From Venenivibrio stagnispumantis (GTDB taxonomy: Bacteria > Aquificota > Aquificia > Aquificales > Hydrogenothermaceae), in contig NZ_FXTX01000017.1 in the NCBI RefSeq assembly GCF_900182795.1, positions 1 to 35,699 of the forward strand: a stretch of 35,699 nucleotides of DNA, given 5' to 3'. The notes under the pieces are model-generated. The model was not told the origin of the DNA. It made no database searches and saw only the letters and a list, made by a program, of their open reading frames with translations. Below are positions 1-35,699 of this stretch, piece by piece. The translations under genes were made by a program, and so were the position numbers. The number at the start of each line of letters is the position of its first letter. Positions within the stretch are counted from its first letter, which is position 1.

Positions 1-138
1 AATTAACATTTGAATTCTCGGAACAAATCTTCTATGCTTTATCGTTTTTTGAAGCTTTTTTAGTTCTATTATATCTTCTTCTATTAGCTTTTTATCTATT
101 ACCTTCATATCTATTACCCTCATATCTATTATCTTCAT
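1..138 (-). CDS. Partial transposase-like protein, N-terminus only (IS630-like?)
   Basis: Reading leftward from an ATG at 138, the frame stays open for 46 codons to the window edge. The product is basic and helical; residues near LKKLQKTIKHRRFVPRIQML resemble the helical start of IS630-type transposases, which precedes their helix-turn-helix. This is a family resemblance by eye only. The first 15 codons are three tandem 15-base units reading MKIID, MRVID, MKVID, so three in-frame ATGs exist at 138, 123 and 108. Only the one at 108 has a GAGGG-like site at suitable distance. No ribosome binding site precedes 138. The catalytic DDE part, if present, lies outside the window. It could also be a cellular helix-turn-helix protein. 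Confidence 0.4.
   Translation of the reverse strand, partial: MKIIDMRVIDMKVIDKKLIEEDIIELKKLQKTIKHRRFVPRIQMLI
94..138. repeat. Three tandem 15-base units at a start codon
   Basis: On the minus strand the unit ATGARGRTAATAGAT occurs three times in succession with two variable positions. Each copy carries an in-frame ATG, so expansion or contraction by 15 bases would keep the reading frame and change only the N-terminus. Confidence 0.75.
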
Positions 139-248
139 AAGGGTTATTATATCATTGTTTTGGTATAATAATATATAAAAAAGCAGCAGCCTTAAAGATA
201 AGATTTATTTTTATAGCTATTGTTTATAAATATTTAGGTGAAAAAGCT

Positions 249-1208
249 TTAAAGAAAGCTTAATAATCTGTTTATATCTTCCTCACTTCCGAGGAATACC
301 GGCACCCTTTGATGAAGGGTTTCCGGTTTTATTTTTAAAATATCTTCTTTTCCGGTAGTAGCTTTTCCGCCGGCTTGCTCTATTATAAACGCCATAGGAG
401 AAGCTTCATATAAAAGTCTTAACTTTCCGGATTTATTTTTACTATCAGCAGGATAAGCAAATATACCACCTTTTAAAAGAGTTCTATGAACATCTGCAAC
501 CATAGAACCGATATATCTTGATGTATAGCCCTCTTCTTTTAGTGTATCTATATACTTTCTAAGTCCTTCTTCCCATTTTGGATAATTTGTTTCATTTATA
601 GAATAAATCTTTCCTTTCTTAGGTATTTTAATATCCGGATGAGATAATAAAAACATTCCTACAGATGGGTCTAATGTGAAGCCATTTACTCCATTTCCGG
701 TTGTATAAACAAACATAACAGAAGAGCCATAAACGATATAACCGGCTGCCACCTGTTTATAACCTTCTTGAAGAAAATCATTTTCATTTCCTTCTATTTT
801 TTTATGGATAGAAAAAATAGTTCCTACACTAACATTAACATCTATATTAGAAGAGCCATCTAATGGGTCAAAAGCTATAACATATTTCGCATCTTTCCCA
901 TGCTCAAAATATATAACATCATCAAGCTCTTCCGATGCACAGGCAAAAAATTGACCACTTTCACCAAGATGCTCAATTAATAACTGATTTGAAAATTCAT
1001 CAAGTTTTTGGACTTCTTCCCCTTGAATATTTGTTTTTCCGGTTTTACCGAGAATATCTATAAGTCCAGCCATTTTTATATGTGAAGCTATAATCTTTGT
1101 TGCATTCTCAATAGCAAGAAGAGCCAAAGATAAAGAACCCGTTGCATTTGGATATTTTCTTTCTTCTTCTAATATAAATCTTGATAAATCTGTCCCAATT
1201 TTTGCCAT
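249..1208 (-). CDS. fbp: Fructose-1,6-bisphosphatase, class I
   Basis: Hydrolyses fructose-1,6-bisphosphate to fructose-6-phosphate, the committed cytosolic step of gluconeogenesis. The metal-binding signature FDPLDGSSNIDVNVSVGT and the upstream acidic segment ACASEELDD are intact, as is the C-terminal region with SGKLRLLYEASPMAFIIEQAGG. At 319 residues it has normal class I length. I take the ATG at 1208 because AGAGG lies about nine bases upstream; a GTG at 1217 is in frame but overlaps that site. It is the last gene of a leftward unit and begins one base after the previous stop. With the glucan enzyme and nucleotidyltransferase upstream it fits carbon flow from triose phosphates into storage sugar or sugar nucleotides, as expected for an autotroph. 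Confidence 0.96.
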   Translation of the reverse strand: MAKIGTDLSRFILEEERKYPNATGSLSLALLAIENATKIIASHIKMAGLIDILGKTGKTNIQGEEVQKLDEFSNQLLIEHLGESGQFFACASEELDDVIYFEHGKDAKYVIAFDPLDGSSNIDVNVSVGTIFSIHKKIEGNENDFLQEGYKQVAAGYIVYGSSVMFVYTTGNGVNGFTLDPSVGMFLLSHPDIKIPKKGKIYSINETNYPKWEEGLRKYIDTLKEEGYTSRYIGSMVADVHRTLLKGGIFAYPADSKNKSGKLRLLYEASPMAFIIEQAGGKATTGKEDILKIKPETLHQRVPVFLGSEEDINRLLSFL

Positions 1209-1209
1209 T

Positions 1210-1707
1210 TTATCCACCTCTTTTTATATTTTTTATAAAAGAAACTGCTCTTTTATCTTTTAATCTTCCGTAAAGATAATGAAAATCAATAAATTTTTCA
1301 TAAGATTTAATAAGCATTTTTATAAGGTCACAAACCAAATCATCCCCTTCCAAGCAATATTTCATCATATCAGCTATTAAATCTTCCAAAGATAAAACAT
1401 TTATTATTTCATCTTCAATCTGTATCTGATTAAAATTTCCCGTAATTAATTCAAAATCTTTGCTTATTTCAACATTTATATCATCTTTAAGCCACAAATC
1501 CCCAAATTGAGTATATCCAAGCTCTCTTAATGCTTGCTGTAATAAATGAATATCCGGATGAAGTAATGATATTATATTAGCCGGATACATACCTTGGGTA
1601 TAAACTGTAAGTGCAAATTTACCAACAATAATAGGCTCTTTTGATTTTAACTTCCTTATCTGCTTATTTATCTCTTTTAAAGCTGTTATCTGTTTATCCA
1701 AACTCAT
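1210..1707 (-). CDS. Small nucleotidyltransferase-fold-like protein, active site not intact
   Basis: A 165-residue protein of unproven function. The order IIVGKFALTVYTQGMYPANI, then ALRELGY, then an INVEIS strand, then NVLSLEDLIADMM mirrors the small nucleotidyltransferase-fold proteins related to DUF6036 and AbiEii, which usually read VGGhA, YT.G, DID, and end in SLEDLI. Here the glycine pair is GK and the DxD metal pair is missing (IISLLHPD in its place), so catalysis looks unlikely. The family link is by eye. The gene sits between the GH57 gene (12-base gap) and fbp (one-base gap) in a leftward operon. No Shine-Dalgarno site precedes the ATG, which suggests coupling to the upstream gene or a misplaced start. 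Confidence 0.6.
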   Translation of the reverse strand: MSLDKQITALKEINKQIRKLKSKEPIIVGKFALTVYTQGMYPANIISLLHPDIHLLQQALRELGYTQFGDLWLKDDINVEISKDFELITGNFNQIQIEDEIINVLSLEDLIADMMKYCLEGDDLVCDLIKMLIKSYEKFIDFHYLYGRLKDKRAVSFIKNIKRGG

Positions 1708-1719
1708 AACAATATTATA

Positions 1720-3738
1720 TTAAACAAACCATTCATAATCAAATTCTTTTGAAATATCAATTTCCAAATAGCTATATAACGGCAGTTTTAAAACTGTATT
1801 ATCATTTTTATCTTTTATTTTAAATAAAATTTCAAAATTTTTTCTTCCTATAAACGAAATAGGTATTTTTATCTCTAATATCTTGCCAATAGCATAATTT
1901 TCCCCATTTTTTGATAAATCTATCGTTATATCTTTTTTTGTATCTGATATTATCTCTATAGTTAAATATTTATCCTTTATCTTGTCTAAATCTCCATCTA
2001 ATCTTAAATAAAAATTTTGTTTATCATAACCATAATAAACTTTTTTTATAAAGATTTTGCTACTATCCATTGTGCCGGCATCAAATTTTATATCTATCTC
2101 TCCTGCATTTAGCCATTCATAATAATTTGTTATCTCTCCATCTATTACCGGTGTTATGTAATAATTAGGTTCTTTAATAATAGGTTTTTTATATAACTTT
2201 TTTATAGGTTTTAATATTTTAGCCGGTGGTTCATCGCCGTAAATCTGATATATCTTTTGTAAATTTGCTCTAAATAATCTATCAAATTTATCTGCAAAAT
2301 GTGTAAAATGGTCATCTCCATACCACCAAAACCAATCGCTACCTTCAGCAATAAGCATCAATTTTTCTGCTTCTTCGGATTTTGGCTTTGTTTCAAGATA
2401 ATTTTTTGTGATAGATAAAACTTCCCATGCTATATTTTTTTCTTCCTGCCCTATCCATGTTGTAAAATCTCCATATATCCAACTTCCGGCTACAATATTC
2501 GTTATCTGATTTTCCGGTATATCATCTTTTTTTATTGCTTCTTCAAAAGTTATACATTCTATCCATTCATAATTTTGTTCTATCTTTTTATATAAAAGTC
2601 GTAAAAAATCATATCCATTATTTTTATAAAACTCCCAAGCATTCTCTCCATCAAGAATAACGCAAACAATAGGCGAAAATTGGTATTTATCATAAATATC
2701 CTTTAATCTTGATATAAAATCATCTGTTGCTTTTTCTTCATCTTCTTCTTGATATCTAAATCCTATTAAATCACTTAGATATTTATCTCTGAAAAATAGA
2801 TAAATATTCTTATATTTATGTTTTTGATAAATTTTTTCTATATTTCTTCCTCCTATGCTGTTAAATAATACATCTTCATCTGATGCTGTCCATAATATTT
2901 GATACTCATTAAATAAATCTAAGGTTTGATTGCTAATAGAGCCTTCTGCCGGCCAAAATCCGGAAGGCAATTTTCCAAAAATATTTTTATAAAAATCTAT
3001 TGCATTTATTACATGCTTTTTTGCATCTTCTTTAAAATTAGCCCTTACCTTTGGAAGAGTTATATCTTTTTTAGCCTCTTTTGCAGATTCTATATCTATT
3101 AAAAGTGGTAAAATAGGATGATAAAAAGGTGTTGTTGATATTTCTATTTTACCTTTTTTTTCTAACTTTTTATAAAAAGGAATAATCTCTTTCAAAAAAG
3201 ATATTAATCTATCCAAAAGGGCAATTTTATCTTCTTTTGTGTATAATTTGCCTTTTGCAATTAATGATTTTATTAATGGACAATTTTCTCTAAGATAATT
3301 TCCACTCCATGCAAGTAAAAATAAAATTTTTAAATCAAGGATTTCTTGATATGTAAATTTATTACCGTTTTGTTTTTTTAAAAAAAGCTGATAATATCTT
3401 TCAAAAGGCATTATCATATTTTTTAAATTACTACTAAAAAGAATATCAAGTAAATAATTTATTTCTTCTTCTGTTAATTTTTCTTCATCTTTATAAATAA
3501 GAGAAAGGGTTAAATCATTTTTAAAATCTTTTATATAATCTTGTAAAGTTTCAAGTAGAGAAGGAACAAGATTAAAGGTTGCTTTTATTTTTTTAAAATT
3601 GCTAATATGCCAGGGCATTTCATAATAATCTTTTATAGCATGTAAAAAACTCCACGGCATTATATATTTTCCGGAAGTTGCCTCTTTATAAGATGGCTGA
3701 TGCATATGCCATAAAAAAGCAAGATATAACTTTTTCAT
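1720..3738 (-). CDS. GH57-family glucan hydrolase/transferase
   Basis: A 672-residue glycoside hydrolase family 57 protein, a family of alpha-amylases, 4-alpha-glucanotransferases and branching enzymes acting on alpha-1,4-glucans. The N-terminal HMHQP motif is at residues 11-15. GFWPAEGS carries the expected nucleophile Glu265, and VILDGENAWE the expected acid/base Asp363, so both catalytic residues appear present. Residues beyond about 500 form a separate, beta-rich C-terminal region with YYGYDKQNFYLRLDGD, reminiscent of a carbohydrate-binding beta-sandwich. No signal peptide is seen, so it is probably cytosolic and works on storage glucan. Its ATG overlaps the stop of the nucleotidyltransferase fusion (ATGA), implying translational coupling. 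Exact specificity (amylase or transferase) cannot be read from the sequence. Confidence 0.9.
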   Translation of the reverse strand: MKKLYLAFLWHMHQPSYKEATSGKYIMPWSFLHAIKDYYEMPWHISNFKKIKATFNLVPSLLETLQDYIKDFKNDLTLSLIYKDEEKLTEEEINYLLDILFSSNLKNMIMPFERYYQLFLKKQNGNKFTYQEILDLKILFLLAWSGNYLRENCPLIKSLIAKGKLYTKEDKIALLDRLISFLKEIIPFYKKLEKKGKIEISTTPFYHPILPLLIDIESAKEAKKDITLPKVRANFKEDAKKHVINAIDFYKNIFGKLPSGFWPAEGSISNQTLDLFNEYQILWTASDEDVLFNSIGGRNIEKIYQKHKYKNIYLFFRDKYLSDLIGFRYQEEDEEKATDDFISRLKDIYDKYQFSPIVCVILDGENAWEFYKNNGYDFLRLLYKKIEQNYEWIECITFEEAIKKDDIPENQITNIVAGSWIYGDFTTWIGQEEKNIAWEVLSITKNYLETKPKSEEAEKLMLIAEGSDWFWWYGDDHFTHFADKFDRLFRANLQKIYQIYGDEPPAKILKPIKKLYKKPIIKEPNYYITPVIDGEITNYYEWLNAGEIDIKFDAGTMDSSKIFIKKVYYGYDKQNFYLRLDGDLDKIKDKYLTIEIISDTKKDITIDLSKNGENYAIGKILEIKIPISFIGRKNFEILFKIKDKNDNTVLKLPLYSYLEIDISKEFDYEWFV

Positions 3739-6230
3739 TCTTCCATTATCCAGTTATTTATCTTTTCTAAGTATTCGTTTAATATCTCTTCTCCTTTATC
3801 TTTATTTTCTGCCTGAATATATATATGAAGGCTGTCTGCATATTGGTCAGGTATCATAAGTATCCAGTTTTTATTATCAAAGAATATTTTTACTCCATCT
3901 ACGAAAGAAGCATTTTTATCTATTGCTTCTTCCGAAAATTTTCTCATCATCTTTCCTTTTAGATAAGAAGGACATGCAACAAGGGTATGATTAAAATAAA
4001 AATCCGGTAAAACATTTAAACATTCTGATATTGTTAAATTTGCTTTTGAAAGCATTTCAAGTAATTTAACAGATGCAAACATTCCATCAAAAGAATAAGA
4101 AAATTCTGTAAATGCATAATTCCCTTCAAGATTTGCAAAGAAATAATAATCTTTTAAAAATGAAGCTTTTAATCCTATGGTTTTACCTCTTTCTATAATA
4201 AGATTATCAAGGAAGTTATCAAGAATATCCGGAATATATACCGGCAGATAAATTTTTAGTTGTTTATTTGCTGTTTTATTGATAAGATATAAAAATATTA
4301 AAACAGATTTATAATTTTGAAGGATTTCTCCTTTTTCGGAGATTATTGTTAATTTTTCACCACTCGGATATATAACAAAACCTGATGATAATTTAAGGGC
4401 AGATACTATTTTTGATATTTCTGATATTGATTTTTGTTTTAATATGCTTATTTGTGATAATTTTCTTTCATCTTGATAAGCATTTATCAAGATATTATCT
4501 ATATTAAGGTTATTTATAATATCCGGATATATTGTATATGTAGAACCATTTAATAAATCTGCTATTATTTTTATTTGTGAAGATTGGATAGTTTCTTTCT
4601 GGATTAAGGATAAAAATCTGGCTTTATAGCTTTTTGGAAGGCTTGGGTCTTCTTTTATCTCTCCAATCTCATTATAAGCAGCCCTTCTGAAATTTTCCCT
4701 GAAAAATATTCTTTCAACTGTTTTTTCTGTATTTGTATCTATTGGTAATCCATCATTATCAAAAAAGAGTATATCGGTGGAAGCAGGATTTTCCGGTGAT
4801 TGTCTAAAATATACACCGGCAACATTATCACTATTTGATAATATATATCTTAAAACCGGCAATGAAGATAACTTTAAATCTAAAACATTAACTCCTGTGC
4901 CAAGTAATCCACCTAAGAAAGCTCTTTTTAACATTCTTGAAGCTCTGTGATAATCCCTTCCTACTATTATTGTTTTACCTTTTGGTATTATTGAGCCAAA
5001 ACTTTCTGCAAGTTTTGCAACCATCTCACAGGAAAGCTCTATATTAGTTCTTCCGGAAACTTTTCCACCTTCAAATAAACCGGCTTTGTATTTTTCTCCC
5101 CATATTAGATTACTGCTGATTATACTTTTTTCTTCTATCAGTTTATCAGGCCAGATTATAACATCTCTTTCAAATTTAACATCATCTTTAACTATTGTAT
5201 TTTCTGCTATTATAACTCCGTGTTCTGCTTTTACATTATTACCTATGGATACATTATCACACAAAACTCCATTTTTTATCTCACAATTTTTTCCGATATT
5301 TACATTATTCCATAATACAGTATCTTGTAGTATACTGTTTTCATCTATTTTACAATTTTTTCTGATAACCACATTTTTTAAATAACAATTTTCTTTTATT
5401 TCTACATTATCATCTAAAACTATAACTCCTTCTAATTTTACATTTTTTGATAGATTTATATTTCCTTGTTTATATAGGGTATATCCATCTTTTTGTATTT
5501 TTTCTCCGTAGATTTCTATTTTTACTTTACCGGAAAGTATATCTTTTATAACTTCTCTATAACTTTCAGGATTACCTACATCTCTCCAATAACCTTTTGC
5601 ATTATATCCGTATAATGTTATTCCTTCTTTCATAAGTTTTGGAAATAAATCTTTACTAAAATCAAAAGGTATATTATCCGGTATATATTTTAAAATCTCC
5701 GGCTCTATTATATATATTCCTGTATTGATTGTGTCGCTAAAAACTTCTCCCCATCCGGGTTTTTCTAAGAATCTTAAAATTTTTCCTTCTTTATCTGTTA
5801 TAACAACTCCAAATTGAAGCGGGTCTGATACAGATGTTAAAGTTATTGTTAATTTTGATTGTTTTATTTCATGAAATCCTATTATCTCTTTAAAATCAAA
5901 ATCAGTAACAAGGTCTCCGCTGACAACAATAAATCTTTCATCTAAATATTTTTCTGCTTTTTTTACTGCTCCGGCTGTTCCATAATCATCATCCGGCAAA
6001 ACATAAGTTATATTAACGCCAAAATCTTTTCCATCTTTAAAATAATCTTTAATAACTTCCGGTTTAAAATATAAAAGAACAACAATATCTGTAATACCAA
6101 TATCTTTTAATTTTTTTATTATGTATTCCATCATAGGTCTGTTGAGGATTGGAAGCATTGGTTTTGGAATGCTATTAGTTAATGGTTGTATTCTTGTTCC
6201 GAAACCACCGGCCATAACTACTGCTTTCAT
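3735..6230 (-). CDS. Sugar-1-phosphate nucleotidyltransferase fused to a degenerate phosphohexomutase domain
   Basis: An 831-residue three-part protein. Residues 1 to about 235 form a nucleotidyltransferase domain with VMAGGFGTRIQPLTNSIPKP (nucleotide loop and catalytic Lys), which makes NDP-sugars from sugar-1-phosphates. About 245-375 is a left-handed beta-helix of hexapeptide repeats (NVEIKENC, NVNIGKNC, NVSIGNNV). The rest is a phosphohexomutase-like region, but the phosphoserine loop is RQSPENP around Ser478 rather than TASHNP, and neither a DGDGDR metal loop nor a GEESGG loop is recognisable. Similar fusions are usually annotated as mannose-1-phosphate guanylyltransferase/phosphomannomutase. 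The sugar and base specificity is not proven. I prefer the second of two adjacent ATGs (6230 over 6233) because the GGGGG site is then six bases away. First gene of the leftward sugar operon. Confidence 0.88.
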   Translation of the reverse strand: MKAVVMAGGFGTRIQPLTNSIPKPMLPILNRPMMEYIIKKLKDIGITDIVVLLYFKPEVIKDYFKDGKDFGVNITYVLPDDDYGTAGAVKKAEKYLDERFIVVSGDLVTDFDFKEIIGFHEIKQSKLTITLTSVSDPLQFGVVITDKEGKILRFLEKPGWGEVFSDTINTGIYIIEPEILKYIPDNIPFDFSKDLFPKLMKEGITLYGYNAKGYWRDVGNPESYREVIKDILSGKVKIEIYGEKIQKDGYTLYKQGNINLSKNVKLEGVIVLDDNVEIKENCYLKNVVIRKNCKIDENSILQDTVLWNNVNIGKNCEIKNGVLCDNVSIGNNVKAEHGVIIAENTIVKDDVKFERDVIIWPDKLIEEKSIISSNLIWGEKYKAGLFEGGKVSGRTNIELSCEMVAKLAESFGSIIPKGKTIIVGRDYHRASRMLKRAFLGGLLGTGVNVLDLKLSSLPVLRYILSNSDNVAGVYFRQSPENPASTDILFFDNDGLPIDTNTEKTVERIFFRENFRRAAYNEIGEIKEDPSLPKSYKARFLSLIQKETIQSSQIKIIADLLNGSTYTIYPDIINNLNIDNILINAYQDERKLSQISILKQKSISEISKIVSALKLSSGFVIYPSGEKLTIISEKGEILQNYKSVLIFLYLINKTANKQLKIYLPVYIPDILDNFLDNLIIERGKTIGLKASFLKDYYFFANLEGNYAFTEFSYSFDGMFASVKLLEMLSKANLTISECLNVLPDFYFNHTLVACPSYLKGKMMRKFSEEAIDKNASFVDGVKIFFDNKNWILMIPDQYADSLHIYIQAENKDKGEEILNEYLEKINNWIMEE

Positions 6231-6250
6231 CATATTCCCCCTATATTTTA

Positions 6251-6279
6251 ATGAAATTAGGAATATTTTATCATATAAT
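6251..6279 (+). promoter_or_regulatory. Possible sigma-70 promoter of dapA
   Basis: ATGAAA at 6251-6256 (four of six -35 positions), a 17-base spacer, and a perfect TATAAT at 6274-6279. It lies in the 82-base gap between the divergent fusion gene and dapA and would give a leader of under 30 bases containing the GGAGG at 6298-6302. AT-rich gaps produce such matches by chance. Confidence 0.35.
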
Positions 6280-6312
6280 TATAATAACTTAATTTTTGGA
6301 GGTTTTTGTGTT

Positions 6313-7194
6313 ATGTTTAAAGGGTCTATTGTGGCACTTATTACACCATTTAAAAATGGGAAGATAGATAAAAACTCTTTGAAAAAACTTATAAATTTCC
6401 ATATAGAAAATGAAACAGATGCAATAGTTATTGCCGGCACAACAGGAGAATCTGCTACCCTTACTTATGAAGAACATGAAGAAGTTATAGCCTTAGCAGT
6501 AGAATATGCCGAAAAAAGAATACCTATTATAGCCGGAACCGGTGCAAACTCTACCCATGAAGCAATTATGCTTACAAAATTTGCAGAAAAAGTAGGAGCA
6601 GATGCTTCCCTTCAAGTTATGCCTTATTATAACAAACCTACCCAAGAAGGATTATATCAGCATTTTAAAGCAATCTGCGAAGAAACAAATATACCTATTA
6701 TTTTATACAATATTCCTTCCAGAACCGGTGTTGATATGTTACCTGAAACATTTGCAAGATTATATTCAGACTTTCCAAATATCGTAGGAATGAAAGAAGC
6801 AACCGGAAATGTTGCAAGAGTAAGTGATACAATCTCCTTAGTAGGAGAAGAGGTTGTTATACTGTCCGGTGATGATGCTTTAACACTTCCTATGATGGCT
6901 GTCGGAGCAAAAGGCGTTATATCCGTAGCAAATAATATTGTTCCAAAAGAAGTATCCCAAATGTGTAAATTAGCCCTTGAAGGAGATTTTGTAAAAGCAA
7001 GAGAAATACACAACAGATTATATAAATTATTCAAAGTTTTATTCGTAGAAACTAATCCTATACCGGTAAAAACTGCTGCATATCTTATGGGATTAATTGA
7101 AGATATAGAGATGAGATTACCTCTTTATTATATGAATAAACAGAATGAAGAAAAATTAAAAGAAGTTTTAAAAGAGCTAAATCTTATAACTTAG
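6313..7194 (+). CDS. dapA: 4-hydroxy-tetrahydrodipicolinate synthase
   Basis: Condenses pyruvate with aspartate semialdehyde, the first committed step to diaminopimelate and lysine. Motifs of the class I aldolase barrel are all present: GTTGES at 42-47, Tyr132 in ILYNIPSRTG with Arg138, and the Schiff-base Lys161 in VGMKEATGN. I start at ATG 6313, ten bases after GGAGG; the frame is open upstream, but that extension reads antisense through the neighbouring gene and has no family resemblance. The 293-residue length matches the family. It is divergent from the sugar operon and followed by a 116-base gap that holds a separate promoter, so it may be monocistronic. Confidence 0.97.
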   Translation: MFKGSIVALITPFKNGKIDKNSLKKLINFHIENETDAIVIAGTTGESATLTYEEHEEVIALAVEYAEKRIPIIAGTGANSTHEAIMLTKFAEKVGADASLQVMPYYNKPTQEGLYQHFKAICEETNIPIILYNIPSRTGVDMLPETFARLYSDFPNIVGMKEATGNVARVSDTISLVGEEVVILSGDDALTLPMMAVGAKGVISVANNIVPKEVSQMCKLALEGDFVKAREIHNRLYKLFKVLFVETNPIPVKTAAYLMGLIEDIEMRLPLYYMNKQNEEKLKEVLKELNLIT

Positions 7195-7197
7195 CAT

Positions 7198-7215
7198 TTT
7201 TGCAAAATTGCAAAA
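7198..7215. promoter_or_regulatory. Perfect 8-2-8 inverted repeat, candidate activator site
   Basis: TTTTGCAAAATTGCAAAA is a perfect inverted repeat with arms TTTTGCAA and TTGCAAAA. It lies just after the dapA stop and about 40 bases before the -24 element of the sigma-54-like promoter, a normal distance for an enhancer-binding protein. It lacks a following T-run, so it does not look like a terminator of dapA. Confidence 0.4.
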
Positions 7216-7255
7216 TAAAAGCTATATAAGAAAAAGTTATATTAATCATAATAGA

Positions 7256-7272
7256 TTGGCATAAATTTTGCC
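7256..7272 (+). promoter_or_regulatory. Sigma-54 (-24/-12) promoter candidate
   Basis: TTGGCA at 7256-7261 and TTGC at 7268-7271. The GG and GC pairs are exactly 12 bases apart, as the TGGCAC-N5-TTGC consensus requires; only the second C of the -24 box differs. The inferred start near 7283 leaves a short leader with AAGGAG before the TTG start at 7311. A TATAAT at 7274-7279 overlaps but has no good -35, so a sigma-70 promoter is the weaker alternative. Confidence 0.5.
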
Positions 7273-7310
7273 TTATAATATTTGGTAAATTTTTAAAAAG
7301 GAGTGTTTGG

Positions 7311-8114
7311 TTGAAAGTTGCAATTGTTGGCATCGGGAATATGGGTTCTAAATATATAAATAAATTTGTTGAACTTGGATATGAAACCGTTTTAATAGAT
7401 ATAGAAGATTCTAAATTGGCAAAATATCCGGAAAATTTTAAAAAATACAAAGATTTAAATCAAGCATTAGATAAAGAAAATATACAGGCTCTTTTTGTAG
7501 CAACATCGCCTACCTCCCATATTCCTATTGCCAAAAAAGCAATAGAAAGAGGTATAAATGTATTGATAGAAAAGCCACCGGCACTCAGTAGTAAAGAGCT
7601 TGAAGAAGCAATAAATTTAGCAATAAAGAAAAATGTTTATCTTCATGTATCAGAAATAGAACTTCAATCAAGTATAGTCAGAAATCTAAAACTAAATAAA
7701 AAACCTTCCGGTATAAAAGGATTTAGATTAAATCTCGGGAAAGGTTATATCAATCCATTTTATGACCTTGCATGGCATGATTTATATATTTTCCAATATA
7801 TAATAGGAGATTTTAAAATAAAATCTGTTAAAGATAAAGGAAATATTTTTGAAGTTTATGCAATATCTGATAATACAGAGTTTGATTTGGAAGTAGCATG
7901 GCTTAATCCTTTTGTTAGAAGAGAATGGCTACTTGATGAAAATATAAAACTAAATTTTGTAGAAGATAGCATTTATCATAATGGAAATATCATAGAAAGT
8001 GATAAAAAAGATAAATTAAAATTAATGATACAAAACTTTATTAATAATCCATCTTTTGAAAGTTCATTTAGAGCATTAAAAATATTAAAAGAGATTGAAA
8101 ATATCAAAATATAA
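7311..8114 (+). CDS. Gfo/Idh/MocA-family NAD(P)-dependent oxidoreductase
   Basis: A 267-residue sugar-dehydrogenase-type enzyme. The Rossmann start is VAIVGIGNMGSKY, the strand end FVATSPTSH and the family EKP motif (LIEKPPALSS) follow, and the C-terminal domain carries AWHDLYIFQYIIGD, where the His-Asp pair resembles the catalytic region of Gfo/Idh enzymes. It is shorter than the usual 320-380 residues because the C-terminal domain is reduced. The start is TTG at 7311, about seven bases after AAGGAG; no ATG fits. It is followed after 12 bases by a DegT aminotransferase. Known pairs of this type oxidise and then transaminate an NDP-sugar (WlbA/WlbC- or WbpB/WbpE-like), so amino-sugar synthesis is a reasonable inference; the substrate is unknown. 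Confidence 0.82.
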   Translation: MKVAIVGIGNMGSKYINKFVELGYETVLIDIEDSKLAKYPENFKKYKDLNQALDKENIQALFVATSPTSHIPIAKKAIERGINVLIEKPPALSSKELEEAINLAIKKNVYLHVSEIELQSSIVRNLKLNKKPSGIKGFRLNLGKGYINPFYDLAWHDLYIFQYIIGDFKIKSVKDKGNIFEVYAISDNTEFDLEVAWLNPFVRREWLLDENIKLNFVEDSIYHNGNIIESDKKDKLKLMIQNFINNPSFESSFRALKILKEIENIKI

Positions 8115-8126
8115 AGGAGATAAAAA

Positions 8127-9182
8127 TTGATACCAATTATTAAGCCGGAATTTGGAAAAGAGGAAAAAGAAGTAGTTAATCAAATTATTGACTCAGGACA
8201 GATAACCAGAGGTAACTGGACTTTTAAATTTAAAGAAAGCTTTAAAAATTATCTAAATGTAGCATTTTGTCATACGGTATGTAGCGGAACTGCTGCATTG
8301 TATATTGCTTTAAAAGCAATAGGTGTAAATAATAAGGAAGATTATGTTATTGTTCCTGCTCTTAGTTTTATGGCAACTATTGATGCAGTAATTCTTGCAG
8401 GTGGAACACCGGTTGTTGTTGATGTTGATGATACATACACAATGGATACATTTTATCTTGAAGAAGCTGTAAAAAAATACAAACCAAAAGCCATAATACC
8501 GGTTCATCTTTTCGGTCAAACTGCTGATATGGATAAAATAAAAGAGATTGCTGATAGTTATAATGTTATAGTTCTTGAAGATGCAGCTCAGGCACACGGA
8601 GCCGAATATAAAGGAAAGAAAGCAGGTTCTCTTGGTGATTTATCTGCATTTAGTTTTTATGCATCTAAAAATGTTGCAATGGGAGAAGGTGGAGCAATAT
8701 GCACCAATAATCCTGAGATTGATGAAAAGATAACAAACTGGATAGAGTTTGGAAATCATCCGGCACTTAATTTAAGAATAACAGAATTTCAAGCAGGAAT
8801 AGGTTATTATCAACTTCAAAAACTTGATAAAGGAAATGCAAGAAGAAGAGAGATAGCTGCCTTATACAACAAAGAATTTCAAGATTTACCCGGATTAGTT
8901 TTACCTTATGAAGCAGAAAATAGAAAACATATTTATCATATCTACGCATTAAGACATCTACAAAGAAATAAAATAATAGAAAAGCTTATAGAAAACGGCA
9001 TAGGAGCAAGGGTTTATTATGATTATACATTACATCAGCTTAGAAATGCTTTACATCTTCCTTGTGAAAAAGCAGAGCAGTTTAAAGATGAACTTTTAGC
9101 TATACCAGTTTATAGTGCTCTAACAGATGATGAGGTATCATATATAATAGAAACATTCAAAAAAATAGTTAAATCTTTATGA
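8127..9182 (+). CDS. DegT/DnrJ/EryC1-family PLP-dependent sugar aminotransferase
   Basis: A 351-residue aminotransferase that would transfer an amino group to a keto-sugar nucleotide. The family layout is intact: TVCSGTAAL near residue 55 (phosphate contact), [32 protein letters not shown], then [17 protein letters not shown] with the PLP-binding lysine in the ASKN context. The C-terminal part has [11 protein letters not shown]. It starts with TTG at 8127, eight bases after AAGGAGA. Lying directly behind an oxidoreductase, it probably forms a two-step sugar amination module, perhaps for surface glycans. The module heads a unit that continues into ribH, nusB and a phosphoesterase, an unusual combination. 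Confidence 0.88.
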
Positions 9183-9192
9183 GGTAATAAAT

Positions 9193-9654
9193 ATGAGAAA
9201 AATAGAAGGAATTTTAACAGCAGAAAATATAAAATTTGCAATAGTTGTAGGAAGATTTAATAGCTTAATAACAGAAAGATTGTTAGAAGGGTCTATTGAT
9301 TGTATTATCAGACATAACGGAAAAGAAGAAAATATTGATATTATTAGAGTTCCAGGTTCTTTTGAGATACCGCTTACAGCAAAAAAATTAGCAAAAACCG
9401 GAAAGTATGATGCAATAATATGCCTTGGAGCAGTAATTAGAGGAGCAACACCACATTTTGATTATGTAGCATCAGAAGTTACAAAAGGAATAGCTCAAGT
9501 ATCCCTTGAAACAGAAATCCCAATAGCTTATGGCATATTAACCACAGATACAATAGAACAGGCAATAGAAAGAGCCGGCACAAAAATGGGTAATAAAGGC
9601 TTTGATGCTGCATTAACTGCAATAGAAATGGTAAATGTATTAAGGCAGATATAA
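9193..9654 (+). CDS. ribH: 6,7-dimethyl-8-ribityllumazine synthase
   Basis: Penultimate step of riboflavin synthesis: condenses 5-amino-6-ribitylaminouracil with dihydroxybutanone phosphate; family members assemble as pentamers or 60-mer capsids. Signature segments are [32 protein letters not shown] and [17 protein letters not shown] with the catalytic histidine region. At 153 residues it is full length. Start ATG 9193 with TGAGGT upstream. It shares one base with nusB (stop/start TAATG), a pairing common in many bacteria. Confidence 0.97.
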
Positions 9655-10100
9655 TGAAGAGGTTTTTAAATAGAAAAATAAGAAAAGAAGCAAGAGAAGT
9701 TATACTTAGAGTTCTTTATAGCTATGATATAAGAAAAGAAGATATGCTTTCTATTTTTGAAGATTATATAAAAAAGGAAAAATTTAACTCAAAAGTTAAA
9801 GAATATGCACGAAATGTAATAGAAGGTATATCACAAAATCTACAAACAATAGATAATATTATTCAAGATTATTTAGAAGATTGGAGATTAGAAAGACTTG
9901 GCTATATAGAGAGGGCATTACTGAGGCTTGGTGTTTATGAGCTTTTATTTAATGAATTATCAAAAGATGAAACTGTTGGAAGAAAATTTGCAGATATTTT
10001 AAATTTAGCAAAATGTTATCTTATTTCAGAAACGCCACTTAAATTTATAAATGGTGTTTTAAGTAGAATTTATAAAACAAAGGTAGGTAATTTAAATTGA
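9654..10100 (+). CDS. nusB: Transcription antitermination factor NusB
   Basis: RNA-binding all-helical protein that, with NusE (S10), binds boxA and supports rRNA antitermination. The N-terminal RKEAREVILRVLYSYD and the central DWRLERLGYIERALLRLGVYEL, followed by FINGVLSRI, are characteristic. It has 148 residues, a normal length. The start overlaps the ribH stop and its own end overlaps the phosphoesterase start by four bases, so the three genes are likely co-translated. No unusual features. Confidence 0.95.
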   Translation: MKRFLNRKIRKEAREVILRVLYSYDIRKEDMLSIFEDYIKKEKFNSKVKEYARNVIEGISQNLQTIDNIIQDYLEDWRLERLGYIERALLRLGVYELLFNELSKDETVGRKFADILNLAKCYLISETPLKFINGVLSRIYKTKVGNLN

Positions 10101-10816
10101 GAATAGCTTTTATTTCAGATATACATAGCAATATATATGCTCTTGAAGCAGTATCAGAAGATATAAAAAAACAATCTATTGATAAAATAATATGTCTTGG
10201 AGATATTGTAGGTTATGGCTCCCATCCAAATGAAGTTGCACAGTGGGTAATCCAAAACTGTGATATATCACTGAGAGGAAATCATGATACATTAATCTCA
10301 GAAGCAGAACCTATTGATATGCATAATCCTTATACATTAATGGCTGCTTTTTATAATAAAGAAAAATTAGAAGAAAAATATAAAGAATTTTTAAGAAACT
10401 TGGAAAAGGATTTGGAAAATGATATATGGGTTTTAACCCATGATGAACCTTGTATTCCCGGAAGTATGGAATATATAACAAAAGAAAAAGAAGCCTCTGA
10501 TACATTTTCTGCTTTTAAACAAAAATTTTGTTTTTATGGACATACCCATTTACCATTGATATTTGCAACTGAAAATAAAGATGTTAAAATTTATTCATCG
10601 GAAGAAAAAATATTTATAAAAGAAGAAGAAAGATATTTAATTTCTGTAGCAAGTGTAGGACAACCAAGAGATAAAGATAAAAGAGCTAAATATCTTATCT
10701 TTGATATGGATGAAAATTATCTGCAGTTTAGAAGAGTTGAATATAATAGAGAAAAGGCAGCCTCCGATATTTTAGCTGCCGGTATTCCTTCTCTATTTGC
10801 AAAGATTTTACTCTGA
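10097..10816 (+). CDS. Calcineurin-like metallophosphoesterase (YfcE/MJ0936-like)
   Basis: A 239-residue two-metal phosphoesterase. All five metal motifs are visible: ISDIHSN at the N-terminus, GDIVGYGSHPNEV, RGNHDT, LTHDEP and GHTHLP. No signal peptide, so it is cytosolic. The family hydrolyses diverse phosphomono- or diesters and the substrate cannot be told. Start TTG at 10097 inside the end of nusB. Its stop overlaps the end of the convergent yajC gene (10808) by nine bases, leaving no room for a conventional terminator between the two units. Confidence 0.9.
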   Translation: MRIAFISDIHSNIYALEAVSEDIKKQSIDKIICLGDIVGYGSHPNEVAQWVIQNCDISLRGNHDTLISEAEPIDMHNPYTLMAAFYNKEKLEEKYKEFLRNLEKDLENDIWVLTHDEPCIPGSMEYITKEKEASDTFSAFKQKFCFYGHTHLPLIFATENKDVKIYSSEEKIFIKEEERYLISVASVGQPRDKDKRAKYLIFDMDENYLQFRRVEYNREKAASDILAAGIPSLFAKILL

Positions 10817-11101
10817 TTTGGTTGTTTCTTCTTCTTGGTAATAATTTGCTATTGCAACTTTTACAAATTTGACCAAACATCCTTCACAAAGTTTTAATGT
10901 AACAGTTTTCTCATCTACTGCTTTTACTTCTCCTATTATTCCACCGGAAGTTACAACTTTATCACCTTTTTTAAGGTTTTTTAAAAATTCTTCATGTTTT
11001 TTTCTTTGTTGCTGTTGTGGTCTGTATATTAAAAAATAAAATATACCTATCAACATAACCATCCAAACAACAGCACTTATTAAACTTTCTGCACCTTGCA
11101 T
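10808..11101 (-). CDS. yajC: Preprotein translocase accessory subunit YajC
   Basis: Small inner-membrane partner of SecDF. One N-terminal membrane helix (about residues 8-26, VVWMVMLIGIFYFLIYRPQQ) is followed by the family hallmark RPQQQQRKKHEEFLKNLKKGDKV and a cytoplasmic beta domain (VTSGGIIGEVKAV). It has 97 residues. A Cys pair, CEGC, sits near residue 83. Its ATG directly follows the stop of the ThiE-like gene and the AGAGGAGG site lies inside that gene, indicating coupling. secD/secF are not in the window. Confidence 0.93.
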   Translation of the reverse strand: MQGAESLISAVVWMVMLIGIFYFLIYRPQQQQRKKHEEFLKNLKKGDKVVTSGGIIGEVKAVDEKTVTLKLCEGCLVKFVKVAIANYYQEEETTKSE

Positions 11102-11665
11102 CTAAAAATCCTCCTCTAAGAATAATCTTATACTTGCAACACCATATACACCGGTATTTAATACTTCCTGTAAATTTTGTTTATTTATACCACCGAGAGC
11201 ATACACAGGTATTTTAACATTTTTTAAAACATCTTTCAAACCTTCTAATCCTTTTGGCTTATCTTTACCCTCTACTGCAAAAATAGGAGAGTAAAATATA
11301 TAATCTGCTCCTTCTTCTTCTGCCTTTTTTGCTGATTCTATTGAGTGGCAGGATTTTCCTACTATTAAATCCGGAAATTTAGATTTTATATCTTTAATAG
11401 GAATACTTTTTTCAGGTAGATGAACTCCAGTTAAATTTAAAATATATGCAATATCTACTCTATCATTTACAAAAATAAAAACATCATATCCTTTTAATGC
11501 TTCTTTTGTTTCTTTACAAAGATAAAATAACTCCTCTGAAGATAAATCTTTTTCTCTTATTTGAAATAACCTTATCCCCTCTTTTGCTAAATATAAAATC
11601 TGCTCTTTAAATGGTTTTTTAAATTTTTTTCTATCTGTAATACAATAAAATTTTGGTAATATCAT
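11102..11665 (-). CDS. Thiamine-phosphate synthase-like protein (ThiE/TenI family)
   Basis: A 187-residue TIM barrel of the ThiE/TenI family. ThiE joins the thiazole and pyrimidine phosphates; TenI aromatises the thiazole. Visible segments: CITDRK, IREKDLSSEEL, VNDRVDIAYILNLTGVHLPE, GKSCHSIESAKKAEEEGADYIFYSPIF and ALGGI. The usual HLGQ(E/D)D reads HLPEKS, and the T.TK of ThiE before the glycine loop reads VEGKDKP. The protein is about 20 residues shorter than typical ThiE. TenI-like activity is therefore possible, and I leave the symbol blank. Only 15 bases separate it from the upstream IS1-like remnant and no good ribosome site is seen, so its native upstream region may have been replaced by the insertion. 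Confidence 0.8.
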   Translation of the reverse strand: MILPKFYCITDRKKFKKPFKEQILYLAKEGIRLFQIREKDLSSEELFYLCKETKEALKGYDVFIFVNDRVDIAYILNLTGVHLPEKSIPIKDIKSKFPDLIVGKSCHSIESAKKAEEEGADYIFYSPIFAVEGKDKPKGLEGLKDVLKNVKIPVYALGGINKQNLQEVLNTGVYGVASIRLFLEEDF

Positions 11666-11680
11666 TTTTCACTTTTGCTG

Positions 11681-12052
11681 TCAAGATATATCAATATACG
11701 ATATTTCATCTATATCTATCCTATTAGCTAATTTTTTCCATTTTTCCTGTAAATGCTTATCTAAAAATTTGCCAACTTCATATATCCATCTGGCTACTGT
11801 TCCATAAGGTAGATTTAATACTCTTGCTATAGCAGATTTACTCATTCCTTCGCTATACATTTTTAAAGCAAGAAGTTTTACTTTTTCTGAGTGTTTATAA
11901 TATTTAGCACCTTCGTAGAAATGTCTTCCGCATTGATTACATTTATATCTTTGCCTTCCTGTATTTTTTCCAAACTTTTTACACCAATTAGAACCACATT
12001 CTGGGCAATTTATATTCTCTTGATATTTTCTTGGTCTGCCTCTCTTCTTCAT
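11681..12052 (-). pseudogene. IS1-like transposase remnant (zinc ribbon and HTH only)
   Basis: A 123-residue basic protein resembling the N-terminal part of IS1-type transposases. The zinc ribbon is CPECGSNWC then CNQCGRHF, and the helix-turn-helix is SKSAIARVLNLPYGTVARWI. In IS1-type proteins a DDE nuclease part follows, starting near an IDE motif; here the frame stops right after IDIDEISYIDIS. No remaining DDE part is seen in the 15 bases to the next gene. No ribosome binding site and no clear terminal inverted repeats were found, so it is probably a decayed fragment. It could still be made as a small DNA-binding protein. Confidence 0.72.
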
Positions 12053-12078
12053 GATTTCTATTTTACCATAATTTTTAG

Positions 12079-12174
12079 CTATTTTTGGATAGGACTACCC
12101 AATATATCAAAAATTACGAATACTCCTACAACCATAAGTATTATAATTGTTGGAAACCAAACAGCCGGATCCAT
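12079..12174 (-). CDS. 31-residue single-pass membrane peptide
   Basis: A short frame beginning ATG at 12174 and ending TAG at 12079. It is preceded by a full-strength AGGAGGT site nine bases upstream, one of the best in the window. The product begins MDPAVWFP, continues as one hydrophobic helix (about residues 9-25, isoleucine and valine rich) and ends DILGSPIQK. It lies 27 bases after the PIN-toxin gene on the same strand, so it is probably co-transcribed with recJ and the toxin-antitoxin pair. I do not recognise the family. Small subunits of respiratory complexes and type I toxins have this architecture, but nothing here distinguishes them. Confidence 0.6.
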   Translation of the reverse strand: MDPAVWFPTIIILMVVGVFVIFDILGSPIQK

Positions 12175-12201
12175 TCTCAAACACCTCCTAAAAATTATTC
12201 T

Positions 12202-12612
12202 TTATAAATTTCTAACTTTTAATTTTTCAACCTTTTTAAAATCCGTTTCATCAAAAGTTATTATTTCATCTACCTTATAAAATATTGACCAAGAGGCTAT
12301 AAAAGCATCTGTAAACTTTATATTTTTATCTTTATATAATTCTATGGCATATTCTATAACTTCAAATAACTCAACTTCAATACCAGGCGTATTTATAATT
12401 GCAGTTATTACCTCAGAAATTTCAATTTTACTTCTTTTATAAACTTTTTCTAATACCCAGACTATTTCAGCAATTACAAGATAAGGAACTAAAAGTTTAA
12501 TTTTTCCTTTTTCGGCTTTTTCTATTAACTCCTTTGCTTTTTTAAATTTAACTTCATCATCTATTGTGAATAATCTTATAAAAATGTTAGTATCAATGGT
12601 TACTTTTTTCAC
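12202..12612 (-). CDS. PIN-domain ribonuclease toxin (VapC-like)
   Basis: A 136-residue PIN-domain protein. The acidic active-site residues are in place: Asp7 in TIDTNIF, Glu49 in VIAEIVW, Asp102 in FTDAFIAS, and Asp121/Asp124 near ITFDETDF. VapC toxins cleave tRNA or rRNA and are held inactive by the cognate antitoxin. It starts with GTG at 12612, overlapping the antitoxin stop by 20 bases, the usual arrangement of such pairs. The module follows recJ directly on the same strand. Activity is likely from the conserved residues but untested. Confidence 0.85.
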   Translation of the reverse strand: MKKVTIDTNIFIRLFTIDDEVKFKKAKELIEKAEKGKIKLLVPYLVIAEIVWVLEKVYKRSKIEISEVITAIINTPGIEVELFEVIEYAIELYKDKNIKFTDAFIASWSIFYKVDEIITFDETDFKKVEKLKVRNL

Positions 12613-12850
12613 GTTCTTCTACAGCCTCATATATAGCTTTATCTATTTCTTCTTCTGTTGCTGTTTTTTCTCCTTTTAAAAACCCAAAAAAATCTTTTAT
12701 AGTTTTAACTTTTTGCAATTCTATCTTGTTTTTTCTTTTCCTTATAATCAATATACTACCTTCTTTTATACCCAGTTTATCTCTAATTTCTTTAGGTATT
12801 ATTACTTTACCTTCCGGTAATACTTTAACTAACAACTCTTCCTTTTTCAT
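12593..12850 (-). CDS. AbrB/MazE-type antitoxin (VapB-like)
   Basis: An 85-residue protein with a swapped-hairpin AbrB DNA-binding domain: VKVLPEGKVIIPKEIRDKLG then IKEGSILIIRKRKNKIELQKV. A short acidic C-terminal tail (TATEEEIDKAIYEAVEEREK) is the expected toxin-binding part. It normally binds its own promoter and neutralises the downstream toxin. The ATG lies two bases after the recJ stop, so the pair is either read from the recJ transcript or from a promoter inside recJ. Confidence 0.85.
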   Translation of the reverse strand: MKKEELLVKVLPEGKVIIPKEIRDKLGIKEGSILIIRKRKNKIELQKVKTIKDFFGFLKGEKTATEEEIDKAIYEAVEEREKSNH

Positions 12851-12852
12851 TT

Positions 12853-14562
12853 TTATCCCTTCTTATAAATCTTCATATCATCTATTAAAAACTCAATATA
12901 TTCCTTCTCCTGCCAATATGATATAGTTGGAGTATATACAATATCCGCATATAATCCTACTGCAAAATATCTTGAATAATCCAAACCACCCCACCATTTA
13001 GCAGTAAATCTATTATTATTAATATCCCTGAATGTAAATACAACAAGTCTTCCCTTCTCTACAAGATAATAGTCTTCTATTTTTAAATTTTGTGCAAGAA
13101 ATTTTGGCTCCGGATTTTTTTCTCCAAAAGGTGCAAGAATTTCTATCTGTTTTATTTTTTCTTTATTCCAAAAAGAAAGAGATATCCTCATATCTATCTC
13201 TTTTGTTATAAATGGTGAATTACCGGATATTTTTGATATGGCTTGATTAAATCTTTCTTTAAACTCAGGTATATTGGAGCTTTTTATGGTAAATCCGGCT
13301 GCTAATGCATGCCCACCATATCTTTCAAGCAAATCTGCACATTCATTTAATGCATTATATATATTTACTTTCGGGACGCTTCTTACAGAAGCAACAGCTT
13401 TTCCGTTGTTTATGGCAAGCACAACAGATGGCAATTTATACTTTGTAGTTAATTTACCGGCAACTATTCCGATAACCCCCTGATGCCAATCTTCTTTTCC
13501 TACAACTATTGAGTTAGATATATTTTCTTTTTCTATTATTTTTATTGCTTCTTTTGATACTCTTTCAGTGATATTTTGTCTTTCTCTATTTAGATTTTCA
13601 AGTTCATTTGCTAAATTTGATGCCTTTATATCATCATTTGTTATTAATATTTTTACAGATTTTCTTGCATCTGATAATCTTCCGGCAGCATTTAATCTTG
13701 GTGCAAGCAAAAATCCAATATCAGAAGATTTTACATCTCTTTTTGTCAATGAGGCTTTCTCAAGTAGTTTTTTTATTCCCACTCTATGTTTTTTATTAAT
13801 CTCTTCTATGCCATATTTTACAAAAATTCTGTTTAAAAGGGATAAAGGCACAACATCTGCAACAGTTCCAATAGCAACTATATCAAGATATTTTCTAAGA
13901 TATATATCTTTACCGAGCAATCTTCTTAAAACTGCAATTACATAAAAGGCTATACCTACAGTTGCTAAATGCCTAAATAATCCTGAATTTTGATGGTTCT
14001 TCGGATTTAATATATATATATTTTCTTCCTTCCAATCCGGATTTTGTGGCTCATGATGGTCTAATATAAAAACTTCCATTCCAAGCTGTTTTGCATAAAG
14101 TAATTCATCATAAGCATTTGTTCCACTATCCACAACAATTAATGTATCAGCAATTTCCGATATTTTTTTTATTGCTTCTTTATTTAATCCATAACCTTCT
14201 GAAAATCTACTTGGTATGTAAAATTTTGCCGGATAATTTATATCTTTAAAAAAATTCATAAGCAACGCTGTGCTTGTTATACCATCTGCATCATAATCGC
14301 CATAAATAACTATTCTTTTATTTTTTTTTATACTCTCTGCAAGACGAAAAGCTATCTCTTCTAAGGAAGGGAATTGGGAAGAATGAATAATATTTTGAAG
14401 AGTTGGTTCAATATAATTCTCAGAAAATTCTTTATCAAATAAATCTTTCCTATTATATATTAGCTGTGCTAATAGGTTGCCATATTTATCTATTAAATAT
14501 TGTGGTGCCTTTTGTATATCTTCTAAAATTATCCATTCATATCCACCAATTCCAACATTCAT
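12853..14562 (-). CDS. recJ: Single-stranded-DNA-specific exonuclease RecJ
   Basis: A 5'-3' single-strand exonuclease of the DHH superfamily used in recombination and mismatch repair. Motifs: YGDYDADGITSTALLM (metal site), VVDSGT, LDHHEP (DHH), and in the DHHA1 part VGKEDWHQGVIGIVAGKL and RYGGHALAAGFTI. At 569 residues it has normal length, with the C-terminal OB-like region (AKWWGG). ATG 14562 follows AAGGAG by five bases. It is divergent from hemL across a 59-base gap and is first in a leftward unit that continues into the toxin-antitoxin pair. Confidence 0.96.
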   Translation of the reverse strand: MNVGIGGYEWIILEDIQKAPQYLIDKYGNLLAQLIYNRKDLFDKEFSENYIEPTLQNIIHSSQFPSLEEIAFRLAESIKKNKRIVIYGDYDADGITSTALLMNFFKDINYPAKFYIPSRFSEGYGLNKEAIKKISEIADTLIVVDSGTNAYDELLYAKQLGMEVFILDHHEPQNPDWKEENIYILNPKNHQNSGLFRHLATVGIAFYVIAVLRRLLGKDIYLRKYLDIVAIGTVADVVPLSLLNRIFVKYGIEEINKKHRVGIKKLLEKASLTKRDVKSSDIGFLLAPRLNAAGRLSDARKSVKILITNDDIKASNLANELENLNRERQNITERVSKEAIKIIEKENISNSIVVGKEDWHQGVIGIVAGKLTTKYKLPSVVLAINNGKAVASVRSVPKVNIYNALNECADLLERYGGHALAAGFTIKSSNIPEFKERFNQAISKISGNSPFITKEIDMRISLSFWNKEKIKQIEILAPFGEKNPEPKFLAQNLKIEDYYLVEKGRLVVFTFRDINNNRFTAKWWGGLDYSRYFAVGLYADIVYTPTISYWQEKEYIEFLIDDMKIYKKG

Positions 14563-14621
14563 ATTTTCTCCTTCTTATTGTTATATAATTATTATAAACT
14601 TTTTTTATAAAGAGGTGTAAG

Positions 14622-15911
14622 ATGAAGTTTGAAAGGTCTAAACAGCTTTTTGAAGAAGCTAAAAAATATCTTGTAGGTGGTGTAAATTCACCGGTTAGAG
14701 CTTTTAAATCTGTTGGTGGTGAGCCTATTTTTATAAAAAAAGGAAAAGGAAGCAGAATATGGGATGAAGATAATAATGAATATATAGATTATGTGCTTTC
14801 TTGGGGGCCTCTTATTCTCGGACATGCAAACGAACAAATTGTAAATGCAATAAAACAAATCTCTAATTTCGGCACAAGTTTTGGAGCTCCTACAGAGCTT
14901 GAGATAGAGATGGCAAAAGCTGTTGTAGATGCAGTTAAATCTGTTGAGATGGTTAGATTTGTAAGCTCCGGAACAGAAGCAACAATGAGTGCTATAAGGC
15001 TTGCAAGGGGATATACAAAAAGAAAAAAGATAATAAAGTTTGATGGATGTTATCACGGACACGGCGATAGTTTGCTTGTTTCAGCCGGCTCAGGAGTTGC
15101 TACCCTTGGTATTCCGGGAACTCCGGGGATACCGGAAGAGCTTGCATCTTTAACAATAGTTTTACCTTATAACAATATAGATGCTGTAAAAGAAGCCTTT
15201 GAAAAATACGGAGAAGATATTGCTTGCGTTATTATAGAACCGGTTGCAGGAAATATGGGAGTTGTTGCACCTTCAAAGGAGTATCACCAAGAATTAAGGG
15301 AGATTACAAAAAAATATGGAGCTTTACTTATATGGGATGAAGTTATGACAGGATTTAGACTTGCTTATGGTGGAGCACAGGAGCTATATGGAATAGAGCC
15401 AGATATAACAACATTTGGAAAAGTTATAGGTGGTGGATTACCGGTTGGAGCTTATGGTGGAAAAAGGGAGATTATGGAATATGTAGCACCGGTTGGACCT
15501 GTATATCAGGCAGGAACCCTTTCAGGAAATCCACTTGCAATGGCTGCAGGTTTAAAACAGCTTCAAATACTCAAAGAAAAAAATCCTTATCCATCCCTTG
15601 ATGAAAAAGGAAAGATTTTAGAAGATGGTATAAATTCTTTAATACAAAAATATGATATAAAAGCAAGAGTAAATAGAGTTGGCTCTATGATAACATTATT
15701 CTTTACAGATAAAGATGTAGTAGATTTTGAAACTGCAAAAAGTTCAGATACCGAATTATTCGGAAGATTTTTCAGAAAGATGCTACAGCTTGGCGTATAT
15801 CTTCCACCTTCCCAGTTTGAAGCAGCATTTTTATCAGATGCCCATAGCAAAGAAGATATAAATGAAACATTAAACAAAATAGAAGAAGCATTTAGATATT
15901 TGAAAAAATAG
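14622..15911 (+). CDS. hemL: Glutamate-1-semialdehyde 2,1-aminomutase
   Basis: PLP enzyme that converts glutamate-1-semialdehyde to 5-aminolevulinate in the C5 route to heme. The PLP lysine is Lys267 in [34 protein letters not shown] and [13 protein letters not shown] are typical, and the segment [18 protein letters not shown] is the mobile active-site gate of aminomutases, which separates it from ordinary class III aminotransferases. It has 429 residues. ATG 14622 is preceded by AGAGGTG. It leads the rightward unit hemL-nrdR-uppP-trpC. Confidence 0.97.
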
Positions 15912-15920
15912 GAGATTATT

Positions 15921-16382
15921 ATGAGATGTCCCAAATGTGGTTCTTTTAATGATAAAGTCCTTGATACAAGACAATCTAAAGATGGCACCGTAATAAGAAG
16001 AAGGAGGGAATGCTTAGATTGCGGATATAGATTTACAACTTATGAAAGAATAGAAGAAGAAAAAATTATTGTTAAAAAGAAAAATGGAACAACAGAACCT
16101 TTTAATAAAGAAAAGATAATAAGAGGCATTAAACTTGCCGCAAAAAATAGACCTATTACTGATACTCAGATACAAAATATAGCAGATGAGATAGAAAAAT
16201 ATCTTCTTGAAGAAGGAAAATTGGTGGTAGAAAGCTCAGAAATAGGAGATTTAGTAAAAGAAAGATTAAAAGAGCTTGACCCTATAACATATATAAGATT
16301 TAAATCTGTTTATAACCAATTTTCAGATATAAAAGATTTTAAACAAACAATACAGGAAATAGAAAAGGAAGAGGATAAATGA
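15921..16382 (+). CDS. nrdR: Transcriptional repressor NrdR
   Basis: Nucleotide-sensing repressor of ribonucleotide reductase genes. The zinc ribbon uses Cys3, Cys6, Cys31 and Cys34 (RCPKCG and ECLDCGYRFTTYER), followed by an ATP-cone domain (VKKKNGTTEPFNKEKIIRGI to IRFKSVYNQF). It has 153 residues, complete. It lies nine bases after hemL and overlaps uppP by four bases (ATGA). No ribonucleotide reductase gene is in the window. Confidence 0.96.
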   Translation: MRCPKCGSFNDKVLDTRQSKDGTVIRRRRECLDCGYRFTTYERIEEEKIIVKKKNGTTEPFNKEKIIRGIKLAAKNRPITDTQIQNIADEIEKYLLEEGKLVVESSEIGDLVKERLKELDPITYIRFKSVYNQFSDIKDFKQTIQEIEKEEDK

Positions 16383-17146
16383 ATACAATAGAAGCTTTTA
16401 TCTTAGGTGTTGTTGAAGGATTAACAGAGTTTTTACCAATATCTTCTACCGGTCATCTTATATTGGTTTCTACATTACTTGGAATAGTGCAGACCGAAAA
16501 TCAAAAAGCATTTGAAGTAGCTATTCAGCTTGGCTCTATAATGGCTGTTGTTTTTTTATATTTTGAAAGATTGATAAAAGATAAAGAGCTTATAAAAAGG
16601 ATTTTGATAGCATTTATACCTACCGGTATTCTGGGATTTTTACTTTATAAAATTATTAAATCCTTTTTTAATCCATTTGTTGTTGTTTTTATGCTTTTTA
16701 TAGGTGGTATTATACTGATATTGATAGAGCTATATCATAAAAACAAAGATTATCCTATAAAATCTGTAAACCAGATAAGTTACGGAAAAGCATTTTTAAT
16801 CGGTATTTTTCAATCATTTGCTATGATACCAGGAACATCACGCTCCGGTGCAACAATCGTAGGCGGATTAATACTTGGTCTTGAAAGAAAATTGGCGGCA
16901 GAATTTTCATTTTTACTTGCAGTTCCTACAATGTTTATGGCTACTTTTTATGATATATTCAAACATCACAATGATTTTAATTTTTCAGATTGGCAAAATC
17001 TAATAGTCGGTTTTATAACAGCTTTTATATTTGCAATTTTATCAATAAAATTTTTACTTAAATTTATATCAAACCATAATTTTATAGCATTTGGCATTTA
17101 TAGAATTATCGTTGCAATATTGTTTTATTTTACTGTTTTGAGGTGA
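16379..17146 (+). CDS. uppP: Undecaprenyl-diphosphatase
   Basis: Membrane enzyme that recycles undecaprenyl pyrophosphate to the monophosphate carrier for peptidoglycan and glycan assembly; its loss causes bacitracin sensitivity. The two family motifs are present: GVVEGLTEFLPISSTGHL near the N-terminus and MIPGTSRSGATIVGG in the middle. The rest is a run of about seven hydrophobic helices. It has 255 residues. Translationally coupled to nrdR; trpC starts four bases after its stop. Confidence 0.95.
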   Translation: MNTIEAFILGVVEGLTEFLPISSTGHLILVSTLLGIVQTENQKAFEVAIQLGSIMAVVFLYFERLIKDKELIKRILIAFIPTGILGFLLYKIIKSFFNPFVVVFMLFIGGIILILIELYHKNKDYPIKSVNQISYGKAFLIGIFQSFAMIPGTSRSGATIVGGLILGLERKLAAEFSFLLAVPTMFMATFYDIFKHHNDFNFSDWQNLIVGFITAFIFAILSIKFLLKFISNHNFIAFGIYRIIVAILFYFTVLR

Positions 17147-17150
17147 GAAG

Positions 17151-17927
17151 ATGGATATTTTGGAAAAGATTATAAACACAAAAAAAGAAGAGCTAAAAGA
17201 ATTTACAGATGATTATATAAGTATAATTGAAAGAATGGCTGAAGAAAGGGAAAAGATATATTCTTTTTCAGAAGCTTTTTCACAGAAAGGAATAAATATA
17301 ATAGCCGAAATAAAGAAAGCCTCTCCTTCTAAGGGAGTTATAAGAGAGGATTTTAATCCGGTAGAGATAGCAAAGATATATCAAGAAAATGGAGCAAAAG
17401 CCATATCCGTTTTAACAGATATAAAATATTTTCAAGGAAGCTTAGAATATCTAAAAGAAGTTCGGGAAGTTGTTAATCTACCATTATTGAGAAAGGATTT
17501 TATAATTGATGAAAGACAGATATTAGAAGCAAGGGCTTGGGGAGCAGATGCATTTTTATTAATTGCAAGGGTTCTTACAAAAAATCAGATAAAAAGATTT
17601 ATAGAGTTTGGAGAAGAGCTTGGACTTGAGGCTTTGGTTGAGATACATTCCTTAGATGAAGGAAAAAAAGCTATAAATGCCGGTGCAAAAATCGTAGGAA
17701 TAAATAATAGAGATTTATCAACATTTAATGTAGATATAAATTTATCAAAACAGCTTGCTCCGAAATTAAAAGAGATGGGAGCATCTATTGTTATAAGTGA
17801 AAGTGGGATAAATACAAAAGAACAGATTTTAGAACTACTTAATTATCAGATTGATGGATTTTTAATAGGCGAATCCTTAATGAAAGAAAAAGATATAGGT
17901 AAAAAATTAAGGGAGCTTATAGGCTAA
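17151..17927 (+). CDS. trpC: Indole-3-glycerol phosphate synthase
   Basis: Tryptophan pathway TIM barrel closing the indole ring from CdRP. Motifs: IAEIKKASPSKG near residue 50 (catalytic lysine), AISVLTDIKYFQGSLEYL, LLRKDFIIDERQILEARAWGADAFLLI, GINNRDLSTFNVD and SESGI. It has 258 residues. It is monofunctional, not fused to TrpF. GAGGTGAG precedes the ATG. No other trp gene is nearby. Its stop overlaps the end of the convergent nuoF by four bases. Confidence 0.96.
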   Translation: MDILEKIINTKKEELKEFTDDYISIIERMAEEREKIYSFSEAFSQKGINIIAEIKKASPSKGVIREDFNPVEIAKIYQENGAKAISVLTDIKYFQGSLEYLKEVREVVNLPLLRKDFIIDERQILEARAWGADAFLLIARVLTKNQIKRFIEFGEELGLEALVEIHSLDEGKKAINAGAKIVGINNRDLSTFNVDINLSKQLAPKLKEMGASIVISESGINTKEQILELLNYQIDGFLIGESLMKEKDIGKKLRELIG

Positions 17928-19207
17928 AAGCATATGCCGGCAGGGCATTCACCATTTATATGGGCTATAAATTCATCTTTAAATTTTCGCAGAGCATCCA
18001 TTATTGCATTTGATGCAGAATAACCAAGTCCACAGATAGAACCTACCGGTATATTTTTACCCAGATATTCCAAAAGCTCTATATCTTTTTCAGTTGCTGT
18101 GCCATTTTGAAATTTTCTTAAAATATTTAGCTGTTCATAAGTTCCTACTCTACAAGGAGTGCATTTTCCACAACTTTCATGCTCAAAAAATTCTGCTATA
18201 ACTATAAGAGCATCTATAATACAATCATCTTCATCTAAAACTATGGTCGTTCCGGTTCCACCAAATCCCTTAGGAGAATAATCAAGAGGTATATCTATCT
18301 CATCAGCAGAATAAACAGCTAAGGAACCGGCAAATATGGCTTTTAATTTTTTGTCATTTTTCATTCCACCTGCCATATCTATTAATTCTCTAAGGGTTAA
18401 ATCCATTGTGGCTTCATAAACACCGGGATTTTTAACTTTACCGCTTACAGGAAAAAGTTTAGGTCCATAATATCCCATAGGACCAATATTCATAAAATCC
18501 ATTTCATAAGTAACGATTATTGGAATATTTGCCAATGTTTCCACATTATTTACAACGGTAGGCTTTCCGAACAATCCTTCATTTGCAGGATAAGGTGGTC
18601 TAAGTCTTGGATGTCCTCTTTTTCCTTCTAAGCTTTCTATAAGGGCAGTTTCTTCACCACATATATATGCTCCTGCACCTCTATAAACCAATATATCAAA
18701 AGAAAAATCTGTTCCGAGTATATTTTTACCGAGAAATCCTTTTTTTCTTGCATCTTCTATTGCATCTTCTAAAATCATTGCTCCGGCAGGATATTCTCCC
18801 CTTATATAAATAAATCCAAGCTCTGCTCCGAGGGTATATCCGGCTATTATCATACCTTCAATAAGCAGATGAGGGTCTCTTTCTATTATAATTCTATCTT
18901 TAAATGTTCCCGGTTCACTTTCATCTGCATTGCATATTAAATATCTTGGTGGCGGATTGGATAATGCAAATCTCCATTTTCTTGCTGTCGGGAAACCGGC
19001 TCCACCTCTACCTCTTAAAGTGCTCTCTTCTACCAATATAAGTATATCTTCCGGATTAAATCTTGTTAAAGCCTTTTTTAATGCAGAATATCCACCGGTT
19101 GTAATATACTCTTCTATATTTGTAGTCCTGTTTTCTTTTGCCCTTCTGAGCAAAAGATTTATACTGCTATTTGCATTTAAATCAGGTATATTTGGATAGT
19201 ATCTCAT
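17924..19207 (-). CDS. nuoF: NADH-quinone oxidoreductase subunit F (NADH/FMN subunit)
   Basis: Flavoprotein of complex I that oxidises NADH through FMN and passes electrons to a [4Fe-4S] centre. GRGGAGFPTARKW at about residues 66-78 and CNADESEPGTFKDR at 92-105 bind nucleotide and flavin. The cluster ligands are ESCGKCTPCR plus the Cys in VGSICGLG. An extra Cys-containing tail ends in ECPAGICF. It has 427 residues. ATG 19207 follows AGAGG by about nine bases and lies inside nuoE (26-base overlap). Only nuoE accompanies it; in Aquifex the E-F pair is likewise separate from the other nuo genes. It could also serve a hydrogenase or formate dehydrogenase. Confidence 0.94.
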   Translation of the reverse strand: MRYYPNIPDLNANSSINLLLRRAKENRTTNIEEYITTGGYSALKKALTRFNPEDILILVEESTLRGRGGAGFPTARKWRFALSNPPPRYLICNADESEPGTFKDRIIIERDPHLLIEGMIIAGYTLGAELGFIYIRGEYPAGAMILEDAIEDARKKGFLGKNILGTDFSFDILVYRGAGAYICGEETALIESLEGKRGHPRLRPPYPANEGLFGKPTVVNNVETLANIPIIVTYEMDFMNIGPMGYYGPKLFPVSGKVKNPGVYEATMDLTLRELIDMAGGMKNDKKLKAIFAGSLAVYSADEIDIPLDYSPKGFGGTGTTIVLDEDDCIIDALIVIAEFFEHESCGKCTPCRVGTYEQLNILRKFQNGTATEKDIELLEYLGKNIPVGSICGLGYSASNAIMDALRKFKDEFIAHINGECPAGICF

Positions 19208-19664
19208 CTAACTTTTCCTCTGTAATTTTTGAACCATCATATAAATCATTATCAATCATAAAAGCCGGAGCTATACTACACGCTCCAATACATTCAACAA
19301 GCTCAATATAAAATCTTCCGTTTGGGTCATGCTCTCCTGCTTTTACTCCTGTTTTTTCCTCTATTAATTTTAAAAGATTTTTATATTTCATAATATGGCA
19401 GGGTAAATTTTTACATATTCTAATATGATGTCTTGCATTTCTTTTTAATCTAAACATATCATAAAATGAAACAATACCTTCTATGGTAGCTACCGGTTCC
19501 TTTAAATAATCGGCAAGCTCCTGAATATGCTCAAGCTGTATATCTCTATATTTATCATATATAAGATGCAAAGCCTGAATAATAACCTGTTCTTTCCTTG
19601 GAAATTTTTCTAAATATCTATTTATTCTCTGTATAATTTCCTCGGTAAGATAAATATATTCCAA
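19182..19664 (-). CDS. nuoE: NADH-quinone oxidoreductase subunit E (24-kDa [2Fe-2S] subunit)
   Basis: Thioredoxin-like [2Fe-2S] subunit of the NADH module. Cluster ligands are Cys84 and Cys89 (CKNLPC) and Cys125 and Cys129 (CIGAC). The N-terminal helical part (IQALHLIYDKYRDIQLEHIQ, VATIEGIVSFYDMF) is typical. It has 160 residues. The start is TTG at 19664, five bases after TGAGGTG; no in-frame ATG fits. It is the first gene of a two-gene leftward unit divergent from leuA. A TATAAT on the minus strand near 19693-19698 may be its -10, with no good -35. Confidence 0.94.
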   Translation of the reverse strand: MEYIYLTEEIIQRINRYLEKFPRKEQVIIQALHLIYDKYRDIQLEHIQELADYLKEPVATIEGIVSFYDMFRLKRNARHHIRICKNLPCHIMKYKNLLKLIEEKTGVKAGEHDPNGRFYIELVECIGACSIAPAFMIDNDLYDGSKITEEKLDEILSKYT

Positions 19665-19774
19665 TTTTTCACCTCATCTTGATTACACAAACCATATTAT
19701 AACATTGTTTGATTAAAATCTAATTGCATTTTGTTAAATATTATCTATAATAATAATTATTACTAATAATTAAT

Positions 19775-19804
19775 TTGAACTAAATAAAAGCTTTATGTTA
19801 AGAT
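19775..19804 (+). promoter_or_regulatory. Weak promoter candidate for leuA
   Basis: TTGAAC at 19775-19780, an 18-base spacer and TAAGAT at 19799-19804; each box matches four of six positions. It lies in the 168-base nuoE-leuA gap, which is otherwise AT-rich with short imperfect inverted repeats (TAATAATAATTATTA near 19748) and no T-box or leader peptide that I can see. Confidence 0.25.
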
Positions 19805-19832
19805 ATTTATTAGATTTTTGGAGGTTTTTGAT

Positions 19833-21389
19833 ATGGAAAGAGAGAAATTGATAATATTTGATACAACACTTAGAGATGGAGAACAGGCTCCCGGATTTTC
19901 TATGACGGTTGAAGAAAAAGTAAAGATGGCTCAACAACTTGAAAGATTAAATGTTGATGTCATAGAAGCCGGTTTTGCTGCTGCATCTGAAGGAGATTTT
20001 GAAGCCGTTAGAAAAGTGGCAGAAAATATAAAAACAAGTATAGTCTGCTCCCTTGCAAGAGCTTTAAATTCTGATATAGAAAAAGCAGGAGAAGCTCTTG
20101 CACCGGCAGAAAGAAGAAGAATACACACATTTATAGCAACATCTCCTATACATATGCAGTATAAATTAAAAATGAAGCCGGAAGAAGTATTAGAAAGGGC
20201 AGTTCAGGCTGTAAAATATGCCCTCAATTTTACCGATGATGTAGAGTTTTCAGCAGAAGATGCATTTAGGTCGGAAAGGGAGTTTTTGTATAGAGTTTTT
20301 GAAGCAGTAATAAATGCCGGAGCAAAAACAATAAATGTTCCTGATACAGTAGGATATGCTACACCGGAAGAATTTGGAAAATTAATAGCAGATATTAAAA
20401 ATAATGTTCCAAATATTGATAAAGCAGTTATAAGTGTCCATTGTCATAATGATTTGGGACTTGCAGTAGCAAACTCTTTATCGGCTGTAAAAAATGGAGC
20501 AAGACAGGTTCATTGCACAATAAATGGTATAGGAGAAAGGGCAGGAAATGCCGCCCTTGAAGAAGTGGTAATGGCAATAAAAGTAAGACATGATTATTTC
20601 AAAGAAGTTTATACAGAAATAAACACAAAAGAGATATACAAAACAAGCAGATTACTTTGTAGAATAACAGGAAGTTTTGTCCAGCCAAATAAAGCTATTG
20701 TAGGAGATAATGCCTTTGCCCATGAAGCAGGTATACACCAACATGGTATATTAGCCCATAGGGAAACTTATGAGATAATGAGAGCAGAAGATGTTGGAGT
20801 TCCGGCATCAAAAATAATACTTGGAAAACATTCCGGAAGACATGCATTTAAAACAAGATTAACAGAGCTTGGATACAATTTACCGGAAGAGAAGATAGAT
20901 ATTTTGTTTGCTAAATTTAAAAAACTTGCAGATAAGAAAAAAGAAGTGTTTGATGAAGATATAGAAGCATTAATATTTGAAGAGATAGCATCGGAAATAC
21001 CTTCCAAGATAAAATTAAATTATTTCCATGTTTTAAGCGGTGATAATGTTATACCAACAGCAACAGTTAAGATACAAAAAGATGAAGAAGAAATTATATC
21101 AACATCCTGTGGAGATGGCCCAATAGATAGTGCAATAAATGCATTGGAAAAAGCATTGAATATAAAAGGTAAATTGATAGATTACTCTATTCGTTCTTTA
21201 AGCTCAGGAAAAGATGCAATGGGGGAAGTTAGAGTTATGGTAAGATTTGAAGATACGGATATGATAACTTCCGGTAAAGGAACATCCACAGATATAATAG
21301 AAGCAAGCATAAAAGCATATTTAGATGCATATAACAGATATATAGCAAGAAAAACATTGATGGAAAAAAGAGTTATAGAGGGTATTTGA
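19833..21389 (+). CDS. leuA: 2-isopropylmalate synthase
   Basis: First step of leucine synthesis: condenses acetyl-CoA with 2-ketoisovalerate. The DRE-TIM barrel begins IIFDTTLRDGEQAPGFSM; the metal motif is SVHCHNDLGLAVANSL and the family motif GIGERAGNAALEEVVMAI. A LeuA dimer/allosteric domain (GDGPIDSAINALEKAL, SSGKDAMGEVRVMV) completes 518 residues, so leucine feedback is expected. I start at ATG 19833, eight bases after GGAGG at 19820-19824; an in-frame TTG at 19818 overlaps that site. A citramalate synthase is possible but the full-length LeuA layout is favoured. The stop overlaps the next start (TGATG). Confidence 0.95.
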   Translation: MEREKLIIFDTTLRDGEQAPGFSMTVEEKVKMAQQLERLNVDVIEAGFAAASEGDFEAVRKVAENIKTSIVCSLARALNSDIEKAGEALAPAERRRIHTFIATSPIHMQYKLKMKPEEVLERAVQAVKYALNFTDDVEFSAEDAFRSEREFLYRVFEAVINAGAKTINVPDTVGYATPEEFGKLIADIKNNVPNIDKAVISVHCHNDLGLAVANSLSAVKNGARQVHCTINGIGERAGNAALEEVVMAIKVRHDYFKEVYTEINTKEIYKTSRLLCRITGSFVQPNKAIVGDNAFAHEAGIHQHGILAHRETYEIMRAEDVGVPASKIILGKHSGRHAFKTRLTELGYNLPEEKIDILFAKFKKLADKKKEVFDEDIEALIFEEIASEIPSKIKLNYFHVLSGDNVIPTATVKIQKDEEEIISTSCGDGPIDSAINALEKALNIKGKLIDYSIRSLSSGKDAMGEVRVMVRFEDTDMITSGKGTSTDIIEASIKAYLDAYNRYIARKTLMEKRVIEGI

Positions 21390-22702
21390 TGAAAAAAATA
21401 ATTTTTATATTGCTGGTAATAGCCATTACCGGTTTTTTTCTTTATAAAGGCACAATAAACCTTGGAAAACCGGAGATAAAATTAGAAAAAGAACCAAAAG
21501 CAGTAGGAACAGATTATAGATTATCTTTTTATGTAGAAGATGAAAGACCGGGTTTAAATAATGTATCCGTAAAAATATTACAAAATGGAAAAGAGATAAC
21601 ATTATTAGAAGAAAATTTTAAAGAGCCGGTAAAATCTAAAAAATATATATTACCTATTAATGCCCAAAAACTTGGCTTAGCACAAAATAAAGCAGAAATT
21701 ATAATAACTGCAAAAGATGACTCTCTACTGCACAACAAAAAAGAATACAGAAAAGAAGTAATTATAGATACAGAACCACCGGTTTTATCCATTTTATATT
21801 CTTCTGAAAGTATAATAAACGGTGGGACAGGATTTGTTTTTTATAAAGTTAGCAATGATACAATAAAAACCGGTTTAACTTTGGAAAATTACAATTTTAG
21901 ATGTTTTTCCGGATTATTTAAAGATAAAAATATATATACCTGTGCATTTCCTTATCCATACTACTTTAATGATAAAAAACCAATTTATGTATATGCAGAA
22001 GATGAAGCCGGAAATAAAGCAACTCAATCTGTAAATTATACATTTAAATTTGTAAAATATGCCAATTCTGTAATAAAGATAGATGATAACTTTATAAATA
22101 ACAAAATAAAACAGCTATCTGACAAAAATATACAAAATCCGATAGAACTTTTTAAATATGTAAATTTAGAAATCAGAAGAAAAAATGAAGAAAAAATCCA
22201 TAAAATAACTTCTGAATGTAAAAATATATACCCTATGTTTGAAGGAGCTTTTGAACAGCTTAAAAATTCTGCAAAACTTGGTGGATTTGCTGATTATAGA
22301 AACTATAAATATAACGGACAGATAATAGAAGGAGCAGATGCTTATCATAAAGGTTTTGATTTTGCTTCTGTAAAAAATGCCCCTGTTTATGCTTCAAATA
22401 AAGGAGTTGTTGTATTTACAGGAAATCTTGGAATATATGGAAATAGCGTAATAATAGACCACGGATTATGTATATATTCTCTTTATTCACATTTAAGCGA
22501 GATTTCTGTAAAAAATGGAGATAAAGTAGATAAAAACAGCTTAATCGGAAAAACCGGAACAACAGGATTAGCTGTAGGAGACCATTTACATTTTGGTATT
22601 TTAGTGCAGGGATTAGAAGTTAATCCGATAGAATGGTTTGATTACCATTGGATAAAAACCAGATTTTTAGAACCAATTGAAAAAATCAATAAAGGAGGTT
22701 AA
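21389..22702 (+). CDS. Membrane-anchored M23 (LytM/NlpD-type) peptidase
   Basis: A 437-residue envelope protein. An N-terminal anchor or signal ([20 protein letters not shown]) is followed by beta-rich extracytoplasmic domains (about 35-220) that resemble bacterial Ig-like folds, then the LytM peptidase: [26 protein letters not shown] and GDHLHFGI. The zinc ligands (H..D and HxH) all appear present, so it is probably an active endopeptidase on peptidoglycan cross-bridges rather than a degenerate activator. Start ATG 21389 in the leuA stop. It sits between leuA and a transaldolase with no functional link evident. Confidence 0.9.
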
Positions 22703-22707
22703 ACGGC

Positions 22708-23364
22708 ATGAAATTTTTCATTGATACTGCTGATATTAATGAGATTAAAGAAGCAAACAAATTTGGTATATTAGATGGTGTTACCACAAATCCAACATTA
22801 ATAGCAAAAACAAAAAGACCTTTTATTGATGTTGTTAAGGAGATATTGGAAGAGATACCGGATAAACCGGTTAGCTTAGAAGTGGCAAGCACAGATGCAG
22901 AAGGAATGATAAAAGAAGGTGAAAAGCTTGCATCTTTTGGAAAAAATGTTGTAATCAAAATACCTATGACAATGGAAGGTTTAAAAGCAGTTAGATATTT
23001 TGAAAATAAAGGAATTAAAACAAATGTTACCCTTATATTTTCACCGGCTCAGGCATTACTTGCTATGAAAGTAGGAGCAAGTTATATATCTCCATTTGTC
23101 GGAAGACTTGATGATATAGCCCATACCGGTATGGATTTAATAAGACAGATAAGAACAATTATAGATAATTATGGATTTGATACTGAGATAATAGTTGCAA
23201 GCGTTAGAAATCCAATACATGTTATAGAATCAGCCCTTGCAGGTGCAGATATTGCAACAATCCCTTATAATGTGATAGCACAGCTTTCAAAACATCCTCT
23301 CACAGATATAGGGCTTGAAAGATTTTTAAAAGATTGGGAATCTGTCCCTGATAAACCTTTTTAA
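22708..23364 (+). CDS. Transaldolase, short MipB/TalC type
   Basis: A 218-residue class I aldolase of the short transaldolase/fructose-6-phosphate aldolase group. The barrel starts [16 protein letters not shown], then [12 protein letters not shown]; the Schiff-base lysine is Lys84 in [17 protein letters not shown] and [24 protein letters not shown] follow. In organisms without a long Tal, such enzymes usually act as transaldolase in the non-oxidative pentose phosphate pathway. A perfect AAGGAGGT precedes the ATG. It connects with fructose bisphosphatase and the hexose genes elsewhere in the window. Confidence 0.93.
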
Positions 23365-23365
23365 G

Positions 23366-23650
23366 ATGAAATTTAGAAAAAAAGGAATAAAAAGAGAGCA
23401 TTCTATAATTGAAGGTTTTGAAGAACTACTTGAAGAGCTTGTAAAAGAAAAGCTTGTTTCTGCCATTATACCGGCAAGGATAAAAACATCTCCGAAGGCA
23501 GTCTCAGGCAAACCAAGAATAACCTATCAATATGACACGGAGCAAGGAGCCAAGCTATTACTGAAAAAAGGCTCCACCGTTCAGGAAGTTTTTGTAATAA
23601 CAGAAAAAAGAGAAGAATTAAAACAATATTTAGAAGAAAGATACCAATGA
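23366..23650 (+). CDS. DUF2103-like small conserved protein
   Basis: A 94-residue basic protein with KREHSIIEGFEELLEELVKE, then VSAIIPARIKTSPKA and a C-terminal strand-rich part with GAKLLLKKGSTVQEVFVIT. The pattern resembles DUF2103, often labelled a predicted metal-binding protein, but only one His and no Cys are present, so metal binding is not supported here. The family match is from memory of its pattern. It starts one base after the transaldolase stop and overlaps the Sir2 start by four bases, so the three genes are coupled. Function unknown. Confidence 0.65.
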   Translation: MKFRKKGIKREHSIIEGFEELLEELVKEKLVSAIIPARIKTSPKAVSGKPRITYQYDTEQGAKLLLKKGSTVQEVFVITEKREELKQYLEERYQ

Positions 23651-24462
23651 TGGAATTTATAGAAAAAGCAAAAGAAGCAATAAAAAAAGCTGATGTTATA
23701 CTTATAACAGCCGGTGCCGGAATGAGTGTAGATTCTGGACTGCCGGATTTTAGAGGTAAAGAAGGTTTTTGGAGAGCCTATCCTTATGCTAAGAAACTGG
23801 GAGTTTCTTTTGAAGAACTTGCAAATCCAAAATGGTTTATACAAAATCCTGAGATAGCCTGGGCATTTTATGGACATAGATATTTAATGTATAAAAATAC
23901 TCAGCCCCACGAGGGATATAAACTACTACTTAATTTAGCAAAATCTAAAAAAGGTTATTATGTATATACCTCTAATGTTGATGGACATTTTGAAAAAGCC
24001 GGATTTGAAAATATTGTGGAGATACACGGCTCAATAAATCATCTTCAATGTATTTATCCTTGCACAGATGAAATATGGGAAGCAAAAGATTTAGATATAA
24101 AAATAGATATGGAAAATTTTAGAGCTTTAACAATACCAAGATGTAAAAATTGTGGTGCAGTGGCAAGACCAAATATTTTGATGTTTGGAGATTTTAGCTG
24201 GATACCTGACAGAACAGAATATCAGGAATACAGATTTAATCTTTGGCTTGATAAAGTAGAAAATTTTGGTTATAAAATGGTAATAATAGAAATAGGTGCC
24301 GGTAAAGCTATTCCAACAATAAGATGGTTTTCTGAAAATATATCATATAAATATAATGCCACCCTTATAAGAATAAATCCAATAGATTATGAAGTTCCTT
24401 CTAAAAAAGATATATCCATTCCTATGAAAGGATTGGAAGCAATTAGATTAGTTACCGGATAA
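23647..24462 (+). CDS. Sir2-family NAD-dependent protein deacylase, atypical
   Basis: A 271-residue sirtuin-like protein. NAD-binding motifs GAGMSVDSGLPDFRG (23-37) and the catalytic His127 in EIHGSI are present. Deviations: the usual TQNID reads TSNVD (109-112), and the first zinc pair is spaced CIYPC (Cys135, Cys139) instead of CxxC, while the second is CKNC (166, 169). RPNILMFGD (174-182) is normal. The family removes acyl groups from lysines, or in some members transfers ADP-ribose. Two adjacent ATGs (23647, 23650) are possible starts. Last gene of the leuA unit. Substrate unknown. Confidence 0.85.
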   Translation: MMEFIEKAKEAIKKADVILITAGAGMSVDSGLPDFRGKEGFWRAYPYAKKLGVSFEELANPKWFIQNPEIAWAFYGHRYLMYKNTQPHEGYKLLLNLAKSKKGYYVYTSNVDGHFEKAGFENIVEIHGSINHLQCIYPCTDEIWEAKDLDIKIDMENFRALTIPRCKNCGAVARPNILMFGDFSWIPDRTEYQEYRFNLWLDKVENFGYKMVIIEIGAGKAIPTIRWFSENISYKYNATLIRINPIDYEVPSKKDISIPMKGLEAIRLVTG

Positions 24463-24490
24463 TAAAAAAAGGGAGCTTTTCAGCCCCCTT
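24461..24490 (-). terminator. Leftward intrinsic terminator with GAAA tetraloop
   Basis: On the minus strand AAGGGGGCT (24490-24482) pairs with AGCTCCCTT (24477-24469): nine pairs with one G-U, a GAAA loop, then a T-run through 24462. On the plus strand no T-run follows, so it ends transcription coming from the right, not from the Sir2 gene on its left. Confidence 0.72.
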
Positions 24491-24499
24491 CCTTGAAAA

Positions 24500-24565
24500 T
24501 TATTTTAAAGATAATATCCAGTTTGCAAGTTTTTCTGCTTCATCTTTTAAAAAATTAATTCCCAT
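24500..24565 (-). pseudogene. Short leftward reading frame, probable gene remnant
   Basis: From an ATG at 24565 the minus strand encodes 21 residues ending LKDEAEKLANWILSLK, then TAA ten bases before the terminator stem. The frame stays open upstream to 24613, reading LYKHQRIMGIN across the ATG, which looks like coding sequence rather than spacer. No ribosome binding site precedes the ATG. It may be the tail of a lost gene with its original terminator, or an unrecognised small gene or RNA. Function unknown. Confidence 0.35.
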
Positions 24566-24598
24566 TATTCTTTGATGTTTGTATAAACTAATTTTAAT

Positions 24599-24657
24599 AT
24601 TACAAACTTGTAATCAAAATTTAAGCTTTTTGTAATTTTCAGGCATTATTATATAAA
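24599..24657 (+). promoter_or_regulatory. Promoter with repeated TTGTAAT sites
   Basis: ATTACAA-AC-TTGTAAT (24599-24614) is a perfect 7-2-7 inverted repeat. A third half-site TTGTAAT lies at 24630-24636, 22 bases (two helical turns) beyond the second. TTGTAA at 24630-24635, 16 bases and TATAAA at 24652-24657 form a plausible promoter for the secreted-protein genes, so a repressor on the sites would cover it. Confidence 0.38.
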
Positions 24658-24687
24658 TAACTAAAATTAATTTAGGAGGTATCAAAG

Positions 24688-25014
24688 ATGAAAAAGTTAG
24701 TGTTAGCGACATTGTCAGTAGCAGTATTGTCCGGTTTATCTATGGCAGACCCACAAAATCCGATGGCACAAGGGAATAATCCGATGGCACAACAAAATCA
24801 ACAATTAAAACAAGAAAAACTTCAAGAAGTAAAACAAAAGATATTATCTCGTATTCAAGAAAGAGAGCAACTTTTACAACAAAGAATGCAATTTTTAGAG
24901 CAGAAAAAAACTTGCATACAAAATGCTCAGTCTTTCCAAGATATAAAAAATTGCGATATGCAATTTAAAGAAGAAGTTAAATCTCTAAAAACACAACAAA
25001 AAACCCAAAAATAA
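24688..25014 (+). CDS. Small secreted helical protein
   Basis: A 108-residue precursor. Residues 1-20 (MKKLVLATLSVAVL, then SGLSMA) form a signal peptide with a cleavage site before DPQ, so the mature protein is periplasmic. It has a repeated NPMAQ near the N-terminus, then a long charged Gln/Glu/Lys helix (about 38-75) likely to form a coiled coil, and Cys76 and Cys89, which could make a disulfide. I do not recognise a named family; periplasmic helical chaperones of the Spy/CpxP kind look superficially similar. AGGAGGT lies eight bases upstream. The next gene has the same signal peptide and the same leader, so the two form a pair. Confidence 0.75.
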   Translation: MKKLVLATLSVAVLSGLSMADPQNPMAQGNNPMAQQNQQLKQEKLQEVKQKILSRIQEREQLLQQRMQFLEQKKTCIQNAQSFQDIKNCDMQFKEEVKSLKTQQKTQK

Positions 25015-25036
25015 TTTTATATAGGAGGTATTAGAT

Positions 25037-25279
25037 ATGAAAAAATTAGTATTAGCAACTCTCTCTGTAGCAGTATTAGGACTTGGATTTGCTTCTATTG
25101 CAGAAGAAGCACAACCACAAGCAAATCAAAACCAATCTCAAGCAACGACTTCTGCTCCTGCTAAACAAGAGAAAAAAGCTCCGGCTAAAAAAGTTCACAA
25201 ACACAAAAAACACGAGAAAACCATGAAGAAAGCAGAGAAAAAAGAAGAAAAAGCTCAAAATCAAGAACAAAAGCAATAA
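25037..25279 (+). CDS. Small secreted lysine/histidine-rich protein (Asr-like composition)
   Basis: An 80-residue precursor. The first 14 residues, MKKLVLATLSVAVL, are identical to the preceding gene's signal peptide but use different codons. Cleavage is likely after ASIA. The mature part is disordered and strongly basic: a Gln/Ala-rich stretch, then APAKKVHKHKKHEKTMKK and further Lys/Glu. The composition recalls enterobacterial acid-shock protein Asr, but low-complexity likeness does not prove homology. AGGAGGT precedes the ATG, 22 bases after the previous stop, so both are on one message, ended by the hairpin at 25290. Confidence 0.72.
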   Translation: MKKLVLATLSVAVLGLGFASIAEEAQPQANQNQSQATTSAPAKQEKKAPAKKVHKHKKHEKTMKKAEKKEEKAQNQEQKQ

Positions 25280-25289
25280 CTTCAATAAC

Positions 25290-25320
25290 CGGTAAGGCTT
25301 GCCCTTACCGACTTTTAATC
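25290..25320 (+). terminator. Hairpin terminator of the secreted-protein pair
   Basis: CGGTAAGG (25290-25297), loop CTTGC, CCTTACCG (25303-25310): a perfect eight-base stem, followed by ACTTTTAATC, a weak T-run. It starts 11 bases after the second secreted-protein gene. The remaining bases to 25427 are AT-rich with no feature that I can support. Confidence 0.6.
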
Positions 25321-25427
25321 TTCCATTTTAATCTTTTAATTTATGACTCTTTTTCCATAATCAATTTTTGAATTTAGAATTTATTAATTAATTTAATAGT
25401 AGAATTATTTAATAATTATTAAAGATT

Positions 25428-25970
25428 TCAACTACCTTTTATTTCTCTACTTTTCTTATTAAGATAATTAAGCATAGTATTTTTGCCACCAATTATAGTT
25501 ATATTAAAATTTCTATTATATTTGACTATCTCTTCTGCATTTGGAAGCCAAATAATAACTCTACCTGAGTTGTTTCGTTGTCTATTATAACTTCTAACAT
25601 TATTAGAGGAGAATATTCTTTCATCAATCTTTCTATAAGCTTTTACATCTATTGCAATATCCAAATCTTTTATGTAAATATCTATATCTCCTCCGCTATC
25701 TAATTCTTTTCTAAATTCTATATCAAAATTTGTATTATTTTTCAAAAATTCATAAGCTTCTTTTTCTACGATTAAACCATGCCCTCTTTTGTCCATATTA
25801 TCAATAAAAGCCTTTGCTCCTATTAACATAGTACCGAAAAATACTAAACCGATGATTAAATTTACTTTTGATAAATAATAACCACCAACGCCACCGATTA
25901 TAAGAAATAAGAAAGTATATCCGGTATTCCTAAGAATAACTTTTTTTATGAACCAAGATGGAGCAGCCAT
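25428..25970 (-). CDS. Membrane-anchored PD-(D/E)XK nuclease-like protein
   Basis: A 180-residue protein with two predicted membrane helices (about 13-30 and 33-52) and a cytosolic domain. The domain has GLIVEKEAYEFLKNN, then GGDIDIYIKDLDIAIDVKAY: an upstream glutamate, an aspartate and a D-V-K triad spaced as in restriction-like nucleases of the NERD or Mrr-like type. RSYNRQRNNSGRVIIWLP follows, fitting the next helix and strand. The nuclease assignment is by motif only. AGGAGG precedes ATG 25970. It lies 15 bases behind the tRNA nucleotidyltransferase gene, so the two are probably co-expressed; a role in RNA or DNA cleavage at the membrane is conjecture. Confidence 0.6.
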   Translation of the reverse strand: MAAPSWFIKKVILRNTGYTFLFLIIGGVGGYYLSKVNLIIGLVFFGTMLIGAKAFIDNMDKRGHGLIVEKEAYEFLKNNTNFDIEFRKELDSGGDIDIYIKDLDIAIDVKAYRKIDERIFSSNNVRSYNRQRNNSGRVIIWLPNAEEIVKYNRNFNITIIGGKNTMLNYLNKKSREIKGS

Positions 25971-25985
25971 TTTAAATCCTCCTTT

Positions 25986-28457
25986 CTAATTATTATAATA
26001 TTTTTTCACATAATCCACTGCATCTTTTTTTGAGGAGATTTTTCCATCTAAATAAAGTTTAAAAATTTCAGATAAGATTTTTTTATAGATAGGAGATGGT
26101 TTTATGCCTATATTTTTTAAATCTTCTCCGGAAATTATATTTTTAAACTCTTTTTCTTTTTTCAATATTTCTATGCTTTTTTCAAAAAAATTAAAATAAA
26201 TTGCAGAAAATGGTAAAATCTCAACCGGTATTGTTTTTAAAAATTTGAAAAACTCAATATTTTTTTCCGGTAAATTTTTAAATTTATCAATAAAATCAAA
26301 AATATATTTAAAATGTTTTATACTTTTATCAAAATGATATTTTTTCAAAACAAAATAAGAAACATCAAAAGGAAGGTGATACATTAAAGCCATCAGATAA
26401 TTACTGTTTTTTTCAATTTTTAAATCAAATAAAACCTTATAAATATTTATAGCTTCTGATATTTTTGCAATAATAACTTCCCTCTCTAAATTGATAAAGC
26501 AGTTTGGAAATATCTGTCTTAAAACTTTATACTCATCCATCAGATTTAAAATATACAGAACATTTTCTTCATCAAAAGTTAGATTTAGCTCTAAATTTAT
26601 TCTGCCTGTTGGTGCTTTTTGTAATAATTTTTCTTCAACAGCAAGCTTTAATAATTTTTCTGTGTTTTTTTCTAATTTATATCCAAATCTACCGGCAAAT
26701 CTTAAAGCTCTTAATATCCTGATTGGGTCTTCTATAAAGCTTGTTTGGTGTAATACTTTTATTCTTTTTTCTTTTATATCTTTCAATCCATCAAAAAAAT
26801 CTATCAAAGTTCCAAATCTATCTTCTGTTATCTCTATTGCTAATGTATTTATTGTAAAATCTCTTCTGTATAAATCTTCAAATATAGTTGCTTTTTCAAC
26901 TTTTGGATAAGCTCCTGGATATTCGTAGCTTTCTTTTCTTGCAGTAGCAAAATCAAATTTAATTCCATTTTCAAGTTTTAATGTAGCAGTCATAAATTCT
27001 TTAAAGAAATAAACGGATATTTTTCTATTTTTTACATAATCTTTTATAATTTTTTCTATATCTCCTTCAACGATAATATCTATATCTAAGCTTTTTTTAG
27101 ATAATATAAAATCCCTTACAATGCCACCTACTAAATAAACCCTATAGCCATTTTCTTTTGCTATTTTTCCGATAATTTTTAGCTCTTTATATATATCTTC
27201 CGGTAGAAAATGTTTTAATCTATCTTTTACATTTTTTTCTTTTGGTTTTTCCTTTTTTGCTAAAAATATTTTTTCTTTATCTAAGATAGGCTTATACAAT
27301 GCTTTTAATATATCTTTTTTTGATACAATACCTACCGGTTTTTGTTTTTCCAATACAGGAAATATATCCTGCTCGTATTTTGATATTTCTTTTTCAGCTT
27401 CCCACAAAGATATATTGGCATTTAGCACTATAAGATTATCATCAAATTTATTATTTATAACTATTCCTTCATACTTTCCTTCTTGATTTATTAATATTTT
27501 TATACCATCAGAATGCTTTAAGGATGTGGTAATTTCTACCGGAATAGCTATATCTTTTAATTTTTTTGTGTCTGATAGATATTTTTTTAGTAAAAATTCT
27601 AAATAATCCTGCAGTTGATTTAAGGAAAATGTTTTTATTGTAGCACTTGCGGCACTCCAATGACCACCACCACCGAAAATAGATAAAATCTGGCTTAAAT
27701 CAATCTCTTTATTGCCTGACCTTCCAATGATTGTTATTTTATTTTTCGTTTGAAGGAGAATAAATACTGCATCTACATTATTAAACTCTTCAATTAGATT
27801 TATTGCAGAAGATATATCCGGAATATATTCCGAAATATATGCAGATGCTATTAAAATGGTTTTATTATCTAAATAAAGATTGTAGCTATTTTTTAATAAT
27901 TTTTCAAAAACTTGGATTTTATCAGAATTTAATCTATTTGTTAATATATCAGATATAATTTTTAAATTAGCTCCTTTTTCAAGTAGGTAAGAAGCCATTT
28001 TTAAATCTTGCGAAGTTGTTAGATTATAACAAAATTTACCTGTATCTTCATATATTCCAAGTGCTAAGATTGTTGCATCAATATTATCTATATATACTTT
28101 TTTTCTTTTTAATTTTTCAACAATGATAGTGGTAGCAGAACCATAATTTTTAATATGATATTTTATATCTTTTTTGTATTCATCTATCGGATGATGGTCG
28201 TATATCTCTATTTTTTTATAGATTTTGCTATTTAAATTATCTACATAATGGCTATCTACAAGATAAATTTTTTCTGCATTTTTATCAAAGTGTCCGATTT
28301 TATTTTTAAATCTATCAGAAAAAATATTTAAAGTTAGCCTAACGGTTTCTGAATAAGCATTTGGTAAGACAATTTTTGCATTATATAATAAAGATAATCC
28401 ATAAGCAGAAGATAAAGCATCTAAATCTGCACCTTCTTGTAATAAAACAAGTTGCAA
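25986..28457 (-). CDS. tRNA nucleotidyltransferase with N-terminal DHH and CBS domains
   Basis: An 823-residue class II tRNA nucleotidyltransferase. Residues 1 to about 295 are a DHH phosphoesterase part (Asp68 in YLVDSH, DHH at 87-89 in YDHHP, and a DHHA1 motif FGGGGHWSAAS). About 300-395 holds a CBS pair (ending FPVLEKQKPVGIVSKKDIL). The catalytic domain starts near 430: VYLVGGIVRDFILSKKSLDIDIIVEGD with the DxD metal pair, then RRDFTINTLAIEI, then IRILRALRFAGRFGY. Aquifex divides CCA synthesis between CC-adding and A-adding enzymes and one of them has this long architecture; which activity applies here cannot be read directly. Start TTG 28457 after AGAGG. Confidence 0.9.
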   Translation of the reverse strand: MQLVLLQEGADLDALSSAYGLSLLYNAKIVLPNAYSETVRLTLNIFSDRFKNKIGHFDKNAEKIYLVDSHYVDNLNSKIYKKIEIYDHHPIDEYKKDIKYHIKNYGSATTIIVEKLKRKKVYIDNIDATILALGIYEDTGKFCYNLTTSQDLKMASYLLEKGANLKIISDILTNRLNSDKIQVFEKLLKNSYNLYLDNKTILIASAYISEYIPDISSAINLIEEFNNVDAVFILLQTKNKITIIGRSGNKEIDLSQILSIFGGGGHWSAASATIKTFSLNQLQDYLEFLLKKYLSDTKKLKDIAIPVEITTSLKHSDGIKILINQEGKYEGIVINNKFDDNLIVLNANISLWEAEKEISKYEQDIFPVLEKQKPVGIVSKKDILKALYKPILDKEKIFLAKKEKPKEKNVKDRLKHFLPEDIYKELKIIGKIAKENGYRVYLVGGIVRDFILSKKSLDIDIIVEGDIEKIIKDYVKNRKISVYFFKEFMTATLKLENGIKFDFATARKESYEYPGAYPKVEKATIFEDLYRRDFTINTLAIEITEDRFGTLIDFFDGLKDIKEKRIKVLHQTSFIEDPIRILRALRFAGRFGYKLEKNTEKLLKLAVEEKLLQKAPTGRINLELNLTFDEENVLYILNLMDEYKVLRQIFPNCFINLEREVIIAKISEAINIYKVLFDLKIEKNSNYLMALMYHLPFDVSYFVLKKYHFDKSIKHFKYIFDFIDKFKNLPEKNIEFFKFLKTIPVEILPFSAIYFNFFEKSIEILKKEKEFKNIISGEDLKNIGIKPSPIYKKILSEIFKLYLDGKISSKKDAVDYVKKYYNN

Positions 28458-28480
28458 TTTTTTAACCTCTGGTATATAAT
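28452..28480 (+). promoter_or_regulatory. Promoter of tRNA-Leu, overlapping the start of the divergent gene
   Basis: TTGCAA at 28452-28457, exactly 17 bases, TATAAT at 28475-28480, then 14 bases to the mature tRNA end at 28495. The -35 box covers the TTG start codon of the divergent nucleotidyltransferase, and the -10 lies in the near-palindrome TATAATATTAT, which also reads as TATTAT leftward. Confidence 0.62.
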
Positions 28481-28494
28481 ATTATTCTTGATTA

Positions 28495-28578
28495 GCCCAG
28501 GTGGCGAAACTGGCAGACGCGCTATCTTGAGGGGGTAGTGCCCGAGAGGGCGTGTGGGTTCGAGTCCCACCCTGGGCA
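28495..28578 (+). tRNA. tRNA-Leu, anticodon GAG
   Basis: Full class II cloverleaf. The acceptor GCCCAGG pairs with CCTGGGC, with discriminator A28578. The anticodon stem CTATC/GGTAG (one T-G pair) encloses the loop TTGAGGG with anticodon GAG, reading CUC/CUU leucine codons. The variable arm is GCCC-GAGA-GGGC and the T arm is GTGGG-TTCGAGT-CCCAC. No CCA is encoded; the next bases are TTTTTATT, so the end must be added enzymatically. The gene ends three bases before the stop codon of the convergent pmbA. Confidence 0.97.
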
Positions 28579-28581
28579 TTT

Positions 28582-29907
28582 TTATTCTCCGGCAACAACC
28601 ATCTCTTCAACAATCACAGAAGGGGAACCTACATTCCCATAAAACTCTAAATCATTACCTACATAAGATATTTTATTTAACAGGTTTATAAAATTATCTG
28701 CAATTGTCATACCTGAAACAGCCTGAACCTTTTCTCCTTTGCTAAATAAAATCCCTGATATACCAAGAGAAAATTCACCGGATATTGGGTCAGCAGTATG
28801 TAATCCCATCATATCTATAACATATAAAATCTCATCATAATTTTTCATCATTTCTTTTATATCTGTATCTGTTGGCTCTAAATAAAAATTAGTTATTCCA
28901 ACAGAAGGAAGAGATTTAACACCATTTCTTACCGCATTTCCGGTTGATTTTGTATTTAATTTTTTTGCAGTATATAAATTATGTAAAAAGCCTTTAAAAA
29001 TACCATTTTGTATAAGAACTGTTTTGCCTTTTGGAATACCTTCCGCATCGTAAGAAGAAGTTGCCAATCCTTTTGGTAATCTACCATTATCTATTATATT
29101 AACAACATCAGATGCAACGATTGTATTTTCTTTATTTGCAAAGAGAGTTTTTCCTTTTATTAAAGCATCTGCTGTAAAGGCAGAGGAAAATGTATCAAGT
29201 AGCTCAGCAAAAGCAAAAGGTGGAAAATATACTGCTATTTTTCTTGTAGTTAAAGGTTTTGCATTTAATAAAGAAACTGCATGATAAACAGCATCTTTTG
29301 CCAATTTATTTAAATCTAAATCTTGTAAAAATCTTGTGGCTTTGTATTGCCATACAATTTGAGAATCTCCATTTTCTTCTGCAACAGCCGAAACCATAGC
29401 AGTATATATCGTTCCTTTCTCTTTTATCTCTACATTATTTGAATTTATTAAATATGTTTCATATATATTTTCTATAAATGTTGAACTTCTAACTTTTTTA
29501 ATTCTATCATCAAGGGATTTTGTTATTCTTTCAAGCTCTATTGCATTTATTGCTTTATCTAAGGGTGGTAAAGATGCTGTAAATGTATCAAAATATTCTA
29601 TTTTTTCTGTTTCTTGTAGCTTGTCTATTATTATATTTCCATCATCAGGTGATGTTATTTTTGACAGTTCTTTTGCTTTATTTATCGTATCTTTTATAGC
29701 TTCTTCTGTAAAAGAGCTACTATAAGCAAAACCTTGAGCTTTATTGTTTAATACTCTTATGGAGAATTCTATATCATCTGAGGTTGTGATAGATTCAAGC
29801 TGAAAATCGTTTGATTCTGCTTTTAATTTTGATACTTTTTGATAATAAATTTCCCAATCATATCCTTTTAATTGGGTTTTTGCTATATCTATTATTTTTT
29901 CAATCAT
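28582..29907 (-). CDS. pmbA: TldE/PmbA-family protein
   Basis: A 441-residue member of the TldD/PmbA family. TldD is the metalloprotease with HExxxH; TldE/PmbA is its partner without the motif. No HExxxH is visible here, so it is the PmbA-type subunit; the complex degrades unfolded peptides and matures some modified peptides. Typical segments are VLNNKAQGFAYSSSFTEEAI, IIDNGRLPKGLATSSYDAEG and the C-terminal SGEFSLGISG. No tldD gene is in the window. ATG 29907 follows AAAGGAG and overlaps the thioesterase stop by eight bases. Its end nearly touches the opposing tRNA-Leu, so read-through of either would give antisense RNA. Confidence 0.9.
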   Translation of the reverse strand: MIEKIIDIAKTQLKGYDWEIYYQKVSKLKAESNDFQLESITTSDDIEFSIRVLNNKAQGFAYSSSFTEEAIKDTINKAKELSKITSPDDGNIIIDKLQETEKIEYFDTFTASLPPLDKAINAIELERITKSLDDRIKKVRSSTFIENIYETYLINSNNVEIKEKGTIYTAMVSAVAEENGDSQIVWQYKATRFLQDLDLNKLAKDAVYHAVSLLNAKPLTTRKIAVYFPPFAFAELLDTFSSAFTADALIKGKTLFANKENTIVASDVVNIIDNGRLPKGLATSSYDAEGIPKGKTVLIQNGIFKGFLHNLYTAKKLNTKSTGNAVRNGVKSLPSVGITNFYLEPTDTDIKEMMKNYDEILYVIDMMGLHTADPISGEFSLGISGILFSKGEKVQAVSGMTIADNFINLLNKISYVGNDLEFYGNVGSPSVIVEEMVVAGE

Positions 29908-30310
29908 TGATGACTCCTTTAAATTTTTCCAATAAAAATGGTGGAATTGATACTATCTTTCTTGTTTTTCTATCTATACAGCAATGGGAGGTTTTTCCGG
30001 TAGCTACTAAAATATCTTCTTTAAAAATCTGATAAAAAAAGCTAAATTTAAATCTATTAAACTCTTCAATGTTAAATAATATATAAAATTTATCTTGAAA
30101 ATAAAGGGGCTGGTGATACTCTACCTCTAATTTTAGTAAAACTACATCTATATTGATTTCTTCCCTTAGTTTTGGATAAGGATAACCTATATATTCAAGA
30201 AAAAAACCACGGACTTCCTCAAAATAACGGGGATAGTTTGAATGATGAACTATCCCCTGTGCATCTGTTTCATAAAAATTAACTTTTCTATCGTATCTTA
30301 ATTTAATCAT
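29900..30310 (-). CDS. Hotdog-fold acyl-CoA thioesterase (YbgC/4HBT type)
   Basis: A 136-residue 4-hydroxybenzoyl-CoA thioesterase-like protein. The active-site segment FYETDAQGIVHHSNYPRYFEE contains the expected Asp16 and the HHSNY region. The remainder forms the expected hotdog strand pattern (VEYHQPLYFQDKFYILF, ATGKTSHCCIDRKTRKIVSIP). YbgC members cleave short-chain or ACP-linked acyl thioesters and are often near tol-pal genes, which are absent here. Its ATG shares one base with the upstream stop, implying coupling. Substrate unknown. Confidence 0.9.
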   Translation of the reverse strand: MIKLRYDRKVNFYETDAQGIVHHSNYPRYFEEVRGFFLEYIGYPYPKLREEINIDVVLLKLEVEYHQPLYFQDKFYILFNIEEFNRFKFSFFYQIFKEDILVATGKTSHCCIDRKTRKIVSIPPFLLEKFKGVIND

Positions 30311-30714
30311 TACTCCTCAGCATTTTCAAGTAGCTCAATAACCCTTTTGGCCCCTTCTATAAATCCAAGGGTTTCTTCATCAAACTGTACAATATATCCT
30401 TTAACTTCTTCATCTGATTGACCTTCTAATACTTCCTTTGATGCAACCACTATTGCCAATTCTCCACTATCTAAAAGTTCATCCCAAGATTCTCCATAAG
30501 GGAAAGGAATAAATATTTCCACTTCTCCTTTGTAGATTGATAATAATAGATAAAATTCTTCCTCTTCTTCATCAAAATCTACATCAACATCTACCATAAA
30601 TGGCGTATCTTCCCTTTCAAGTTCTTGTAAGAGATAATCATCCTCTTCAAAAACAGCTACTATTTTGTTATCTTCTGAAACTACAACATCATAGGGCATG
30701 TAAATTTCTTCCAT
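30310..30714 (-). CDS. Small acidic protein of unknown function
   Basis: A 134-residue, very acidic protein with no Cys. The pattern is strand-rich (VVVSEDNKIVAVFEEDDYLL, VDVDVDFDEEEEEFYLLLSI, VEIFIPFPYGESWDELL) and ends in a helix (FIEGAKRVIELLENAEE). I do not recognise a family. The start is ATG 30714, since AAGGAG then lies six bases upstream; the ATG at 30720 abuts that site. Position between the phosphohexomutase and the thioesterase, with eight- to thirteen-base and one-base junctions, shows it is an operon member. A structural or adaptor role is only a guess. Confidence 0.75.
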   Translation of the reverse strand: MEEIYMPYDVVVSEDNKIVAVFEEDDYLLQELEREDTPFMVDVDVDFDEEEEEFYLLLSIYKGEVEIFIPFPYGESWDELLDSGELAIVVASKEVLEGQSDEEVKGYIVQFDEETLGFIEGAKRVIELLENAEE

Positions 30715-30727
30715 TTTCATCTCCTTT

Positions 30728-32101
30728 TTAGATTAAATTTTTTGCTTCTTGTAATAATTTTTCTGTTAATTCTTTTGAAGGTGTTTCTACATATATTCTT
30801 AATACTGGCTCTGTGCCGGAAGCTCTAAATAATATCCAGCTGTCATCTTCAAAAATAAATTTAACGCCATCTGTTAAATCTATTTCTCTAATCTTTAATC
30901 CGGCAAATTTTTCAGGTTTTTCTTCTTTTAATCTTTTTATTAGCTCTGTTCCTTGATTAGATTGTAATTTTAAATCTTCCCTGAGATAATAAGCTGTTCC
31001 AAACTCTTTAAATAGATTTTTTATAATTTCTGTCAAAGGTTTATCATATAAATTTATCATTTCTAATATCAAAAGTCCGGATAATAATCCATCTCTTTCC
31101 GGAATATGAAATCCAAATCCATATCCACCGGATTCTTCACCACCGAAAGCAACATTTTCTTTAAGCATTATATCTGCTACATATTTAAATCCTACCGGTG
31201 TTTTATATAAATTTACTCCTTCTTTTTTACATATTCTATCAACAAGATAGGAAGTAGATACTGTTTTTACTACAGAACCTTTTATTTTTTTATTTCTTAT
31301 AATATGTAATAATAAAAGAGCATAAACAATTTGGGTGCTTACAAACTCACCATCTTCTGCTACTATACCGACCCTATCAGAATCTCCATCATTTGCAATA
31401 CCAACTATGGATTCTGTTGCAACCACCTTAGCTTTAAGTAAAGATAGATTTTTTTCTATTGGCTCCGGATGATGAAATCCAAAATAAGGGTCTTTATAAT
31501 GATTTATTTCTATGGTTTCTATAAAACTATTTTTTAATAACTCTCTTAACAATCCGCAGGAAGTTCCATGCATTGCATCATGGACTACTCTTTGAGTTTT
31601 TTGTTTAAATATATCCGGTTCTATGTAGCTTATTAATTTTTCTATATATCTTTGGTTTAAATCTTCTTCCTGCCAGTTTGTCTTTCCTGTTTTTATAGAA
31701 GATTTACCAATTCTATTTTCAACATCCTGTATTATATCAGGGGTTGCCGGTCCTCCATAAATTCCTTTAATTTTATATCCGTTATATCTATAATCATTAT
31801 GAGAGGCAGTTATCATTACCCCTTCATCTGCTTTTAACTCTTTTACAGCCAAGGATAAAGCCGGTGTAGTGCAATCAGTTTTTGAGATAATTACATCAAA
31901 TCCATTTGAAGAAAAAACTTCTGCAACTGCTTTTGCAAATTCCGTAGATAAAAATCTTGTATCATATCCTACGATAACTTTTTTTCCATTTCTATTTTTT
32001 AAAGATTCTGCGTGAGCCTGAGCTACTTTCATAAGATTTTCAAAAGTAAATTCTTTTGCTACAACTGCTCTCCATCCATCAGTTCCAAATTTTATCTCCA
32101 T
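30728..32101 (-). CDS. Alpha-D-phosphohexomutase (phosphoglucomutase/phosphomannomutase)
   Basis: A 457-residue four-domain phosphohexomutase that interconverts sugar-6- and sugar-1-phosphates. All loops are intact: FGTDGWRA at the N-terminus, the phosphoserine loop TASHNDYRYNGYK with Ser100, the metal loop NDGDSDR, the sugar loop GEESGGYG and the phosphate loop RASGTEPVLRIYVE. This contrasts with the degenerate domain of the fusion at 3735. I start at ATG 32101, seven bases after AAAGGGG; a longer in-frame start at 32146 would lie inside the preceding small frame and lacks family likeness. Glucose, mannose or glucosamine preference cannot be told; GlmM usually reads SHNP. Confidence 0.93.
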   Translation of the reverse strand: MEIKFGTDGWRAVVAKEFTFENLMKVAQAHAESLKNRNGKKVIVGYDTRFLSTEFAKAVAEVFSSNGFDVIISKTDCTTPALSLAVKELKADEGVMITASHNDYRYNGYKIKGIYGGPATPDIIQDVENRIGKSSIKTGKTNWQEEDLNQRYIEKLISYIEPDIFKQKTQRVVHDAMHGTSCGLLRELLKNSFIETIEINHYKDPYFGFHHPEPIEKNLSLLKAKVVATESIVGIANDGDSDRVGIVAEDGEFVSTQIVYALLLLHIIRNKKIKGSVVKTVSTSYLVDRICKKEGVNLYKTPVGFKYVADIMLKENVAFGGEESGGYGFGFHIPERDGLLSGLLILEMINLYDKPLTEIIKNLFKEFGTAYYLREDLKLQSNQGTELIKRLKEEKPEKFAGLKIREIDLTDGVKFIFEDDSWILFRASGTEPVLRIYVETPSKELTEKLLQEAKNLI

Positions 32102-32112
32102 AATTTTCCCCT

Positions 32113-32274
32113 TTATATTGATTTTTTCTTTTCTTTTATGCTCCAATATATACTATCAAACATATCTATCAATTCTTTCTCAAAAGATTCTGCCAAATCA
32201 TCTACATAATTACTATCTACCACAATATCCCATAGATAAGGATTATTTCCTACTACTGTTATTCCATCACCTAT
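32113..32274 (-). CDS. 53-codon frame with apparent AUA start
   Basis: Between the ADP-ribosylglycohydrolase and phosphohexomutase genes, the minus strand has a frame of 53 codons starting GDGITVVGNNPYLWDIVVDS and ending in a charged helix IYWSIKEKKKSI. Codon use matches the neighbours. The only suitable start seven bases after a strong GGAGGT is ATA at 32274; the upstream in-frame extension has no ATG, GTG or TTG before a TGA. The first ordinary start is an internal GTG (32223), leaving 36 codons. The TAA overlaps the next gene's ribosome site, suggesting coupling. Function unknown. It could be a decayed gene fragment or carry an error in the adjacent run of seven A. Confidence 0.45.
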   Translation of the reverse strand: MGDGITVVGNNPYLWDIVVDSNYVDDLAESFEKELIDMFDSIYWSIKEKKKSI

Positions 32275-32287
32275 TTTTTTACCTCCG

Positions 32288-33235
32288 CTAATGGATAGCT
32301 ACTTTTTCTAATTTCTTTGCCACTTCTACTATTTCATTATATCTTTTTAAATTATTAATCCATCTTTCAGGAAAATCCTCATTTCCATTATATGCTCCTA
32401 CAAATGCACCTGTCAATAGGGCTATGCTATCTGTATCTCCACCATAATATCCATAACAATTTGCCGCATTAATTATAGCTTCTTCAACATTTTCCGGAGT
32501 TTTTAAAAATATAAATAATGCTTGAGATAATGCTTCAAGGGCAAAATTTCCATTTCCAAGCTCATTTATTGCTTTTTCATAAGAGGCATCTTCTTTTATA
32601 AGATTTAAAACTTTTCTTAAATAACTTTTTGTTTCTTCTTTTTTGACAAAAGTTTTTAATAATTTTATAAAATATTCTGTTTCTTCCGGTAAATAAAATC
32701 TTCCTTGAATTAACTCTCCTATTGCAACAGCTATTACAGAAGCAGCATCAAGCACTATCTCATTTCTATGGGTAAGCATAACGATAGCCTTAGAACCTTC
32801 TACTGCAAGTATAGGATTTTTATAATGGAACATACCAACAGGAATAGCCGGTAAAGCTCCTTCTATTGAGCTACTGCTTCTGTCTATCTCTATGCCATTT
32901 TTAAGATTATGTATAGCAATTAAAAAATAAGGGTCTATATAGTTATGAAGTTCTTCCTTTTCTTCCCATTCTACGTATCTATAAATAATATCCTGAATAT
33001 CAATTCTTCCTTTTTCTGCTATTGATTTTGCAACAAGCATAACAATATCAAACTCTGATGTGTTTTCTCCGGCTTTTAGAAAATTAGAAGGAGAAGATGG
33101 ATGAGGGTCAACTAAATCTTTTACTTTATCTCCATAATGAAGAATAACCTCATCTACCGGAAGTTCTTCAACAGTCATACCAAGGCTATCACCTATACCT
33201 GCACCAAGCAATGTTCCTATGAATTTTTCTTCCAT
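32288..33235 (-). CDS. ADP-ribosylglycohydrolase homologue with altered first metal motif
   Basis: A 315-residue ADP-ribosylglycohydrolase-fold protein. The start FIGTLLGAGIGDSLGMTVEE and the second metal motif GGDTDSIALLTGAFVGAYNG (265-270) fit the family (DraG, ARH). The first metal motif, normally TDDT, reads TSEF at 59-62 followed by Asp63, so one or both first-site metal ligands are changed. It might bind its ligand without efficient hydrolysis or use shifted residues. It lies four bases after lysS and before the small AUA-start frame. No ADP-ribosyltransferase is visible in the window. ATG 33235. Confidence 0.85.
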   Translation of the reverse strand: MEEKFIGTLLGAGIGDSLGMTVEELPVDEVILHYGDKVKDLVDPHPSSPSNFLKAGENTSEFDIVMLVAKSIAEKGRIDIQDIIYRYVEWEEKEELHNYIDPYFLIAIHNLKNGIEIDRSSSSIEGALPAIPVGMFHYKNPILAVEGSKAIVMLTHRNEIVLDAASVIAVAIGELIQGRFYLPEETEYFIKLLKTFVKKEETKSYLRKVLNLIKEDASYEKAINELGNGNFALEALSQALFIFLKTPENVEEAIINAANCYGYYGGDTDSIALLTGAFVGAYNGNEDFPERWINNLKRYNEIVEVAKKLEKVAIH

Positions 33236-33239
33236 ATTT

Positions 33240-34973
33240 CTACCTTTCCGGTCTTAGAGTTGGAAATAATATAACTTCTCTTATTGAAACGCTATCTGTT
33301 AGCATCATAACTAATCTATCTATTCCTATACCTTCTCCGGCTGTTGGTGGGAGCCCATATTCAAGAGCAGTTATAAATGTTTCATCTATGCTCATAGCTT
33401 CTTCATCTCCCATCTCTTTTTCCCTTAACTGCTGTATAAATCTTTCCCTTTGGTCTATCGGGTCATTTAACTCTGTATATGCATTTGCAATTTCTTGTTT
33501 ATTTATAATAAGCTCAAATCTTTCTACTAAATCAGGGTCATTTCTATGGGTTTTTGCAAGTGGTGATAATATCTTTGGAAAATCAATAACAAAAGTTGGC
33601 TGAACCAAATCTTCTTCTATAAAATGTTCAAAAAGTTTATCCAATAATTTCATATGGGTTAATGTTTCTGCTTTTGGAATACCAACAGATTTTGCAAATT
33701 CCCTTGATTTTTCTTCATTTAGGAAAAACTCTTTATCTTTACCGGTTTTTTCTTTTAATGCTTCAAAAAATGCAATCTTTCTAAAAGGTTTTTCAAAATC
33801 AAGCTCAACTTCATCCCATTTTATCTTTAAACTTCCAACTGTATCAAGCAATATCTTTCTGATTAACTCTTCAGTCATTATCATCAGGTCATTATAATCA
33901 AGATATGCTGCATAAAACTCTACCATAGTAAATTCAGGATTATGGGTTGTATCTATCCCTTCATTTCTAAAATTTCTTCCTATTTCAAAAACCCTATTAA
34001 ATCCACCAACAATAAGCATTTTTAGATAAAGTTCCGGTGCTATTCTAAGATATAAATTCATATCAAGGGCATTGTGATATGTTATAAATGGTTTTGCCAA
34101 TGCTCCTGATGCTACTGGTTGTAATATAGGAGTTTCTACCTCTATAAATCCTTTACTTTCTAAGTATTCTCTTAAACTTTTTATAGCTTTTGCCCTGAGT
34201 TTAAATATCTCCCTTGATTTTTGATTAGCAATTAAATCTAAAAATCTATATCTGTATCTATATTCGGTATCTTTAAGTCCGTGCCATTTTTCCGGTAAAG
34301 CTCTTAAAGATTTTGAAAGTATTTGAAAATCTGTAATTTCTACCGTAAGCTCCCCTGTCATTGTTCTAAAAAGATTTCCTTTTACACCTATAATATCTCC
34401 AATATCTACCAAATCCATAATCTCTTTATATCTTTCTTCTCCAAGAATATCAGATTTAAAATAAATCTGTATTTTTGAGTAGGCATCCTGAATATGTCCA
34501 AATGCCGCTTTTCCTTGGTCTCTGAGGGCTATTAATCTTCCTGCAACGGCAACCTCTTTTCTTTCAGGGTCTTTATCATACATTGATTTTATCTTATAAA
34601 CAGGCTCACCATCTTCCCCCTCTTTATACTCATGAGCAACAAGGGTTAATTTTCCATCAATTCTATCTAATTTTCCTTTAAATACTGCTATTACATTTGG
34701 CTGTATTTTATCTTTTTGAGGATATATAACCTGTATTTCTGCATGTTGCTCTAAATCTTCAAATCTTATTATATATTCCTCATCTTTCTTAGAAACCCTC
34801 TTTATTTTTCCTTTTATAGAAAACTCTTTATCTTTTGGAACCGGTAGTTCAAATTCCTTTCTAATATCTTCCAAACTATCTGTTATCTGGAATTTATGGG
34901 GATAAGGATTTATACCTTTTTCTTTTAATAGATTTAATTTTTCTTTTCTATGTAAAAAAATATCTTCAGACAT
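33240..34973 (-). CDS. lysS: Lysyl-tRNA synthetase, class II
   Basis: Charges tRNA-Lys. An N-terminal OB-fold anticodon-binding domain is followed by the class II core: motif 1 near VETPILQP, motif 2 FEIGRNFRNEGIDTTHNPEFTM and motif 3 GIGIDRLVMMLTD; the C-terminus is ILFPTLRPE. At 577 residues it is longer than E. coli LysS (about 505), with additional N-terminal sequence (a second beta-rich stretch about 95-215), as in other deep-branching bacteria. GGAGG precedes ATG 34973. First gene of the seven-gene leftward unit running to pmbA. Confidence 0.97.
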   Translation of the reverse strand: MSEDIFLHRKEKLNLLKEKGINPYPHKFQITDSLEDIRKEFELPVPKDKEFSIKGKIKRVSKKDEEYIIRFEDLEQHAEIQVIYPQKDKIQPNVIAVFKGKLDRIDGKLTLVAHEYKEGEDGEPVYKIKSMYDKDPERKEVAVAGRLIALRDQGKAAFGHIQDAYSKIQIYFKSDILGEERYKEIMDLVDIGDIIGVKGNLFRTMTGELTVEITDFQILSKSLRALPEKWHGLKDTEYRYRYRFLDLIANQKSREIFKLRAKAIKSLREYLESKGFIEVETPILQPVASGALAKPFITYHNALDMNLYLRIAPELYLKMLIVGGFNRVFEIGRNFRNEGIDTTHNPEFTMVEFYAAYLDYNDLMIMTEELIRKILLDTVGSLKIKWDEVELDFEKPFRKIAFFEALKEKTGKDKEFFLNEEKSREFAKSVGIPKAETLTHMKLLDKLFEHFIEEDLVQPTFVIDFPKILSPLAKTHRNDPDLVERFELIINKQEIANAYTELNDPIDQRERFIQQLREKEMGDEEAMSIDETFITALEYGLPPTAGEGIGIDRLVMMLTDSVSIREVILFPTLRPER

Positions 34974-35003
34974 CTAAAAACCTCCAAAATCTTTGATTTT
35001 AAT

Positions 35004-35032
35004 ATTTTAACATGATAGAATAAATTAAACAA
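35004..35032 (-). promoter_or_regulatory. Promoter candidate for the lysS operon
   Basis: Leftward TTGTTT (35032-35027), 17 bases, TAAAAT (35009-35004; five of six -10 positions). The start would lie near 34997, a short leader before GGAGG. Confidence 0.45.
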
Positions 35033-35041
35033 AAACAAAGA

Positions 35042-35058
35042 GGGCTAACAACAGCACC
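35042..35058. repeat. Small imperfect hairpin upstream of the TnpB-like gene
   Basis: GGGCT, loop AACAAC, AGCACC: five pairs with one bulged A. IS200/IS605-type elements have such bulged hairpins at their left ends, so it may mark the element's boundary. One short hairpin alone is weak evidence. Confidence 0.25.
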
Positions 35059-35087
35059 TTGATTTTTTAATCATATTTATCTATAAT
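35059..35087 (+). promoter_or_regulatory. Strong promoter match before the TnpB-like gene
   Basis: TTGATT at 35059-35064, 17 bases, TATAAT at 35082-35087. Transcription would start near 35094. The spacer contains the small palindrome TGATT-TTTT-AATCA. Confidence 0.42.
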
Positions 35088-35145
35088 TACAGCATGAGAA
35101 AATTATTAAGAATTAGAAAAGCATCACAAATAAGGTTTAGTTGAA

Positions 35146-35699
35146 ATGAGTAGTATAATCCTATCATATAGCCTAACCCTACCACAAAGCATATATCCAT
35201 ATTTAGATTATCTAATCTCTATAAACAAAAGAAAGATTAATAACTGGATAAATAATCTATGGAACAATGAAACATTAAATAAATTAAAACAAACAGGAAA
35301 AGCATTAACCATCCTCAAAAAAGATATAAAAAATGAAGAAAAATGGATACCATCAAGAGTATATAGAAACTCCTTAGAATTAACCGGACAAATACTTCGT
35401 TCTCAAATAGAAAGAAAAGAAATATATGAGTTTATAACAAAATATCCCTGCACTATATTTTGGAATGAAAACTATTTAGCAGATTATCTACAAAAATCAC
35501 CATTATTTGTATTAAACATACAAAGACAGATAAAAAAACAATTTAAAAAAGGATATATAGAAAAAGATTATCTTAAAGCAGTAAAGCCAAAATTTGATGC
35601 AGATATATTTATAACATCAGCAGATGATAGCATTGAGAACGGACAATTTAAAAAGTTGCAGTTTTACAGAAAAAATGGATTATGGTTTATGAAATTAAA
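35146..35699 (+). CDS. TnpB/IS605 OrfB-like protein, 5' part only
   Basis: The frame opens at ATG 35146 and runs off the window after 184 codons. The product starts SSIILSYSLTLPQSIYPYLD, then NKRKINNWINNLW, a helical stretch with PSRVYRNSLELTGQILRSQI, and a strand part KPKFDADIFITSADDS and KKLQFYRKNGLWFMKL. This order (short N-terminal strand, helical RNA/DNA-binding part, beta-rich part ahead of RuvC) resembles TnpB-type RNA-guided nucleases of IS605/IS1341 elements. RuvC and zinc-finger parts would lie outside the window. A weak AAGG site is ten bases upstream. No TnpA gene is seen to its left. The family call is by pattern. Confidence 0.5.
   Translation, partial: MSSIILSYSLTLPQSIYPYLDYLISINKRKINNWINNLWNNETLNKLKQTGKALTILKKDIKNEEKWIPSRVYRNSLELTGQILRSQIERKEIYEFITKYPCTIFWNENYLADYLQKSPLFVLNIQRQIKKQFKKGYIEKDYLKAVKPKFDADIFITSADDSIENGQFKKLQFYRKNGLWFMKL

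Follow-up and report, generated by a model that had tools for sequence, protein, structure and literature searches.

A small two-gene unit of Venenivibrio stagnispumantis, genes A and B, very probably belongs to a two-component circuit of the Cus/Hpr type that drives small envelope proteins in Aquificota. The unit lies within a 35,699-nucleotide stretch of DNA analysed as a whole (the window). An earlier note on this DNA had proposed a regulated envelope module; our analysis supports that proposal, and the likely regulator is a CusR/HprR-type system encoded on another contig (C11) of the same genome (G000, 1.56 Mb). The unit has an operator and promoter at 24599-24652, the genes A and B in that order, and a terminator at 25290-25310, arranged as follows.

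24599-24614, + strand: 7-2-7 palindrome ATTACAA-AC-TTGTAAT, a Cus/Hpr/Lci-type box forming the outer part of the operator
24619-24625, + strand: degenerate middle half-site in direct orientation, ATTTAAG, 11 bp on from the palindrome's inner half
24630-24636, + strand: TTGTAAT, the third half-site, also direct, 22 bp on from the palindrome's inner half
24647-24652, + strand: -10 hexamer TATTAT, without a good -35
24674-24682, + strand: Shine-Dalgarno sequence AGGAGGTAT of gene A
24688-25014, + strand: gene A, 108 aa; a signal peptide, then a helical hairpin in which a CX12C pair, C76 and C89, flanks the turn
25023-25031, + strand: Shine-Dalgarno sequence AGGAGGTAT of gene B
25037-25279, + strand: gene B, 80 aa; a signal peptide followed by a tail rich in Lys, Glu, Ala and Gln that has a few His
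25290-25310, + strand: intrinsic terminator of the A-B unit, an 8-bp stem CGGTAAGG-CTTGC-CCTTACCG with a T-rich tail

The two halves of the palindrome (24599-24605, inverted, and 24608-24614) and the two direct elements behind it make an operator of four half-sites with a pitch of 11 bp, and the -10 hexamer follows 10 bp past the last of them. Three of these half-sites, two as a 7-2-7 inverted repeat and the third 22 bp on, had been recognised in the earlier note together with a plausible promoter, and all are present, the promoter as the -10 hexamer listed above; the middle half-site, the terminator and a paralogous operon elsewhere in the genome had been overlooked. With regard to the repetition of TTGTAAT that the earlier note reported, it is the arrangement that carries weight (the palindrome with a third half-site 22 bp on has one match in the window against 0.01 expected, up to three mismatches being allowed), whereas the 7-mer alone is not enriched (15 occurrences against 13.4 expected). 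The middle half-site aligns in relatives with ATTTAAT, TTTTAAT, TTGTAAT and ATGTAAT, and is intact in two of them. A scan for the sigma-70 consensus found no promoter at the -10 hexamer, as would be expected of an activated promoter. The leader said to be shared by the two genes is indeed there, since AGGAGGTAT precedes both and occurs twice in the window where 0.28 occurrences would be expected; it is, however, nothing other than a strong Shine-Dalgarno sequence. The terminator folds with -12 kcal/mol (z -2.9). Upstream of gene B there is a Sir2-type deacetylase gene both in the window (23647-24462) and in isolate SKW169 (L063:68-574), hinting that the location of the operon is old.

The operator has close counterparts in proteobacteria. 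The inverted repeat ATTACAA-N2-TTGTAAT is exact at 24599-24614, and the palindrome as a whole is identical to the published element of LciR in Legionella, ATTACAAnnTTGTAAT, which that regulator uses together with two short conserved sequences placed at a precise distance before the -10 (PMC6989116). The LciR-controlled Legionella promoter is also activated by E. coli CusR (PMC6989116), and the CusR/HprR box upstream of E. coli hiuH is CATTACAAAATTGTAATG (PMC9302797). Short elements at a fixed distance before the -10 are likewise found in the 11 Aquificota promoters that we tabulated, as half-sites at +11 and +22; all of these promoters have the -10 exactly 10 bp past the third half-site and 39 bp, start to start, from the palindrome's inner half. 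For cusC and hiuH of E. coli and for pcoE and silE, which are plasmid genes, this distance is 40 bp, with a recognisable half-site at +11. The unit shares with the CusRS and HprRS targets of E. coli (cusC and hiuH-msrPQ) the 7-2-7 palindrome, the half-site 11 bp on and a -10 at 39-40 bp, and differs in having kept a third direct half-site (TGTAAT) 22 bp on. The LciRS-lciE system of Legionella, which has the same palindrome and two short elements before the -10, is also comparable in that this Cus-type system has a sensor domain of its own and a target not concerned with transport, although its target protein is unrelated to ours.

The genome scan for ATTACAA-N2-TTGTAAT that the earlier note had called for returned two exact copies, and both precede an operon containing a gene B. 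The second, on contig C11, extends over the final codons of a gene for a histidine kinase, itself placed after the gene of an OmpR-type regulator, and behind it come a lipoprotein gene and a paralogue of gene B that is 68% identical to the copy in the window. Four further palindromes with one mismatch (on C2, C20, C21 and C26) were discarded as chance matches, being located within genes or at their edges and lacking downstream half-sites, and a weaker match to the extended site at C1:107140 faces no gene. The Ala/Gln/Pro-rich lipoprotein (MKKLVLASALVLSSAVLFSCQKKEEQPA...) has three paralogues in this genome (G000:C4:32215, L111; G000:C13:29615, L114; and that on C11, L113), only the last of which sits behind the operator.

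When the site is extended to the palindrome plus the middle and third half-sites, that is T(T/G)TAA and then TGTAAT at the same spacing, it is found at 14 places in 9 of the 112 genomes of the order, against one place for the reversed control. Besides V. stagnispumantis these genomes are eight relatives from two other genera of Hydrogenothermaceae, those with names being Sulfurihydrogenibium and other Hydrogenothermaceae, in agreement with the earlier note's assignment to Aquificales, and relatives of gene B are present in every one of the nine. Genomes of the Sulfurihydrogenibium group have the regulator first, followed by the kinase, the site at the kinase stop, the lipoprotein and gene B; in V. 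stagnispumantis and in six genomes of that group (g10) the site reaches into the kinase stop or lies directly against it. In two genomes of another genus (g6) the kinase lies elsewhere, yet gene B is still preceded by the site, and one of these (G078) carries three clean 11-bp direct repeats, TGTAATCTTTTTGTAATCTTTCTGTAAT. A full-length orthologue of the C11 kinase (E<1e-100) occurs in 9 of the 41 genomes of the family, and these are exactly the nine that have the site; this is a strong association, although the three genera may together form a single clade and the nine genomes should not be counted as independent events. Matches to the 38-bp pattern outside Aquificota, in Clostridia, Spirochaetes and others, are probably due to chance in AT-rich genomes. 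One genome of the Sulfurihydrogenibium group (G102) has two near-identical, perfect four-half-site operators, at C2:36494-36531 (L103) and C7:6481-6518 (L106), with the same repeat, ending GGTAGCGCGCGCAC, behind each and a transposase-like ORF near one of them, and these two are possibly carried by a mobile element.

Among curated families the C11 regulator (226 aa) is closest to the heavy-metal regulators of TIGR01387, at 262 bits against a cut-off of 279 and so below the threshold for membership, followed by HprR and CusR; the kinase (about 460 aa) has TIGR01386 as its best family, again short of the cut-off (210 against 293 bits). The DNA-binding domain of the regulator is 42-47% identical to those of CusR, HprR, PcoR and SilR, against 27-35% for PhoB, RstA, CpxR, QseB, BasR and two Aquificota regulators, and it has in common with the Cus group, including the E. 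coli proteins, the recognition-region motif NFD-x3-N-x2-DV. A tree groups it with CusR, PcoR and HprR, with weak to modest support. We consider it improbable that the site is instead read by another member of the OmpR family, for instance one resembling PhoB or WalR, the kinase being close to it only incidentally. Tandem TGTAAT repeats at 11 bp are compatible with OmpR-type regulators generally, of which at least two more are encoded in the genome; these score far lower against the Cus family, however, the runners-up reaching 150 and 107 bits and leaving the C11 protein as the only strong match, and the perfect agreement in distribution between site and kinase, together with their direct adjacency, favours the C11 system.

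The data show the operator and how it is conserved, the paralogous operon and the kinase co-occurrence described above; in proposing how the C11 system would act on the A-B operon, we infer the pairing of regulator and site, the activation, the signal and the functions of the proteins. Once phosphorylated, the regulator would occupy the palindrome and the half-sites that run at 11-bp pitch towards the -10, and would bring RNA polymerase there to a promoter without a -35. It would activate in this way the exported proteins A and B, and would also switch on the operon beside its own genes, that is, the lipoprotein and the paralogue of gene B. Such a circuit would be of the copper, silver or peroxide kind in its construction, while its outputs would be proteins of envelope stress instead of sponges or pumps for metal. 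We regard the chances of this non-metal, envelope-stress output as about even, in distinction from the regulatory part of the proposal, which is much the firmer.

The likeness to metal-responsive systems makes it necessary to ask whether the circuit answers to copper, silver or another soft metal after all, with A and B acting as periplasmic metal sponges like SilE and PcoE. The circuit matches pcoRS-pcoE and silRS-silE in its box and the geometry of that box, in the family of its regulator and in the order of its genes (regulator, kinase, box and small exported protein, the box lying just past the kinase gene), and SilE is a disordered His/Met sponge for silver (PMC5008109). The mature part of gene B in the window contains three His and one Met, and some relatives of gene A in another family have His/Met-rich tails (e.g., HKKMWHKHMWHKPM). 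But conserved His/Met motifs, as in SilE and PcoE, are absent from mature gene B, three of the ten family members (G100, G102 and G079) having no His, Met or Cys there at all, and the lipoprotein of the paralogous operon has none apart from its lipid-bearing Cys; PcoE and SilE are rich in His and Met where these proteins are not, and homology is not suggested. The sensor region of the kinase, moreover, has no invariant His, Met or Cys across its nine orthologues, in contrast to the conserved periplasmic ligands of heavy-metal kinases, to the E. coli sensors, and to LciS, which keeps the His and Cys needed for copper sensing. Nor was an efflux gene found beside the sites inspected, and the targets are small exported proteins where those of CusRS and HprRS are efflux pumps or methionine-sulfoxide repair. 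Because the sensor lacks invariant ligands and mature gene B can lack all three residues, a metal sponge is not supported, and we think a true metal response unlikely.

Gene B itself is a charged, probably disordered protein rich in Lys, Glu and Ala, a composition typical of its family. The earlier note had compared its tail with Asr, which is also a short, exported, Ala/Lys-rich protein, but the likeness is confined to composition: with the Asr model NF033636 it reaches 22 bits where the cut-off is 50, and Asr is under the control of other systems.

Gene A belongs to a family, defined here for Aquificota, of helical hairpins with a signal peptide and an invariant CX12C motif (C-x3-[AS]-x8-C), both Cys being kept in all 13 aligned proteins. 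AlphaFold2 places two long helices at 32-78 and 83-107 (mean pLDDT 79) and puts one Cys on each side of the turn between them; on this model gene A would be a periplasmic hairpin pinned by a disulfide. The only other strong relative within Hydrogenothermaceae is in G102; it has two CX12C units and also stands behind a box. Gene A alone, as a query of the genome collection, gave no matches, which can be put down to its being short and divergent; a structure search returned nothing significant (best E 2.5), and a profile of gene A found no convincing match among solved structures. Assignments to Metal_resist (PF13801, 17.6 bits against a cut-off of 29.2) and to ZraP (11.9 against 200) were rejected. 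In another family of bacteria (f2), A-type genes overlap or directly precede the gene of a different OmpR-type regulator (L024, L026 and L027, in G029, G045 and G040); these relatives have four Cys and the adjoining regulator is best matched by CtrA/PmrA-like models, so that a link between CX12C proteins and two-component systems is recurrent.

As the earlier note observed, the proteins A and B begin with the same 14 residues, MKKLVLATLSVAVL, while 7 of the 14 codons (8 of 42 nucleotides) differ, all of them synonymously. This had been read as an export signal kept under selection while the cargo behind it was replaced. In its favour, the 11 residues running beyond MKK would agree in about 1 in 10^8 random signal peptides of this kind, by a crude estimate (signal-peptide statistics for the whole genome are approximate only), and six further genes of the genome begin MKKLVLA or MKKLILA. 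Gene A, moreover, matches B at 14 of 14 of these positions, against at most 9 of 14 for its own family. Yet the mature part of gene B is conserved alongside its signal across genera (mean pairwise identity 0.63, with 0.74 for the signal), gene A belongs to a separate family that has signals of its own, the paralogous operon opens with a gene whose signal is of another kind, that of a lipoprotein, and a series of variable cargoes behind the 14 residues was not found. A cassette of swapped cargoes behind a conserved signal is therefore very improbable, and of the earlier expectation of one signal before varied mature parts only the match between A and B survives. Residues 15-22 of gene A (SGLSMADP) resemble those of its own family (SGVVLAQP), and only the first 14 look, by sequence comparison, as if they had been borrowed from B; an old partial exchange of 5' ends and convergence on a favoured signal are both possible.

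Similar signals in neighbouring genes were seen in two other settings. Gene-A-type and gene-B-type genes adjoin in another family (L028, L040 and L043, in G057 and G054), where the signal peptides are alike in their second half (FAGxxFAQQ), a second case of this kind. In V. stagnispumantis, a cluster of small exported proteins at about 4700-6560 of contig C30 (L013, L118) combines MKKLIL/MRKLII signals and a common C-terminal motif, approximately NSxETxRLIxxCEEK, with diverged middles, and comes closer than the A-B pair to the earlier idea of shared ends and a changed middle. Elsewhere in the window, an ORF at 11681-12052 on the minus strand with a zinc ribbon and helix-turn-helix looks, from its translation by eye, like a fragment of an IS1-type transposase, and is adjoined by a PIN-domain-like ORF at 12202-12612, also recognised by eye. 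A tRNA-Leu (gag) occupies 28495-28578; the opposite-strand ORF at 28421-28579 was rejected as a gene, being read-through of this tRNA.

We found no earlier report in the literature of such an operator and two-component system in Aquificota. Both are of a known kind; here they have unusual outputs and a sensor without the expected metal ligands. At about even odds, Hydrogenothermaceae possess a Cus/Hpr-type system that has kept its operator code and geometry while changing both its input, through a sensor with no conserved metal ligands, and its output, now a lipoprotein, a charged disordered protein and a disulfide hairpin; it would serve metal-independent envelope stress in thermophiles, with the CX12C family of hairpins recurrently attached to two-component systems. 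The Cus/Hpr operator code known from proteobacteria reaches Aquificota, with its spacing to the -10 kept within one base pair. The regulon is small and clean, with two or three targets, and offers a way to the signal of a Cus-type sensor that has no conserved metal ligands, while two uncharacterised families of small exported proteins gain a defined regulatory context.
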